Below are positions 1-64,000 of a stretch of DNA of 64,000 bases, piece after piece. The stretch is from contig NZ_CP041405.1 of NCBI RefSeq assembly GCF_007066085.1, forward strand, positions 1,798,001 through 1,862,000, written 5' to 3'. This stretch comes from Paenibacillus thiaminolyticus. Lineage in GTDB: Bacteria; Bacillota; Bacilli; Paenibacillales; Paenibacillaceae. The stretch's first letter is position 1. Every line of letters begins with the position of its first letter. The position numbers and the translations under genes were made by a program. The notes beneath the pieces are model-generated. The model searched no databases. It saw only the letters and a list, made by a program, of their open reading frames with translations, and was not told the DNA's origin.

Positions 1-29
1 ATTAATCCTTATCACGGACAAGACGAAGA

Positions 30-75
30 GGGGGCTATCCCATACGTAGTTTTTAGCTACATTGAGATCGCCCCC
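30..75 (+). terminator. Hairpin, probable terminator of a gene left of the window
   Basis: GGGGGC near 30-35 pairs with GCCCCC near 70-75, with further pairing (GTAG/CTAC) inside. The following bases (GGCTTTCTT) are only moderately T-rich, so the terminator role is likely but not certain. Confidence 0.35.
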
Positions 76-97
76 GGCTTTCTTAGAGCTCGACATT

Positions 98-407
98 CCG
101 AAAACTGCACGGTTTCTCAAGATACGTTGATTCGGTAGGCAAAATCCTGTACAAATACAGCAATTCGATAGGGACAACTTCACCTGAAAGGGAATCCTGT
201 AAAACTGCAGCAATTTCACCCGTTTCTCTTCGACTTAGCTCAAAAGGGCCTAAAATGATGTAGCTGTGCAGCAATTCCTCGAAATGTGGACTCATTGAGC
301 CGAAATTCCTGTAAAATAGCAGCAATTCCCTCCACACGTTTAAGCCCCACGAGGCAACGATGCTTCCTGAAGGCAATGATGTCTCCAGAAGGCGATGACG
401 CTCTGAA
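98..407. repeat. Dispersed 0.3-kb repeat, copy A, with internal 50-60 bp sub-repeats
   Basis: This stretch closely matches 55487-55775. Inside it a core of the form TCCTGTAAAA-TGCAGCAATT recurs at about 143, 193, 253 and 303, so the repeat is itself built from roughly 50-60 bp units. The 152-residue open frame on the minus strand through it is explained by the repeat and does not resemble a known protein. It lies between genes in both copies. Confidence 0.75.
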
Positions 408-718
408 TGCCAAGTTTCGGTTAGGTAATCACCCCTCCGAAAAAAACAGGGGTTTTCCAACAGCCTGACTACAGCATGAATTTGAGCCCATGCAATCAAT
501 AGAAGGCAAAAATCGATGTTAATGGTGTGATTTTGCAACAATTCGATAAATTATCACCACAAAGACCGTAAATTGCTTCATTAGTACAGGGTTTGACAGC
601 CTATCCAACTTATCCATCTTTCAACTCTTTTCCCGCCTCTTTATTCTCTGTTGTCCCGTCTTGCTGCTCATCCTTATGACAGCCAATGGAACAGCCTCTT
701 TTCGATAACCGCCAGGTA
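408..718. other. Gene-free stretch
   Basis: No coding region, RNA gene or clear terminator was recognised here. A short piece near 440-480 (ending in TTTTCCAACAGCCTGA) resembles sequence next to copy B of the dispersed repeat near 55470, suggesting the repeated unit was rearranged. Confidence 0.4.
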
Positions 719-1282
719 TTAGTCAATCACCTTTTCGATGGCCTTTTCCAATTCCTTCGGCGGACGCAGCCCGATGAACAACTCCCGGATGACACCGTTT
801 TTGTCAATCAAAATATTGGTCGGAAAAGCGATGCCGTTATACAGCTTATAGGCCTCCCCCTTCTCATCCCATAGCACCGGGTTGACCATCCCGTACTGTT
901 TCACGAACTCCTTCGCTTTCTCCTTCGTATCATAATTCGTCACATTGACCGCCAGAAGATCGAGCTTATCCTTATATTGGGCATGCAATTTGACAAGATC
1001 GGGCGCTTCTGCCTGACATGGCGTGCACCAGGAGGCCCAGAAATTCAAAAATATCGGTTTATCCTGCTTGCCGCCCACCTTATATTTCGTTCCATCGGCC
1101 GTCTCTAGCGTGAACGAAGGCGCCAGCTTCCCTACTTGCGGCCCCGTCTCCGTTGGCAGGGCAACTTCGCCCGAGCCTTGCCTCATGTCGCTCGAAGAGA
1201 CGGAGGACTGGCTTAGATTCTGCCACACCCCGAAGAGAATGAACAGTACGCCAACAATAAGCACGCCTGCACTTTTTTTCAT
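719..1282 (-). CDS. TlpA/ResA-like membrane-anchored thiol-disulfide oxidoreductase
   Basis: A 187-residue protein with a positively charged start and one hydrophobic segment (about residues 5-23) that should anchor it outside the membrane. A thioredoxin fold of the AhpC/TSA-Redoxin type follows, with the active site WASWCTPC near residue 86 and a conserved cis-Pro region (IAFPTNILID). ResA and TlpA relatives reduce disulfides in extracytoplasmic apocytochromes or maintain redox balance at the membrane. The start has AAAGGAGAG just upstream. No cytochrome biogenesis genes are adjacent, so the partner is unknown. Confidence 0.9.
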   Translation of the reverse strand: MKKSAGVLIVGVLFILFGVWQNLSQSSVSSSDMRQGSGEVALPTETGPQVGKLAPSFTLETADGTKYKVGGKQDKPIFLNFWASWCTPCQAEAPDLVKLHAQYKDKLDLLAVNVTNYDTKEKAKEFVKQYGMVNPVLWDEKGEAYKLYNGIAFPTNILIDKNGVIRELFIGLRPPKELEKAIEKVID

Positions 1283-1530
1283 TTACGGATTCTCTCCTTT
1301 AAATGTTCAACTAAATGTTCAACGTTATTGATCAATTTCGTTGCCGGGCTTCGCATGCCGGCCAGGCAAGTCTGAACATGTGCTTTTATATGTATTGTAC
1401 CCTTTTTCTACATAAAATACGATCCTTGCGGCCCTCCGCCCGCTGGTATGACTCCATCCTTCCCTGGGAATAGTAACGACGTGCTTGCAATAATTGCTCT
1501 CTAGAAATTACGCAGGAAAGGAACCTGATC

Positions 1531-2739
1531 ATGGCCAAACAACGCAGCTCCTCCCTATGGCTCGAATATACGGCGATTGCCACCGTACCGCTTGTGCTCG
1601 TACTGGGCAACTCGATGCTTGTTCCCATTTTGCCGGAGGTCAAGCGTCATCTGCATCTGACTCAGCTGCAGACCAGTCTCATCATTACGTTGTTCTCCGT
1701 ATCGGCGGGCTTGATTATTCCGATCGCAGGCTACTTGTCGGATCGCTTCGGACGCAAAGCGATCATCATCCCTTCCCTCATCGTATATGGGGCGGCAGGT
1801 ATCGTCACCGGCCTCGGGGCGTTATGGGAATCCTACGGCATCCTGATCGGGTTCCGCGCGGTCCAGGGCCTGGGCGCGGCCGGTACAGCCTCGATCGCGA
1901 TGGCGCTCGTCGGCGATTTGTACAAGGACGCTCAGGAGAGCCAGGCTTTGGGCCTGATCGAAGCCTCCAACGGCACTGGCAAGGTCATCAGTCCGATACT
2001 CGGTTCGGCGCTTGCCCTCTGGACCTGGACAGCGCCCTTTTTTGCGTTTCCCGTATTTTGCGCCCTGTCGCTGGTCGCGGTCATCTTCCTGATTAAGGAA
2101 CCCGAACGGAAGCAGAAGCCGCAACCGCTCAAAACGTATATCCGCAACATCGGACAAATCTTCAAGGAGCAGGGCCGCTGGCTCATTCCCGCTTTTTTTG
2201 CCGGGGCGCTGTCCCTGTTCATCCTGTTCGGCATCCTCTTCTATTTATCTGACATTTTGGAGGAAAAGCCATACCATTTGAAAGGGATTGTCAAAGGTCT
2301 TGTGCTGGCCATTCCGCTGCTCGGCATGGTGACGACCGCCTATATTACCGGATCGATCATCAAGAAAAACGGCTTGCTGATGCGGTGGCTGATGAACATC
2401 GGGCTGCTGCTTATGGCGGTCTCGCTTGGATGCACGATTTTCTTCTATAAAAACGTGTACGGCTTTATCGGGCTCATTACGGTGAGCAGCATCGGGACGG
2501 GTTTGCTGCTGCCATGTCTGAACACGATGATCACCGGCACGGTGGAGAAGGCGCAGCGCGGCATGATTACATCGCTCTACAGCAGCCTTCGCTTTCTCGG
2601 AGTCGCCTTCGGACCGCCGCTGTTCAGCTGGATGATGGACAAATCGCACCGTCTCATTTTTATCGTCGTCACGGTCCTGTCCGTCATTGCGCTCATCCTC
2701 GTGTTCTTGTTCATCAAGCCGGACAAAAAGGTGCGCTAA
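1531..2739 (+). CDS. MFS drug-efflux type transporter
   Basis: A 402-residue protein with about 12 hydrophobic segments. The motif GYLSDRFGRKA in the loop between segments 2 and 3 is the classic major facilitator motif A, and a proline/glycine-rich segment 5 (ASNGTGKVISPILGSAL) fits an H+-antiporter of the DHA1 (12-segment) group. It probably exports small toxic compounds; the substrate cannot be read from sequence. The ATG follows AGGAAAGGAACC. It is monocistronic, with its own terminator downstream. Confidence 0.88.
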   Translation: MAKQRSSSLWLEYTAIATVPLVLVLGNSMLVPILPEVKRHLHLTQLQTSLIITLFSVSAGLIIPIAGYLSDRFGRKAIIIPSLIVYGAAGIVTGLGALWESYGILIGFRAVQGLGAAGTASIAMALVGDLYKDAQESQALGLIEASNGTGKVISPILGSALALWTWTAPFFAFPVFCALSLVAVIFLIKEPERKQKPQPLKTYIRNIGQIFKEQGRWLIPAFFAGALSLFILFGILFYLSDILEEKPYHLKGIVKGLVLAIPLLGMVTTAYITGSIIKKNGLLMRWLMNIGLLLMAVSLGCTIFFYKNVYGFIGLITVSSIGTGLLLPCLNTMITGTVEKAQRGMITSLYSSLRFLGVAFGPPLFSWMMDKSHRLIFIVVTVLSVIALILVFLFIKPDKKVR

Positions 2740-2817
2740 CCGGCCTTCTCCTATATTTTCCGGGGAAGAACGATCTCGGCCTAGCCTGCAAATCGTTCAA
2801 AAAATGTACCTATTTCG

Positions 2818-2853
2818 CCAAACCATAACGTTTGACTGTATGGTTTGGTTTTT
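2818..2853 (+). terminator. Rho-independent terminator of the MFS gene
   Basis: Perfect 10-bp stem CCAAACCATA / TATGGTTTGG with an 11-nt loop, followed by TTTTTAG. Confidence 0.85.
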
Positions 2854-2869
2854 AGTATCATAATAAATA

Positions 2870-3087
2870 AGAGTTCAAAGAGGACGGTTTTCAGCACCGA
2901 GAAGGTTGCGGGAACTTGAAGAAGAAGCAGCGCAATGTAGGCAAGACTACATGAGCTAAAATGTTTCCGCAGGAAACATACTTCGGAAGCATACGCTCTT
3001 CGAAAGTGAGTCCAAGATTCGATGTCGAGTAGCTTCCTGTGTAACTTCGTGATCAAAAGCGTACGCTTTGAACAACCTCTTAGAGAA
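2870..3087 (+). repeat. Intergenic element ending in the TTTGAACAACCTCTTA repeat
   Basis: The 3' end, GCGTACGCTTTGAACAACCTCTTA (two blocks, about 3059-3083), recurs with small changes near 6150, 12207 and 30040 in this window, each time between genes. The preceding 180 bp hold no convincing coding region. Only the terminal 25-30 bp are shared with the other copies here; the rest may belong to a longer family not otherwise present in the window. Confidence 0.45.
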
Positions 3088-3103
3088 AAGTGAGGTGAGG
3101 ACG

Positions 3104-3549
3104 ATGGGACTAAGTCGCTAATACGGATCGGAGAGCTTGCCCGGGCGGCGAAGGTCAGCCAGCGGACAATTGATTATTATACGACGATCGGGCTAATCGA
3201 GCCGGCAGGACGGACAGAGACGAACTATCGTCTGTACAGCCTTGAAACGATCGAGCGGCTCAAACGTATACATCAAATGAAGAGAGAAAAATACTCGCTG
3301 GAGGAAATCAAGCAGTATTTCGCCCAGCTGAGGCACGCGTCGGCGGAACAAGAGCTTGCCGACCGGCTGACGGAGCTGCAGCTGCACATGCAGAAGCTGG
3401 AACGCGAGGCGAAGGAATTGAAGCCGATGCTTGACAAGCTGAAGCCGACGCAAGCCCGCAGACTGTTCAACCGTCTCGGCACCCAGAGCGCGGCCTGCAT
3501 CGAAGTGCTGCTCACCTTTATTGACAAGAACAATCATTTCATGATGTGA
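3104..3549 (+). pseudogene. MerR-family transcriptional regulator, frameshifted at its 5' end
   Basis: The frame encodes LIRIGELARAAKVSQRTIDYY followed by TIGLIEP and ETNYRLY, the typical MerR winged helix, and then a long coiled-coil dimerisation helix (residues about 60-120), for about 148 residues in all. The only plausible start, ATG at 3104 after GAGGTGAGG, is in another frame and reaches a stop after five codons. One extra base near 3115-3118 would join it to the body. The gene is therefore either inactivated by a 1-nt deletion or affected by a sequence error. It lies 54 bp ahead of the YugP gene and probably shares its transcript. Confidence 0.75.
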
Positions 3550-3603
3550 CGTCTTCGGTCCTGAATAAGCTCGCATCATCTGTACTGGATAGGAGGCAAC
3601 AAT

Positions 3604-4287
3604 ATGATTTTATTTCATCCTATGGACTTTTTGATTTTCATTGCGCTCGGCATCTCGATCTGGGCCCAATTCCGCGTCAAGGGAACGTTCAACCGTTACA
3701 CACAGGTGCAAGCCATCAGCGGCATGACCGGCTACGAAGCGGCGCGGCGCATGCTGGACTCGAATGGACTGCATGACGTTCCCATCGAGCCTGTGCAGGG
3801 GGCATTGACCGACCACTATGATCCGATTCACCGGGTCGTCCGGCTATCCGAGCCCGTCTATTACGAGAGCTCGATCTCGGCCATCTCGGTGGCCTGCCAT
3901 GAAGTTGGCCATGCCATTCAGCATCAGCAATCGTATCCAATGCTCGTGCTGCGGCACCGCATGTTCCCGCTCGTCAATCTGACGTCGGGCGCAGCTCCGT
4001 TCCTCATCATTGCGGGCCTGCTGTTCCAATGGTCGAACATGCTGCTCGTCGGGATTCTGTTCTTCTCGGCCGCCGTGCTGTTCCAACTGGTCACGCTGCC
4101 GGTCGAGTTCAACGCCAGCAACCGGGCAAGAGAGCTGATGGTGTCCGAAGGCTTCATTACGAACGAAGAGGAGCGCGGCGTCGCCAAAGTATTGAACGCT
4201 GCCGCCCTGACGTACGTTGCGGCTGCCCTCATCTCGCTTCTTGAACTGCTCAAGTTCATTATGATCTTCGCGAACAATCGGGATTAA
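3604..4287 (+). CDS. yugP: YugP-family membrane zinc metallopeptidase
   Basis: A 227-residue protein with an N-terminal hydrophobic segment, the zinc-binding motif CHEVGHAIQH near residue 100 (HExxH), and three further membrane segments (about 115-150 and 195-222). This layout matches the Zn_peptidase_2 family typified by Bacillus YugP, whose substrate is not established. The ATG follows TAGGAGGCAACAAT. It sits directly behind the MerR-type regulator. Confidence 0.88.
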   Translation: MILFHPMDFLIFIALGISIWAQFRVKGTFNRYTQVQAISGMTGYEAARRMLDSNGLHDVPIEPVQGALTDHYDPIHRVVRLSEPVYYESSISAISVACHEVGHAIQHQQSYPMLVLRHRMFPLVNLTSGAAPFLIIAGLLFQWSNMLLVGILFFSAAVLFQLVTLPVEFNASNRARELMVSEGFITNEEERGVAKVLNAAALTYVAAALISLLELLKFIMIFANNRD

Positions 4288-4307
4288 TCCCGAACAGGGA
4301 TACACTG

Positions 4308-4353
4308 ACAAGAGCCCCTTCCTCCTGCAGTCGCAGGGGGAAGGGGCTCTTGT
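4308..4353. terminator. Bidirectional terminator between convergent genes
   Basis: ACAAGAGCCCCTTCC pairs perfectly with GGAAGGGGCTCTTGT. It lies between the stop codons of the plus-strand YugP gene and the minus-strand LysR gene. Confidence 0.85.
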
Positions 4354-4372
4354 GTGTGGATAGATAACGCGG

Positions 4373-5323
4373 CTACAGCAGCTCAAGCTCATCCTGTGCC
4401 GAGTCCGGCTTCCCCTGCTTGGGGGCGCCGCCTTCATGCTCTCTGAAATATTGCAGCAAAAAGGTGTGAAAGGTCTGCGCGACCAACGGCAGCTTCTCGT
4501 CGATGCGGCGAATCAGCCCGATGGAGCGTGTGACCACCGGATCGATCACCCTGACGCGAGCCGGCTGAAGCTCTGATGTGTGCTGGAGCGCCATATCCGG
4601 CAGCAGGCTGACTCCCATGCCGGCGGCCACGAGGCCTCGAATCGTCTCTGTCTCTTCCCCCTCGAAGCCGATATGCGGCGTGAAGCCTGCCTTCATGCAG
4701 GCATCCCATACGATCGGCCGCAGTGAATATCCGGGACTGAACATGACGAACATCTCTTCCTTCAGCTGCTTCAGCGATATCGTCTCCTCCCGGGCCAGCG
4801 GATGATTCGGCGGAAGGATGGCGAGCAATTCCTCGTTCAGCACAATCTCCCCGGTTACCATGTCGCTGTCCTTCGGATACGGGGAGATGAAGGCAAGATC
4901 CACTTCGCCGGAAACGATATCCCGAATGAGGGACGGGTACATGCCCTGCTTGAACCGGAACTTCACGTTCGGGTGCCGCTTCCGGAACTCGGCCACCAGC
5001 TTCGGAATCAGATGGATCCCCAAGCTGTGCGGAAACCCGATTCGCACCTCTCCCAGCTCCGGATGCATGAATTCCTGCACCTCCTGAACCGCGCGCTCCA
5101 GATCCTTCAGCACCGCTTCCGCCCGGCTGCAGAACAGCTGCCCTACCGGCGTCAGCTGGAGGTTGCGCCCCTTCTGCAGGAACAGCTTGACGCCTAGCTC
5201 CTCCTCCAGTTGATGGATCTGCCGGCTTACGGCAGACTGGGCGACATGAAGCTCCTCCGCTGCCTGCGTCACATGCTCCTTCTGGGCCACCTTCACGAAG
5301 TACAACAATTGCCTAAGTTCCAC
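4373..5323 (-). CDS. LysR-family transcriptional regulator (GltC-like)
   Basis: A 316-residue LysR-type regulator. The N-terminal winged helix (MELRQLLYFVKVAQKEHVT, then AAEELHVAQSAVSRQIHQLE) is followed by an LTTR substrate-binding domain (about residues 90-295). It resembles Bacillus GltC in the N-terminal half and length. The effector and target are unknown; LysR regulators often control a divergent neighbour, but here the gene upstream (rhomboid protease) points the same way, 57 bp off. The C-terminal tail (about 20 residues, charged) is not part of the family domain. Confidence 0.9.
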   Translation of the reverse strand: MELRQLLYFVKVAQKEHVTQAAEELHVAQSAVSRQIHQLEEELGVKLFLQKGRNLQLTPVGQLFCSRAEAVLKDLERAVQEVQEFMHPELGEVRIGFPHSLGIHLIPKLVAEFRKRHPNVKFRFKQGMYPSLIRDIVSGEVDLAFISPYPKDSDMVTGEIVLNEELLAILPPNHPLAREETISLKQLKEEMFVMFSPGYSLRPIVWDACMKAGFTPHIGFEGEETETIRGLVAAGMGVSLLPDMALQHTSELQPARVRVIDPVVTRSIGLIRRIDEKLPLVAQTFHTFLLQYFREHEGGAPKQGKPDSAQDELELL

Positions 5324-5380
5324 GAATCTCTCGCTCCGTTCTACTCAATAATACGGTTCTTGCGATGCGTTGCCAGCCCG

Positions 5381-5980
5381 TTACGACCGAATGCGCTGCA
5401 ATATGGCGTACAATACGAATCCGGCCGCCAAGCCGCCCAAATGAGCGCTCCAGCTGATGCCGGTGATGACAAACGACTGCACAATCCCAATACCAAGAAT
5501 AATCATAATTGTCTTCCGCGATGCCTGATCGAGCGCCCATCGTTGGAAAATAGCGATAAACAGATAGGCTCCATACACGCCATAAATCGCGCCTGAGGCT
5601 CCCACGGCCAGTGTCCCCCATTCGGACAGGTACAAGGCCGCCGCATTGCCCAGCAGGCCGCTGAGCAGATACAGCACGGCATATTTGAAGGAGCCGAGGA
5701 TGCGTTCCATCGGGGGCGCGAACACGAAGAGCGCAAACATATTGAATAAGAGATGCTGGAAGCCGGAATGGAGGAACATTGCCGTTGCCAGCCGCCAAGT
5801 CTCGCTGGCATACGGCTCCTGCTTCCAGACGGCACCGAACTTCAACAGCGTCATGCCGTCCTGGCTTCCCCCATTCAATACGAGCACGATGAACATCGCT
5901 ACATTCGCGATAATGAGGAGCGTCGTTACCGGGAACTGCTTGATGTAACTGCGCCAATTTTCATATCGGATAAATATCAC
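5381..5980 (-). CDS. Rhomboid-family intramembrane serine protease
   Basis: A 199-residue, six-segment membrane protein. The catalytic serine lies in GASGAIYG and the catalytic histidine in SAHLGGLAAG; HLLFNMFAL supplies the conserved HxxxN region. Rhomboids cut transmembrane segments of client proteins inside the bilayer. I place the start at a GTG (5980) preceded by AGAGGAAGAG; the longer frame begins with a TTG without a ribosome binding site and adds a charged stretch of 14 residues. It is followed by the LysR gene on the same strand. Confidence 0.9.
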   Translation of the reverse strand: MIFIRYENWRSYIKQFPVTTLLIIANVAMFIVLVLNGGSQDGMTLLKFGAVWKQEPYASETWRLATAMFLHSGFQHLLFNMFALFVFAPPMERILGSFKYAVLYLLSGLLGNAAALYLSEWGTLAVGASGAIYGVYGAYLFIAIFQRWALDQASRKTIMIILGIGIVQSFVITGISWSAHLGGLAAGFVLYAILQRIRS

Positions 5981-6111
5981 GAGTTTTCTCTTCCTCTCTC
6001 TCCGCCGGCCTGAACTCTCCAATCGTTCTCATCGATGCGGGGAACCTATCACGAACGGACATTGGACAATCGTACAAGCAAAGCTTTATAATGAAAAATA
6101 AGGTAAATGAC

Positions 6112-6172
6112 TGTTCAAAAGGTGCATCTCTTCGTAATCCAAAGCGTACTTTTTGAACTACCGCAATAAGTT
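6112..6172 (+). repeat. Copy of the short TTTGAAC intergenic element
   Basis: Contains GTTCAAAAGGTGCATC and, in inverted sense, GCGTACTTTTTGAAC, so the ends form a loose inverted repeat. The second half matches the end of the elements near 3059 and 30040. It lies 30 bp upstream of the thiol peroxidase gene. Confidence 0.4.
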
Positions 6173-6202
6173 ACCGTCACTTTATTGAAGGAGGCTAACT
6201 GT

Positions 6203-6715
6203 ATGTCTAATGAACGTCAAGCTACGCTCAAGGGCAATCCCATCACGCTGGTGGGACCGGAATTAAAAGCAGGAGACAAAGCTCCTGAGTTCCAATTGAA
6301 CAAATCGTTGACAGAGGTAGCAGGCCTGAACGATTTTGCAGGCAAGATTAAGCTCATCAGTGTCGTTCCTTCGATCGATACGGGCGTATGTGATGCGCAG
6401 ACCCGCCGCTTCAATGAAGAAGCAGGCAAGCTTGGCGGCAATGTCGTCGTGCTGACGGTCAGCGCCGACCTTCCGTTCGCGCAAGCCCGCTGGTGCGGAG
6501 CGGCAGGCGTCGATAATGTCGTCATGCTCTCCGACTACAAGGGCAATACATTCGGTGAAGCCTATGGCGTCCTGATTAAGGAGCTTCAGCTCGATATGCG
6601 CTCCATCTTCGTCGTCGACACAGACAACACGATTCGTTACGTCGAAGTGCTTGGCGAGATGACGGAGCATCCGAATTACGAGAAAGCGGTCGAAGCCGTC
6701 AAAAGCTTGCTGTAA
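6203..6715 (+). CDS. tpx: Thiol peroxidase Tpx
   Basis: A 170-residue atypical 2-Cys peroxiredoxin that reduces hydroperoxides with electrons from thioredoxin. The peroxidatic cysteine lies in PSIDTGVCDAQTRRF and the resolving cysteine in FAQARWCGAAG, as in all Tpx enzymes. The start is the ATG at 6203, eight bases after GAAGGAGG; an upstream in-frame TTG overlaps that site and is unlikely. It is monocistronic with a terminator directly downstream. Confidence 0.96.
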   Translation: MSNERQATLKGNPITLVGPELKAGDKAPEFQLNKSLTEVAGLNDFAGKIKLISVVPSIDTGVCDAQTRRFNEEAGKLGGNVVVLTVSADLPFAQARWCGAAGVDNVVMLSDYKGNTFGEAYGVLIKELQLDMRSIFVVDTDNTIRYVEVLGEMTEHPNYEKAVEAVKSLL

Positions 6716-6734
6716 TTCCGCTTCCAGGGAGAAC

Positions 6735-6773
6735 AAAAGCGAGAGAAGAGTTTCGGCTCTCCTCTCGCTTTAT
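6735..6773 (+). terminator. Terminator of tpx
   Basis: AAAGCGAGAG and CTCTCGCTTT form the stem around a loop containing TTTCGG; TTAT follows. It could also serve the convergent gene at 6814. Confidence 0.75.
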
Positions 6774-6813
6774 CGTCAGGCAGTGCCCATTGCCTCTATC
6801 AGCGGCCGCTTGC

Positions 6814-7206
6814 TTAACTATTTACCTTATATGTCGCCAGCTTCTTGTCCAAGACAGCGAACAAATCGAGTATTACGCGATAATTGGCGCCCAAATCACC
6901 TAATCCCCCGCGTGAAGCCGAGTAAATATCAACCGCTGTTCTCATTGGTCCCACGTTGATGACAGAGACAGTAATATCCATCGTCCGTCCGGTCATCGTC
7001 CGTTTCTCCATAGTGATTTCACCGACAGAAGGAACCTCATGAAGTATTTTGTACCCCTGAATCTTCTTCAATGTCGATGCGATTTCTTCCCATGCTTTAT
7101 CCCGGGACATTTGATAGTAATGCGTTTTCAATTTGGGGTCTTTGGCACGATCGCCGCTGGATTCAAAACTGCGAATAATGCCGACCAATACTCGTTTGAG
7201 TGACAA
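6814..7206 (-). CDS. DUF1499-family protein
   Basis: About 130 residues. The C-terminal part, DIYSASRGGLGDLGANYRVIL, matches the ending typical of DUF1499 proteins (SxSRxGxxDLGxN), and the order of beta strands before it fits. There is no signal peptide or membrane segment, so it should be cytoplasmic. Function is unknown. I choose the TTG at 7206, nine bases after AAAAGGAGG; the longer ATG start at 7227 would lie inside that ribosome binding site. Confidence 0.7.
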   Translation of the reverse strand: MSLKRVLVGIIRSFESSGDRAKDPKLKTHYYQMSRDKAWEEIASTLKKIQGYKILHEVPSVGEITMEKRTMTGRTMDITVSVINVGPMRTAVDIYSASRGGLGDLGANYRVILDLFAVLDKKLATYKVNS

Positions 7207-7306
7207 GAGCGTGTTCCTCCTTTTCATGACAGCCGTTGCTCACTTATCTATAGTGTATCACTGTTCCGAAGTTAACGGAAGGAAAAATGTGTCCAATAAA
7301 GAGAAA

Positions 7307-7341
7307 CACCTTCCATGCGAATGGCCATTCACATGAAAGGT
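7307..7341. terminator. Imperfect hairpin, possible minus-strand terminator
   Basis: CACCTTCCATGCGAATGG can fold back on CCATTCACATGAAAGGTG with two mismatches. On the minus strand it is followed by TTTCTCTTTATT, which suggests a terminator for transcription arriving from 7642. No gene lies in 7207-7641 apart from the fragment listed next. Confidence 0.4.
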
Positions 7342-7368
7342 GGCTGAAATGTCAATAGGAAAACCCGC

Positions 7369-7500
7369 CTATGCCGTTTGGCTCTTATGTTTCTGAACCT
7401 GCTCTAGCAGGTGGGTGTCCGCAAAAATGCTTTTGACTTCCCTTCGAGAGGGCTTGCCAGCCGCAATTCGATCTAGGACTCCCAAGAAACAAACATTGGT
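7369..7500 (-). pseudogene. Possible 3' remnant of an unidentified gene
   Basis: A 43-codon open stretch bounded by an upstream stop reads VCFLGVLDRIAAGKPSRREV and then IFADTHLLEQVQKHKSQTA before a stop. It reads like the C-terminus of a protein but has no start or ribosome binding site. I do not recognise the family. It may be chance. Confidence 0.2.
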
Positions 7501-7641
7501 TCAAAACAACGAAAGCCGACACGTACATCGCAGGAAGTATTCTTATTATATAGCGGCGAACCGCAAATGTAAACCGGTACTTTATTCCCAATCATGCCAA
7601 GCGTGCGCAGCAGCTTCCCGCCACCCGGCAAGCCCTACGAA

Positions 7642-8472
7642 CTATGGACGGGAATAACGGTTCCCGTCTTCATGCTCCTTGACCGGAGCGTGATCGACTT
7701 CATCGAAAGGCACTTCCGTATCGGCGTCCTTATCCGGCTCTTCTCCCGCTTCCTCCTTCTCCTGCATGCGCTGATGCTGATCCTGCATCTTCTGATAGAC
7801 CGCATAGAAGTTGAAGAAAGCATAGTAGGCAATGACAGAGCCTGCGAAGAAGATGAGCAGGAACGGCCATTTGAACAAGCTGAAATATAAGATGGCGCCG
7901 CTGACGACGGTCGTCATGATGATGCGGAACGGGCGCAGCAGCGTCAGCAGGATGCTGTTCTTGACCAACTGAACCGTTTTCATATGATAGTGTGCCACCA
8001 TCGAGAAAAAATTAAACAGCGACACGAACAAGACGATGAGCAGTCCGAGCATGACGAATCCGACGAGCTGCATAGACTTGAGCTGCGTCATGTATACGGT
8101 ATAATCCACATACATGATAACGAACAGCAGCGTATAGAAGATGCCGCCGACCATGGCTTGCTTGTAGTTCTCCTTGTAGGACTTGAAAAAGGTTTTGAGC
8201 AATTTGGCATCTGTATCGCCCATGACCCACTTGCGGCCTACCGAGAACATGGCGGCTGTCGCCGGGAAGAGCGTGAACGGGGCGCTGATCCCCATCATCC
8301 AGTTCATCGTGATCGATTCATTCAGCATGTTTTGCTGCATAACGAGCAATTTGACCAGCACAAAAAAGAAAAACGGCGCCGAACAGAGGAGCCAAAGCAC
8401 GTTCGTGACCGAGAATCGCATTATCCATTCTGAAATGCGGTAAAAGCCGCCCATTATCCCTCGAAATTCCAA
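7642..8472 (-). CDS. DUF624 (YesL-type) membrane protein
   Basis: A 276-residue protein with five or six hydrophobic segments and an acidic tail (about residues 225-276). The N-terminal arrangement, in which GFYRISEWIMRFSVTNVLWL is followed by ATAAMF, matches DUF624 proteins such as Bacillus YesL, often found near carbohydrate uptake genes; none is adjacent here. The start is a TTG preceded by GAGGGGG. The role is unknown. Confidence 0.82.
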   Translation of the reverse strand: MEFRGIMGGFYRISEWIMRFSVTNVLWLLCSAPFFFFVLVKLLVMQQNMLNESITMNWMMGISAPFTLFPATAAMFSVGRKWVMGDTDAKLLKTFFKSYKENYKQAMVGGIFYTLLFVIMYVDYTVYMTQLKSMQLVGFVMLGLLIVLFVSLFNFFSMVAHYHMKTVQLVKNSILLTLLRPFRIIMTTVVSGAILYFSLFKWPFLLIFFAGSVIAYYAFFNFYAVYQKMQDQHQRMQEKEEAGEEPDKDADTEVPFDEVDHAPVKEHEDGNRYSRP

Positions 8473-8593
8473 AGGTCATTCCCCCTCGAATACATCATCC
8501 TGTCCTATCTACTATAATACAAAGCTCCCCTGCTATGCCAGTGCCTATTTTCCAACGCTCTAGGTACTTGCTCAGGCGCAAATGCCCCCCCGG

Positions 8594-8602
8594 CATATGA
8601 TA
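8594..8602 (+). promoter_or_regulatory. Possible SigE/SigK-type -10 element
   Basis: CATATGATA fits the mother-cell sigma factor -10 consensus CATAnnnTA and lies 46 bases before the YjcZ-type gene, whose family is expressed during sporulation. No clear -35 element was confirmed. Confidence 0.3.
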
Positions 8603-8647
8603 CTACTGTAGTTCAAAACCTTTGCATGTTCTAAAGGAGGTTGTAAC

Positions 8648-8749
8648 ATGGGCCACGTAGGAGGATACGGCGGTTTCTGGACGTCAACAGGTACAATTCT
8701 CGTGTTGTTCATTCTGTTAGTTATCGTTAGCCGCGCCCTTATCATCTGA
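8648..8749 (+). CDS. YjcZ-family sporulation peptide
   Basis: A 33-residue peptide: a glycine/tyrosine-rich start (MGHVGGYGGFW) followed by one hydrophobic helix (TILVLFILLVIVSRALII). This matches the small YjcZ/YhaI-like peptides of Bacillales, which are made in sporulating cells and associate with membranes. The ATG follows AAAGGAGGTTGTAAC, a very strong ribosome binding site. It is monocistronic with a perfect terminator. Confidence 0.82.
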   Translation: MGHVGGYGGFWTSTGTILVLFILLVIVSRALII

Positions 8750-8768
8750 TTCGGCGGCGCCGTAAACG

Positions 8769-8798
8769 CAAAGAGACCGCTCTAATGCGGTCTCTTTG
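8769..8798 (+). terminator. Terminator of the YjcZ-type gene
   Basis: CAAAGAGACCGC and GCGGTCTCTTTG form a perfect 12-bp stem with a 6-nt loop. Confidence 0.85.
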
Positions 8799-8844
8799 TA
8801 TTGCTGTATCGTGAAGACGGCATTAGCCGTCGCCTATTCACATT

Positions 8845-10395
8845 TTATTCGTCGCGTTGGCGGCGCCCTTCATCGTTGAAGCGGCGCGGTCTGCGATCCC
8901 CGTTGCGGTCCCGGGAATCTCCGCGGCTGCCGCCCCGGTTGTCGCGGCCATAACCGCCACGATTATCCCGGCCGTACCCTCCGCGGCGATCGCCGCCTCC
9001 TTGGCGTCCTCCGCGGTTATACGGCGCGGACAGCTTGCGGCCGCTGGAGCGCAGGTCCGGCTTGCGGCGCTTCACGCGAATCGGATCTTCCGGAGTCAGC
9101 GAAATCTGGACATCCTTCTTCTCGCCCGTCAGCAACTTGAATGCCGCGGACAGCAGATGCACCGAGTCGTATTGCTCGAGCAGTTGAATCGCAATGCCCT
9201 TGTATTCGTTCAAATCGGTATCCTTCAGCACTTCCATCATACGTTCGGCGGCAATGCGCTGCTTGCCCTCGATCGCATCCGCCAGTGTCGGAATCGGCTT
9301 GCGCGGGATGCGGTGGCGGGTAACCCGTTCGATGAAGTTCAAATGGTCAATCTCGCGCGGCGTCACGAACGACCAGGCGCTGCCTTCCTTGCCGGCGCGG
9401 CCGGTACGGCCGATGCGGTGCACGTAAGATTCCGGATCCTGCGGCAGGTCGAAGTTGATGACATGAGTAACCCCGGATACGTCCAAGCCCCGGGCTGCCA
9501 CGTCGGTAGCGACCAGCACATCGATACTGCCGTCGCGGAATTTGCGCATGACGTTGTCGCGCTGATTCTGGGACAGATCCCCGTGCAAGCCGTCAGCGGA
9601 ATAGCCGCGCTTCTGCAGCGCTTCGGACAGTTCGTCAACACGGCGCTTCGTGCGGCCGAATACAATCGCCAGCTCCGGCGATTCCATGTCGAGCAAGCGG
9701 CTCAATGCGTCGAACTTCACCCGTTCAGGTACTTCGATATAAGCTTGTTCGATCAGCGGAGCGCTCACCTGCTTCGGCATGACGGAGACATGCTCCGGAT
9801 CGCGCAGGAATTGATTCGCCAGCTTCTGGATGTTCGGAGGCATCGTGGCCGAGAACAGCATCGTCTGGCGCTCTTCCGGCACGAGGCTCAGAATCGACGT
9901 GATGTCTTCCATGAAGCCCATGTCGAGCATCTCGTCCGCCTCGTCCAATACGACCGTCTGCACATCGTTCAGACGAATCGTCTTACGGTTAATGTGGTCC
10001 AGCAAGCGGCCCGGCGTTCCGATAATAATCTGCGGGTGCTTCTTCAGTGCGCGAATCTGCCGGCCAATATCCTGTCCGCCATAAATCGGCAGGGAACGAA
10101 CTCCTTTGAATCGGGTCAGCTTGCCGATCTCTTCGGCTACCTGAATGGCTAACTCGCGGGTAGGGGTCATAACGAGAGCGACGACTCGCTCTTCCGACGG
10201 GTCAATCTTGGAGATAAGCGGAATTCCAAATGCGGCAGTCTTGCCTGTTCCTGTCTGAGCCTGTCCAATCAAGTCACGTCCCGTCATTGCTACCGGAATC
10301 GCTTTTTCTTGAATCGGAGTGGCTTCTTCAAACCCTAATTCCGTAATCGCTTGAAGCAATTTCGGCTCTAGGCCGAATTCTACAAATGTCTTCAA
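8845..10395 (-). CDS. cshA: DEAD-box RNA helicase CshA
   Basis: A 516-residue ATP-dependent RNA helicase. In order: Q motif ([12 protein letters not shown]), Walker [22 protein letters not shown], and the second RecA domain with [11 protein letters not shown] basic region rich in [11 protein letters not shown] and RGDSRDR repeats (about 450-516) should bind RNA. CshA relatives act in ribosome assembly, cold adaptation and the RNA degradosome. I place the start at the TTG (10395), ten bases after AAGGAG; the ATG at 10404 is only one base from that site. Confidence 0.95.
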
Positions 10396-10665
10396 TATAT
10401 TCATACTCCTTCATTGTGGACAATCCACAGCCTTGTCTGTATTCTTAAGTAGCGCGACAATGGTGACGAAAGGCACTTCCAGCCGCTCGTCTTCTCATAT
10501 ACAATGCGGAGGGGTCCTGCACGGCGGACTTCCACCATGTAATCATATTATGGACATCGTGGGTATCATAAGCCTACTCAAGAATATCCAACATATTATA
10601 ACACAAACGATTGAAAGAATACCAGTTCCGAACTAACCAATACTACCTCATGAGGTGACATCACG

Positions 10666-11493
10666 TTGAAGCGAATTTTCCACTGCATCATTATCATCTT
10701 CGGCGCCGCCTGTATCGCCGCCTCCTTCAATCTGTTCCTGCTGCCGCACCATTTGCTTAGCGGCGGGTTATCGGGCGTGTCGCTGGTGACGAATTACTTG
10801 ACTGGCTGGAATCCAAGCATATTGTATTTCACCTTTAATCTTCCGATCTTGATCTGGGGCTGGTTCGTGCTGGGCAAGCGGTTCATCGGGTACAGCATTC
10901 TCAGCGTCGCCACTACGACCTGGCTGCTGACTGTCATCCCCGTCCATTCGGTGACCAATGAGCCGCTGCTTGCCGCCATCTTCGGCGGGACGCTCGTCGG
11001 GATCGGCAGCGGAGTCTCGCTGCGCGTCGGCGGTTCGTCCGGCGGCTTCGACATCATCGGATCGATCGTGACCCGCTATCGCGATTTCTCGATTCAGAGC
11101 ATCCTGATCGTCTTGAACGGTGCCGTTATTTTCTCGCACGGATACATATCCCAAGAATGGGAGCTTGTCCTCTATTCCATGGTGTCTATCTTCACGACGA
11201 GCAAAATTATCGGCACGATCTACATCAACCACTACAAGGTGACCGTGTTTATCATTACCCGGGAGAAGGAAGCGCTAATCAACAAGCTGCTCTGTCTTCC
11301 GCACGGCGTAACCGTCATCAAAACGCGAGGCGCGTTCACCGACATCGAGAAGGACATGCTCATGACCGTGACGACCCGCTACGAGCTGCCCGATCTGAAG
11401 CGCAGCATCATGGAGATCGATCCGAAGGCATTCGTCAATATCGTGGAGACGGTCGGCGTCATTGGCAATTTCCGCCGGCCGATGTCGAAGTAA
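10666..11493 (+). CDS. yitT: YitT-family membrane protein
   Basis: A 275-residue protein with an N-terminal membrane half (about five segments, with GGLSGVSLVTNY and RVGGSSGGFDIIGSIV) and a C-terminal DUF2179 domain (HGVTVIKTRGAFTDIEKDML). This two-part build defines the YitT/YxkD group of Bacillales, whose function is not known. The start is a TTG, 10 bases after TGAGGTGA. It converges on the FMN reductase gene across a terminator. Confidence 0.9.
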   Translation: MKRIFHCIIIIFGAACIAASFNLFLLPHHLLSGGLSGVSLVTNYLTGWNPSILYFTFNLPILIWGWFVLGKRFIGYSILSVATTTWLLTVIPVHSVTNEPLLAAIFGGTLVGIGSGVSLRVGGSSGGFDIIGSIVTRYRDFSIQSILIVLNGAVIFSHGYISQEWELVLYSMVSIFTTSKIIGTIYINHYKVTVFIITREKEALINKLLCLPHGVTVIKTRGAFTDIEKDMLMTVTTRYELPDLKRSIMEIDPKAFVNIVETVGVIGNFRRPMSK

Positions 11494-11530
11494 GGATTCT
11501 GCGGGGACATGCTCCCTCCCGCCAAAAACC

Positions 11531-11557
11531 AAGCCCACCCTAAGCAAGGGCGGGCTT
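11531..11557. terminator. Terminator between convergent genes
   Basis: AAGCCCACCC pairs with AGGGCGGGCTT (one wobble) around the loop TAAGCA. Confidence 0.75.
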
Positions 11558-11598
11558 GTTCGCTGATCTTATGAGTTCATCCGGACAACCTGCGATTT

Positions 11599-12135
11599 TT
11601 AGAGCGCGCGCGTATTTTGCGCCAGCGCCAGGAAATAGTCCAGCGTCTTGTTCACGCGCTGCACGACATGATCATGCGCCGGCACGCCGTCAGCCGCGAA
11701 TTCCCGCTGATCTCCTCCGATCGAAATCCACTCCGGGCAGTTGATTCCATGCAGATTCCGCACGATTGTCTGGAGGTGGGTCAAGGAGCTGACGCCGACC
11801 GCCCCGCCGGCCGAGCTGACCGACAGCACCACCTTGTTGTTGAAATATTCGAAATTCAAGTAGTCAAGCGCATTTTTCAGCACGCCCGACAAGGTGCCAT
11901 GGTATTCCGGCGTCGCCAGCACAATCGCGTCGCTCTCCTTAACCGCCTTCTTCAGACGAAGCACGTTCGCGTTCTCTTCGTTCACGTCCGGGTTGTACCA
12001 AGGAAGCGGCAGAAGATGAAGCTCCACGACCTCCACCTCATGATCCTCCCCTTGCAGCCGTGCCGCGATATAGCGCACCAGCTTGGAGCTGGTCGCATCC
12101 GCGTGATTGCTCCCGGCAATACATACTATACGCAC
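11599..12135 (-). CDS. NADPH-dependent FMN reductase family protein
   Basis: About 178 residues with a flavodoxin-like fold. The FMN phosphate loop is GSNHADATSSKLV, and the second flavin-binding stretch is TPEYHGTLSGVLKNALDYL, followed by SSAGGAVGVSSLTHL. Relatives include azobenzene reductase YhdA and chromate/quinone reductases that use NAD(P)H. The start is the GTG at 12135, 8 bases after AAGGAGAG; the upstream in-frame extension has no site. The physiological substrate is unknown. Confidence 0.88.
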   Translation of the reverse strand: MRIVCIAGSNHADATSSKLVRYIAARLQGEDHEVEVVELHLLPLPWYNPDVNEENANVLRLKKAVKESDAIVLATPEYHGTLSGVLKNALDYLNFEYFNNKVVLSVSSAGGAVGVSSLTHLQTIVRNLHGINCPEWISIGGDQREFAADGVPAHDHVVQRVNKTLDYFLALAQNTRAL

Positions 12136-12206
12136 AATCTTCTCTCCTTCCATCATGTTGCGGTTAGCAAGCGAACATCGCCTTCCGCTTCGTGTCCACA
12201 AAGGAC

Positions 12207-12237
12207 GGAAGCGGACGCTTTGAACGAATAACCTTAC
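12207..12237 (+). repeat. Degenerate copy of the short TTTGAAC element
   Basis: GCGGACGCTTTGAACGAATAAC resembles the elements near 3059, 6150 and 30040 over about 22 bases. Confidence 0.3.
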
Positions 12238-12438
12238 TTAACGGGAGGGGATGACATACCCGCTGCCCGAACGGCAGCGCTTCTTTTCCAGCAACGCCAG
12301 GTCTGTCCATTCTGCGCCCGGGGCTTCGCGCGTCACATACGCTTCCGCATGCGCGAATGCTTCTGCTTCCGACTCTGCCACTACGACGCAGACAAACGGT
12401 CCCTGCGCCGATGATGCTTCCAACCGGTATATGTACAT
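12238..12438 (-). CDS. DUF3906-family small protein
   Basis: A 66-residue protein. MYIYRLEA at the start, ESEAEAFAHAEAYV in the middle and LLEKKRCRSGSGYVI near the end match the small DUF3906 family of Bacillales, which has no known function. The ATG follows GGGAGGGACAAGGC. It lies directly upstream of the FMN reductase gene, about 100 bp away on the same strand. Confidence 0.75.
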   Translation of the reverse strand: MYIYRLEASSAQGPFVCVVVAESEAEAFAHAEAYVTREAPGAEWTDLALLEKKRCRSGSGYVIPSR

Positions 12439-12596
12439 GCCTTGTCCCTCCCCTTTCGCAAATCATACATAAACAGGAAGTAACCGTCAAGAACAGGATC
12501 CGTCTGCAGCATGACGAGGTTGTCGCCCTAGGAAGGAGGCAGGGTTGATCTTCTTGCTTCCGTGAGTGTTAGTCTAATTGCTTCCGTGAATGCAAG

Positions 12597-12635
12597 ACAC
12601 CGCGCCTCAGATCCGCCTTCTGAAAGCCGCGGTGT
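12597..12635 (-). terminator. Probable terminator of the opp operon
   Basis: ACACCGCG and CGCGGTGT enclose a further partly paired loop (CTCAGA/TCTGAAAG). It lies 12 bases past the oppF stop; the T-run is weak (CTTGCATT). Confidence 0.5.
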
Positions 12636-12647
12636 ATTATGGTTCGC

Positions 12648-13601
12648 CTACAACGATATTTTTTTCCTGTATGCCTCGGCTTCCGACGGAGACGCATAGA
12701 CAAAATGACCCGGCCGAATCTCAATCAACTCCGGACGTTCCGACTTATAATCATGGATGTCCGGATTGTAGTATATCCGCTTGCGGTTCCGCTCGTGATG
12801 CGGATCCGGCAGCGGTATCGCTGACAGCAGCGACTGCGTATACGGGTGCAGCGGCCGTGTATACAATTCATCGGCATTGGCCAGCTCCACGAGCTTGCCG
12901 TTGTACATGACGCCGATCCGATCGGAGAAATATTTGACGACCGACAAATCATGCGCGATGAACAATATCGTCAGCCCCAGCTTCTTCCGCAGCCGGTTCA
13001 GCAGATTCAGCACCTGGGCTTGGATCGATACGTCCAGCGCCGATATCGGCTCGTCCGCGATAATCAGATCAGGATTCGTAATCAGCGCCCGCGCGATGCC
13101 GATCCGCTGCCGCTGGCCTCCGGAAAATTCGTGAGGGTACCGGCTCGCATGCTCTTTGGTCAAGCCGACCGTCTCCAAAATGTCATAGACCATGGCAAGC
13201 ATCTCTTTTTCGTTCTTGCACAGCTTGTTTATTTTCAGGCCTTCCCCGATAATTTCCTTCACCGTCATGCGCGGGTTCAGCGAAGCGATCGGATCCTGGA
13301 AAATCATCTGCATGCCGCGCGTCACTTCTTGTCTCGCTTCCTTGCTCAACCGACCCGAAATCAGCTTCCCATTGAAGTAAATTTCCCCGCCCGTAGGCTG
13401 GTACAGACGGATAATCGTCCTGCCGGTCGTCGTCTTGCCGCAGCCGGATTCGCCGACGAGACCGAACGTCTCCCCCTTGTGAATCGTGAAGCTGACATCG
13501 TCGACCGCCTTCAGCACCGTTTTCCTCCGTCCGAAGCCGCTCGTGAAGTATTGCTTCAGATTTTTCACTTCCAGCACCGGCTGTACCGTCGAATTCGTCA
13601 T
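12648..13601 (-). CDS. oppF: Oligopeptide ABC importer, ATP-binding protein OppF
   Basis: A 317-residue ABC ATPase. Walker A is GESGCGKTT, the signature is [15 protein letters not shown], Walker B is [12 protein letters not shown], and the H-loop is FIAHDLSVV. The C-terminal oligopeptide-transporter extension ([21 protein letters not shown]) is present. With OppD it powers peptide import through OppBC. It starts one base after the oppD stop, so it is translationally coupled and last in the operon. Confidence 0.95.
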
Positions 13602-13602
13602 C

Positions 13603-14658
13603 TTATCGCACCAGCCTTTCGGTTTGCTGCGCTATCCGCCGCTTCAGGACATCGGGAAGCTGCACGGGCGGAGCATTCGGGTGAAGGAGCCATGTGGCGG
13701 CGAAGTGCGTATCGCTCACTTGGTACATCGGCGGCTCTTCTTCGAAGTCGATGCGCATCGCATAGCGGTTGCGCGGCGCGAACGCGTCTCCCTGCGGCGG
13801 GTACAGCATGTTCGGCGGCGTGCCCGGAATCACGAGCAGCTCATCCGATGCGCTCGTATCCAGATCGGGCATTGAGACGAGCAGGCTCCATGTATACGGA
13901 TGCTTCGGATTATAGAAAATCTCATCGACCGTGCCGTATTCCACAACTTTGCCAGCATACATGACCGCTACCCGATCCGCCATATTCGCCACAACGCCCA
14001 AATCATGAGTAATAAAAATGACCGATAGCTGGCGCTCTTTTTGAATTTGCTTGATCAGATCAAGAATTTGCGCCTGAATCGTCACATCCAGCGCCGTCGT
14101 CGGTTCATCGCAGATCAGGATTTCTGGATCACTCGCCAGCGCGATGGCGATGACGATCCGCTGTCTCATCCCTCCCGAAAATTGGAACGGATACTGCTCG
14201 AACCGCTTCTCCGGATCGGGAATGCCGACCGCTATCATCAGCTCCAGCGCTCTTTCCCGCGCCTTCGCCCTGCTGATGTTGTGCGCCCGGAGCGCTTCCA
14301 TAATCTGCTTCCCAACCTTCATGATCGGATTCAACGAAGACATCGGATCCTGAAAGATCATCGCGATTTTAGAGCCGCGGATTCGCGTAAATTGCCGCTC
14401 CGAATATTGGGTCAGATCATCCCCTTGATACAGAATGCTTCCGTTCTCGATATTGGCGTTTTTCGACAAAATGCCCATAATCGCTTTATTGGTCACCGAT
14501 TTGCCCGAGCCCGATTCGCCGACAATCGCCAGCGTCTCTCCGCGATGCAGCTCGAAGCCTACGCCGCGCACGGCATGAATCTTGCCCGCAAAGGTGTTGA
14601 ACGTAATGCGCAAGTCCTTGACCTGCAATACCGTTTCCTTGTTCGTTGTCACAGTCAT
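13603..14658 (-). CDS. oppD: Oligopeptide ABC importer, ATP-binding protein OppD
   Basis: A 351-residue ABC ATPase with Walker A GESGSGKSV, signature FSGGMRQRIVIAIAL, Walker B LICDEPTTALD and switch histidine FITHDLGVV. The C-terminal oligo_HPY extension (YNPKHPYTWSLL) is followed by a longer tail (residues 300-351) that in this family often holds an iron-sulfur or regulatory region; no CxxC cluster is visible here. It starts 17 bp after oppC with GGGGTGAAGACAG before the ATG. Confidence 0.95.
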   Translation of the reverse strand: MTVTTNKETVLQVKDLRITFNTFAGKIHAVRGVGFELHRGETLAIVGESGSGKSVTNKAIMGILSKNANIENGSILYQGDDLTQYSERQFTRIRGSKIAMIFQDPMSSLNPIMKVGKQIMEALRAHNISRAKARERALELMIAVGIPDPEKRFEQYPFQFSGGMRQRIVIAIALASDPEILICDEPTTALDVTIQAQILDLIKQIQKERQLSVIFITHDLGVVANMADRVAVMYAGKVVEYGTVDEIFYNPKHPYTWSLLVSMPDLDTSASDELLVIPGTPPNMLYPPQGDAFAPRNRYAMRIDFEEEPPMYQVSDTHFAATWLLHPNAPPVQLPDVLKRRIAQQTERLVR

Positions 14659-14675
14659 CTGTCTTCACCCCGCTC

Positions 14676-15812
14676 CTATTCTTGTCCTCTTAGCGTCGGA
14701 TCAAAAGCATCTCGCAATCCGTTCCCGAACAAGTTGAACGAGAGCATCAGAATCGAGATGACGATGGCCGGGAACAGCGTCAAATGTGGATGATCGAGCA
14801 GCAATTTCTGACCATCCGACAGGAGAACGCCAATCGAAGGATCGGGCGCCGCGATCCCCAATCCGAGATAAGACAGGAACGCCTCGGTGAATATAGCTCC
14901 CGGAACGGCAAGCGTCGCTTGCGTAATGATCGGACCGATAGCGTTCGGCAGGATGTGCCGGAAGATAAGCGCCCGATCTTTGGCCCCCATCGTTCGCGAT
15001 GCCAATACATATTCCTGCCCCTTGTATTTATAGAACTGGGCCCGAATCATCCGGCTCATCCCGATCCAGCCGGTGATGACCATCGCCAAAATGATCGGCA
15101 TAATCCCCGCTCCCAAATACATGACAAATAGAATAACGAGCACAAGCGACGGGACACCGTTCAATATTTCGATAATCCGCTGCATAATCATGTCTATCCT
15201 GCCGCCGTAATACCCGCATATCGATCCGTAGGTGATGCCAATGAGCACGTTAATCGTAACGGCCACAAATCCGATCAGAAGCGAAATGCGCGTCCCTTTC
15301 CACAGTCGCGTCCACTGATCACGCCCCAGCGAATCGGTGCCCATCCAAAAATACTGATCCTTTGCTTCTTTCAATTGGTACATGTCAACTTTCGCCTTCA
15401 CCATCGGAATTTTACGGCCGCGATAATCCATTTCGAATTCATCGATGATTTTGACGACGCTGTCTTTATATTTCCCATCCAGATTGGCCTTTTGAATATC
15501 CAACGTCCTCGTACCGTCGAAGATGCCCAGCTTCTCAATCCCCGGCACACGCGGCGGCAGCAAGGTCCATTCAATATTCTGCTCGCGGTATGTAAAAGAG
15601 CTGATCAGCGGCGCGATGATCGCCATCATGATGATCAAGCCGATAAAAAAAGCGGCGACGGTGGACGCTTTATTTTTGCGGAAACGCAGTATTGCGTCCT
15701 TGAAGAAGCCGATCGCCTGGCCTTCGAACTTCTGATCGGCAAGCTGCTTCTCGCGCTGCACCAGCTCGAACGGGTTCTGCCCCTTGCGTTTCTCCGTTTC
15801 GATGTTCATCAT
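14676..15812 (-). CDS. oppC: Oligopeptide ABC importer, permease OppC
   Basis: A 378-residue permease with six membrane segments. A leading cytoplasmic stretch of about 45 residues and a roughly 100-residue external insert between segments 1 and 2 make it longer than dipeptide permeases and typical of OppC. The EAA loop that contacts the ATPases is YVLASRTMGAKDRALIFRHI. The ATG overlaps the oppB stop (ATGA), after GGGAGGGAAGAA, so the two permeases are made together. Confidence 0.95.
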   Translation of the reverse strand: MMNIETEKRKGQNPFELVQREKQLADQKFEGQAIGFFKDAILRFRKNKASTVAAFFIGLIIMMAIIAPLISSFTYREQNIEWTLLPPRVPGIEKLGIFDGTRTLDIQKANLDGKYKDSVVKIIDEFEMDYRGRKIPMVKAKVDMYQLKEAKDQYFWMGTDSLGRDQWTRLWKGTRISLLIGFVAVTINVLIGITYGSICGYYGGRIDMIMQRIIEILNGVPSLVLVILFVMYLGAGIMPIILAMVITGWIGMSRMIRAQFYKYKGQEYVLASRTMGAKDRALIFRHILPNAIGPIITQATLAVPGAIFTEAFLSYLGLGIAAPDPSIGVLLSDGQKLLLDHPHLTLFPAIVISILMLSFNLFGNGLRDAFDPTLRGQE

Positions 15813-16756
15813 TTCTTCCCTCCCATCCGGATCCGCGGATCAATGATGCCGTATGATAAGTCCACGACCAAAATACTGATCAAGCCGATCAAGGAATAAA
15901 AGAACATGATGGCAATCGTTAACGGATGATCGAGAGCGGTAATCGAGTTGATCATCAGGGAGCCAAGCCCCGGCACGCCAAAAATATTCTCGATGACGAT
16001 CGCTCCCGACAAGATCGAGAAAAACAGCGGAATAATAATATTCGCCAGCGGAACGAACGAGTTGCGAATCGCATGACGCAGGGTCGCCTGCCTAAGGGTA
16101 AGCCCCTTCGTCCGGGCCAGCAGCATATAATCCGAGTTGAGCGCTTCGCATAATTCCGCCCGTAAATAGCGGGTAATGATCGCGATTTCACCGAAGGATA
16201 GCGCCAGAACCGGCAAAATCATCGATTGCAGCTTCGTCCAGCTCAGCGACTGCTCCGCCGAGAGCAGGATCGGCACCAGCTCCCATTTGAATGCGACGAT
16301 ATACTGCAGCAGGGCCGCGAAGACGAACGACGGCACCGAGATGAACAACACGACCATAATATTAAGCGTATGATCCGTGGCAGTATTCTTCTTGAGAGCT
16401 GCCCAAATACCGAGCATGATGCCGATCGGCAGTGTAAAGACAAGCGCGAAAATATTGAGCTGAATCGTGATCGGAAGCTTGTCCTTAATGATATTGAAGA
16501 CCGGAACATTCGGCTGCATCTTAATGGAGTCGCCGAAATTGAAGGTCAGGAAATCTTGCAAAAAATAAACGTATTGGACAACAAGCGGCTTGTCCAAATG
16601 ATATTTCGCTTCAATGCGCTCTTTCACGTCCAGCGGGAGCATCGGGTCGCTTACGATGCTCCCGGGCATCGAATGGATCAAGAAGAATAACAGGCTGATG
16701 ATCAAAAACAAAGTGATTGCCATTGCAACCAGTCTTTGCGATATGTAACGCAGCAT
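15809..16756 (-). CDS. oppB: Oligopeptide ABC importer, permease OppB
   Basis: A 315-residue permease. It begins with MLRYISQRLVAMAITLFLII, the usual OppB/DppB start, and has six membrane segments and the EAA-type loop YMLLARTKGLTLRQATLRHA. It pairs with OppC to form the channel. The ATG follows AAAAGGAGC. A hairpin in the 73-bp gap behind oppA may lower its expression relative to the binding protein. Confidence 0.95.
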   Translation of the reverse strand: MLRYISQRLVAMAITLFLIISLLFFLIHSMPGSIVSDPMLPLDVKERIEAKYHLDKPLVVQYVYFLQDFLTFNFGDSIKMQPNVPVFNIIKDKLPITIQLNIFALVFTLPIGIMLGIWAALKKNTATDHTLNIMVVLFISVPSFVFAALLQYIVAFKWELVPILLSAEQSLSWTKLQSMILPVLALSFGEIAIITRYLRAELCEALNSDYMLLARTKGLTLRQATLRHAIRNSFVPLANIIIPLFFSILSGAIVIENIFGVPGLGSLMINSITALDHPLTIAIMFFYSLIGLISILVVDLSYGIIDPRIRMGGKK

Positions 16757-16783
16757 AGGCCTGAAGCTCCTTTTCGCAAATTC

Positions 16784-16819
16784 GGAGACCTCGCGCAGCG
16801 AAGGCCGTGCAAGGTCTCC
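16784..16819 (-). terminator. Stem-loop between oppA and oppB
   Basis: GGAGACCT pairs with AGGTCTCC, with more pairing inside (TGC/GCG region). There is no T-run, so it may act as a 3' stabilising or attenuating hairpin that keeps oppA mRNA in excess, as seen in other binding-protein operons. Confidence 0.55.
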
Positions 16820-16829
16820 AATCTTTTAC

Positions 16830-18614
16830 TTAGTCATGAATAATGGATTGCAGTGGAGCAAACTCGACCGACGGGAAATACGTCCCTTTAGCCTTTAATT
16901 CAATCCGGTCCTGATATAGCACCGCATTATTATTTTGGAATACCGGAACTTGCGGAACAAAATCCAACAGCATTTTTTCCATTTCCGCCAAGGCTTCGAG
17001 TCTTTCCTGCGGCTTCAGCAGCAAATCCCCAATCGTCGTGCGCTTTTGCAGTTCATCGAATTCAGGACTGCTGAAGCGATGCGAACGGTTCGGGAAATCG
17101 GTTCTCCATGCCTTCATGCTGGACCATGGGTTGAACGCATTTTGGGTGATAGAGCCGATGCCGAGATCGAAATCTCCATCCCGATATGTGTCGTAAGCGG
17201 CGCTAGGCGGCATGGCGCGCAGCTTGATGTCGATCCGGTCTTGGCCGAACAGATTCTCGTACAGCTCTTCCGTCATTTCGGCCGTTCTCTTCATATTTTC
17301 CTGACCGTCGAAGTAAGTGATCTCGATCGTAATCTTTTTGTTGCCGTTCGCCGCATAAGCTTTGTCGAAGTATTCCTTCGCCAGCTCCGGATCATAGCCG
17401 GCTCCTTCAGGCACTATCGCTTTGGCCTCATCCGTTTCGCGATATCTTTGACCCTCTTTATAGTCTCCTACCATGTTCAAGGTGGAGATATAATACGGTG
17501 CAGCCTTGTAGGTTTTAAATATCCCTTTTACTATTTTTTCGCGATCGATTCCATAGAACAATGCTTTACGCAGGTCGTTGTTGGCCAGAATCGGGTTTTT
17601 CTTCGACTCCGAGTTGATATAATATCCCCATACGCCTCTGGCTTCGGTATACACAACCCTCGGATCGTCGCCATATTTATCGAATTGCTCTCCGCTGATC
17701 GTGACATATTCAATTTCGCCCTTCTCCCACAATTGCATGCGGGTAGACTGCTCCGAGACGACCCGGCTCTCGATGCGATCCGGCGTATATACGTCTTTCA
17801 GCGGCGCATCCGGATTCTTCTCAAATATGCGGTACTGGTCACGCACCCAATCCGTCAGACGGTAGGTCCCGCTAGAAGGGACTTGCTCCCGCGTCGTGCC
17901 ATAGGTTGTTGCGGTTCTATCCGCATTCATTCCGGCTTCATACAACTGCTTGTGAATAGGCGATGTCGATCCTCCGCCTGCGAAGACAAGGAAGACGTCG
18001 ATTTCCGGCATTGCCGTCTCCAGGACGATTTCCAGAGTCAGATCATCCTTTGCTTTAATGCCGACCTCTTCCCATTTGGCCTCGCCCTTAAAATAACTGT
18101 TAGCGCTTACAACAGGGATGTTATCGAACAACATGAATGCATTGCGGTTGACCAGCTTCGGATCCAGCAGCATTTGGTGTGAATATTCGTAATCATGAGC
18201 CGTTATCGGTGTCCCGTCCGCCCATTTCAGTCCTTCCTTCAGCTTGAAGGTCCATGTTTTGTTGTCGCTTGTCTCGGGCAAATCAACGGCGTGGTTAGGA
18301 ACAAATTTTACATTGTCTGTAGCTTCGTCATAGATCAATTCAAGCAAATTTCCATATATATACTCCATTAGTAACGACGTCTCCGCACTCTCACTCGTGT
18401 GCTGGTTGAATGTCTCTGCCGACAAGCCTGAGAAACGAACTACGGTTGGCTTCGCGGAAGCTTCCTTATCCCCGGTATTTTCCTTGCTTTCCCCCTCTGT
18501 GCTCTCTTGCTTCGTTTGGCTGGCGTCATTCCCTCCTCCGCTGGTGCAACCAGCAAAGGTCAGCGCCATCAACATGGCCAAAATCACCAAGAACGGTTTT
18601 TTTGGCTGTGTCAT
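16830..18614 (-). CDS. oppA: Oligopeptide-binding lipoprotein OppA
   Basis: A 594-residue solute-binding protein of the SBP_bac_5 family. The signal peptide ends in a lipobox, LTFAGC (Cys 23), followed by a serine/glutamate-rich linker to about residue 55. The typical core follows, with LKEGLKWADGTPITAHDYEYS and ADGT, and the late region LAKEYFDKAYA. It captures peptides outside the membrane and hands them to OppBC. The ATG lies after GAGGAGGGG. It is the first gene of the operon; the promoter must be in 18615-18960 but I could not fix it. Confidence 0.95.
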   Translation of the reverse strand: MTQPKKPFLVILAMLMALTFAGCTSGGGNDASQTKQESTEGESKENTGDKEASAKPTVVRFSGLSAETFNQHTSESAETSLLMEYIYGNLLELIYDEATDNVKFVPNHAVDLPETSDNKTWTFKLKEGLKWADGTPITAHDYEYSHQMLLDPKLVNRNAFMLFDNIPVVSANSYFKGEAKWEEVGIKAKDDLTLEIVLETAMPEIDVFLVFAGGGSTSPIHKQLYEAGMNADRTATTYGTTREQVPSSGTYRLTDWVRDQYRIFEKNPDAPLKDVYTPDRIESRVVSEQSTRMQLWEKGEIEYVTISGEQFDKYGDDPRVVYTEARGVWGYYINSESKKNPILANNDLRKALFYGIDREKIVKGIFKTYKAAPYYISTLNMVGDYKEGQRYRETDEAKAIVPEGAGYDPELAKEYFDKAYAANGNKKITIEITYFDGQENMKRTAEMTEELYENLFGQDRIDIKLRAMPPSAAYDTYRDGDFDLGIGSITQNAFNPWSSMKAWRTDFPNRSHRFSSPEFDELQKRTTIGDLLLKPQERLEALAEMEKMLLDFVPQVPVFQNNNAVLYQDRIELKAKGTYFPSVEFAPLQSIIHD

Positions 18615-19150
18615 AAGATCCCCTCCTCAAGTTAAATGTTGTTCATGTATGTTAATTTGTGCGGGTAACAATGAAAACGGACATGCAGAAAACCTATTCC
18701 ATCGACAAAATTCCTCATGGAATCAATTAAATGTTAATTAATGCAATTACGATCCATTTTTTTACCAGATCAAATCTTTGGATAAAGGATATGCATTACA
18801 TTAGTGACAAAGAAGTATACGCTCGAGGAAAATAGTGGAATGCATTATTAAAAGCCTATCAAAGTGACAAATCGTAGTCAAGATATAAATATGTGATCCG
18901 GAAGGGGGATATTGCTAAACTTTATATAGAAGAGAAAGCAATTCCATAAAACGGTGTATGTTCCAGCACCAAACTTCTTCCTTCTCAATTTTCTTACTTA
19001 ACCGAAAAAACAGAAAAAAACTTCAAATCGGAAACACATATGAACTTGAACTGCAGAGGCCTGCTATGTCTGCTCCGGTAAAATTCTATGTAAAAAGGGT
19101 CTGCACTGCCTGCAAACCCGAATGTGTTTCCGCTTATGTTGGCAACTGGT
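18615..19150. other. AT-rich intergenic stretch upstream of oppA
   Basis: About 535 bp with no convincing gene. A 66-codon open frame on the plus strand at 18958-19158 lacks a ribosome binding site and runs through the inverted repeat at 19029-19132. AT-rich dyads such as AATTAAATGTTAATTAATG (18722-18741) may belong to the oppA control region. Confidence 0.4.
19029..19132. repeat. 11-bp perfect inverted repeat enclosing 82 bp
   Basis: CGGAAACACAT at 19029-19039 and ATGTGTTTCCG at 19122-19132 are exact complements. The enclosed sequence has further short dyads. It lies just past the stop codon of the MFS exporter gene and could be an RNA structure in its 3' end or a miniature mobile element. 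Confidence 0.5.
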
Positions 19151-20440
19151 TTATGTAGATACTCCGTCTTCATGGACTGTATTTGCCTGTTGTACCGTAG
19201 ATGTCTTATCAGTCAACGTTCGTAGCGGAGTAATACAGAAAGCACCCGCTGTGATCAGAATCAAACAAATTCCATACACACGAACGACAGATTGAAGTTC
19301 GACACCTAGATGCAACAGATACGACATCAGCGCCAAAGATAACGGAGTCAAAGCAGTCGATACAGATGTCATAATAGCTGTCACTTTACCCAGCATACGA
19401 GCCTCTGTCGTCTTCTGAATGTATGTAAAAATGGGAATATTGGATAGTTGAATCGAGTAGCCGATTGCAAAAAGCGCGCATACCGCCAGCGCAAACTGGT
19501 GTATGAAGCCGAGTGCGCTATAGCCGAGCACGACGACGGCCAGGAAGCACAGCATCATAAGCCCGGGACGAACAAACGTTTTGCACAATGAGGTCGTAAG
19601 CGCTCCCAGTATAAATCCGATGCCGAGCGAGATCTGCAGACAAGCAAGCACGAAGGCGCTGCCCTGCAAAATATCCCGGGCCATAATCGGAATCATGACT
19701 CCCATCGGCCCAGCGATAAAAAAATTCATTAGGAAACCAATTCCGGTGGTAATTGGCAAAATGCGATGTCCCCGAACATAGGCAAGCGAAGCGCGAAAGT
19801 CCTCCCATGGGGTTGTTGAGCGTGTGGATTCAACCTGCTGCGGCGGGGTTCGAACGCAAGCGATAAGCAATGAAGAAATGAGAAGCATTGCCATACAGAA
19901 CAAAAAAACGCCAGTAAATCCGATAGAAATAATTAATGTACTGCCTATGAGCGGCCCGATAATAAGGCTGTATTGCCCGGCCATCCGTAACAATCCATTC
20001 GCCCGCTGCAGCGAATCTTTATCGGTAATGGAGACGATCATGGAAGAATGCGCGGGACCGGAAAATGCGTCCATAATGCCAAACAGAAAGGAAACGATGA
20101 TCAGGAAAATCGGAGTAAGCGTATCGGTCAGATAACAAGTCAAAATGGACGCGATAAGAAGGAATTCCGACCACTGCGAGATAAGAACGACCAATTTCCG
20201 GTTTAACCGATCGGCAATAATTCCGCCATAGATCGTAAACAACAGGCGGGCGAACGTAGAGGCGAACAACATCATGCCCAAATAACTGCGCGACTCGTAG
20301 ATCGTGAGCATCAGCCATTCCACGGCGATGATATAAATAAAATAACCGGGACTGGAAATAAGGGCCGCCGTCAAAAAAAAGCGGTAATTGCGATTGCCCC
20401 AAATACCGGATTGGGGCGTGGCTTTCAAATGCTCGTCCAT
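19151..20440 (-). CDS. MFS transporter, likely exporter of the RiPP locus
   Basis: About 429 residues, 12 membrane segments. GGIIADRLNRKLVVL is the motif A equivalent, and the pattern resembles the DHA3/MFS_3 drug-efflux group. The start is the ATG at 20440 after GAAAGGACG; the six upstream codons form the ribosome binding site. It lies 190 bp behind the radical SAM gene on the same strand and in the same AT-richer island. I infer that it exports the modified peptide; self-resistance to another compound is the alternative. Confidence 0.8.
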   Translation of the reverse strand: MDEHLKATPQSGIWGNRNYRFFLTAALISSPGYFIYIIAVEWLMLTIYESRSYLGMMLFASTFARLLFTIYGGIIADRLNRKLVVLISQWSEFLLIASILTCYLTDTLTPIFLIIVSFLFGIMDAFSGPAHSSMIVSITDKDSLQRANGLLRMAGQYSLIIGPLIGSTLIISIGFTGVFLFCMAMLLISSLLIACVRTPPQQVESTRSTTPWEDFRASLAYVRGHRILPITTGIGFLMNFFIAGPMGVMIPIMARDILQGSAFVLACLQISLGIGFILGALTTSLCKTFVRPGLMMLCFLAVVVLGYSALGFIHQFALAVCALFAIGYSIQLSNIPIFTYIQKTTEARMLGKVTAIMTSVSTALTPLSLALMSYLLHLGVELQSVVRVYGICLILITAGAFCITPLRTLTDKTSTVQQANTVHEDGVST

Positions 20441-20630
20441 CGAACTACGTCCTTTCATAAAGCATTTCCATTTTCATCCCTCATTTTTGAATCAATATAT
20501 TCTATTCAATAATAAAAGTCAATATAATGGTCAAAGTATCATACTCAACTACAAAGGAAATGAACGAGATAGTCTCTGTTCGTTCCGCTGTTCACTACTT
20601 CGCTGAATCTCGTTGGTCTTATTAGGGAGG

Positions 20631-22010
20631 TCAGGCTTTGACCTTACTTTCGCATGTTGATGCATGGACTGAGTAATCTCCGTTAACGAGTTTCATATAT
20701 TTCTTCACATTCTTTTTTATTGGAGGGCATGGAGTTATTCCGGATTCGATACGTTTCAGCGGACAGGCGTTTCCTTGGCAAGACGGTCTAAAGAAGCATT
20801 TGGTGCATGCAGGGTCTTCATTAACGCCTCCTGTAGTCCATAGACTCCATTTCTCCTGATCGATTACTACATCACCGTTTTCTAAAATGTCGCCAACATG
20901 GTTATAAGGATTATTAAAAGCAACGGTACATTTATAGATCATTCCATCAGAGCCGATAACTAGAGAAGAAGGATTGGAAGCGTAGCATTCAGAGCCACCC
21001 GGTTGTAAATATTGCTTGTAATAATCGAAATTGAATCCTTCTTCTTTCGCTTTATCATAAAAAGTATATAATTCTTTCTTATCGCATAAATGGATATCGG
21101 AGGTCTGTTCTCTTTTTAAATTTTCAATCGATGAGAAATGCAAAGTAAAACGTGAATCCTCTACAAATAACTCTCCAATCATTGAAATATATTGATTCAT
21201 CGTCGTGGCTACTTCGTCATTAATATTTGAGCGTATAGTGACGTGAAATTTTTCGGGACTGTGTTTCATTTGAATAAGATTAGATAATATCGTGTCGAAT
21301 GTTTTTTCTCCTAATGTCCCCACCCGGTAACGGTCATGCGTTTCTGCTGTTCCGTCAAGCGTTATTTGGAATGATCTCACTTCATATTCCATTAGCTGCT
21401 CAAATTTATCTTTATCAAGTAAATAACCATTCGTCGTCATACCCGCTCGATAATGAACATTGTTTTTCTTGCAAATCTCTATGATTTGTGGCGACATTTT
21501 TTTGATTATATTAAATGATTTCAGTGGTTCTCCGCCAAACCAGTTAATTACCAGGCTATTATATCTCGGCAATGTTTTCTCCAAATACTTGAGAACGCCC
21601 TTTTGAACCGATTCCTTCATTTCCGATTTAACAAAATCCTCATAACAATAGACACAACGAAAATTGCAATCTTCATTCGGCATCAAGATAAGTTCAAGGG
21701 TCCGGTTAAAGGACAACAAATTATATTTTTGCGCGGTAGCCATTTGAAACTCATCTACACTCTCACGTACAAGAAAACCTTTTTGAAATAAAAAAGTTAT
21801 AATCTCAGAGTTCCTGTCATTATGTAATAATTCCACTGATTTTGATCTCAGTACACTCTTTACGCGCTCTGCTTGATCACCGTCAAAAACAGCGATTTTC
21901 CCGCGATAAGAATTATATAATCGGAGTCTGTCCCCATCTTGACTCATTACATTAAAACGTGACGGCTTAAGTATATTTTGTGCAACAGCAATTTCATCAG
22001 TTATAACCAA
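20631..22010 (-). CDS. Radical SAM/SPASM peptide maturase
   Basis: About 459 residues. The radical SAM motif is CNFRCVYC (Cys 115, 119, 122), followed by a partial TIM barrel with WFGGEPL and TTNGYLL. A SPASM domain follows (C-x13-G-x4-C ending in GMIYKC, then CTKCFFRPSCQGNAC and a final Cys in TPCPP), which holds two auxiliary 4Fe-4S clusters. The first 100 residues are a small domain that in relatives binds the precursor leader. Enzymes of this build install thioether or carbon crosslinks in ribosomal peptides. The start is the TTG at 22010, eight bases after GGAGG. The gene follows the 22-residue precursor. Confidence 0.88.
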   Translation of the reverse strand: MVITDEIAVAQNILKPSRFNVMSQDGDRLRLYNSYRGKIAVFDGDQAERVKSVLRSKSVELLHNDRNSEIITFLFQKGFLVRESVDEFQMATAQKYNLLSFNRTLELILMPNEDCNFRCVYCYEDFVKSEMKESVQKGVLKYLEKTLPRYNSLVINWFGGEPLKSFNIIKKMSPQIIEICKKNNVHYRAGMTTNGYLLDKDKFEQLMEYEVRSFQITLDGTAETHDRYRVGTLGEKTFDTILSNLIQMKHSPEKFHVTIRSNINDEVATTMNQYISMIGELFVEDSRFTLHFSSIENLKREQTSDIHLCDKKELYTFYDKAKEEGFNFDYYKQYLQPGGSECYASNPSSLVIGSDGMIYKCTVAFNNPYNHVGDILENGDVVIDQEKWSLWTTGGVNEDPACTKCFFRPSCQGNACPLKRIESGITPCPPIKKNVKKYMKLVNGDYSVHASTCESKVKA

Positions 22011-22034
22011 AATCAACACCTCCACCATTATGAA

Positions 22035-22074
22035 GTTACAGGAAGGAAGGATAGACATCCTCCCTTCCTGTAAC
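22035..22074 (-). promoter_or_regulatory. Long hairpin between precursor and maturase genes
   Basis: GTTACAGGAAGGGAGGAT pairs with ATCCTTCCTTCCTGTAAC (one G-U wobble), an 18-bp stem with a 4-nt loop. There is no T-run directly after it. It starts 24 bases past the precursor stop and ends 8 bases before the maturase ribosome binding site, so it is well placed to protect or process the precursor mRNA and lower maturase expression. Confidence 0.8.
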
Positions 22075-22098
22075 CGCTTTCTACAAAAGACAAAAAAA

Positions 22099-22167
22099 TT
22101 ACCCGCCACACTGCACATTAATGATAATATCTCCATCTCTATTGCTCATTGCAAACATCTCTTCCAC
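22099..22167 (-). CDS. RiPP precursor peptide with C-terminal NVQCGG core
   Basis: A 22-residue peptide, too short for most gene callers. The leader is MEEMFAMSNRD and the core region is GDIIINVQCGG. The single cysteine lies three residues after an asparagine (N-x-x-C) and is followed by two glycines. The GTG start lies 9 bases after AAAGGAGG, an excellent ribosome binding site, and a consensus promoter precedes it. The stop is 88 bp ahead of a radical SAM/SPASM gene on the same strand. A Cys-to-Asn thioether made by that enzyme is the simplest reading; it is an inference. Confidence 0.75.
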   Translation of the reverse strand: MEEMFAMSNRDGDIIINVQCGG

Positions 22168-22201
22168 CTCTTCACACCTCCTTTCACTATACTTATTTTG
22201 A

Positions 22202-22230
22202 AATATATCCCATGCATCAATTTATGTCAA
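22202..22230 (-). promoter_or_regulatory. Consensus promoter of the RiPP locus
   Basis: On the minus strand TTGACA (22225-22230), a 17-bp spacer and TATATT (22202-22207) match the housekeeping sigma consensus almost perfectly. Transcription should start near 22195, about 28 bases before the precursor start codon. Confidence 0.8.
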
Positions 22231-22267
22231 TATCACTATTAATATAGCAATTATTTAAAAATATTCC

Positions 22268-22294
22268 ATGAAAGTTGAACCATTGAACTTTCAT
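22268..22294. promoter_or_regulatory. Perfect inverted repeat upstream of the RiPP promoter
   Basis: ATGAAAGTT and AACTTTCAT are exact complements separated by 9 bp. It lies about 38 bp upstream of the -35 box, a usual place for an activator. It could instead be the end of the neighbouring IS remnant. Confidence 0.45.
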
Positions 22295-22338
22295 AATAGA
22301 AGGGAAGGATCGCCGCATGTACGAGCAAACTTCAAACT

Positions 22339-22542
22339 GTGCATTTGCGATTAATAGGTATGTCTGTACGCAAGATTGCCACGATCATCTGTCGTTCGGA
22401 GAAAACCATTCGCCTCTACATCTTCGCCTATGAAAAATAAGGTTTGTCGGGCCTGATCATGCGTTTCTCCCCCGGGCGCTCCCCACGACTAACGAAAGAA
22501 CAGCGGGAATTCGTCATCTTTTGTTGGAAGATGAATGCATGA
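22339..22542 (+). pseudogene. IS630-family transposase remnant
   Basis: The frame reads IGMSVRKIATIICRSEKTIR (helix-turn-helix of IS630 transposases), is cut by a TAA, and continues in frame as GLSGLIMRFSPGRSPRLTKEQ, the linker typical of the family, before a second stop. The DDE catalytic part is missing. Sequence up to about 22620 is probably part of the same decayed element. Confidence 0.7.
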
Positions 22543-22671
22543 TCCGCGATTATCAGGCCCTCCAACGAACGTGGGACGAACCGTCTCTGTGTGCGAATGG
22601 AGTCTGATAGCCAGCCTATTGCAGAAGCACAATCACAAATTTGCCATAGAGCCTAAAATGACCGATTCAGC

Positions 22672-22700
22672 TTGACTGTCTGCTTGACTTCACCGATAAT
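22672..22700 (+). promoter_or_regulatory. Promoter of the leader-peptide attenuator
   Basis: TTGACT (22672-22677), a 17-bp spacer and GATAAT (22695-22700). Transcription should begin near 22707 and read the leader ORF. Confidence 0.65.
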
Positions 22701-22748
22701 ATAGCTAGCCCACTTGGGAAATTTTTGTTCCTAAAGGAGATGTTTTCT

Positions 22749-22784
22749 ATGACTATCTATATGATATTGGTGGTTATTCCTTAA
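22749..22784 (+). CDS. Leader peptide MTIYMILVVIP
   Basis: An 11-codon ORF with a strong ribosome binding site (TAAAGGAGA, 8 bases away) and a stop just before a series of terminators. The hydrophobic ILVV before the end recalls the stalling segments of macrolide-responsive leaders (IFVI in ErmCL, IAVV in ErmAL). I infer that ribosome stalling here would prevent downstream termination. Not in any longer frame. Confidence 0.65.
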   Translation: MTIYMILVVIP

Positions 22785-22810
22785 AGTTCAATATCAGGCA
22801 TATGCCAAAA

Positions 22811-22834
22811 AACGGGATGGTTACCCGTCTTTTT
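22811..22834 (+). terminator. Attenuator hairpin 1
   Basis: ACGGG/CCCGT stem followed by CTTTTTG, 27 bases past the leader stop. GGTTAC in its loop can pair instead with GTAACC at 22851-22856, a possible antiterminator. Confidence 0.65.
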
Positions 22835-22878
22835 GCTGTGCCGCCAATCAGTAACCTTTCGTGAATACTGCTGAGAGC

Positions 22879-22913
22879 GGGATACGGTGGAGGTCGTATC
22901 TCTTTTTGTTTTT
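22879..22913 (+). terminator. Attenuator hairpin 2
   Basis: GATACG/CGTATC stem around GTGGAGGT followed by TCTTTTTGTTTTT. Confidence 0.65.
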
Positions 22914-22963
22914 AATGCCACGGTCAGCAGCTTCTTTAGAGGCTGCTTGTCCGTGGCATTTTT
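22914..22963 (+). terminator. Attenuator hairpin 3
   Basis: AATGCCACGG and CCGTGGCATT form the outer stem, with AGCAGC/GCTGCT inside, followed by TTTTT. It is the strongest of the three. Confidence 0.8.
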
Positions 22964-22996
22964 ACGCCCAAAAACAACTATTCTAAGGAGCGAAAT

Positions 22997-23222
22997 ATGT
23001 TAGATTTGAAGCAATATGGCTATGTAGAAGCTGACACGCCGAGAAGTGACTTAATACCCGGACGGGTAATATTACACGAGAAAAAGAGCGGTGCTTCCGC
23101 ATAGCAGCCATTCTCGAACAGGTTGTAGCAGCGAATTTCGACGTCAACCGTATCACGCGTTATTTGACCAGGCGCGGCAAAGCGGTGGCCAGCAGTCATC
23201 GCTGCTCAATGCGCTGATGGAG
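22997..23222 (+). pseudogene. Collapsed rsgA paralogue (ribosome-associated GTPase)
   Basis: After a good ribosome binding site (TAAGGAG) the frame starts MLDLKQYGYVEADTPRSDLI, then PGRV, which is the N-terminus of RsgA GTPases, and stops after 35 codons. Further RsgA blocks follow in changing frames: LEQVVAANFD, NRITRYLT, ARQSGGQ and finally SSLLNALM from the G1 region. At least one frameshift and two internal deletions are needed. The GTPase core is gone. Confidence 0.75.
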
Positions 23223-23255
23223 CAAACAAAAAAAGAAAATCGGAGGGTTCAAGAG

Positions 23256-24266
23256 ATGAGCGATTCCAAAATCAAAGTTGAAACACTAATAAGTGTTTTA
23301 AGCAAAATGCTCGGCGCAAACGTGATTCATGCCGACTACGAAGCCAAGCAGTTACACGGCGGTACAGTAGGGGATGTACGACTTGTCACAGGCATAGCCG
23401 CAACCGATACCGGCGGGAAACTGACGTATAATGTGGTTTTGAAGGTACAGAAGAGATGGGAGCGCCGTGGCGACCCCGATTCATGGCGCAGGGAGTATGA
23501 CCTTTACGCATCGGATTTAAGTGCGGCTTTCTCCCCTTCCTTTCGCTGGCCTGTGTGTTACCATGCGGAGTTGAACAATGATGAAACGCAATTATGGCTG
23601 GAATATATTGACGGTATATCAGGATTATACCTAACCGTAGAAATGTACGAACGTGCAGCCGAGGAATTAGGGCGATTCCAAGGCAAACTGTATGCCGAAC
23701 AGCCAACCCTGTTGCAAAACCTAACCAACCTAAGCAAAGTTGCGTTCATGAAAAACTACTATCTGCATTACAAGTCATGGAGTGAAGTCTATGATTACAT
23801 TCGTGGTCATGACTGCGAAATCCCAAGGCACTTGTGCAAAATGCTCATCGACGTTGATGAGAACACAGACGAAATATTCAATCGCATAGAAAAGCTGCCC
23901 ATCGTGCTGTGCCACAGAGATTTTTGGGTGACGAATATATTTTATTCAAACGATAAAATCGTACTAATCGACTGGGATACCACCGGATGGGGTTATATGG
24001 GCGAGGACATCGCAAGTCTTATAGCGGATGAACCAGACGTTAACCACATGGTTGAATACTACCAAAAATGCGTTCCGGCGTATTACAAAGGTTTCTCGGA
24101 ATATGCGGACATATCCCATATCTCGGATCATTGCGTTAGCGAGCTAATCCTTGTTATGTTCGGATACAGGCTTATAGAGTGGTACAAATTCGCTAAGTCC
24201 CCCGACGAAAAAGCGCTGCATCTCAATACCCTACAAAAAATCTATGAAATGAGGGATATTCCATGA
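23256..24266 (+). CDS. Aminoglycoside phosphotransferase-family protein
   Basis: A 336-residue kinase-like protein. The APH catalytic block is LCHRDFWVTNIF (Brenner motif HxDxxxxN) near residue 225, followed by VLIDWDTTGWGYMGEDIASLI, with the metal-binding Asp. The N-lobe has VVLKVQKRW as the likely ATP lysine strand. Relatives phosphorylate antibiotics or small metabolites; the substrate is not readable. The ATG follows CGGAGGG. It now lies directly behind the leader and terminators of the broken rsgA copy, so it may be expressed under that attenuator. Confidence 0.85.
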   Translation: MSDSKIKVETLISVLSKMLGANVIHADYEAKQLHGGTVGDVRLVTGIAATDTGGKLTYNVVLKVQKRWERRGDPDSWRREYDLYASDLSAAFSPSFRWPVCYHAELNNDETQLWLEYIDGISGLYLTVEMYERAAEELGRFQGKLYAEQPTLLQNLTNLSKVAFMKNYYLHYKSWSEVYDYIRGHDCEIPRHLCKMLIDVDENTDEIFNRIEKLPIVLCHRDFWVTNIFYSNDKIVLIDWDTTGWGYMGEDIASLIADEPDVNHMVEYYQKCVPAYYKGFSEYADISHISDHCVSELILVMFGYRLIEWYKFAKSPDEKALHLNTLQKIYEMRDIP

Positions 24267-24334
24267 AAAATTACCCTAAAATGGAAAAAGGAGATTCCGA
24301 ATGGATGATAGAGCAAGCAACTGACGTGGCATGA
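24263..24334 (+). pseudogene. Start of a truncated gene overlapping the APH stop
   Basis: A 23-codon frame (MKNYPKMEKGDSEWMIEQA and four more) whose ATG overlaps the TGA of the APH gene in ATGA, a sign of translational coupling. It ends where the IS256 remnant begins, so it is probably the 5' stub of a second gene of the operon. Product not recognised. Confidence 0.35.
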
Positions 24335-24344
24335 TGAAGCCAGT

Positions 24345-25290
24345 TGGCTTTCGTTATTACGGTAAAAAAGGCTGGCAGATTGTCCATCGCTGTCGCATCG
24401 TCAAAGCCCTCTTCCAAGACCCTCATGGCCTTTAGAGCTTTTCTTCAAATGTTTCTTGTGTCCGCTTTAGCAGTGTACGGGCACGGGTCTCGTCCACAGC
24501 TTCGTAGAAGGCCCTTACATGGGCCTTCTATTCGTCACGGCAAGATGTAGGAGCAGCATCCATTACGCATAAATTAGGTTTGGCACTGTTGCCAGGTTAT
24601 TCCTTGGAAATATTGCCGAATCGCTTTTACCAAACCACCGTGATGGTCGCTTGTAATGACATCAACACCATGCGACCCGCTTTTGAGGTGCGTATAGAAA
24701 GCTCCTCACGTTGCTGCTGACTCGGTATCATCTATGGTAAGTCCCAAGCCGTTCCCGGTACCCATCCGCATTAATCCCATTTGCATCATCACGCCACGTG
24801 AGCGCACACGACCGTCTTCCCGAACTTTGACGTACAGAGCGTCAGCAATAAGAAAGGGGTAGGCCTTGTCCAGTTTTCGGTTATTTCAACCTATACGAGG
24901 GGATCCAGTTGCTTGTAGAGCTCACTAACAGTCGATTTGGGAAGCTCCGTCCCGCACAGTTCTTCCGTGATATTGCTTACTTTTCGCGTTGAGCACCATT
25001 GAGTACCATCTCCATCATGGATAAGACAAGGGCTTGCTCACTGCGCTGGTACCGAGAAAAAAGTTCCGCAGAGAACCGACCGTTGTGGAAACGCGGCACT
25101 TGCAGGGTTAATTGCCCCACCCTTGTTGTCAGCCGATGAGGATATGATCCATTACGGTAACCTGCACTTTCTTCTGAGCGCTCATAGTGCCTCGCCTTTA
25201 GTTGTTCCGTTGCTTTTGCCTGCAAACTTGATTTAAGATGGACTCTAATAGGGCCGCTATTCCCGCATCTCTTGATTCGGATAAAAACAG
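24345..25290 (-). pseudogene. IS256-family transposase pseudogene
   Basis: On the minus strand, blocks typical of Mutator-type transposases appear in several frames: AGIAALLESILNQV, GYRNGSYPHRLTTRVGQLTL, RFSAELFSRYQRSEQALVL, NITEELCGTELPKSTVS, then the C-terminal VDETRARTLLKRTQETFEEK. Frameshifts and stops interrupt all of them, so the element is dead. Clear terminal repeats and target duplications were not found. Confidence 0.8.
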
Positions 25291-25330
25291 TTGATGAAAT
25301 AGATTTGTAAATCTAGAAAGGAGTCTTACC

Positions 25331-25702
25331 ATGTTACGATTAATCATTTTTACTTCACTGCTTCTCAGTATTTTTACTATTTCTAACAGACATGTCCCGA
25401 CTCTCGTCAATCTCTCGAATTCCTTTTTCATCATCGGGCTCGTCTATTTATGTATCGCTTTGTTTTGCCATGTCCGAAATATCGGATTTTTCAAATCTTT
25501 GAGTTACCATCTCCAGCGTAAAAGACAAGCCGAAGACGCGGCCAATCGCATCGATGCTGCAGGCGGAGAGTCAATGTCCAAGCCGAAGCTGCATGAACAT
25601 GCCGCCCGGATCGGCAGCGGCCCCTGGCCGAACCGGATGTTTTATCTGTTCGCGATTCCGCTGCTGCTCTGTTCATTCGCGCTTGCATACGCTTCCATGT
25701 AG
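25331..25702 (+). CDS. DUF3899-family membrane protein
   Basis: A 123-residue protein with three hydrophobic segments (about 3-18, 30-50, 103-122). NLSNSFFIIGLVYLCIALF followed by RNIGFFKSLSYHLQRK resembles DUF3899, a small-membrane-protein family of Firmicutes without a known role. The ATG follows AGAAAGGAGTC. Confidence 0.65.
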   Translation: MLRLIIFTSLLLSIFTISNRHVPTLVNLSNSFFIIGLVYLCIALFCHVRNIGFFKSLSYHLQRKRQAEDAANRIDAAGGESMSKPKLHEHAARIGSGPWPNRMFYLFAIPLLLCSFALAYASM

Positions 25703-25713
25703 CGCAATAACAA

Positions 25714-25752
25714 AATCCGGCCGACCGCATCGGTTGCAGTCAGCCGGATTCT
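25714..25752. terminator. Terminator between convergent genes
   Basis: AATCCGGC and GCCGGATT form the stem, with CTGAC/GACTG-type pairing inside; TCTTAT follows on the plus strand and TTTGTTATT on the minus strand. Confidence 0.7.
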
Positions 25753-25791
25753 TATCCGAGAGCTTGAACGGCGGATATCCAATCCGTTCCC

Positions 25792-26763
25792 TTATTGGGA
25801 CAGGCGGGTTGCCAGCTCGTACAGCTCCATATTGAATTCTTTTTTCGTGTTGACGACCTTGTCAATATCGGTTGCGACCAACTCGCCACGGATCATGCCG
25901 CATCCCTTGCCGGACTCGCCCTCCATCAGCTTGCGGACCGCGAAGTCGCCAAGGCGGCTCGCCAGAATCCGGTCGAAGGCGGTCGGCGTTCCGCCGCGCT
26001 GGATATGTCCCAGCACCGTAACGCGAGGCTCGACGGTCGGGCAGCGCTCGATGATGCCTTGAGCCACGTCTTCGCCGCGTCCTACCCCTTCGGCGACGAT
26101 GACGATGCTGTGGCGCTTGCCTGCTTCGAAGTTATGCTTCATACGCTGGGCTACTTCATCGATATCGAACGGCACTTCCGGCACCAGAATGGATTCCGCG
26201 CCGCTGGCCACACCGGCATACAACGCGATGTCGCCGCAGTGGCGGCCCATAACTTCGACGACAGAGGAGCGCTCATGGGAGCTCATCGTGTCGCGCAGCT
26301 TGTTCACCGCATCGACCACGATGCTGACGGCCGTATCGAAGCCGATCGTATAATCGGTATACGAGATGTCATTATCAATCGTTCCCGGAAGGCCCATCGT
26401 CTTGATTCCCAGCTTACTGAGCTTGTTCGCGCCTTGATAGGAGCCGTCGCCGCCGATGACGATCAAGCCGTCGATGCCGTGAGCGCGCAGAATGTCCGCG
26501 CCCTTGCGCTGGCCTTCCTCCGTACGGAACTCCTGACAGCGTGCCGATTGCAGAATCGTGCCGCCGCGCTGGATAATGTCTCCGACGCTGCGCAGATCCA
26601 TCGGACGGATATCCTCATTCAGGAGGCCTTGATAGCCGCGCTGAATGCCGAAGACCTCGATTCCATTGAATAAGGCTGCCCGCACCACTGCGCGAATCGC
26701 CGCGTTCATACCTTGGGAGTCTCCCCCGCTCGTCAGGATAGCAATTTTTTTGACATCAGACAT
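25792..26763 (-). CDS. pfkA: ATP-dependent 6-phosphofructokinase
   Basis: A 323-residue enzyme that phosphorylates fructose 6-phosphate in glycolysis. ATP loop TSGGDSQGMNAAIRAVVR, GGDGSYQGA, catalytic PGTIDND, and MGRHCGD for the sugar phosphate. Length fits bacterial PfkA (about 320). The ribosome binding site AGGAGG overlaps the stop of ytpB 11 bp upstream, so the two are probably cotranscribed. The usual neighbours pyk and accAD are not here. Confidence 0.97.
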   Translation of the reverse strand: MSDVKKIAILTSGGDSQGMNAAIRAVVRAALFNGIEVFGIQRGYQGLLNEDIRPMDLRSVGDIIQRGGTILQSARCQEFRTEEGQRKGADILRAHGIDGLIVIGGDGSYQGANKLSKLGIKTMGLPGTIDNDISYTDYTIGFDTAVSIVVDAVNKLRDTMSSHERSSVVEVMGRHCGDIALYAGVASGAESILVPEVPFDIDEVAQRMKHNFEAGKRHSIVIVAEGVGRGEDVAQGIIERCPTVEPRVTVLGHIQRGGTPTAFDRILASRLGDFAVRKLMEGESGKGCGMIRGELVATDIDKVVNTKKEFNMELYELATRLSQ

Positions 26764-26774
26764 GTTGTTTCCTC

Positions 26775-27866
26775 CTAGTTCTCCTTATGCGTATGTTTAC
26801 GTATCCAACGACTGTTGACCCAGAAGAACAACCGCATCAACGGACTATTCCGCATCAATCGCCGGCATACGTCCTGCACCTCAGCTTGGTCTCGTACTTT
26901 GGGATCGGACAGATACAGCGCCAGAAGCCCTTCGATAATCATTCGGTGGAACCGTTCCTCCGGCAGCTTCTTCACCTGCTCCTTCGCCGCTTCCGCAATA
27001 TGGCCAATCCGGTTCACGACCGTAGATTGGTCCGGGTAGTAATGGCAGAAATTCAAGTCTCCGCCCACCCGGTCTTCCTCCTGATCAATCAAATAATCGA
27101 GCAGAATGTGAAGTCCGCATACATATGGAAAATAAGCTTCCCGGATAAGCCCGGCATCCTCCCTCGTTAGCCCGCCGTCTATAGATGCGGCGAACAATTG
27201 GAACACGCCGAGAGTAGATCCCGTCGCTGCGGCGAACTCATTCCACGTCAATTCCGGGAACTTGGCCTCATAGTCCCGCCACCAAGCCAGCAGCGCTTCT
27301 TCCCGCTTCGCCGGATCGATATGCTTGTACACCTGAAGATCGGTATACAACCCGACGAGCCAGACGATATCCGTGCGGGCGGCTTCGTAGCCGGGAAGCT
27401 GCGCGATACAGGTCCGGCACTTCTCGACCAGTCCCCGCAAATACCCGCCGTCATCCTTGTCTTCCCTCAGGGCGTAATAGTCTGCAAACGGGCGCTCGGG
27501 CTGGACTGCATCCAGCATCGATTGGTGCAGAAGCCGGAAATCATCCGGATCCAGCGAGGTGCTTCGGTCGCACAGATTATCCAAATAATCGCTTATCGTC
27601 TGAAAAGCTACAATCAACGGAATGATGATACCACGCGTCTCCGGCCGGATGGCGGCGTATACCGCACCGCCCTGACAGTGAAACTGCTTCGTGGCGATGC
27701 TGGCCAAGGCCTGTCTGCGCAGTTCTTCGTTCGGAATATTCTCTGCCCGCGCCCGCCAGGTATCCAGTTCGGAACGTACCCCCGGCAGGATGTATTTATA
27801 TACGCGGTGCATGAGCCGCAACGGCCCCCTTGGAGCCACTGAACGACTAAGCTTGTGATGGTCCAA
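26775..27866 (-). CDS. ytpB: Tetraprenyl-beta-curcumene synthase YtpB (DUF2600)
   Basis: A 363-residue terpene synthase of the YtpB family, which in Bacillus cyclises a C35 prenyl diphosphate to tetraprenyl-beta-curcumene, a precursor of spore-associated sesquarterpenes. ASIATKQFHCQGGAVYA, AFQTISDYLDNLCDR (an aspartate-rich DYLDN site) and GLHILLDYLIDQEEDRVGG are family hallmarks. I choose the TTG at 27866 (after GGGAGG, 6 bases), which matches the Bacillus N-terminus; the longest frame adds 29 residues. The cyclase SqhC and prenyltransferase HepST are not in the window. Confidence 0.88.
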   Translation of the reverse strand: MDHHKLSRSVAPRGPLRLMHRVYKYILPGVRSELDTWRARAENIPNEELRRQALASIATKQFHCQGGAVYAAIRPETRGIIIPLIVAFQTISDYLDNLCDRSTSLDPDDFRLLHQSMLDAVQPERPFADYYALREDKDDGGYLRGLVEKCRTCIAQLPGYEAARTDIVWLVGLYTDLQVYKHIDPAKREEALLAWWRDYEAKFPELTWNEFAAATGSTLGVFQLFAASIDGGLTREDAGLIREAYFPYVCGLHILLDYLIDQEEDRVGGDLNFCHYYPDQSTVVNRIGHIAEAAKEQVKKLPEERFHRMIIEGLLALYLSDPKVRDQAEVQDVCRRLMRNSPLMRLFFWVNSRWIRKHTHKEN

Positions 27867-27973
27867 GAATAACCTCCCGTTCTCCAGTCCTCCACCAGTG
27901 GATGCACTCATTTTAGCCAAAACTATTATATTACGAAGTGACTCTTTGCACAAACATTCCTGCGCCTATTTGC

Positions 27974-28291
27974 CTAGAGATGGCTTTTGGCGACAGTATC
28001 CTGCTGCACGCGGAACCATAGATGAAGATCGTTGATGATGCTGGCCAGCTCCGCGATATTCCAATTCAGACGGCAGGATGCCTCGAACCGTTCTTCCTCG
28101 TTCAGTTCGTGCTGAAGGGCGACAATGCGGCCCTCGAGCTGCTTCACCCGCTCCGGTATGCAGCTTCGGATGTCTTCCCAACGCGCGATGACCTCCGCCT
28201 GTTCAGTGAAGCTTAACGAATCCCAGGGCACGACCAGCACCGGGAGTTCAATGCCAAGCCGTTCATCCCGCTCGAAGCGATACCGATTCAT
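27974..28291 (-). CDS. Conserved small coiled-coil protein, unknown
   Basis: A 105-residue soluble, acidic protein. Residues 25-75 (SFTEQAEVIARWEDIRSCIP, then ERVKQLEGRIVALQHELNEE) should form helices with a coiled coil. No motif identifies it. The ATG follows GAGAGAGGTCGCAGGT. It lies 107 bp upstream of ytpB on the same strand, and codon use matches its neighbours. Confidence 0.6.
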   Translation of the reverse strand: MNRYRFERDERLGIELPVLVVPWDSLSFTEQAEVIARWEDIRSCIPERVKQLEGRIVALQHELNEEERFEASCRLNWNIAELASIINDLHLWFRVQQDTVAKSHL

Positions 28292-28405
28292 ACCTGCGAC
28301 CTCTCTCCTCCCGCTTTCTGTGCAGAAGCGACTTTTGCAGTTACTGTACCATTACGGGCCTGGAAAGTAAATGTCATCTGTCGCGAATCTCGCCCCGCAT
28401 CCCGT

Positions 28406-28434
28406 AAAAGCATGATATACTATAGCATGCTTTT
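28406..28434 (+). promoter_or_regulatory. Inverted repeat at the promoter of the MFS gene
   Basis: AAAAGCATG and CATGCTTTT are exact complements around ATATACTATAG. TATACT inside the spacer is a good -10 box, and the gene starts 36 bp downstream, so a repressor bound here would block transcription. Confidence 0.45.
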
Positions 28435-28470
28435 AATGATGCAATGCTTGACTTCGTGGGGGGAACCATC

Positions 28471-29664
28471 ATGTCGCAACCGATTGTGAAGAGCCGTGAC
28501 GCCCATTGGCTCCGTGCCTTTACCTTTTCCATCTTTATGGCGTCATCCGTCGTCGTATCCTATCTTCCGCTTTATTATCAGGCGCTCGGATTTACAAGCG
28601 TTCAGATTGGATTGCTCTATTCCATCGGACCGCTTATCTCCATCGTATCCAATCTGTTCTGGGGCTTAATCAGCGATCGGCTCGGCACATTGAAAAAAGT
28701 TCTGATTCTGCTGCTGTGCGCCCAAATCATCCTGTCGCTTATTCTTAGTCAATTCGCTTCGTTCGGATCGGTTGTCCCGATTCTTATCCTGTTCTATTTC
28801 TTTTATTTCCCGATATTCCCGCTGAACGACAGCTTCTCTATCGTGACGGCACAAGCTCAGGGCAAGAGCTTCATCGGCATCCGGGTGTTCGGCTCGATCG
28901 GATTCGCTGTCGCTGCCCTGCTGTTCGGTATGGTGCTGCGCACAGCAGGCGCCATCTATACCGTATGGGTGCTCGTATTCATCGGGGTCTTGTCGCTTGG
29001 CATCGCCTTCTTCCTGACGGACAAGCGGGCATCGCTGAAAAAAATGGAGTTCTCCGGGCTGTGGGCGGTGCTCAGACAACGCGAGGTGCTGTTGTTCTTC
29101 CTGTTCGTGCTGCTGCTCGCCATCGCGCACCGGTTGAACGAGGCCTTCCTTGGAGTGACGCTGACCGGACTCGGCGCGGACGAATCGCTCGTCGGCTGGG
29201 CCTGGATGCTGTCGGCCGTGAGCGAGATTCCAATCTTCTTCCTGCTCAACGCCTTCGGCGATCGCTTCAAGGAGCTCCCGCTGCTCGCTTTGTCCGGATT
29301 AACCTATGCGATCCGGCTGCTGCTCGTTGCCAATCTGCAGACCCCGGGCGCCATCGTGGCGACGCAGCTGATGCACAGCGTGTCCTTCGGTATTTTCTAT
29401 TTTGTCGCCGTCCGTTATATTAGCCGGGTTATTCCCGAAGAATACCGTTCCACGGGACTCGCGCTCTATACGATCGTATGGTCGAGCATCGCCGGTCTGC
29501 TGAGCGGCACGTTCGGAGGCATGCTGCTCGAAGCAAATGGCAAGGACATGGTCTTCCATGTCGGAGCAGCATTCGCCGTCGCCGCCTGCGCCGGCTTCCT
29601 CGCAATGGCCGTTCATTCCCGCTATGCTGAGACCGGGACGCGATGGCCGAGGCGACGCCGATAA
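28471..29664 (+). CDS. MFS transporter (MFS_1-like, PPP/LacY-type)
   Basis: A 397-residue, 12-segment transporter. The opening (RAFTFSIFMASSVVVSYLPL, then YYQALGFTSVQIGLL) with GLISDRLGTLKK as motif A matches the 3-phenylpropionate/nucleoside-type MFS_1-like group, as in Bacillus YwbF. Substrate unknown. The start is the ATG at 28471 after GGGGGGAACC; the longer frame starts nine codons earlier without a site. The C-terminus ends in a run of arginines. Confidence 0.82.
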   Translation: MSQPIVKSRDAHWLRAFTFSIFMASSVVVSYLPLYYQALGFTSVQIGLLYSIGPLISIVSNLFWGLISDRLGTLKKVLILLLCAQIILSLILSQFASFGSVVPILILFYFFYFPIFPLNDSFSIVTAQAQGKSFIGIRVFGSIGFAVAALLFGMVLRTAGAIYTVWVLVFIGVLSLGIAFFLTDKRASLKKMEFSGLWAVLRQREVLLFFLFVLLLAIAHRLNEAFLGVTLTGLGADESLVGWAWMLSAVSEIPIFFLLNAFGDRFKELPLLALSGLTYAIRLLLVANLQTPGAIVATQLMHSVSFGIFYFVAVRYISRVIPEEYRSTGLALYTIVWSSIAGLLSGTFGGMLLEANGKDMVFHVGAAFAVAACAGFLAMAVHSRYAETGTRWPRRRR

Positions 29665-29705
29665 TCTGTGGCAAGATGGCGGAAATTACGCCGTTCAAAC
29701 CATCA

Positions 29706-29874
29706 ACGCCAGGAAGCAGCAAGCCATTTGGAGATGTCGGCTGCCAGGCCGCAGCTGGCATTGGGAGGCGTCGCTGCCCAGGCCGCAGCTAGCATCGAGA
29801 GGTCCTGCTGCCGAGGCCGCATTTCGCACAGAGAGGCTCTGCTGCCATGTCGCGGCAACTCTTTGAGCGCTGTC
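29706..29874. repeat. Tandem array, five units of 33-34 bp
   Basis: Units begin near 29706, 29740, 29773, 29807 and 29841. The consensus is about GCTGCCNAGGCCGCAGCT followed by NGCATTGNGAGGNGTC. Outer units are more diverged. The array fills the gap behind the MFS gene; nothing else was recognised in 29665-29930. Confidence 0.75.
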
Positions 29875-29932
29875 AGATCGCTCTACGCCGAGGGGAAGCG
29901 TCGTGGTCACTCCGACTGTAAAGCGGAAATCG

Positions 29933-29961
29933 TTGCAATCCGGCAGAGCGGCCCGTATAAT
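29933..29961 (+). promoter_or_regulatory. Promoter of the nitroreductase gene
   Basis: TTGCAA (29933-29938), 17-bp spacer, TATAAT (29956-29961). The start codon is 124 bp further on, giving a long 5' UTR that includes the TTTGAAC element. Confidence 0.7.
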
Positions 29962-29972
29962 ATGATCAGGTC

Positions 29973-29989
29973 TTAGTACGTGGTACTAA
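29973..29989 (+). promoter_or_regulatory. Perfect operator-like palindrome TTAGTAC-GTG-GTACTAA
   Basis: A 7-bp perfect inverted repeat with a 3-bp centre, placed at about +5 to +21 relative to the predicted transcription start, a repressor position. Redox-sensing MarR/DUF24 regulators (YodB type) of Bacillales control nitroreductase genes through AGTA-rich palindromes, so this is a candidate site; the regulator is not in the window. Confidence 0.65.
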
Positions 29990-30032
29990 ATGATGCGCAA
30001 CGCAATACTTGCAAAGAGCAGTGCAGGTCAAA

Positions 30033-30064
30033 CCAGAGACGGACTTTTTGAACAACCTCTTATA
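30033..30064 (+). repeat. Copy of the short TTTGAACAACCTCTTA element
   Basis: GACGGACTTTTTGAACAAC followed by CTCTTATA matches the end of the element at 3059-3083 and lies just before a ribosome binding site in both places. Confidence 0.45.
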
Positions 30065-30085
30065 CAGCGAAGGAGAAATGATACG

Positions 30086-30736
30086 ATGACGTTATATGAT
30101 ACCGTGAAGGAAGTCATTCACAGCCGCCGAAGCGTCCGCCGCTTTACGGAGCAACCCGTCGCCGTCGAAGACCTGAAGGAACTGATCGACTGCGCGCGGT
30201 ATGCGCCAAGCGATACGAATTCGCAGACGTGGGAATTCATTGCAGTCATGAACCGGGAGCAGATTCGCCGGATCGAGCAGATGACTTGGGACGCGCTGCA
30301 CGCCAAGGCGGCCGAAGCGGAAGAGCGGGGCCTCGCCAAGGAAGCCCGCCTGCTCGTCAAGTCGTTCGGCCCTTATGCGACCGCCTTCTCCGAAGCGCCC
30401 GTCCTGATCATCGGACTGGCGACGCCTTATACGTCCAAGTTCCGCGAACGGATCTTCGATCCGATTCAATTCGTGCCGGAGTCCGTATGGGAGGAAGAAG
30501 GCATTAAGAGCAGTTGTCTCGCGCTGCAAAATCTGATGCTCGCCGCCCATGCGCGCGGATTGGCGACCTGCCCGATGACCGGGCCCGTGCTGCTCGCCGC
30601 CAATCCGATCAAATCACTGCTTGACATTCCGCCGGACCGGCAGGTCAATATGGTGCTTTCGCTTGGCTATGCCGCAGATACGCCAGCCAAGCTTCCACGC
30701 AAGCCCGTCGAAGAGATTCTCCGCATTATCGAATAA
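30086..30736 (+). CDS. Nitroreductase-family oxidoreductase
   Basis: A 216-residue FMN enzyme using NAD(P)H. HSRRSVRRFTEQPV near the start binds FMN phosphate, ARYAPSDTNSQTWEF is the second flavin contact, and GLATCPMTG with LSLGYAAD completes the fold. The family reduces nitroaromatics, quinones or flavins. The ATG at 30086 follows AAGGAG; the longer frame runs upstream through the dispersed element and is not credible. The operator above suggests induction by electrophiles. Confidence 0.9.
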   Translation: MTLYDTVKEVIHSRRSVRRFTEQPVAVEDLKELIDCARYAPSDTNSQTWEFIAVMNREQIRRIEQMTWDALHAKAAEAEERGLAKEARLLVKSFGPYATAFSEAPVLIIGLATPYTSKFRERIFDPIQFVPESVWEEEGIKSSCLALQNLMLAAHARGLATCPMTGPVLLAANPIKSLLDIPPDRQVNMVLSLGYAADTPAKLPRKPVEEILRIIE

Positions 30737-30764
30737 TCGCTTGCGATGATTCCTTCTTTTATAC

Positions 30765-30817
30765 AGACAAGCTCCTCGGCCTCCTTTCAGACGAATAGGC
30801 TGAGGGGCTTGTCTTTA
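30765..30817. terminator. Terminator between nitroreductase and AraC genes
   Basis: AGACAAGC(T)CCTC and GAGGGGCTTGTCT form a long stem with CGGCCT/AGGCTG inside, between convergent stop codons, followed by TTTAT. Confidence 0.75.
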
Positions 30818-30844
30818 TGTTTTCCTCCCCAATTGGATTGCGCA

Positions 30845-31759
30845 TCAGCTCTTCTTAGCGGCCCAGCCCATAACGTTCATCGCATCCGGCAGCAGCATCC
30901 GTTCTTGCTCGTCCGGCTTGTAAGGCAGGCGCCCGTACATCTGGCGGAACTGGACCGGTGTCATATGCTCCTGCTGCTTAAAGCGCTGGATGAAATAGCT
31001 TGCATGCCGGAACCCTGCCTCCTTGCCCACATGAGCGACAGCCATGTCCGGGCAGCTGATCAGGAGCTGCTTCGACTTCCGGATGCGAAGCCGGTTCACA
31101 TATTGCAGCGGCCGCAGGCCGAAGGTGCGGCGGAACAGCGTGCAGACGTACTGCGGCGATACTTGCAGCCGATCTGCCATCTGCTGCAAGGAGACATCCT
31201 CCTGATAATGCTCGTGAATCCACTCGAGCAGCGGGGCCAGCGGCTGGACGCCTGACTTGCGATGCAAGCCCCTGTCATGCCGGCCGCATTCGGACCATGC
31301 CATCATCAACTCATAAGCCAATGCGGACAAGCGGGGTCCATGGCCGCCGCTCGCCCGGTCCAACCAGGAGATCGCGCCCCGAATGAGCGCCAGCGTCTGC
31401 TCCGGGTCACCGACCGTCATGGCGGCCGAATGGTGAACATGCACCATCGAGGTCAGTTCCTGAGCCAGCGCTCCGTGATAACCGAGCCAATAGATGCCCC
31501 ACGGCTCCTCCAGCGGCCGATAGACATGCGGCACATCCGGGTACAGCAGCACCCCTTGTCCCGGACCGATCTCCACTGCCGGACCGCCGCCTTTCCATTG
31601 GAACATGCCTCTTCCTGTCGTGCATTGCAGCCACTGATAATCCGGGTAACCGTGCGGGCGGATCGTCTCCAGTTGGTTCGTCCAGCTCCCCACCGTCGTT
31701 ACGACCAGAGGAAGCAGACGCTCTTCGTCTGTCAGAATGGGGAAATGAATGCTGTCCAA
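30845..31759 (-). CDS. AraC-family regulator, probably of beta-galactosidase
   Basis: A 304-residue regulator with an N-terminal cupin sensor (about 20-150, with GQGVLLYPDVPHVYRPL) and a C-terminal pair of helix-turn-helices (about 195-290; VSLQQMADRLQVSPQYVCTL and GKEAGFRHASYFIQRFK). This is the layout of sugar-responsive AraC regulators. It is divergent from the beta-galactosidase gene with 173 bp between, so it most likely controls it. Confidence 0.9.
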   Translation of the reverse strand: MDSIHFPILTDEERLLPLVVTTVGSWTNQLETIRPHGYPDYQWLQCTTGRGMFQWKGGGPAVEIGPGQGVLLYPDVPHVYRPLEEPWGIYWLGYHGALAQELTSMVHVHHSAAMTVGDPEQTLALIRGAISWLDRASGGHGPRLSALAYELMMAWSECGRHDRGLHRKSGVQPLAPLLEWIHEHYQEDVSLQQMADRLQVSPQYVCTLFRRTFGLRPLQYVNRLRIRKSKQLLISCPDMAVAHVGKEAGFRHASYFIQRFKQQEHMTPVQFRQMYGRLPYKPDEQERMLLPDAMNVMGWAAKKS

Positions 31760-31860
31760 TCGTCCCCCTCCTTGTCATGGAAATATCGAATTCTTTCATA
31801 TTATTATATCCATTATAAAATCGTTAGATTGAAATGCAATGGATCACGGTCCTATCATAG

Positions 31861-35079
<3,219 letters not shown>

Positions 35080-35086
35080 CTGATAC

Positions 35087-35121
35087 AGGAACGGGGCCGA
35101 TAACCGCGGCTCCGTTCCTTA
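35087..35121 (+). terminator. Terminator of the beta-galactosidase gene
   Basis: AGGAACGG and CCGTTCCT enclose a GC-rich loop with GCCG/CGGC pairing. The T-run is weak. Confidence 0.5.
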
Positions 35122-35314
35122 TGCGTCCGCCGGACCCATAGCTCAGTTGCAACAATCGGCTAGCGCCGGCTTAGACGATAAATGCCTGCGTTCTGTTCCT
35201 CCCTTCCCCTGGCTCGTCGTTCCCGGAACACACGCTTTACGTGCTCCGGCACATAGAAAAACCTTGAATGATGCGTGATTTTGAAGAACTGATAGCTCCG
35301 AGTCCTTAATACCA

Positions 35315-35600
35315 GTTCCCCGTCGCGCAGAAAGTTTCAGTGAGTCCTGGTGCTCCCCTGTCTCCTATAAGCGCTATCCCTGTAACGCAGGAGGTCGAAA
35401 AATTTACAGAGTAATGGGCTTACATTCCGTATCCCTTCAACGCAGGAGTCCAACTGTTAGCCTTACTTCCGCGCTGCTTATGAATGATATCCCCGTCGCG
35501 CAGGAGGTCGAATAATCCGCTCAGCTACGGGCTTATTAAGTGTATCCCTGTAACGCAGGAGAGCAACTTATAACCTTACTTCCACGCTCCTTATGCACGG
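35315..35600. repeat. Tandem array of 55-60 bp units forming a 113-bp higher-order repeat
   Basis: Cores of the form TATCCCYGTAACGCAGGAG start at 35315, 35375, 35430, 35488 and 35543, with a decayed one at 35601. The two halves 35375-35487 and 35488-35600 match each other over 113 bp, so a two-unit block was duplicated. Each core is a CCTG...CAGG dyad. No coding frame explains it. Positions 35122-35314 hold nothing I can recognise. Confidence 0.75.
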
Positions 35601-35759
35601 TATCGCAGTGATTCAGAATACTGCAAGAAACTGTTTATGCTTGGTCTTGAAAATTCATGTTTCTTACATACAAGGGTATAAATTGACTTCTTCAATTAAG
35701 TTAGGTGTTATTGCAAGTTGAGAAGTGAGGTAAGGACGAAGAGGCAATCATGACTGCTG

Positions 35760-36083
35760 GGGATATTGAGCGTAAGGCATTACGGAGGCAGCATGAACGG
35801 CAGGGATATCGAATATAAGGAATCGCGGACGCTTCCCTGATCGACAGGGATAATCAACATAAGGACCTACGAAGACTTCCATGAACGACGGGAATAGTGA
35901 ACATAAGGAACCGCAGAGGTTTCCCCGATCGACCGGATACTGAACAGCTTCATGAGCCACAGGGATATCATGCGTAAGGCGTTGCGGAAGCTTCATGACG
36001 GGGATAGTGAACATGTGGAATTGCGAAGGCATCATGCAGCCGCAGAAGCGTCTGACCAGCTGGATAAAAATATATGGCACTGC
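35760..36083. repeat. Tandem array of about 7.5 units, 43-44 bp period
   Basis: Units starting GGGATA(T/G)(T/C)GAACATAAGG begin at 35760, 35803, 35847, 35890, 35934, 35962 and 36001, with part of another at 36061. The fifth unit is shortened. A 110-codon minus-strand open frame across it is a by-product. The array lies between the beta-galactosidase gene and the cold shock gene. Confidence 0.78.
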
Positions 36084-36157
36084 GCTCTAACTAGAAAGTA
36101 AGGTATCGCTTCGGACAGGCCGAACCCCAACCGCCTTCCCTGCTCATCAACCCGTTC

Positions 36158-36192
36158 AAAAAAACAGCCCTGACCAGAGAGGTCAGGACTGT
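36158..36192 (-). terminator. Terminator of the cold shock gene
   Basis: On the minus strand CAGTCCTGACC and GGTCAGGGCTG form the stem, followed by seven T. Confidence 0.88.
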
Positions 36193-36247
36193 TGGGTCGT
36201 GCTATTGTACACTATTTATAAATGAAGGGCCCGTCGTGGGCATTTCA

Positions 36248-36445
36248 TTATAATTTAATGACATTAGCAGCTTGTGGACCACGGTTTCCTTCGGAAATTT
36301 CGAATTCTACCGCTTGGCCTTCATCCAAGCTCTTGAATCCATCGCCTTGGATTGCGGAGTAGTGCACGAATACATCGTCACCGTCTTCCACTTGAATGAA
36401 TCCGTAGCCTTTTTCTGCGTTGAACCATTTTACAGTACCTTTCAA
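36248..36445 (-). CDS. Cold shock protein (CspA family)
   Basis: A 65-residue OB-fold RNA chaperone. [12 protein letters not shown] (RNP1) and DVFVHYSAI (RNP2) are the nucleic-acid binding motifs, and the ending [10 protein letters not shown] is usual. The start is a TTG (36445), eight bases after AGGAGG; the longer frame runs into the 5' UTR. Such proteins melt mRNA structures in the cold. The gene is monocistronic. Confidence 0.95.
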
Positions 36446-36649
36446 ATTCAAAACCTCCTCACATAATCCACCCTTACAGGTGAATAATGTAATTATACTG
36501 GAGGCGTATGTGGAACGCAACTTTTTTTTGCCAATTCAATTTGATTTTCGCTCACGGCCTGGGTTATCATGATCGTTACAAGGATGCGACACGAAGGCAG
36601 GCGCTGAATGCAAGCCCTGTCCCGGCAACGCAGAAATGAGGTTTTCACA

Positions 36650-36883
36650 ATGATGAAAAAGCATGTCATCTACAAGCATGACAAATGGAACATGTTGACG
36701 GTCGAAGTGCAGGGCCGTCATATCGTATTGCGCGAGATATCCGATCAATGGGGAGAAGAGTGCCACAACTTCCTTAGCCGTCCTGCACTGATGCAGTGGG
36801 CAGAGCAGCGTTTCCCGAAGGAAAACTACGCAGGCAAGGAAGAAGATTGGCAGAGCATTATGGATGCGTTCAAGCAAGTCTAA
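36650..36883 (+). CDS. Small conserved protein, unknown
   Basis: A 77-residue soluble protein starting MMKKHVIYKHDKWNML, with WGEECHNFLSRPALMQWAEQ in the middle. No known domain was recognised. The length and the tryptophan-rich C-terminal helices suggest a small regulatory or adaptor protein. The ATG follows TGAGGTTTTCACA. Codon use matches its neighbours, which supports it being real. Confidence 0.6.
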   Translation: MMKKHVIYKHDKWNMLTVEVQGRHIVLREISDQWGEECHNFLSRPALMQWAEQRFPKENYAGKEEDWQSIMDAFKQV

Positions 36884-36934
36884 GCTTGCTTCGCGTCCAC
36901 GGTATTATATCAGTTCGAAGAAGGCAGGTCGCTT

Positions 36935-37114
36935 ATGAATTCGTCTACCAATATTATTTTCATCATTTTGGCATTCTCGCTCGGAGCGATACTTGTATGG
37001 AAAAAGGATAGTGTGCCGCCTGCCCTTCGCCGCCCGATGGCTATTGCGGCGCTCCTGTTCCTTGTCTTTGCCTTTTTCCTGGTTGTCTATTCCTTCTGGA
37101 CCGCCGGCACATAG
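36935..37114 (+). CDS. Small two-segment membrane protein
   Basis: A 59-residue protein below common size cut-offs. It has hydrophobic segments at about 7-21 (IIFIILAFSLGAILVW) and 38-55 (AALLFLVFAFFLVVYSFW), joined by a basic loop (KKDSVPPALRRP). AAGGCAGG lies upstream of the ATG. It follows the 77-residue gene by 51 bp. Function unknown. Confidence 0.5.
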   Translation: MNSSTNIIFIILAFSLGAILVWKKDSVPPALRRPMAIAALLFLVFAFFLVVYSFWTAGT

Positions 37115-37411
37115 ACCCAGCGGCATCCGGAAGAACGTGTTAGACTCTCCCTCTGCCGGCCATACTATGGAAGTATGTTCATCAAGTCAGGTTAGACATT
37201 GTGAACAGTAACGACAAGTATGAATCCGGAATAATTCAGGGGGGTTCAGATGAATCGGCAACGCTTCCTTATTATGCTCACCGTCATCTCAGTATTGGGT
37301 TCGACGTTGGTTCCGGCTTCCGCCATTTCCCGTCAGGAGACGATGGCCCGTACAGCTGCGAACTCAGCGAATCCGTCCAAAACGCAACAACCATTTAAGA
37401 GGAGGATACAT

Positions 37412-39208
37412 ATGCAGCAATTAATGAAACGCTCGGAAGTTCCGCAGGAACACCGCTGGAAGCTGCAAGACCTGTTCGGCTCCCGGGCTGAATGGGATAA
37501 AGAATATGAACTTGTGCTTCAATTGGTCGAGAAAATGAAGCAGTACCACGGCAAGCTGAATGAAGCCGCCGCGCTCAAGGCATGCTTTGAGCTGGAAGAC
37601 GATATTTCCCTACATACAGAACGTTTATATGTGTACGCCAACATGAGCCATCACGAGGATACCGCCGATCCGGTCTATCAGGCGCTGTCCGAAAAAGCGA
37701 AGCAGCTGTCCGTGAAGGTCAGTGAAGCGCTCTCCTTCATTACGCCGGAGGTTCTGTCCTTGTCCGACGAGGAGTTGGATCGCTTGATTGCCGATCCTTC
37801 CCTGTCCGCATATCGCTTCACGCTCGTCGAGATGAAGCGCCAGAAGGCCCACGTGCTGAGTAAAGGCGAAGAAGCGCTGCTCGCACAGGTCGGCAATATG
37901 TCGAAGGCGCCGGAGACGATTTACAGCATGCTGAACAATGCGGACATGAAATTTCCGAAAATCAAAAACGAAAAGGGCGAGGAAGTGGAGTTGACGCATG
38001 GCCGTTACGTCCAATTCCTGGAGAGCCGCAACAGTGACGTGCGCCGGGCTGCTTTTGAAGGCGTCTACTCTACATACCGCAAGCAGCGTAACACGATTGC
38101 AGCGACGCTAAGCGCCAACGTAACCAAAAACTTGTTCTACGCACGGGCGCGCAAATATCCGTCCGCCCTGGAAATGTACCTGTTCGGTGACAATATTCCG
38201 AAAGAGGTATACACCAATCTGATCAATACGATTCATAAGCATTTACCGCTCATGCACCGTTACATGAAGCTGCGCAAGCAGCTGCTTCAGGTCGACGAGC
38301 TTCATATGTACGATCTGTTCGCGCCGGTGGTCGAAGAGTTCGACATGGACATTACGTTCGACGAAGCAAAGAAGATTGTCAAGGAGAGCTTGAAGCCGCT
38401 CGGCGAGAATTATCTGGCCGCGCTTCAGGAAGGCTTCGACAGCAGCTGGATCGACGTGTACGAGAACGAGGGCAAGCGTACCGGCGCATACAGCTGGGGC
38501 GCTTACGGCACCCACCCGTACGTGCTTTTGAATCATAAAGACAATCTGAACAGCATGTTCACGCTGACCCATGAGATGGGCCACGCGCTGCATTCGTATT
38601 ACTCGGACAACAATCTGCCTTACCGCGACGCGCAGTACACGATCTTCCTTGCGGAAGTGGCATCGACGCTGAACGAGGCGCTGCTAATGGACTACATGCT
38701 GAAGAAGACGAACGACAAGAAAGAAAAAATGTATCTGCTCGCCTACTATATCGATCAATTCCGCACGACGGTGTTCCGTCAGACGATGTTCGCCGAGTTC
38801 GAATTGCTTATCCACGAGCATGCCGAGAAGGGCGAGGCGCTGACCCCGCAGCTCCTGTGCGAAATCTACTATGATCTTAACAAAAAGTATTATGGTGACG
38901 ATATGGTTGTCGATCAAGACATCGAGATGGAATGGGCTCGCATTCCGCATTTCTATACGAGCTTCTATGTGTACAAATACGCAACCGGCTTCTCGGCGGC
39001 GCAAAGCTTCGCGAAGCAGATTCTCGATGAAGGCCAGCCGGCGGTTGACCGCTACCTCGGCTTCCTGAAGAGCGGCGGAAGCGATTATTCGATCAACATT
39101 CTCCAAAAAGCCGGTGTCGACATGTCCGCGCCTACGCCAATCGAGGAAGGCATGAGCCTGCTGGAATCGCTGATTGAAGAAATGGAAAAGATGGCTGCGG
39201 AAAAATGA
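37412..39208 (+). CDS. pepF: Oligoendopeptidase F (M3B metallopeptidase)
   Basis: A 598-residue zinc peptidase that cuts oligopeptides of about 7-17 residues. The active site is LTHEMGHALHSYY (HExxH), with the third ligand in IFLAEVASTLNEALL. The ATG at 37412 follows GAGGAGG and gives the usual PepF length. The same frame is open for 54 more codons to an ATG at 37250 that has its own GGGGGG site and encodes a clear signal peptide (LTVISVLGSTLVPASA). A secreted form from that start is possible. Opp and PepF commonly act together in peptide use, but here they are 19 kb apart. Confidence 0.95.
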   Translation: MQQLMKRSEVPQEHRWKLQDLFGSRAEWDKEYELVLQLVEKMKQYHGKLNEAAALKACFELEDDISLHTERLYVYANMSHHEDTADPVYQALSEKAKQLSVKVSEALSFITPEVLSLSDEELDRLIADPSLSAYRFTLVEMKRQKAHVLSKGEEALLAQVGNMSKAPETIYSMLNNADMKFPKIKNEKGEEVELTHGRYVQFLESRNSDVRRAAFEGVYSTYRKQRNTIAATLSANVTKNLFYARARKYPSALEMYLFGDNIPKEVYTNLINTIHKHLPLMHRYMKLRKQLLQVDELHMYDLFAPVVEEFDMDITFDEAKKIVKESLKPLGENYLAALQEGFDSSWIDVYENEGKRTGAYSWGAYGTHPYVLLNHKDNLNSMFTLTHEMGHALHSYYSDNNLPYRDAQYTIFLAEVASTLNEALLMDYMLKKTNDKKEKMYLLAYYIDQFRTTVFRQTMFAEFELLIHEHAEKGEALTPQLLCEIYYDLNKKYYGDDMVVDQDIEMEWARIPHFYTSFYVYKYATGFSAAQSFAKQILDEGQPAVDRYLGFLKSGGSDYSINILQKAGVDMSAPTPIEEGMSLLESLIEEMEKMAAEK

Positions 39209-39400
39209 ACAGGATGAATGGCGGGTTCCCTTTGGCGAATCCGCCATTTCTTTGCGCCTGCCAGCTCGACTACCTTGCCGAAGATGGCGGAAGCCGTTCG
39301 ATCCAAGGAGCCGGGAGCAAGTGAGAAATCAGCTTGTGACGGAAGGAGTCGAATATTATACTGGAAGGTAGATACATAGAAATCATGAGGAGGATGCCTG

Positions 39401-39748
39401 ATGCGCATTCAATGGTCCTTGATAGCAGGGCTTATCTTCGCTTTGATTACCGCCATCTTCGCCGTAATCAACGTGAATCCGGTACAAGTCAATCTGTTGT
39501 TCGGCACCTTCGAAGTGCCGCTCATCTTATTGATTCTCGGTTGCACGCTGCTGGGCGCCATCATTGTCGGCTCCTATAGCATCTATTTGCAGTACCGATC
39601 GCAGAAGAAAATTCAACAGTTGGAGCAGCAGCTTGCCCAACTGGCGCCGGAGGCTGAAGCAGCGGAAGAGGAAATGCCGCTCCCGCCGGCCAACGAGGAG
39701 GTTCAAGGACTTACCGCCGAGAGGCGAAATCAAGAAGATTTGGCATAG
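39401..39748 (+). CDS. LapA-domain (DUF1049) membrane protein
   Basis: A 115-residue protein: two membrane helices (about 5-25 and 38-62), VINVNPVQVNLLFGTFEVPL between them, and a coiled-coil tail (QKKIQQLEQQLAQLAPEA) that ends acidic. This is the LapA/YrvD layout; the E. coli relative takes part in envelope assembly. The ATG follows GAGGAGG. It is followed by a short hairpin (39752-39772, CGGCTTGCC/GGCAAGCCG) and by the M42 peptidase gene. Confidence 0.82.
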   Translation: MRIQWSLIAGLIFALITAIFAVINVNPVQVNLLFGTFEVPLILLILGCTLLGAIIVGSYSIYLQYRSQKKIQQLEQQLAQLAPEAEAAEEEMPLPPANEEVQGLTAERRNQEDLA

Positions 39749-39808
39749 CGGCTTGCCTTCGGCAAGCCGTTCCGGCTTATTTTCCAATATTGAGGAGGAA
39801 TTCGTACG

Positions 39809-40888
39809 ATGAATCAACCACACTCCCTGTCATCCCAGCCGCTGCGCGCTGACATTGATGAGAACTATGTCGCCTCTGTGCTAATGGAGCTGCTGAATAC
39901 TCCGTCTCCGACGGGCTACACCCATCATGTCATGAAGCGAATTGAAGTGGAAGCCACGCAGCTCGGGTACTCCTTCGAACTGACGCGCAAAGGCTGCGGC
40001 GTGATTCGCGTTCCCGGCTCGAACCGAGACAGCGGCAAGGTCATCGGCTTGTCTGCTCACGTCGATACGCTGGGCGCTATGGTCCGTTCGGTTCATAGCG
40101 ACGGCACGCTCCGCCTCACTTCCGTAGGCGGATTCATGATGCAGTCGATGGAGAATGAATACTGCCAAATTCATACCCGCAGCGGCAAAGTCTATACGGG
40201 CACGATCATGAGCAATCATCCGTCTGTGCACGTATACTCGGATGCCCGCGACTACCGCCGCGAGGAAGCGAACATGATCGTTCGCATCGACGAGCCGGTT
40301 CACTCGAAGCAGGATACGGAGCAGCTCGGCATCCGAACCGGGGATTACGTATCGTTCGACGCCCGCCCGTTACGGCTTCCGAACGGCTATATCAAATCCC
40401 GCCATCTGGATGACAAAGCGAGCGTCTCCGCCCTGTTCGGCATGCTGGAGAGCATGAAGCGCACAGGCTGGCAGCCTCACCATGACACCGTCATCTTTAT
40501 TACCAATTATGAAGAAATTGGCCATGGCGCTTCATATATTCCCCAGGAAATAACCGAAATGATCGCCATCGACATGGGGTGCATCGGCGATGATCTGGCT
40601 TGCAAGGAAACCGACGTCTCGATCTGCGCCAAAGATTCGTCCGGCCCTTACGATTACATGATGACGGGCCGGCTGATTGCATTGGCTGAACGGGAAGGCA
40701 TCGATTACGCCGTTGACGTCTATCCGCACTACGGTTCGGACGCATCCGCGGCGCTGCGCGGCGGCAATAATATTCGCGCCGCGCTCATCGGTCCGGGCGT
40801 CCATGCGTCCCATGCGATGGAGCGCACGCATTTGAAGGCCGTGTTGAACACGGCCCGGCTCGCTGCCGCGTATATTACCGAAGCATAA
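39809..40888 (+). CDS. M42-family aminopeptidase
   Basis: A 359-residue metallopeptidase of the glutamyl aminopeptidase/tetrahedral group. Metal and catalytic residues are in SAHVDTLG, RHLDDKASVSAL, TNYEEIGHG (Glu-Glu) and the late GPGVHASHAMERT histidine. The enzymes trim N-terminal residues from peptides in the cytoplasm. The ATG follows TTGAGGAGG. With PepF and the LapA gene it forms a likely co-directional group. Confidence 0.92.
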   Translation: MNQPHSLSSQPLRADIDENYVASVLMELLNTPSPTGYTHHVMKRIEVEATQLGYSFELTRKGCGVIRVPGSNRDSGKVIGLSAHVDTLGAMVRSVHSDGTLRLTSVGGFMMQSMENEYCQIHTRSGKVYTGTIMSNHPSVHVYSDARDYRREEANMIVRIDEPVHSKQDTEQLGIRTGDYVSFDARPLRLPNGYIKSRHLDDKASVSALFGMLESMKRTGWQPHHDTVIFITNYEEIGHGASYIPQEITEMIAIDMGCIGDDLACKETDVSICAKDSSGPYDYMMTGRLIALAEREGIDYAVDVYPHYGSDASAALRGGNNIRAALIGPGVHASHAMERTHLKAVLNTARLAAAYITEA

Positions 40889-40893
40889 GGAGA

Positions 40894-40941
40894 AGACAGG
40901 GGACGGACGCTGCCGGGAGGCGGGCGCTCTCCCCTGTCTTT
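40894..40941 (+). terminator. Terminator of the M42 peptidase gene
   Basis: AGACAGGGGA and TCCCCTGTCT form a 10-bp stem around a GC-rich loop; TTAG follows. Confidence 0.7.
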
Positions 40942-41032
40942 AGTCAGCAGTGCCCGCCTGTTCGCGAGCGCTGCCGACCGTCGTGAGTACCCCAGTTGGG
41001 ACAAAAGTAAGCTTCATGAAGGAGGAATTGGG

Positions 41033-42043
41033 ATGAAAGAACAATTCTCTGCCCTGGTCGTCGACCAGACCGCGGACGGCAATGTCTACACCGCCGTGCG
41101 CGAGCGGACGCTTGCCGATCTGCCGGAGGGCGCCGTAACGATACGCGTCGCCTATTCGGGCGTCAACTTCAAGGATGCCCTCGCCTGCTCGGCGGACGGG
41201 CATATCGTCAAGACCTACCCGTTCGTACCGGGCATCGATCTGTCCGGCATCGTCGCCGCCAGCGATGATCCGCGCTTCACGCCGGGACAACGCGTCCTCG
41301 TCACCGGATATGAGCTCGGCGTGTCGCATTTCGGCGGATTGAGCGAATATGCGCGCGTTCCCGGCGATTGGATCGTGCCGGTGCCGGAAGCGCTCAGCCT
41401 GCGCGATGCGATGGCCTTCGGCACGGCCGGGCTGACGGCGGCAATGGCCGTCGAGCGCCTGGAGCGGCACGGCCTGCGCCCTGGCGACGGACCGGTGCTC
41501 GTCACCGGCGCCAGCGGCGGCGTTGGCTCGCTGGCGATCGCCATGCTGGCGCAGCTTGGCTGCGAGGTCGTCGCAGCCAGCGGCAAGCCGGGGCTAAGCG
41601 ATGCGCTCCGGCAGCTCGGAGCCGCCAGCGTCGTATCTCGCGACGACTGGCGGCCGGAACGCCCGCGCGCGCTGGACAAGCAGCGCTGGGCCGGCGTCGT
41701 GGACGTCTGCGGAGGCGGCATCCTGGCCGCCGCAGTCGCTTCCACGAAGTATGGCGGCGCGGTGGCCGCCACGGGCATGACGGCGGGCGGAGATTGGCCC
41801 GCGAGCGTCTTCCCATTCATCCTGCGGGGCATCACGCTGTACGGCATCGACTCCGTCTATGCGCCGCATGAGCTGCGATTGAAGCTGTGGAGCCGCATGG
41901 CCTCCGATTGGCGCGATGCCGTTCACTTCGCTGGCTGGGTGCAGGAGCTCGGCCTGGAAGACGTGCCGGCTTATGTGCGGACCATGAGAGAAGGCGGCAT
42001 TTCCGGCCGGGCCGTCGTCCGGCTGAGCGGAGACGGAGAATAG
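41033..42043 (+). CDS. YhdH/YhfP-type quinone oxidoreductase (acrylyl-CoA reductase family)
   Basis: A 336-residue zinc-free medium-chain dehydrogenase. VAYSGVNFKDALA at the start, VPGIDLSGIV, and the NADPH loop VTGASGGVGSLAI near 160 identify the YhdH/YhfP group, related to acrylyl-CoA reductase AcuI. It probably reduces an activated double bond. The ATG follows GAAGGAGG. GC content is high (over 60%), higher than the neighbours, which may be simple codon bias. Confidence 0.88.
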   Translation: MKEQFSALVVDQTADGNVYTAVRERTLADLPEGAVTIRVAYSGVNFKDALACSADGHIVKTYPFVPGIDLSGIVAASDDPRFTPGQRVLVTGYELGVSHFGGLSEYARVPGDWIVPVPEALSLRDAMAFGTAGLTAAMAVERLERHGLRPGDGPVLVTGASGGVGSLAIAMLAQLGCEVVAASGKPGLSDALRQLGAASVVSRDDWRPERPRALDKQRWAGVVDVCGGGILAAAVASTKYGGAVAATGMTAGGDWPASVFPFILRGITLYGIDSVYAPHELRLKLWSRMASDWRDAVHFAGWVQELGLEDVPAYVRTMREGGISGRAVVRLSGDGE

Positions 42044-42087
42044 AAAAGGAACCCCAGTCCAATCGTCCGCAATTCTTTTGCCAACAG

Positions 42088-42124
42088 CAACAGACCGAGC
42101 GCATCACCCGCTCGGTCTGTTTTC
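42088..42124 (+). terminator. Terminator of the YhfP-like gene
   Basis: ACAGACCGAGCG and CGCTCGGTCTGT form a perfect 12-bp stem, followed by TTTTCTAAT. Confidence 0.88.
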
Positions 42125-42181
42125 TAATATGCGTGCCATGATTCGGCCCCCTGTATCCGCACAGGGGACTTCGGCTGCCTT

Positions 42182-42715
42182 CTATGCCCGACCCTGGGCC
42201 CGCTTGTACTGCTCCCACCGTTCGAGCAGCTTCCGGGCCACGTCGTCCAGCGGGTCCGAGAACGCCGCGACGGGAAGATTCACCGTCGACTCGACCATGC
42301 CGCGATTAGCGCGAAGAAGCGCACGCTTCCAGGATGGAAGATGGGCCAGCACTCGCTCAGGCTTCTCGACCTTGATGCCGATGAAGCGTTGACTCATGAA
42401 TGGATAGACGATAATATCAGTCACTTCCTCCCATCTCACCTCGCCTGCGCTGCTGAGCGAGGCATTATCCACGAACCCCTGCTCATGCAGGATAAGGGAA
42501 GGGCGCGGTGCGAGAATGCGCCACAGGGAATAGGCGAGCGTTACGGCGAAGAAGCAGACGCAGATGGCCCCTACCGCGACCGCAAAGCCTTCCTCGGCAT
42601 TCATGAGGAATATCCCTGCCGCGACGAACAGCGCCGAGCCGAGCAGGATAGGAATCATTTTGCGCTTGCTCGGATACAACTCTTCGGATCCGGGATACGA
42701 ATGCGTCGATTCCAA
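42182..42715 (-). CDS. STM3941-like membrane protein
   Basis: A 177-residue protein with two membrane helices (about 20-58) and a C-terminal soluble domain containing LILHEQGFVDNASLSSAGEV and WEEVTDIIVYPFMSQRFIGI. This matches the STM3941 group, whose soluble part looks like a PH-type domain; the role is unknown. I choose the TTG at 42715, nine bases after GGGAGG. Confidence 0.6.
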   Translation of the reverse strand: MESTHSYPGSEELYPSKRKMIPILLGSALFVAAGIFLMNAEEGFAVAVGAICVCFFAVTLAYSLWRILAPRPSLILHEQGFVDNASLSSAGEVRWEEVTDIIVYPFMSQRFIGIKVEKPERVLAHLPSWKRALLRANRGMVESTVNLPVAAFSDPLDDVARKLLERWEQYKRAQGRA

Positions 42716-42909
42716 TACACAGGACCTCCCGCTTAACGAATCTATAAGTATATACACACCGGGTGGTGCTTTGTAACAGCCTGTTCCGTGAGCAAGGTCC
42801 TCACCTTGGAAGCATCCGGACACATCCCGATTCATCCCGACACAACCCTGGTCAAGCTTCCGGGCATAAGCCGCTGCCGGCCGTCCCTAGGGCGTTTTGT
42901 TCGGAAACA

Positions 42910-42934
42910 AAGGGGAAAAGGTCTGCCTCCCCTT
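42910..42934 (-). terminator. Probable terminator of the ABC-F gene
   Basis: AAGGGGA and TCCCCTT pair around an 11-nt loop, overlapping the stop codon; TTTGTTT follows on the minus strand. Confidence 0.5.
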
Positions 42935-44861
42935 ATTTCTGCTTCTCCGCCTCGATCTGTTCCGCCAGCTCGCTCAAATAAGTCCACCGCTCCATCAGCG
43001 CTTCAAGCCGCTGCTGGGCCTCGCTCTCTTCCTTCATCAATTCCTGCAGCCGCGCAGAATCGCTGAAGGCCAGCTCCATATCCCGCTGGATCTGCTCAAT
43101 GCGCTCCTCCGCCTCCATGATGTCGTCTTCAATCCGCTCATATTCGCGTTCTTCCTTGTAAGACATTTTTAATCTCGGCTTCCGGTCCGGCCGTTCCGAT
43201 CTGCCAGACGAGGCCCCTTCCGCCGGCGTCTGCGCCTTCGGCTTCGGCTCGTCGGCCTCCTTCCCGTGCCGTGATGTCCATTCCATATACTCGCTATAGT
43301 TCCCGACATGCTGACGGATAGCGCCCTCTTCGAACGACCAGATCCGTTCAGCCACCCGATCCAGGAAATAGCGATCATGAGAAACCGCGATGACGACGCC
43401 CGGGAATTCGTCCAAATAATCTTCCAGCACGGCAAGCGTCTGCACATCCAGATCGTTCGTCGGCTCATCGAGCAGCAGCACATTCGGCGCTTCCATCAGC
43501 ATACGAAGCAGCTGTAAGCGACGCTTCTCGCCCCCGGACAGCTTACCGATTACGGCCCACTGCATCGCAGGCTCGAACAGGAACCGTTCCAGCATTTGCG
43601 CCGCCGTAATCGAATTGCCGTCTGCGGTGCGAACCGTCTCGGCCGCTTCGCGGATATATTCGATTACCCGCATCGACTCGTCCATCTCCGCATGCTCCTG
43701 GGTGAAGAAGCCGATGCGAACGGTTGGCCCGAGCACGATCGAACCGCCGTCAGGCTCGCGCTCGCCGGCTATGATGCGCAGCAGCGTCGACTTCCCGCTT
43801 CCGTTCGGGCCGATAATGCCGATGCGGTCCTCCGGCACGGCGATATAGCTCAGTCCCTGGAACAGCGGCCGATCCGCCAGCCGGGCCTCGACTTCGTCCA
43901 GCTCCATAATTTTTTTCCCGAGGCGGGCGGAGGCTGCCGAGATATCCACTTGCCCGTTCTGTCCCGGCCCTTCCTGCCTCTGCAGCGCCTCGAAGCGCTC
44001 GATCCGGGCCTTCTGCTTCGTCGTCCGCGCTCTTGCGCCGCGCCGGATCCAGGCTAGCTCCTGGCGGAGCAGGTTCTGACGCTTGTCCTCCGACGCCGCA
44101 TCCCGCGCTTCACGGTCTGCCTTGAGCTCCAGGAAACGCGAATAATTGGCTTCATAGAAGAACGCCCGTCCCCGATCCAGCTCCACGATCCGGTTCGCTA
44201 CCCGATCCAGGAAATAGCGGTCATGCGTAATCATCAGCAGCGCGCCGCTTCGCTTCTGCAGCATCGTCTCCAGCCAAGTGACCGTGTCGTTGTCGATATG
44301 GTTCGTCGGCTCGTCAAGCAGAAGCAGATCCGACGGATGGATGAGCGCCGCCGCAAGGGCGACGCGCTTGCGCTGGCCGCCGGACAGCTCCCCCATCTTG
44401 GCACCGAATTGATCCAGCCCAAGCCGTGATAGAATTGACTTCGCCTCGCTCTCCAGCTGCCAGGCCTGCAGCCGATCCATATCATCGGTCGCCCGGATGA
44501 AGGCCGCCTGCGCCGCTTCATCGTCCGGCCGTTGGGCGGCCCGTTCCAGCGCTTCCGTATATACGCGCACCGCCGTCATGTCGGGAGCATCTCCGCCCAA
44601 CACCTGATCCAGAATGGTCGCCTCCGGATCGAATTCCGGCTCCTGCGGCACGAAGCGGATTGTAATCTGGCTGCCGGCCAGCACTTTTCCCTGCTCAGGC
44701 TGCTCCCAGCCCGCTATTGTCCGCAGGAAGGTCGATTTCCCCGTCCCGTTGACGCCGATAATGCCGAACCGATCCCCTTCCTCAATGCCGAAGGATACGT
44801 CCCGGAACAGTATTTTATCGCCATAGCTTTTGCCCAGCTCTTCAATCGTCATGATGTGCAT
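42933..44861 (-). CDS. ABC-F ATPase (Uup/YfmR type)
   Basis: About 642 residues with two ABC domains and no membrane part. Walker A: GVNGTGKST and GPNGSGKST; signatures LSGGQRKR and LSGGEKRR; Walker B: LLLLDEPTNHID and VLLLDEPTNDLD. A linker rich in charge and a C-terminal coiled coil (about 570-642) identify Uup/YfmR rather than an antibiotic-resistance ABC-F. These proteins rescue stalled translation at the ribosomal E site. The ATG at 44861 follows GGGGGAAC; the ATG five codons earlier (44876) is also possible. Confidence 0.92.
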   Translation of the reverse strand: MHIMTIEELGKSYGDKILFRDVSFGIEEGDRFGIIGVNGTGKSTFLRTIAGWEQPEQGKVLAGSQITIRFVPQEPEFDPEATILDQVLGGDAPDMTAVRVYTEALERAAQRPDDEAAQAAFIRATDDMDRLQAWQLESEAKSILSRLGLDQFGAKMGELSGGQRKRVALAAALIHPSDLLLLDEPTNHIDNDTVTWLETMLQKRSGALLMITHDRYFLDRVANRIVELDRGRAFFYEANYSRFLELKADREARDAASEDKRQNLLRQELAWIRRGARARTTKQKARIERFEALQRQEGPGQNGQVDISAASARLGKKIMELDEVEARLADRPLFQGLSYIAVPEDRIGIIGPNGSGKSTLLRIIAGEREPDGGSIVLGPTVRIGFFTQEHAEMDESMRVIEYIREAAETVRTADGNSITAAQMLERFLFEPAMQWAVIGKLSGGEKRRLQLLRMLMEAPNVLLLDEPTNDLDVQTLAVLEDYLDEFPGVVIAVSHDRYFLDRVAERIWSFEEGAIRQHVGNYSEYMEWTSRHGKEADEPKPKAQTPAEGASSGRSERPDRKPRLKMSYKEEREYERIEDDIMEAEERIEQIQRDMELAFSDSARLQELMKEESEAQQRLEALMERWTYLSELAEQIEAEKQK

Positions 44862-44931
44862 CTTGCGTTCCCCCATTCACGTCCTATCTGCTTGCCCTGC
44901 GATTCGGCATGCCCCGCATACCACAGCCAAA

Positions 44932-44955
44932 GGGGAGAACCGCCGGTTCTCCCCC
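44932..44955. terminator. Palindromic hairpin between TetR and ABC-F genes
   Basis: GGGGAGAACCG and CGGTTCTCCCC form a near-perfect palindrome without a T-run. Its role may be termination of the TetR transcript or a protein site. Confidence 0.4.
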
Positions 44956-45114
44956 ATAATCTCGCTGTAATCTCCTTGCCGCTGTCCCGCTTTCCGCTTT
45001 AATCTCAATCCAGTGAGAAGATAGGCACCGCGGCAGCTTCCACCGCTTCCACTACTTCTACCGATTCGGCGCACTCTCTTCCCTCGCGGATCCTTCCCCT
45101 TCCTTCACACCCGG

Positions 45115-45693
45115 TCAAGCGGTTCCCGCTGCCGGGCAGCCGTGAATGAACAAATCAGCGACGAAGCGGATGCGCTGCTCCATATCTTGCTCGGTGAACT
45201 CAGAGGAGAACAGCATGTCCATCTTCATCATGTCCAGCATCCCCGTATACGACTTCGCATGAAGCACCGGCTCGGGCAGCTCGAAGCGCCGCATCAGGCC
45301 TGCCATCGCCTCGATGTAGCGTTGCATGAACTTGCACAGCGCCTGCATCATATCGGGATCTTTGTTCGGCGACTTGAAGAACAGATTCGTATACTGTCTC
45401 CGTCTGAAATAATAGCGCAGATGATGATCCGCAGCGAAGCGCAGCCCGTCCTCCAGCGAACCGGCCTGGCTCAAGCCGTAATCGAGCTCGCGCAAATATT
45501 GTTCAAAATCACGGACCGACATGGCCGTGAACAATTCTTCTTTGCTTTTGAAATAAATATAAATCGTTCCTTTGGCAATGCCGGCTTTCTCGGCAATATC
45601 CGACATCTTCGTCTCATAGAAGCCATTGGCACCGAAAAGCTCATAGGCCGCATCCAAGATCAGATGCAGTTTGTCGCTTTGCCCGTAACTCAT
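45115..45693 (-). CDS. TetR-family transcriptional regulator
   Basis: A 192-residue regulator. The N-terminal helix-turn-helix is ILDAAYELFGANGFYETKMS followed by DIAEKAGIAKGTIYIYFKSK, and an alpha-helical ligand domain with no recognisable specificity follows. The ATG at 45693 lies after GGAGGTGTGCCG; the six codons upstream form that site. TetR repressors usually control a close neighbour, here possibly the ABC-F gene 240 bp downstream on the same strand, but no operator was identified. Confidence 0.9.
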   Translation of the reverse strand: MSYGQSDKLHLILDAAYELFGANGFYETKMSDIAEKAGIAKGTIYIYFKSKEELFTAMSVRDFEQYLRELDYGLSQAGSLEDGLRFAADHHLRYYFRRRQYTNLFFKSPNKDPDMMQALCKFMQRYIEAMAGLMRRFELPEPVLHAKSYTGMLDMMKMDMLFSSEFTEQDMEQRIRFVADLFIHGCPAAGTA

Positions 45694-45803
45694 CGGCACA
45701 CCTCCTTCCAATCTGACGCAAGCCCTGCAATCCCGGCTGCTGATACGAATATATCACGAGATCGGCAAGTTGTCGATTTGACTCCCGTGTGCCATGTGAC
45801 GGC

Positions 45804-46667
45804 TTAGCCTCCGGCCAGCAACCAGATGAGACAGGAGACGGCCGCGCCGGCGCAGGAACAGAGCAGATTCACCCGATCGTTAGTGAGCCAGCGGTAGCCG
45901 CGCACGAGCTTCGTCGCATTTCCGCAATGCGAGGTCCGTTCCGTGTCCGCATCGCACTGCGGGCAGCAGTAGCCTGCCTGCAGGGTCGCGCCCAGCAGGG
46001 AGTCGAGCAGCGCCCCGGCCAAGCCCCCCAGCGTCCCGGCGAGCAGCAGAACGAACAGGGCGCGGAAGGACGTCTCCGGCCCGGTCTGCAGCGGATCGAG
46101 CAGCAGGAAGACGGCTGCGGCCACTCCGATAACGAAGGCTCCCGCCGCCGACGCCGTCGTGCCAAGCAGGGATACACCGCCGGACGTTCCCGGGGGAACG
46201 ACTCGGCCGGTCACGATCGATCGCGGCGGGCGGCGGCTCAGACTGCCGATCTCGGTCGCCCATGTATCGGCGTTCACCGAGGCCATCGCCCCGACGAAGA
46301 GGGCGACCCAAGCGGGATGGGGCGCGATAATATAGGCAAGACAGAGGATCAGGCCCAAGCCTCCATTGGCGAAGACCTGGCCTGCATCCCGGGTCCCTGT
46401 CTTTTCATAATTATCCTCGAAGCGCCCCTTCGCTCTCTTCTTCCACTTGGACCATAGCGTCGACGTCACAAAAAAAGTAAGCAGCAATCCGAACCAGATC
46501 AGCCCGCCGCTGCCGCAATAGATCGTCCCCATCACAATGGCCGCCGCGGCGCCGGATCCGGTTAACGACTTCTTCCACCATGCGGCCCCGGCCACCAGCA
46601 GACTTCCCAGCAGCCCGATAATCCAGGGACCCCAGCTCGTATGCCATCCGATAGCTTCCTGTATCAA
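45804..46667 (-). CDS. DUF92 (TMEM19-like) membrane protein
   Basis: A 287-residue protein with six to seven hydrophobic segments. FANGGLGLILCLAY, SVNADTWATEIGSLSRRPPR and GGVSLLGTTASAAGA are characteristic of DUF92 proteins, which include relatives of phosphatidate cytidylyltransferase-like and phytyl-phosphate kinase enzymes. A soluble loop with CCPQCDADTERTSHCG (four cysteines) could bind a metal. The start is a TTG after AGGAGG. Confidence 0.85.
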   Translation of the reverse strand: MIQEAIGWHTSWGPWIIGLLGSLLVAGAAWWKKSLTGSGAAAAIVMGTIYCGSGGLIWFGLLLTFFVTSTLWSKWKKRAKGRFEDNYEKTGTRDAGQVFANGGLGLILCLAYIIAPHPAWVALFVGAMASVNADTWATEIGSLSRRPPRSIVTGRVVPPGTSGGVSLLGTTASAAGAFVIGVAAAVFLLLDPLQTGPETSFRALFVLLLAGTLGGLAGALLDSLLGATLQAGYCCPQCDADTERTSHCGNATKLVRGYRWLTNDRVNLLCSCAGAAVSCLIWLLAGG

Positions 46668-46696
46668 TCGAATTCCTCCTACTCCTAGCCCGCCGG

Positions 46697-47359
46697 TCAA
46701 ATCTGCGCCGCGATGACGCAGGAGCCCAGGAGTTCTCCGTCCCAGCTTAATTCCAAGCGATCCCCCGCCTGTACCGGGCCTACCCCTGCCGGCGTTCCCG
46801 TGAAGAGGAGATCCCCTTCTCCGAGCCCATAATGGCGGGCCGTATATTCGATCAGCGTATCGAGGGAGAACAGCATCTCCTCCGCACGCCCCTCCTGCAC
46901 GAGGCGGCCGTTGTTATGCATCGCGAAGATCGTCCGTTCCAGCGTCTCCGTGCCCGGAAAAGGCAGAACACGGGTGACCGGGGCCGAGTTCAGCACGCCC
47001 TTGGCCGCCAGCCACGGATGGCCCTTCTGCTTCAGGATGTCCTGTACGTCGCGCAGCGTAAAATCAATGCCGAGGCCAAAGGCGTCGACTGCTTCCGCAG
47101 CCGTCATGCCCGGCTTGACCCGGCGTCCGATGCGAAGCACCAGCTCCACCTCATGATGGACCGCCCCGCGGTCGAGCGGGAGCGGCAGCATCGTATCCGT
47201 CTCCATCGTTATCACCGCATGGGAAGGCTTCAAGAACACCATCGGCTGCTCGGGAACCGCATTGCCCAATTCAGCCGCATGCAGCCGATAGTTCCGCCCG
47301 ATGCAATATACATTGCGCACCTGGCGCCCGTCGCTCATCATTCCTCTATGATTGCTCAT
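46697..47359 (-). CDS. Fumarylacetoacetate hydrolase family protein
   Basis: A 220-residue member of the FAH family. YCIGRNYRLHAAELG, HHEVELVLRIGRRV (metal-binding Glu residues), GIDFTLRDVQ and LLFTGTPAGVGP are the usual blocks. Relatives act as acylpyruvase, oxaloacetate decarboxylase or in aromatic degradation; the short length fits YisK/FAHD1-like enzymes. It lies 29 bp upstream of the DUF92 gene, probably in one operon with the CapA-like gene further up. Confidence 0.88.
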   Translation of the reverse strand: MSNHRGMMSDGRQVRNVYCIGRNYRLHAAELGNAVPEQPMVFLKPSHAVITMETDTMLPLPLDRGAVHHEVELVLRIGRRVKPGMTAAEAVDAFGLGIDFTLRDVQDILKQKGHPWLAAKGVLNSAPVTRVLPFPGTETLERTIFAMHNNGRLVQEGRAEEMLFSLDTLIEYTARHYGLGEGDLLFTGTPAGVGPVQAGDRLELSWDGELLGSCVIAAQI

Positions 47360-47406
47360 CCTTCATCTCTCCCCCAGGATCTATGGATAGCCGGCCATCC
47401 GGCGGC

Positions 47407-48786
47407 TCACTTCTTCATATGCGTCACGCGTCCCTCCGCGTCGATGGATACCTGTTCCGATATGCTCTCCACGCGCTGCAGCACCGCCTGTCCCGCTTCC
47501 CCTTCTAGCGGAACGGCCTGCCCCAGTTCGGTATAGAACGGAATGACGGCCAGCTCGCATTGGCCCTGCTTCGTGCATTCCGCCTGCAAAATGGCGGTCT
47601 CCCATGTCACGGGCTGGACGGCCCGCGTAAAAATAAAGTTCCCCAGACTATATGCAATCCATTTGCCCTTGTACTGCTCCAGGCCTTGCAGGACGTGCGG
47701 ATGTCCTCCCACGATCAGGTCGGCGCCCGCATCAATATACAGGCGAGCGAGCTCACGTTGGTAGTCCTCCGGGAAGTCCACCTTCTCCGTGCCCCAATGC
47801 GCAATGACCACAACAAGATCCGCCTGCTCCTTCGCCATCGCGACCGCTTCCGCCGCCTTCTCCTTCATCCCGTCATAGGTTGTCGCCAGCCCCGGCTTGT
47901 TCTTGCCTGCATACCAGCTTACTTCCGGAACGACGCGCGTGAACCCGAGGAAAGCGAGCTTGATGCCCTGGCTCTCGAGCAGAACCGGAGTGAAGGCTTC
48001 CTCTGCATCATGCCCCGCTCCGATATAAGGAAGATGAACGTCCCTTAACGCGGCGAACGTATCCAGCAGCCCCTCTTCCCCTTGATCCATCGAATGGTTG
48101 TTGGCCAGGTTGACGAGGTCAATGCCCGCATCGCTCATCGCCTGTGCCGTGCGCGGCGATGACTTGTAGACGAATTCCTTGTCCTGCGCCGGGACTCCCC
48201 GCACGGTCAGCGGCGTCTCCAGATTGACCGCGGCGATATCCGCTTCCTGGAACCAACGCTTGGCGTGCACAAAAGGAAAGTCGTACCCATACTCCTTCAC
48301 GACACCCTCCACGCGTCCCGCCGTCATCACGTCGCCGGCGAAGGCGAGGCGGACGCGCGGCTCCTCCTCTGGCCCGCTCCCCGGAAGAGACGCATCTTGA
48401 TCGGGATGCTCCGTACCCGTTCCCGCCTCTTGGCCGTCGGCATCGCCGGGGGATGAACCGTCTGGCCCATCCGCCTCTTGGCCGGGCAGCCCGCTCGCCG
48501 GCTTCTCCGGCGCTGCCGCTTCCCCTCCGGAGGAGGCCGCCGGCGGCCGCGGCCCTTCCGCCGGTTCGCCGGGCAGCCATCCCTGCTGCCAACCGGCGTA
48601 TACCGTTCCGGCGACGATGGCCGCCAGCACGATATTCAGGACAAGCAGCGGGCGGCGCCGTCTCCTTCGCACGCGCCCTTCGGGTTCCTTCCGCGATTGT
48701 CTCAATGTTCCGCTCCTTCCGCTCGATTTTTGCAAATATGTCTCATTATAACGCGTTCCCGCCCTTTTTTTCCAATCGGACCCCAT
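47407..48786 (-). CDS. CapA-family (PGA_cap) phosphoesterase-like protein
   Basis: About 459 residues: a basic cytoplasmic start, one membrane helix (about 44-66, LLVLNIVLAAIVAGTVYAGW), a 70-residue linker rich in Pro, Glu, Gly and Asp, and a C-terminal calcineurin-like PGA_cap domain starting at LAFAGDVMTAGRV, with NLETPLT, NLANNHSMDQG and VGGHPHVLQG. CapA proteins take part in poly-gamma-glutamate synthesis, but most single copies such as this have no known role. The start is uncertain because no good ribosome binding site is visible. Confidence 0.82.
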   Translation of the reverse strand: MGSDWKKRAGTRYNETYLQKSSGRSGTLRQSRKEPEGRVRRRRRRPLLVLNIVLAAIVAGTVYAGWQQGWLPGEPAEGPRPPAASSGGEAAAPEKPASGLPGQEADGPDGSSPGDADGQEAGTGTEHPDQDASLPGSGPEEEPRVRLAFAGDVMTAGRVEGVVKEYGYDFPFVHAKRWFQEADIAAVNLETPLTVRGVPAQDKEFVYKSSPRTAQAMSDAGIDLVNLANNHSMDQGEEGLLDTFAALRDVHLPYIGAGHDAEEAFTPVLLESQGIKLAFLGFTRVVPEVSWYAGKNKPGLATTYDGMKEKAAEAVAMAKEQADLVVVIAHWGTEKVDFPEDYQRELARLYIDAGADLIVGGHPHVLQGLEQYKGKWIAYSLGNFIFTRAVQPVTWETAILQAECTKQGQCELAVIPFYTELGQAVPLEGEAGQAVLQRVESISEQVSIDAEGRVTHMKK

Positions 48787-48950
48787 GAAGCCCAGATAAC
48801 GCAACCGGACTCCCTCAGACGGCCGTCAGGATCGCTCTCAGCAATCTGCTTAACTGCGCACGGCCCTCCCGCGTGCGATTCAGCCGATATCCTTGCCCCA
48901 CCCCAGACCTGCCTCAGCCCGAAGCGGATCCTGGCTCCATAACCACGCCA

Positions 48951-48974
48951 AAAAGCCGCGCTTCCGCGCGGCTT
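48951..48974 (-). terminator. Terminator of the haem operon
   Basis: On the minus strand AAGCCGCGCGGAAGCGCGGCTT, written as stem AGCCGCGC/GCGCGGCT with loop GGAA, is followed by TTTTGG. It lies 45 bases past the hemY stop. Confidence 0.75.
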
Positions 48975-49018
48975 CTCTTTTACAATCTATCACGTTCCCG
49001 CTAATTCGGCAGATCCGG

Positions 49019-50500
49019 TTACCCCGCCGTTCCAGTAGCGGCATCCTCGGCTGGCGCCTCTGGCTCCGTACTCATGGCCTGCATCGCGCTAACCGCGGCT
49101 TCCGCCGCATCGCGGCCGCTGCGAACGCAATCGGGCATGCCGACCCCTTCGTACGGCTGTCCTGCCAGGAACACGCCTGGGAGCGTGCGCCCCACCTCGT
49201 CCCTCAGCGAGCGGATCGCCTGCACATGGCCGACCGGATACTGGGGCATCGAGTGGCGAAGGCGCGTAATCTCGACGAACTCCGGGTCGATATCGATATC
49301 AAGCAGCTCCCGCAGCTCGCTGCGCACCGTCCGCTTGAGCGCCTCGTCCGGCCAGTCCACCCGTTCCTCGTCACCGGCCCGGCCAATGTAGCAGCGGATA
49401 ATAAGCTTGTCCCCGCGGCTCGTATGCGGCCACTTCACCGAGGTCCACGTGCAGGCCGTAATCGCCCGGCCTTCCCGGCGCGAGATGACGAACCCTGTGC
49501 CGTCGAACTGATTATTGACCTGCTTGCGATCGAACACGCTGACGACATTCGCGACGGATACATGACGGATCGCCTGCAAGGCGCTCGCATCGACATGCTC
49601 CTCGAGCAAGGATGCCGCATGATACGAAGGCGTCGTCACGATGACGGCATCCGCCTGCAGCCTGCTCCCATCGCTCAAGCGCACCAGATACGTTCCGTCC
49701 TCCCGCTTCTCGAATCCTTCCGCGCCGATGCCAAGGCACAATTCGGCCCGGTCCCGCAGCGTCTCCTCCAGCCGTTCGACGAGCGAGGTCAAGCCGTTGC
49801 GGAATGTCAGGAACATCGTTCCTTTGGCGACATCCGGCAGCCCCGGTACCGATTGGCCTGCTTGGCGGCTCGCCTTCATTCCGCGTATCAGGCCACCGTG
49901 CTTCCGCTCCACCTGCGCGAACTGCGGGAAGGTGGCCTGCAGGCTCAGCGCCTGCAAATCTCCGGCATAAATGCCGGCAAGCAGCGGCTCGGCAATATGC
50001 TCCGTCACTTCGCGTCCGAGCCGTCTGTCCAGGAACGCGCCAACGGATTCATCTTCATCCGCCGGATGCGGCTTGATGAACAGATCCATAGCCGCGCGCA
50101 GCTTCCCCCACGGGGAGATGAGCCCTGTCTTCGCGAACGGCCCCAGCTCCGTCGGGATGCCCAGCACGAGGCCGGGCGGCATCCGGTACAGCTTGCCCCG
50201 GCGCAATATATATGTTTTTTTGGCATGCGGATTCGTGGCGACCAATTCAGAATCCATTCCGAGGTCGCGCGCCAAATCGATCATCGGCAGCTTCCGGGCG
50301 AGGAAGGAGTCCGGGCCTTTCTCAATGACACACCCTTCCTTCCGCAGGGTCTGTATCTTCCCGCCGAGACGGTCCGATTGCTCTATGATGGTAACGGAGA
50401 TGGGCTGCCCCTCTTCATCCGCCTGCTTCAGCGCATAGAACGCCGCGCTCAATCCCGTAATTCCGCCACCGATAACGACAAGTTTCCGCAGAGCTTTCAT
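49019..50500 (-). CDS. hemY: Coproporphyrinogen III oxidase HemY (CgoX)
   Basis: A 493-residue FAD enzyme. The dinucleotide fold is VVIGGGITGLSAAFYALKQA at the N-terminus, with DRLGGKIQT, and the C-terminal FAD contact is FLAGQPYEGVGMPDCVRSG. In Gram-positive bacteria it oxidises coproporphyrinogen III to coproporphyrin III in the coproporphyrin-dependent haem route. The ATG follows AAGAAGG, and it is last in hemE-hemH-hemY, 15 bp after hemH. The tail beyond residue 475 is alanine/glutamate-rich and not conserved. Confidence 0.95.
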   Translation of the reverse strand: MKALRKLVVIGGGITGLSAAFYALKQADEEGQPISVTIIEQSDRLGGKIQTLRKEGCVIEKGPDSFLARKLPMIDLARDLGMDSELVATNPHAKKTYILRRGKLYRMPPGLVLGIPTELGPFAKTGLISPWGKLRAAMDLFIKPHPADEDESVGAFLDRRLGREVTEHIAEPLLAGIYAGDLQALSLQATFPQFAQVERKHGGLIRGMKASRQAGQSVPGLPDVAKGTMFLTFRNGLTSLVERLEETLRDRAELCLGIGAEGFEKREDGTYLVRLSDGSRLQADAVIVTTPSYHAASLLEEHVDASALQAIRHVSVANVVSVFDRKQVNNQFDGTGFVISRREGRAITACTWTSVKWPHTSRGDKLIIRCYIGRAGDEERVDWPDEALKRTVRSELRELLDIDIDPEFVEITRLRHSMPQYPVGHVQAIRSLRDEVGRTLPGVFLAGQPYEGVGMPDCVRSGRDAAEAAVSAMQAMSTEPEAPAEDAATGTAG

Positions 50501-50515
50501 GTTGTTACCTTCTTT

Positions 50516-51472
50516 CTAGTTACTCGCTTCCGACATCGCCTTCATCGTAACGTCGGCCAATGTCGCCATATACTTCGGATCATCGTTCAGCATACGAGTC
50601 CGCTTGAAGCGGATGCCCAGGCCTTCGGCCTCCTGAACCGCCTCGATATCGAGATCATACAGCACTTCCAGATGATCGGATACGAATCCGATCGGCGCCG
50701 ACAGCACCCAGCGGATGCCTTCCTGCTGAACCGCGGCGAGCGTGTCCAAAATATCCGGCCCCAGCCAAGGCGTTGCCGTCCGGCCCGCGCTTTGCCAGGT
50801 GAATCTCCACTGCCCTTCCTTCAGTCCGCAGCGCTCGGCTATCGCGGCCGATGTCGCGTTCAATTCATCCACATACGGATCATTCATCTCCAGGATGCGC
50901 GCTGGCAGGCTGTGTGCGCTGAACAGCACCTGGATCTCATCCCGCTCCGCCCCTTCGGCGGCGAAGGCGTCCAGCTGCTCATTCACCCGCTCGGTCAACG
51001 CATCCAGCAGCTCGGGATGCAGATGGTAGCTGTTGACGCAGCGAAGCTCGATCCCGTGCTTGGCCGCCGCTTCCTTCGCCCGCGAATTATAGCCGCCGAC
51101 GCTCATCGCGGAATAATGCGGGGCCAGTACGACGGACACGGCTTCCTTGATACCATCAACGGCCATCGCCGCGACGCCGTCCTCAATATACGGCTGCGCA
51201 TGCTTCAAGCCTTGGTAGCACACATACTGAACTCCCGTGCCTTCGGTACGGCGGTTCAGCGTCTCCTGCAGCGCTTCAACTTGGCGGTTCGTATGCTCCC
51301 GCAGCGGGAACACGCCCCCGACAATCGCTTCATACCGGTCCGTCAGTTCCTTCAACTGCTCCTCGGAAGGCGGATTGCCCCGCCGGATATGCGTGTAATA
51401 AGGCTCGATTTCTTCGAGGCTGCGGGGTGTTCCGTAGGACATCACCAGCACGCCGATTTTACGCTTGGACAC
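50516..51472 (-). CDS. hemH: Coproporphyrin ferrochelatase HemH (CpfC)
   Basis: A 318-residue ferrochelatase that inserts iron into coproporphyrin III. VLVMSYGTPRSLEEIEPYY is the usual start, VVLAPHYSAMSVGGY and LFSAHSLPARI carry the active-site histidines, and GFVSDHLEVLYDLDIE has the metal-binding Glu. No 2Fe-2S cysteine cluster at the C-terminus, as in Bacillus. I choose the GTG at 51472, eight bases after GGAGG; the ATG at 51487 lies five codons upstream. Confidence 0.95.
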   Translation of the reverse strand: MSKRKIGVLVMSYGTPRSLEEIEPYYTHIRRGNPPSEEQLKELTDRYEAIVGGVFPLREHTNRQVEALQETLNRRTEGTGVQYVCYQGLKHAQPYIEDGVAAMAVDGIKEAVSVVLAPHYSAMSVGGYNSRAKEAAAKHGIELRCVNSYHLHPELLDALTERVNEQLDAFAAEGAERDEIQVLFSAHSLPARILEMNDPYVDELNATSAAIAERCGLKEGQWRFTWQSAGRTATPWLGPDILDTLAAVQQEGIRWVLSAPIGFVSDHLEVLYDLDIEAVQEAEGLGIRFKRTRMLNDDPKYMATLADVTMKAMSEASN

Positions 51473-51518
51473 TCGCTGTTCCTCCATTCCGACTCGTTCT
51501 CGCGTTACATCCTGTTTC

Positions 51519-52565
51519 TTATTTCTTCGCCAGCAATCGGCTGGAATATTCATGCACGAACTCGGTCAGCCGCTGCAATTTGTCCAGCGAAGCTTCCGGG
51601 AACAGCCCGTGGCCGAGATTGAAAATGTAGCCCGGCTCCTGAATTCCCAACTCTACGATATGGGCGGCTTCCCGTTCGATGACGCTCATCGGCCCGGTCA
51701 ACACATAAGGGTCCAGATTGCCCTGCACCGCGAACCGGCCGTTCAGCCGGCGGCGTCCTTCCGTTACGGACACCCGCCAGTCCAAGCCAATCACATCCGC
51801 CTTCAGCTCATGGAGAGTCGGAAGCAATTCGCCGGAGCTGACGCCCGGGAAATATATTTTCGGTACGTCCAACTCGGACAACTCCGCAAAAATACGCGTC
51901 ATCGTCGGCAGCACGTACCGTTCGAAATCGCGCGGAGACAAGGAGCCAACCCAGCTGTCGAACAATTGGAACGCTTTGGCCCCGTTCGCCACTTGGGAAC
52001 GCACATAGGCGATCACCATGTCTCCCAGCTTATCCATCAAGGCATGCCATACTTCCGGAGTCTCATACATCATCGTCTTTGTAAGGATATAATTTTTAGA
52101 AGGACGGCCTTCGATCAAATAGCTCGCAATCGTGAACGGTGAGCCCGCGAACGTAATGAGCGGAACCTTCAACTCCCTGTCAAGGATGCGAATCGTCTCC
52201 AGAATATGGCCCAGATCGCCTTCCGGATCGACCGGTGTCAGGCGCTCGACATCAGCAGCGCTTCGTATCGGATTGTGAATGACCGGCCCCACATTGGCCA
52301 CGATATCGAAATCGATGCCCATCGAAGCGACCGGATTCATAATATCGGAATAGAGAATAGCTGCATCCACGCCTAGCTTGCGGACAGGCATCATCGTCAC
52401 TTCGGCGGCCAGCTCCGGCTGGCGGCATATTTCAAGCAGACTGTATTTCTCTTTAATCTTGCGATAGTCGGGATCATAACGCCCGGCCTGCCGCATGTAC
52501 CATACCGGCACACGGTCTACTTGTTCCTGTCGACACGCTTTCAGAAAACGATCATTATAAGTCAT
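51519..52565 (-). CDS. hemE: Uroporphyrinogen decarboxylase HemE
   Basis: A 348-residue TIM-barrel enzyme that removes four carboxyl groups from uroporphyrinogen III. VPVWYMRQAGRYDPDYR holds the substrate-binding arginines, and ILYSDIMNPVASMGI and FAGSPFTIASYL are hallmark blocks. First gene of hemE-hemH-hemY; the gap to hemH is 46 bp. An upstream 25-codon ORF that starts after AAAAGGGG ends in TGA directly against the hemE ATG, so weak coupling is conceivable. Confidence 0.97.
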   Translation of the reverse strand: MTYNDRFLKACRQEQVDRVPVWYMRQAGRYDPDYRKIKEKYSLLEICRQPELAAEVTMMPVRKLGVDAAILYSDIMNPVASMGIDFDIVANVGPVIHNPIRSAADVERLTPVDPEGDLGHILETIRILDRELKVPLITFAGSPFTIASYLIEGRPSKNYILTKTMMYETPEVWHALMDKLGDMVIAYVRSQVANGAKAFQLFDSWVGSLSPRDFERYVLPTMTRIFAELSELDVPKIYFPGVSSGELLPTLHELKADVIGLDWRVSVTEGRRRLNGRFAVQGNLDPYVLTGPMSVIEREAAHIVELGIQEPGYIFNLGHGLFPEASLDKLQRLTEFVHEYSSRLLAKK

Positions 52566-52916
52566 TCATATACCCCGCTTTGACGGTATTGTGCATATAG
52601 ACAAATTGTCCGTTTTGGACACGCACTTTTTTATAGCTAACGCTTCCATTATGCCCCTTTTCTATGCTTCTCACAACCTCGCCGTTCCGGGTAGCTATGA
52701 CAATCTGTTGACAAAAAACGTTCGCATATGATGATTTTTCGACAATTTGCCCGCACAAAACTATGAAATGACCAAAATTTGCATAACCTATTCTGACTTG
52801 CTGCCAGGTGCAATCATATCCCTGCTTTCATATGACAATTGATATATATATGTATGGTATAATAATACCCGTTGCTGAACATTGTACGGACCGTGACAGA
52901 AAGTGGTGAACATCTT

Positions 52917-54131
52917 ATGCAGCAATGGAAACTGAATCTGATTATTCTCTGGTTCGGATCATTTCTGGTCATGTCGGGCATGACCATGGTTACGCCGTTC
53001 TTGGCGCTGTATTTGCAGCATGATATCGGATTGAGCGATCCGCATCAAATTGCAATTTGGACGGGACTTATCTTTGCGGCGAATTTTTTGACCTCATTTA
53101 TTTTTCAGCCAATCTGGGGGAAGTTCGCGGATAAGTACGGCCGCAAAGTCATGATTATCCGTTCCGGCTTAGGTATGGCGATCGTGACGGTGTTGATGGG
53201 CTTCGCGCAGACGCCAGTGCATCTGCTGCTGCTTCGTCTCCTGAATGGGACGATCTCGGGCTTCAACCCTGCCGCAGTTGCACTTGTATCGTCGACAACG
53301 CCGCGGGAACGGACCGGCTTCGCTATGGGCATACTGCAGTCCGGCGTCGTCGCAGGGACAATTCTCGGGCCGCTTATCGGCGGAGGGCTAGCGGACTGGG
53401 TCGGCTATCGGCCGATTTTCTATATTACCGGAACACTGCTGTTCCTGGCCACAATGCTGACGCTGTTCATGGTGAAGGAGCCGTTCGACCGCGAGAAAGC
53501 GGCGGAAGAGCCGCAAATCTCGGTTCTCGCCGGCTTCAAACAGCTATCTGGCATTCCGCAGCTGCTGTCTCTGTTCGCGGTAACCTTTCTGCTGCAATTC
53601 GCCATGCTTAGCCCAATGTCGCTGCTTCCGCTATATGTGCAGGACCTTCATGGCTCGACGCAAAATCTGGCGTTTCTCGCCGGGCTCGTCACCGCAGTCA
53701 CCGGCGTGTCCAACATGATCTGTTCCCCGATACTGGGGAAAATGAGCGACCAGTACGGCTCCCACCGGATATTGACCGTATGTCTAATCGGCGCTGCGCT
53801 AACCTTGATTCCGCAGGCCTTCGTCGGCACCGTGTGGCAGCTGCTCGTCGTCCGCTTCCTGCTCGGAATATTTATGGGCGGCCTGCTCCCATCCGTCAAT
53901 GCGCTGATACGGAAATATACGCCTGACGGCATGGAGAGCCGCGCCTACAGCTTCAATACGAGCACACTCGCGCTCGGCAATATGATCGGCCCCGTCTTCG
54001 GCGGAGCGATGTCCGGAATTATCGGCATTCAAGGCATTTTTATCATTTCCGGCATTTTGCTGCTCGTCAACACGGCATGGGCCCGTTACTCCTTATATGG
54101 GAGAAAAAGAACGACTCACCGGCATACGTAA
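52917..54131 (+). CDS. MFS multidrug efflux transporter (DHA1, MdtG/YfmO-like)
   Basis: A 404-residue, 12-segment transporter. PIWGKFADKYGRKVMI is motif A, LLRLLNGTISGFNPAAVAL is motif B-like and GILQSGVVAGTILGPLIGG is motif C of antiporters. The repeat of motif A in the second half, PILGKMSDQYGSHRIL, is intact. It probably exports drugs in exchange for protons. The ATG at 52917 follows AAAGTGG. It is divergent from the haem operon. Confidence 0.88.
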   Translation: MQQWKLNLIILWFGSFLVMSGMTMVTPFLALYLQHDIGLSDPHQIAIWTGLIFAANFLTSFIFQPIWGKFADKYGRKVMIIRSGLGMAIVTVLMGFAQTPVHLLLLRLLNGTISGFNPAAVALVSSTTPRERTGFAMGILQSGVVAGTILGPLIGGGLADWVGYRPIFYITGTLLFLATMLTLFMVKEPFDREKAAEEPQISVLAGFKQLSGIPQLLSLFAVTFLLQFAMLSPMSLLPLYVQDLHGSTQNLAFLAGLVTAVTGVSNMICSPILGKMSDQYGSHRILTVCLIGAALTLIPQAFVGTVWQLLVVRFLLGIFMGGLLPSVNALIRKYTPDGMESRAYSFNTSTLALGNMIGPVFGGAMSGIIGIQGIFIISGILLLVNTAWARYSLYGRKRTTHRHT

Positions 54132-54245
54132 TGCCTTCAGCAGGCCATGTCGCCTTGCTTAACAACGTGGCTGACAGAACAACCATATTATTTTTTGCAA
54201 AAGGGCTTGATCTGAAAAGCATTTCATCCGCTACAGTATGAATAG

Positions 54246-54315
54246 AGCCGCCATCAGCCGGCGTTACCTGACGACATCGTCGGGGCGTTACGGCAGGCGG
54301 CTTTCTTTATTTTAT
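54246..54315 (+). terminator. Branched terminator of the MFS gene
   Basis: AGCCGCC/GGCGGCT outer stem with inner GCCG/CGGC and GACGA/TCGTC hairpins, then TTCTTTATTTTATTT. A second hairpin, CGCCGCTG/CAGCGGCG, follows at 54320-54358. Together they separate the MFS gene from the secreted-protein gene and could form its 5' leader. Confidence 0.6.
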
Positions 54316-54420
54316 TTATCGCCGCTGTGGATTCGATTCAAAAAAATTATCAGCGGCGTCTCCCTGTTTGGATCTCCGCTTTCGTGCGTATATATCCAAT
54401 GAAAGGGGGGAATGTAAAAC

Positions 54421-55410
54421 ATGGTAAATCAATGGACACCGCGTACCTTGACGGCCATGCTGTGCTTCGTCTTGCTCTGGACCGCGGCGGCTGTGCTGGG
54501 GCCGGCAGAGGCGGAGGCTAAGCCGAGTTATCCGGAATTCGTCAAAGTGTCGGCCGTAGGTCCGGTCATTCCGGGGTTAAACGCCAAAAATGAATGGGTG
54601 CCTCAGGGACTGGCGGTCGTGCCGGGGAAAAATTGGGTCATCGTCTCGCATTATTCGGGGAAATCCAGCAGTCAGGCAAGCGCCCTCTCGATTACCGACA
54701 CGAAGACCAAAAAGCGGATAAAGACGCTCTACCTGTACGAGAGCGCCGACAAAAAGCATACCGGACATGTCGGGGGCGTTGCAGCCAGCGCCAAATACGT
54801 ATGGATCGCGTCCGGCAGAAGTGTATACCAAATTCCCGTTAGCACGGTCTCCGGCAAAAAGGATTATAGCAATGTCGTCATGAAAAAATACGCTCTTGGC
54901 CATAAAGCCTCCTATGCCTCCTATTCGGACGGGGTGTTGTGGGTGGGTGAGTATATGGATGGCCAAGATATCGGCCAAAGCATGTGCAAGCCGGGACCGC
55001 AGGGCAAAGCGAGAGGCTATAAGCTAAACGGCAAAGGAGAGCTGCCGGCCAACCCAAAGGCAACTTATACATGGACGACGCCTGATCGAGTGCAAGGGAT
55101 GGCCCTGACGAAGAACCGCGTCTTTTACAGTCAATCCTGCGGCCGCAACAATGACAGCACCCTGCTCGTATATACGCGGGGAGCCTCGGGCAAGCAGGTC
55201 AGCTCCTTGAAAATGCCTCCAATGTCCGAAGGCATCTCTCTGAAGGGAAGCAGTCTCTATGTGCTCTTCGAATCCGGTTCGCGCAAATACGCAGACGGGA
55301 AATACCCGCTAAAAAATATGTACATCATCAACACAAAGAAGCTAGCTATAGCGGTACCCAACAACAGCCCCTCCTCCGATCAGCCAAGACCGGATGAAGG
55401 GGCTGCTTAA
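54421..55410 (+). CDS. Secreted propeller-like protein, unknown
   Basis: A 329-residue protein with a clear signal peptide (MLCFVLLWTAAAVLGPAEAEA, cut near residue 33). The mature part has repeated strand patterns (NWVIVSHYSGKSS, KYVWIASGRSVYQIPV, GVLWVGEYMDGQD, NRVFYSQSCGRNND) that suggest a beta-propeller. The pairing of a repeat-rich fold with two cysteines (MCKPG and SQSCG) may give a disulfide. The ATG follows AAAGGGGGGAATG. The last codons overlap a stem (AGCCCC/GGGGCT at 55366-55405) that may end transcription. Confidence 0.7.
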   Translation: MVNQWTPRTLTAMLCFVLLWTAAAVLGPAEAEAKPSYPEFVKVSAVGPVIPGLNAKNEWVPQGLAVVPGKNWVIVSHYSGKSSSQASALSITDTKTKKRIKTLYLYESADKKHTGHVGGVAASAKYVWIASGRSVYQIPVSTVSGKKDYSNVVMKKYALGHKASYASYSDGVLWVGEYMDGQDIGQSMCKPGPQGKARGYKLNGKGELPANPKATYTWTTPDRVQGMALTKNRVFYSQSCGRNNDSTLLVYTRGASGKQVSSLKMPPMSEGISLKGSSLYVLFESGSRKYADGKYPLKNMYIINTKKLAIAVPNNSPSSDQPRPDEGAA

Positions 55411-55486
55411 ATAGGACACCTCCGCCTCCGTTGCATCATTATCCCATTCCGTCAGACGGAGACTAGCAAAAGGGGTTTCCAACGGC

Positions 55487-55775
55487 CTGAAAACTGCACA
55501 GTTTCTCTGGACGCGCTTATTCGGTAGGCGAAATCCTGCACAGATACAGCAATTCGATATGGACCACTTCACCAGAAAGGGAATCCTGCAAAACTGCAGC
55601 AATTTCACCCGTTTCTCTTCGACTTAGCTCAAAAGGGCCTAAAATGATGTAGCTGTGCAGCAATTTCTCGGGATGTGGACTCATTGAGCCGAAATTCCTG
55701 TAAAATAGCAGCAATTTCCTCCACATGTCCAAGCCCCAGGAGGCAACGATGCCTCCAGAAGGCGATGATGCCCCA
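55487..55775. repeat. Dispersed 0.3-kb repeat, copy B
   Basis: It matches copy A (98-407) over about 290 bp in the same orientation, with scattered substitutions (roughly 1 in 10). The same four CTG...CAG cores are present at about 55533, 55583, 55643 and 55693. No gene is visible in 55411-55794. Confidence 0.8.
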
Positions 55776-55794
55776 TCATCTCCTCATTGGCGTC

Positions 55795-57138
55795 CTACAG
55801 CTTCAACAGGCCAAGCACGTGAAGGAACACGATGGCGATAACAACCGGAATGACATAGCGCAGCAATATGATATACAACGCCAGACCTTTGCGCCACCAT
55901 GCCGCCTCGGTCGCGAATTCCTCGTACAGCCGCTTCCGCGGGAAGCGGTAGCCGACGAACAAGGCAATGAGCAGCGCACCGAAGGGCATGAGCACATTCG
56001 TCACGGCGAAGTCGGCCGCGTCGAAGAGAGACAGGCCGAAGATGCGCGCATCCGACCAGACACCGAATGACAAGGCGGACGGGATGCCGACGATGAAGAT
56101 AAGGATTCCGAACAGCCAGCTCAACCGGGAGCGCTGTTGGTCGTTGTTGGACAATCCCGAGACCAAAATCTCCAGCATGGAGAAGGCCGAGGTTAAGGCC
56201 GCGAATAGGAACAACGCCAAAAATAACACGATGAAAAGACCGCCGAACGGCAGCTTTTCAAACAAGGCCGGCAAGGTGCCGAACAGCAGTCCCGGGCCTT
56301 CCTGCGGCTTCATGCCCAGCGCAAATATGGCCGGGAAGATCGCAAGCCCCGCCATCAGCGAGGTCAGGACGTTCAGGCCGACGACAGAGACCGACGATTT
56401 GAGCAGCGATTCCTGGCGGCTCAAGTAGGAACTGTAGGTCACCATGACGGATACCCCGACGCTGAGACAGAAGAACGACTGACCCAACGCATACAGCACA
56501 GCTTGTCCCGTCAGCTTGCTGAAATCAGGCTGAAGAAAATAACGAAGGCCTTCGCCCATCCCGGGAAGGGTCAGGGAACGGATGATAAGGACAAGGAATA
56601 AGACGAACAAGCCCGGCATCATGATGCGGCTTGCCCGTTCGATCCCCCCCTTGATTCCGCGCGCGACCACCGCGATCGTAATCAGCATGAAGACGAATTG
56701 CGCTGCGACCGCGTACCACGGATTGGCTACCGTCTCCGCGAACAGCGCATCGTAATCCTGGCCGCTCGATAGCAAGCCGCCGACAATACCGCGCCCTACA
56801 TAAAGCACGATCCAGCCGCCAACGACGCTGTAGTAGGACAAGAGCAGGAAGCAGGTTCCGATGCCCAAGTATCCGATCCAGTGCCATTTCGAACGCGGCG
56901 CTATATCCTGGTAAGCGGATACGGCTCCCCGGCCTGTACTGCGCCCGATAGCGAACTCCGCCAGGAGCAGAGGCAGTCCGATGCCCAGCGTAAATAGCAG
57001 AAAAATAAGAAAAAATGCGCCCCCGCCGCTCGTCGCGACGACATTGGGGAATTTCCAAATGGCCCCCAGTCCGATCGCAGATCCGGCTGAGGCCAATATA
57101 AATCCGAGTTTTGAAGTCCACTGCTCTCGAGTTGTCAT
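55795..57138 (-). CDS. Sodium-dependent (NSS family) transporter, copy 1
   Basis: A 447-residue transporter of the neurotransmitter:sodium symporter family (LeuT fold). The first helix, ILASAGSAIGLGAIWKFPNV, contains the sodium- and substrate-binding unwound region, and SFFCLSVGVSVMVTYSSYL is segment 6. About 12 segments; like other bacterial members it probably imports an amino acid. It is preceded, 40 bp upstream, by a close paralogue on the same strand. Confidence 0.92.
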   Translation of the reverse strand: MTTREQWTSKLGFILASAGSAIGLGAIWKFPNVVATSGGGAFFLIFLLFTLGIGLPLLLAEFAIGRSTGRGAVSAYQDIAPRSKWHWIGYLGIGTCFLLLSYYSVVGGWIVLYVGRGIVGGLLSSGQDYDALFAETVANPWYAVAAQFVFMLITIAVVARGIKGGIERASRIMMPGLFVLFLVLIIRSLTLPGMGEGLRYFLQPDFSKLTGQAVLYALGQSFFCLSVGVSVMVTYSSYLSRQESLLKSSVSVVGLNVLTSLMAGLAIFPAIFALGMKPQEGPGLLFGTLPALFEKLPFGGLFIVLFLALFLFAALTSAFSMLEILVSGLSNNDQQRSRLSWLFGILIFIVGIPSALSFGVWSDARIFGLSLFDAADFAVTNVLMPFGALLIALFVGYRFPRKRLYEEFATEAAWWRKGLALYIILLRYVIPVVIAIVFLHVLGLLKL

Positions 57139-57178
57139 TACTGCCTCCTGTTGTCAATCTGTGTGCGAATGCTGCCTA

Positions 57179-58525
57179 TTACACCGGTAGCCACTTCATT
57201 CCGTGCAAAAACACGATAAGGACGATGAGCGGCAAAAGGTAGCGGAGCATGAAGACGTACACGGCCAAGCCTTTGTGCCAGCGGCTGCCGAGCGTGTCCC
57301 ATTCCTCCTGCAGGCGCCGCCGCGGATACCGGAAGCCGACGAATAAAGAGATCAGCAGTACGCCAAGCGGAAGCATGACGTTCGTAACCGCGAAGTCGGC
57401 CCAATCGAATATATTGCGCCCCAGCCACTGCAGATGGCTGCCCACGCCGAAGGAAAGAGCCGATGGAACGCCCATGGCGAAAATTACGCCGCCGACCAGC
57501 CAGCACATGCGCGCGCGTTGCTCCGCCTTGTTCTTGGTGAATGCGGCCACGACGATTTCCAACAGTGAGAACGCCGATGTCAGCGTCGCGAATAAGAAGA
57601 GCGCCAGGAACAGCACGATGAACAGGCGGCCGAACGGAAGCTGCTCGAAGACGGCCGGCAGCGTAATGAACAGGAGCCCGGCGCCTTCCTGCGGCTTCAT
57701 GCCAAGCGCGAACAAAGCGGGGAAAATCGCAATGCCCGCCATGAACGAGGTCAGCACGTTCAAGCCAACGACGGACAGGGCCGGCTTCCCGAGAGGTTCC
57801 CCTTTTTTCAAATAGGAGCTGTAGGTCACCATGCAGGAGCCGCCCACACTTAGGCAGAAGAAGGACTGGCCGAGCGCATACAGGAGCGCCTGCGGCGTCA
57901 GTTGGCCGAAGTCCGGCTTCAGAAAATAGACGAGTCCTTCGCTCATCCCAGGCAAAGTGAGCGACCGCACGATCAGGACGAGGAACAGAATGAACAAACC
58001 CGGCATCATAATGCGGTTTGCCTTTTCAATGCCCCCCTTCACTCCCCGGGCCACGATAACGATCGTGATGAGCAGGAACAGTGCCTGCGCTAGCACAGCC
58101 GCCCAAGGGTTGGCGGCAGTCGATTCGAAGAGCTCTCCATAGTTGCGTCCATCCTGCAGCAGCGAACCGGTCAGGGCCTTGAGGAAATAGAGCACAATCC
58201 ACCCGCCGACCACGCTGTAAAATGACAGCAGCACAGAGCACGTCGCCATACCCAAATAGCCGACACCGTGCCACTTGCTCCCCGGCGCCAACTCACGGTA
58301 GGCGGATACCGCTTCCTTGCCCGTATTGCGGCCGATCATGAATTCGGCCAGCAGCAGCGGCAGGCCGATGCCGAAGGTGAAGATAATAAATATAAGAAAA
58401 AAAGCGCCGCCACCGCTGGTAGCGACGACATTCGGGAACTTCCAGATCGCCCCCAGTCCGATGGCCGATCCGGCTGAGGCAAGCACGAAGCCGAGCCTCG
58501 AAGTCCATTGTTCTTGCTGTGTCAT
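57179..58525 (-). CDS. Sodium-dependent (NSS family) transporter, copy 2
   Basis: A 448-residue paralogue of the preceding transporter, with the same opening (VLASAGSAIGLGAIWKFPNV) and the same order of segments. Overall identity looks to be well above half, which implies a tandem duplication. Segment 6 reads SFFCLSVGGSCMVTYSSYL, with a Gly-Ser-Cys in place of Val-Ser-Val, and the substrate may therefore differ. First of the two-gene operon. Confidence 0.92.
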   Translation of the reverse strand: MTQQEQWTSRLGFVLASAGSAIGLGAIWKFPNVVATSGGGAFFLIFIIFTFGIGLPLLLAEFMIGRNTGKEAVSAYRELAPGSKWHGVGYLGMATCSVLLSFYSVVGGWIVLYFLKALTGSLLQDGRNYGELFESTAANPWAAVLAQALFLLITIVIVARGVKGGIEKANRIMMPGLFILFLVLIVRSLTLPGMSEGLVYFLKPDFGQLTPQALLYALGQSFFCLSVGGSCMVTYSSYLKKGEPLGKPALSVVGLNVLTSFMAGIAIFPALFALGMKPQEGAGLLFITLPAVFEQLPFGRLFIVLFLALFLFATLTSAFSLLEIVVAAFTKNKAEQRARMCWLVGGVIFAMGVPSALSFGVGSHLQWLGRNIFDWADFAVTNVMLPLGVLLISLFVGFRYPRRRLQEEWDTLGSRWHKGLAVYVFMLRYLLPLIVLIVFLHGMKWLPV

Positions 58526-58621
58526 CCGTTCTAATCCATCCTTCTCTTTCGATTGCTGTCATTCATTATAGCATAGCAACGGTATAAAGCCCCTGCTTCC
58601 ACATATTTTTAAGCTGGAGTC

Positions 58622-59257
58622 TTATTTCACAATAGCAAGCGCCAGACCGTCATAGGCCGGAAGCAGCGTGCTGAGCAATCGTTCATCTTGCGCGATCGCG
58701 GCATTGAAGGCGCGCATCGCCTGCACGGACGGGCCCTGCTTGTCCGGATTGAGCGTTCTGCCGCGGAGCATGAGGTTGTCTCCGGCGATTAGAGCCCCCG
58801 GTCTCGCCAGCCGGATTGCGTATTCGAGATAGGCCGGGTAATTTTCCTTGTCCGCGTCAATGAAGAACAGATCATAGCGGGCTCCTTCCCGCTCCAGCTC
58901 CGCAAGAGAATGAAGCGCCTCGCCCACTCTGTACTCCACCTGCTCGCCGAAGCCGGCTTCGGTGAGATTGCGCTTCGCCAGATCGGCGTAATCTTGACGC
59001 AGCTCCAGAGAGACAAGCCGCCCTCCCGGTTCCAGTCCCCGCAATATGCAATAGCCGCTGTAGCCGCCCAGCGCGCCGATCTCCAGCGCATCCTTCGCAT
59101 GCGCCAGGCGGGCCAGCATCGTCAACAGGCGCCCGTACCCCTCCGGCACGGATATATCCCGTATGCCCTGAGCCCGGATGCGCTCCTTGATTCGCTCCAT
59201 GGCCGGATCGGCCGGAAATAATTGTTCCAAATAAGATTCTACTGCTTCACTCGACAT
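58622..59257 (-). CDS. O-methyltransferase (class I SAM, MT family 3)
   Basis: A 211-residue enzyme. SAM-binding motif I is ALEIGALGGYSGYCI, followed by the acidic motif VSLELRQDY and the metal-binding YDLFFIDADKENYPAYLEYA. The fold matches Methyltransf_3 (catechol or caffeoyl-CoA type, YrrM in Bacillus). The ATG at 59257 follows CAAGGAGG. Divergent from the ypsC gene. The substrate is unknown. Confidence 0.9.
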   Translation of the reverse strand: MSSEAVESYLEQLFPADPAMERIKERIRAQGIRDISVPEGYGRLLTMLARLAHAKDALEIGALGGYSGYCILRGLEPGGRLVSLELRQDYADLAKRNLTEAGFGEQVEYRVGEALHSLAELEREGARYDLFFIDADKENYPAYLEYAIRLARPGALIAGDNLMLRGRTLNPDKQGPSVQAMRAFNAAIAQDERLLSTLLPAYDGLALAIVK

Positions 59258-59339
59258 TTTCCATCCTCCTTGCATTTTATGATATGATGAATGCCATACA
59301 AGTACAAGTGAGACAAGTAGAACGGAGTGTTGTTATCGA

Positions 59340-60506
59340 ATGAACCGACCTTGGACGTTAATCGCGACCGCCCCGATGGGCCTGGAGGCTGTCGTCGCGC
59401 GCGAATTGAAGCAGCTTGGATACGAGGATACGCGGGTGGAGAACGGCCGCGTGCTGTTCTCCGGAGGGCCTGTCGACGTGTGCCGGGCCAATCTGTGGCT
59501 CCGGACCGCGGATCGGGTGCTCGTCAAGATGGGCGAGTTCCGCGCGCGAACCTTCGAGGAGCTGTTCGAGGGCACCAAAGCCATACCATGGCCGGACTGG
59601 ATCCCGATGCACGGCGAATTTCCGGTTGACGGGCGTTCTCATAAATCCCAGCTCTCCAGCGTCCCCGCCTGCCAGGGCATCGTGAAAAAGGCAGTCGTGG
59701 AGCGAATGAAGCAGCGGTACCATAACGACTGGTTCGAAGAGACCGGTCCGCTGTACCGGATCGAGGTCTCCCTGCTGAACGACATGGCAACGATTACGCT
59801 GGACACGACCGGACCCGGCTTACATAAGCGAGGCTATCGCAAGCTGACCGGAGCCGCACCGCTTAAAGAAACGATGGCGGCCGCCATCATAATGCTGACC
59901 CGCTGGAATCCGCAGCGTCCGCTGTATGATCCGTTCTGCGGCTCGGGAACCCTGTTGATTGAAGCGGCGATGATCGGCTGGAATGTCGCTCCCGGGCTCC
60001 GGCGCTCCTTCTCTGCGGAGACATGGAGCATCATCGGCGAACAGGCATGGGAACAAGCGCGAGAGGAAGCGTTCGACGCGGTCCGTGACGACACGGAGCT
60101 CCAGTTGACCGGATCGGATATCGATCCCGAAGCGATTCGCCTGGCGCAAGCGGCAGCGAAGAGCGCCGGCTTCGCCCGCGAGATCGAGTTCCGCGTCTGT
60201 CCTGCGAGCAAGGCGAAGCCGGAAGGAGACTACGGGTGCCTCGTGACGAATCCGCCATACGGCGAACGGTTGAACGAGAAGGATGAAGTCGAGCGGATGG
60301 TGAGAGATTTTGGCTTCATGGCGAAGACGCTGCCGACCTGGTCGTTCTTCGCGATCAGCCCGAGCCGCCAGTTCGAGCATTACTTCGGCCGCCCGGCGGA
60401 CAAGCGCCGCAAGCTGTTCAACGGCAATATCGAATGCCAGCTGTATCAATATTTCGGTCCGCTTCCTCCTCGCAGCAAGGCGCCGGCATCGCCTTCCGAA
60501 TCATAA
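59340..60506 (+). CDS. ypsC: THUMP-domain rRNA methyltransferase YpsC (RlmL N-terminal-like)
   Basis: A 388-residue methyltransferase with an N-terminal THUMP RNA-binding domain (about 60-165) and a C-terminal SAM domain containing YDPFCGSGTLLIEAAMI, GSDIDPEAIRLAQ and the catalytic NPPYGERL (NPPY). It probably makes N2-methylguanine in 23S rRNA, as RlmL does at G2445. The ATG follows ACGGAGTG. Well conserved in Bacillales. Confidence 0.93.
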   Translation: MNRPWTLIATAPMGLEAVVARELKQLGYEDTRVENGRVLFSGGPVDVCRANLWLRTADRVLVKMGEFRARTFEELFEGTKAIPWPDWIPMHGEFPVDGRSHKSQLSSVPACQGIVKKAVVERMKQRYHNDWFEETGPLYRIEVSLLNDMATITLDTTGPGLHKRGYRKLTGAAPLKETMAAAIIMLTRWNPQRPLYDPFCGSGTLLIEAAMIGWNVAPGLRRSFSAETWSIIGEQAWEQAREEAFDAVRDDTELQLTGSDIDPEAIRLAQAAAKSAGFAREIEFRVCPASKAKPEGDYGCLVTNPPYGERLNEKDEVERMVRDFGFMAKTLPTWSFFAISPSRQFEHYFGRPADKRRKLFNGNIECQLYQYFGPLPPRSKAPASPSES

Positions 60507-60519
60507 TTACGCCCAATCG

Positions 60520-60563
60520 AACACCATCTGCCCTACAGCGGCAGGCGGTGTTCTTTTATTTTT
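60520..60563 (+). terminator. Terminator of ypsC
   Basis: AACACCATCTGCC and GGCAGGCGGTGTT form a 13-bp stem (one mismatch) followed by CTTTTATTTTT. Confidence 0.88.
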
Positions 60564-60625
60564 AACATTTTATGAAAATCTGATAAGATGGGAGGTACGA
60601 TTACAAGTCAAGGAAGGTACACGCA

Positions 60626-62608
60626 ATGAATCCAATTCGTCAAGCCCGGCCTGATTCCACCGGCAGGAAAAGTTCGGCGGCCGCCCTGTTCGGATGGCTC
60701 AGCTTCGTCTTCTTCCTCACGGCGATGATGGGGAAGCTGATCTATTTCAATCGCACGCTGGCGATCCCGAATATGGCCATGAACCGGGACGACTACCTGG
60801 TCGCCCTCGGATCGCTGCTGATTGCCGGCAGCTGGACGTTCTGGGCGAAGGAACGATGGCGCCCGTTGCTCTTGTTGCTGCTTAACTTTGCACTGACGGT
60901 GCTCATTTTTGCCGATTTGATCTATTTCCGCTATTTTCAGGACTTCATCACGATTCCCGTCCTGCTTCAAGCCGCGCAGGTCAGCTCGCTCGGAGAGAGC
61001 ATCGCTTCGCTTATTCACGGCAAGGATGTGCGGCTGTTCCTGGATTGGCTCATCCTCATTCCACTCACGATCGGGCATGCCCGCATTCGGTCCCGGGAAT
61101 ACCGCTATCAGCGCTCCATCTTGTCCGGCCGGAAGAACCGGGGACGCATGCTGCAGCGGGCAGCGGCCGGCCTGCTTGCCATCGTCGTCGGCACCGTGTT
61201 GGTAGCCGTGCCGGTGAAGCAAGCGACCAGTACATGGGCGAAAGGGCTGTTCAGTTCGGTCTGGTGGAGCGCCTCCGTTTATAATATTACGGGCTTGCTG
61301 GGCTTTCACGGCTTTGATGTGTACCGGTACGTGAAGGAAAATCTGATGGGAGGGGCCTCTCTCTCCGAAGCCGAGATCAAGGACGCGGAAGCGTGGTTCG
61401 CCGCCCATCGCACCGATCGGCAGGGCCCTGCGTCCTCTTTCGGGCGGTATGCCGGCAGCAATGTCATTATTGTGCAGGCTGAAGCGTTCGAAAATTTCGT
61501 CATCGGTGCAAAGGTGAACGGGCAGGAGATAACGCCCAACCTGAATGCGCTTCGCAAGGAGAGTCTTTATTTCACCCGGTTCTTCCATCAGACGGGTCAA
61601 GGCCGAACCTCAGATGCCGATTTCGGGGTGAACGCCGGGCTTCATCCACTGCCGGCCGGCTCCGTCTTCATCCGCTACCCCGGCCAGACCTATGACACGC
61701 TGCCGGCCATGCTCCGCGCGGAAGGCTATCGCACCGGAGCGTTCCATGCTTATGACGCCGGGTTCTGGAACCGTTATATTATGTATCAAAATATGGGCTA
61801 CGACTTTTTCATGAGCAAAAAAGATTATGTTCTTGATGAGCCTGTCGGATGGACCGTCGGAGACAAATCCTTTTTCCGCCAATCGGTCGAACGAATGTCT
61901 CCCGAGACGCAGCCATTCTACAGCTTCTTAATTACGCTGGCAAGCCACCATCCGTACAAGCTGCCGACATCAGTGCAGAAGCTCGACGTCGGCCCATATA
62001 CGGATACGATGTTCGGCGATTATTTGCAGTCGATGCATTACGTTGACGAAGCGGTTGGAGAAATGATCGCCGATCTGAAGCAGCGCGGGCTGTGGGACAA
62101 GACAATCTGGGTATTCTACGGAGATCATGACAACTCAATCGGAGAGACGGAGCCTCTCTCCAGGCTTCTCGGCCATCCAGTCAGCAAGCTGGATATGCTG
62201 GAAATGAAGAATCAGGTCCCGCTCTTCATCCATCTCCCTAATGGGGCGCAGGCCGGGACGTTTGATTCGGTCGCGGGCCAATTGGACGTCGCCCCGACGC
62301 TGCTGCACTGGCTCGGAATCGATGCGGCCGACGCCTATATGATGGGCCATAATCTGCTGCTGCCGGATCGGCGGCTCGTCGTATTGCGGAACGGCTCGTA
62401 CACGGACGGGAGCATTTTCTATGTCCCTTCGGCCGACGGATTGTTCGAGCACGGCACCTGCTTCGATTACGCGGGGCGAGAGAAGACGGACGTCGCCCGC
62501 TGCCAGCCGTACGAGGCCGAAGCGAAGCGCCGCTTGACCGTCTCGGACCAAGTGATTACGAATAACCTGATTAAGCGGTTCCGCCAATCTTCTCATTCGC
62601 AACCGTGA
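60626..62608 (+). CDS. LtaS-family sulfatase (lipoteichoic acid synthase-like)
   Basis: A 660-residue protein with five membrane helices in the first 215 residues and an extracellular sulfatase-type catalytic domain. HQTGQGRTSDADFGVNAGLH carries the catalytic threonine (GQGRTSDA), VQAEAFENFV the metal-binding Glu, and FYGDHDNSIGE the C-terminal Asp-His metal ligands. LtaS enzymes polymerise glycerol phosphate from phosphatidylglycerol on the outer face of the membrane. The ATG follows TCAAGGAAGG. Which LtaS-type role (synthase or primase) cannot be decided here. Confidence 0.92.
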   Translation: MNPIRQARPDSTGRKSSAAALFGWLSFVFFLTAMMGKLIYFNRTLAIPNMAMNRDDYLVALGSLLIAGSWTFWAKERWRPLLLLLLNFALTVLIFADLIYFRYFQDFITIPVLLQAAQVSSLGESIASLIHGKDVRLFLDWLILIPLTIGHARIRSREYRYQRSILSGRKNRGRMLQRAAAGLLAIVVGTVLVAVPVKQATSTWAKGLFSSVWWSASVYNITGLLGFHGFDVYRYVKENLMGGASLSEAEIKDAEAWFAAHRTDRQGPASSFGRYAGSNVIIVQAEAFENFVIGAKVNGQEITPNLNALRKESLYFTRFFHQTGQGRTSDADFGVNAGLHPLPAGSVFIRYPGQTYDTLPAMLRAEGYRTGAFHAYDAGFWNRYIMYQNMGYDFFMSKKDYVLDEPVGWTVGDKSFFRQSVERMSPETQPFYSFLITLASHHPYKLPTSVQKLDVGPYTDTMFGDYLQSMHYVDEAVGEMIADLKQRGLWDKTIWVFYGDHDNSIGETEPLSRLLGHPVSKLDMLEMKNQVPLFIHLPNGAQAGTFDSVAGQLDVAPTLLHWLGIDAADAYMMGHNLLLPDRRLVVLRNGSYTDGSIFYVPSADGLFEHGTCFDYAGREKTDVARCQPYEAEAKRRLTVSDQVITNNLIKRFRQSSHSQP

Positions 62609-62611
62609 CAT

Positions 62612-62639
62612 CAGCCGCTGTCCCCGTTGACAGCGGCTG
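62612..62639. terminator. Hairpin between convergent LtaS-like and BCCT genes
   Basis: CAGCCGCTGTC pairs with GACAGCGGCTG around CCCCGTT. No T-run follows on either strand. Confidence 0.55.
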
Positions 62640-62720
62640 TCTGCGTATCTCTTCCCGGGTGCCCGCCATCCGTTCACCTGCCGCCTTCTGCGCCGCCTCG
62701 CCTGTCCCCCTTCATCTGCG

Positions 62721-64000
62721 CTACCGCTCCTGCAGCAGCTCGTCCAGCTTCCGGCGCCGCTTCTTCTCCTTCAGGCGCCGATCGTACTCTTCGCGGCGCA
62801 GCGCCTTGGCGAGAGACGCGCACATGCCGAGCAGGACGACCGCGAACGGCAGCGCCGTCAGGATGGACGCCGTCTGAAGCGCATTCAGTCCGCCGCTCAG
62901 AAGGAGGACGATGGCGATCAGCGACTGGAAGATTCCCCAGGTGAGCTTGATCGGAATGCTCGGATTCGGGTTGCCGTCAGACGACATCATGCCGAGCACG
63001 AAGGTAGCAGAATCGGCCGACGTAATGAAGAACATCACGATGAGCAGCGTGGCCAACACCCCGAGCACATAGCCGGCGGGCAGGGCGTCGAGCGTCACGA
63101 ACAAGGCGGACGTTATATCCTGCTGCACCGCCTGGGCGAGATTTATGCCTTCGAACATTTCCAAATGAAGCCCCGTCGCCCCGAATACGGAGAACCAAAG
63201 GAAGCTGAAGCCGCTTGGCAGCAGCAATGTCCCAAGAATGAACTCCTTAATCGTTCTCCCCCTGGATATGCGGGCAATGAACAAACCGACGAACGGCGCC
63301 CACGTAATCCACCACGCCCAGTAGAACAGGGTCCATCTCGCAATCCAGGAATTTTCGGTGAATGGCGACAGGCGAAGACTCATCTGGATAATGTTTTGCA
63401 AGTAGCCGCCTAACGTCGTCGTGAACGTATCAATGATGAAGGAGGTCGGTCCGAGAAGCAGCGTGAAGATGAGGAGACCGAGCGCAATCAGCAGATTCGT
63501 ATTGCTTAATATGCGTATCCCCTTGTCCAGGCCGGTAATGGCCGAAGTCAGGAACAATATAGTAACTACGATAATAATAATGATTTGAACAGTGATGTTC
63601 GATGGAATTCCCAGCGTATGCTGCAGTCCGCCGTTAATCTGCATCACGCCGAGACCAAGCGACGTCGCGACACCGAAGGTAGTGGCGATAATGGCCAAAA
63701 CGTCAATCACTTTGCCAATGGAACCGTCCACGCGTTCTCCGAGCAACGGATAGAACGTATGGCTTATCAGTCCTTTATGTTGTTGGCGGAAGGTGAAATA
63801 AGCGAGAGCGAGTGACACGAGCGAATAAATCCCCCATGGATGAAGGCCCCAATGGAAGAAGGAATAGCGCATCGCTTCGCGTGCCGCATCCGGCGTCATT
63901 CCCGCGGCGGCGGGCGGGTTCATATAATGGCTGAGCGGCTCGGCGACTCCCCAGAATACGAGCCCAATCCCCATTCCCGCACTGAACAGCATTGCGAACC
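62721..64000 (-). CDS. BCCT-family glycine betaine/choline transporter, 5' end beyond the window
   Basis: At least 426 residues of a betaine-carnitine-choline transporter are inside the window; the N-terminus lies past 64000. FYWAWWITWAPFVGLFIARI, with the aromatic box (WAWWxxWxP), and RGRTIKEFILG are the family signatures, and the C-terminal tail is basic (LKEKKRRRKLDELLQER), as in the osmosensing tails of OpuD and BetP. It should import a compatible solute with sodium during osmotic stress. Confidence 0.9.
   Translation of the reverse strand, partial: FAMLFSAGMGIGLVFWGVAEPLSHYMNPPAAAGMTPDAAREAMRYSFFHWGLHPWGIYSLVSLALAYFTFRQQHKGLISHTFYPLLGERVDGSIGKVIDVLAIIATTFGVATSLGLGVMQINGGLQHTLGIPSNITVQIIIIIVVTILFLTSAITGLDKGIRILSNTNLLIALGLLIFTLLLGPTSFIIDTFTTTLGGYLQNIIQMSLRLSPFTENSWIARWTLFYWAWWITWAPFVGLFIARISRGRTIKEFILGTLLLPSGFSFLWFSVFGATGLHLEMFEGINLAQAVQQDITSALFVTLDALPAGYVLGVLATLLIVMFFITSADSATFVLGMMSSDGNPNPSIPIKLTWGIFQSLIAIVLLLSGGLNALQTASILTALPFAVVLLGMCASLAKALRREEYDRRLKEKKRRRKLDELLQER

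Follow-up and report, generated by a model that had tools for sequence, protein, structure and literature searches.

We conclude that the window analyzed here, a 64,000-nucleotide stretch of the Paenibacillus thiaminolyticus genome, contains a RiPP locus on its minus strand, in which a 22-codon precursor gene is accompanied by genes for a radical SAM/SPASM maturase and an MFS transporter. The maturase probably makes a thioether between Cys and an Asn located three residues before it (i, i+3). We propose this bond because Asn is conserved at position -3 of the Cys, because the predicted fold of the enzyme is CteB-like and because there is a published precedent. An earlier note on this DNA had described a RiPP locus of a Bacillales host with a short precursor, a SPASM-type maturase and an N-x-x-C motif, and our analysis supports this description.

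Precursor genes in the window and in close relatives

The order on the minus strand was a sigma-70-type promoter (TTGACA-N17-TATATT, 22202..22230, 11 of 12 consensus matches), a ribosome binding site (AAAGGAGG, 22177..22184, 9 bases 5' of the GTG at 22167), the 22-codon ORF (22099..22167), a hairpin (22034..22075), the maturase gene (20631..22010) and the MFS gene (19151..20458). The promoter, ribosome site, ORF, maturase and MFS gene listed in the earlier note were all present, with correct coordinates and translation. The consensus scan alone proves nothing about the promoter, since shuffled sequences yielded as many sites (10.5) as the real sequence (10); TTGACA-N17-TATATT scored highest of the latter. 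Identical hexamers with the same spacing occurred 5' of the ORF in P. dendritiformis (G008) and in a second relative (G009), and promoter-like sites upstream of the ORF in four other relatives were weaker (9–10 of 12 matches). The MFS ORF begins 172 bases beyond the maturase end on the same strand, at 20458 or perhaps at an ATG at 20440, and a possible second promoter 5' of it (TTGACT-N17-TATATT, 20494..20522, minus strand, 10 of 12 matches) is weak. Its product, which matches the profiles PF07690/PF05977 and is a presumed exporter, was 93–96% identical in G007, G008 and G009, and 53% and 57% identical in G017 and the P. larvae-like locus; in both of the latter, the gene lies 3' of a decarboxylase gene. 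No regulator match was detected among the neighboring ORFs scanned at the window locus.

The window precursor (MEEMFAMSNRDGDIIINVQCGG) contains the motif N17-V-Q-C20, i.e., the N-x-x-C core motif of the streptococcal NxxC RaS-RiPPs. The P. dendritiformis precursor was identical to it, and related precursors were found in G009 (MEDMFAMSNKDGDVIINVQCG), G007 (MEELFAMSNKDGKIILNVVCF), G017 (MAFSVEKEGEEGGSKTINIFC), a P. larvae-like genome (MAKKDPVRVVNVFC) and Sediminibacillus terrae (MADKPVTVNVFC). The GTG start of the window precursor is supported by G009 and G007, which have ATG at the same position. Homologous maturase genes without a conserved ORF at this place had been named in the earlier note as evidence against a precursor; a short N-x-x-C ORF with a ribosome site was present at the expected place in all seven close-group loci, the window included. 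These ORFs were defined by 10–60 codons, a ribosome site and an N..C end followed by at most 2 residues, within 500 bases upstream; when each 500-base region was shuffled with dinucleotides preserved, such an ORF appeared in 1–6 of 500 shuffles, and two of the seven regions (window and P. dendritiformis) contained one additional, chance-like ORF of the N..C kind. In 574,024 strand-bases of related loci, 15 ORFs met the N..C definition, 12 of which were close-group precursors, their duplicates or related ones (L035, L036 and L037) and three of which were chance-like. Overall, 17 loci, including the window, had a precursor ORF linked to the maturase; the precursor was lost at L038, and a search of four more distant paralogue loci (L117–L120) gave no convincing candidate. 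Comparison of window precursor codons with two relatives gave synonymous to nonsynonymous ratios of 3:3 (G009) and 5:6 (G007), both based on few changed codons.

The leader of about 11 residues, which the earlier note had called unusually short, fits this family, as relatives were shorter yet, with whole precursors of only 12 and 14 residues among the close-group loci. Release after the CGG end, which had also been suggested, was not supported: the tail following the Cys varies among close kin between CGG, CG and CF (GG in the window and G008, G in G009 and F in G007) and is missing in other relatives. Double-glycine release was therefore rejected.

A 19-bp hairpin in the gap between precursor and maturase (22034..22075, minus strand; -31.6 kcal/mol, z -7.8) was missing from the earlier note. 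A long stem was present 3' of the precursor ORF in 7 of 7 close loci, with a sequence that differs between loci, and it probably stabilizes the precursor transcript or sets a high precursor-to-enzyme ratio.

Maturase and conservation of the N-x-x-C motif

The maturase of 459 amino acids likely starts at TTG 22010, which is preceded by GGTGGAGGTG; the longest frame opens at 22136, within the precursor ORF. The protein has the CxxxCxxC motif (CNFRCVYC, residues 115–122), the SPASM-type Cys set (342, 361, 402, 405, 411, 416 and 428, all invariant in the alignment) and the predicted fold of radical SAM/SPASM peptide maturases, together with an RRE-like N-terminus spanning approximately residues 13–100. 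The profile search against radical SAM subfamilies suggested in the earlier note bore out the superfamily and left the subfamily unassigned: the PF04055 score was 48.9 bits (cut-off 29.5), PF13186 reached 14.8 bits (below its cut-off of 21.5) and no NCBIfam cut-off was reached among the matches listed. The nearest curated model was TIGR04463 (rSAM_vs_C_rich; 207 bits, missing the cut-off of 525), but the window precursor is not Cys-rich. The predicted structure fitted the thioether maturase CteB best, and a SCIFF maturase was the top PDB match. Thus, in its predicted fold, RRE-like start and SPASM-type ligands the enzyme resembles SCIFF/ranthipeptide maturases such as CteB and PapB; however, it scored far below the cut-offs of the corresponding models (PapB, 108.8 bits versus 340; SCIFF, TIGR03974, 81.2 bits versus 425), and its precursor has N-x-x-C spacing and a single Cys.

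More distant precursors showed the same motif in different contexts. The Tumebacillus flagellatus precursor was MNKNLEQEILELEETLADEVFGEQKTNNNVIC, and a sixfold repeat of TVPTQNTNNNVC was recognized by eye in the precursor of another Tumebacillus genome (G618). The remaining precursors, from additional loci of this genus and a neighboring one, ended in CNNCWC (L035 and L037), CNC (L113–L116, except that one of the three L114 copies ends in CG) or NGNCHIC (L112), and the Sutcliffiella precursor (L022) had four N-x-x-C units. Asn occupied position -3 of 24 of the 29 Cys residues across 16 precursor types, which are related rows rather than 16 independent events and were counted with one repeat for L034 and one copy each for L114 and L116. 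The next most common Asn offsets were -1 (12) and -4 (11). When residues were permuted around fixed Cys residues, the mean was 8.1 and the maximum 17, and 24 was reached in none of 20,000 permutations. Precursors were picked by a ribosome site and a Cys near the end; one round also admitted N-x-x-C, and the precursors retained from that round all end in Cys too.

In Streptococcus, NxxcB is reported to join Cys23 of NxxcA to the C-beta of Asn20, the single thioether of this peptide (PMC8326336, PMC13361665). The window locus shares with this system the Asn-x-x-Cys spacing and a radical SAM maturase, a likeness that is based on the motif and the published description; it differs in that the host group is Bacillales, precursors are as short as 12 residues, the Cys lies at or near the C-terminus and relatives carry a linked decarboxylase. 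By analogy, the RRE-like domain of the maturase would bind the 22-residue precursor, and the enzyme would take a hydrogen from the side chain of the Asn at position -3 of the Cys, with C-beta as the most likely site, as in NxxcB. Joining of the Cys sulfur to this carbon would close a four-residue thioether ring (N-V-Q-C), giving a product 2.016 Da lighter and without a free thiol. The modified peptide may then be exported by the MFS protein, and leader removal, if any, would depend on a peptidase encoded outside the genes read at the locus.

Putative decarboxylase genes at related loci

Searches with tblastn in 22 loci plus the window revealed a PF02441-type flavoprotein in eight loci (G017, P. 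larvae-like, Sediminibacillus, two T. flagellatus and three G618), either adjoining the maturase gene or separated from it by no more than about 2.5 kb. In all eight, the final residue of the precursor is Cys. The two flavoproteins compared with PDB sequences matched EpiD and MrsD best, above CoaC-type enzymes (E-values 1e-23 to 1e-26). By contrast, among NCBIfam models CoaBC was the best match of all four flavoproteins scanned (111–127 bits, below the cut-off of 219.7), and the peptide-cysteine model CypD matched two of these four with only 37 and 27 bits. In an alignment of five flavoproteins, an invariant His corresponded to EpiD His67 and the Asn of a PNMN motif to Asn117 (numbering by our own count), residues that we take to be catalytic.

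The window, G007, G008 and G009 had no PF02441 gene at the locus; each genome contained three elsewhere, presumably UbiX/Pad, CoaBC and DpaB judging by frame lengths. A tblastn search for a flavoprotein remnant around the window maturase and MFS genes found chance matches only (best E-value 1.3). The window locus differs from AviCys loci in having no linked decarboxylase and a precursor ending in CGG rather than Cys. We also considered whether a terminal Cys always occurs with a decarboxylase and rejected this, as precursors at L113–L116 end in CNC and these genomes have no PF02441 gene at the locus; the relation between decarboxylase and terminal Cys runs one way only. In a midpoint-rooted tree of 20 rows, the window clade (three rows, support 100/100) was nested in an 11-row clade (100/99), in which seven of the other eight rows had the decarboxylase, the eighth being Sutcliffiella (L022), whose contig ends early. 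Because of this nesting in a clade mostly carrying the decarboxylase, the simpler reading is that the window clade is a derived form that lost it.

The eight relatives resemble the AviCys systems (epidermin, mersacidin and cypemycin, with EpiD, MrsD and CypD) in having an EpiD/MrsD-like flavoprotein and a Cys-ending precursor, and presumably also in the four-residue C-terminal spacing of epidermin. In contrast to these systems, the partner residue is Asn rather than Ser, Thr or Cys, a radical SAM enzyme is present, and the loci of the window clade themselves lack a flavoprotein of this type; no dehydratase was noticed in the ORF lists inspected for related loci. EpiD is reported to decarboxylate a terminal Cys oxidatively, with decarboxylation coming before ring closure (PMC4979651). 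We regard it as a real possibility, put forward tentatively, that the wider family constitutes a hitherto undescribed class of RiPPs combining an EpiD-like enethiol with a radical Asn thioether on a C-terminal N-x-x-C, the window clade being a derived offshoot. In the relatives, the flavoprotein would convert the terminal Cys to an enethiol whose sulfur the radical enzyme would join to Asn. The product would be an aminovinyl-3-thioasparagine ring, so that precursors of as few as 12 residues would acquire an AviCys-type ring with no dehydratase involved. In the window clade, the decarboxylase would have disappeared and the Cys would have become capped by one or two further residues.

Alternative explanations, distribution and significance

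The maturase might install another modification, forming the thioether at C-alpha (sactionine) or C-gamma, or carrying out an epimerization or some other oxidation; Asn(-3) would then serve for binding only. Geopeptide, Clo7bot, PapB, SCIFF and sactipeptide maturase models were all among its nearest NCBIfam matches, and enzymes of other chemistry fitted the core of the predicted structure equally well; the fold is silent on chemistry. However, Asn was found at -3 in 8 of 8 single-Cys precursors, and the sole published N-x-x-C enzyme found is reported to form a beta-thioether to this Asn; we consider a different modification unlikely. It is far less probable still that the small ORF encodes a regulatory leader peptide which, together with the hairpin, attenuates the maturase while the real substrate lies elsewhere. 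Although a short ORF, a hairpin and a gene form the classical layout of an attenuator, the amino acid motif is kept as far as Tumebacillus and no T-run follows the window hairpin. In addition, a related short ORF is located 3' of the maturase in L035, L037, L022 and L113–L116, it occurs in three copies in L114 and L116 and as six core repeats in L034, and the decarboxylase-linked precursors uniformly end in Cys.

Decay of the locus in the window clade, so that it makes nothing, appears very unlikely, even though damage was observed among relatives. G016 has lost the precursor and retains no more than about 132 residues of the maturase. An insertion resembling, by eye, a transposase gene splits the G008 maturase at about residue 223, whereas the precursor and MFS gene of G008 are intact; with this insertion found, a contig break was ruled out. 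One TAA was also counted within the G009 match, although an open frame of 452 aa exists at that place, and the clade is without the decarboxylase. On the other hand, the window promoter, ribosome sites, precursor, maturase and MFS gene are all intact, and the window maturase shares 81% and 87% identity with its counterparts in G007 and G009, in which all cluster ligands are retained. A functional locus whose maturase forms a Cys-Asn thioether thus remains our preferred reading. Of the six genus genomes with the maturase or part of it (G000, G007, G008, G009, G016 and G017), two carry a broken version; the locus is therefore dispensable and, like other peptide clusters, patchy in its occurrence.

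The maturase was found at at least 67% identity in 5 of 19 genus genomes (counting the window genome and the broken copy of G008), in addition to the G016 fragment. At an E-value of 1e-105, it was found in 5 of 394 family genomes, the same five, and in 2 of 296 genomes sampled from the order (those of the window and of the P. larvae-like locus). Related proteins exist under the names Bacillus paralicheniformis, B. haynesii, Virgibacillus pantothenticus and Lysinibacillus sp.; in a search for further Bacillaceae loci, such loci were detected in none of 250 genomes of one family and none of 44 genomes of a putative Bacillus genus (identified by its BslA gene), empty results that prove no absence. 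More distant matches came from seven plasmid records (30–34% identity), four phage records (25–32%) and 48 viral-contig loci (best segment 40%), nine of which were scanned for precursors with no convincing candidate.

Neither N-x-x-C thioether peptides nor EpiD-type decarboxylation is new in itself. Among the open-access PMC matches listed, no title or abstract beginning paired a radical SAM maturase with a peptide-Cys decarboxylase, and no account of a Bacillales group with 12–22-residue precursors was found among those listed, subscription journals lying outside this search. If the proposed chemistry is true, these peptides of 12–22 residues would be the smallest natural substrates known to us for a thioether-forming radical SAM enzyme, and, being nearly leaderless, they would suit structural and mechanistic work and in vitro peptide cyclization. 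To our knowledge, AviCys-type termini otherwise need a dehydrated residue, and the decarboxylase pairing, if true, would provide another chemical way to form them. Because loci with and without the decarboxylase occur in nature and differ accordingly in the last residue of the precursor, the order of both reactions can be tested directly.

Damaged copies of the locus

Broken versions of the window's RiPP locus were detected in two genomes. The copy in a genome of the same genus (G016, locus L038) was degenerate: the precursor was gone and approximately 132 residues of the maturase were left, with 93% identity. In Paenibacillus dendritiformis (G008, loci L015 and L008), an insertion, which looks like a transposase gene, breaks the maturase at approximately residue 223; the precursor and MFS genes were whole.

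Neighbors of the locus in the window

Short plus-strand frames (22317-22542), located just upstream of the precursor's promoter, showed a helix-turn-helix likeness below the cut-off (HTH_38, 20.7 bits versus 27) and are perhaps a worn transposase fragment. A Mutator-family transposase fragment (PF00872, E 1e-20) was present at 24977-25225 on the minus strand. An APH/ecdysteroid-kinase-like phosphotransferase (23091-24266, plus strand; PF01636, 43 bits) is encoded on the strand opposite the RiPP locus, and nothing suggests that the two are connected.

Repeat and multi-copy precursors in related loci

One Tumebacillus precursor, TVPTQNTNNNVC (L034, 3281-3631, oriented to the maturase), contained six repeats. 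HMM matches in its counterpart locus, L036, identified a pair of TldD/PmbA-like proteins along with a B12-binding radical SAM protein; look-alikes of these were seen by eye in L034. The Sutcliffiella precursor (L022, 6098-6232) had four N-x-x-C units and was followed by a gene with a subtilase look; by eye, similar genes likewise followed the precursors in L035 and L037.

Three precursor copies each were found in L114 (8900-9188, reverse-complemented coordinates) and L116 (12717-13001), all ending in NNNNCNC except one L114 copy (CNCG). A family-5 solute-binding protein gene was observed after the maturase (HMM confirmation in L113 only). In L115, a precursor rich in Ser and Cys (MEIKALEVTGLEVMDLNDAM...CSTCGSSSCCGSC; 10837-11377) is present in three identical copies next to the NxxC-type locus and resembles, by eye, a thiopeptide or LanB-type cluster.
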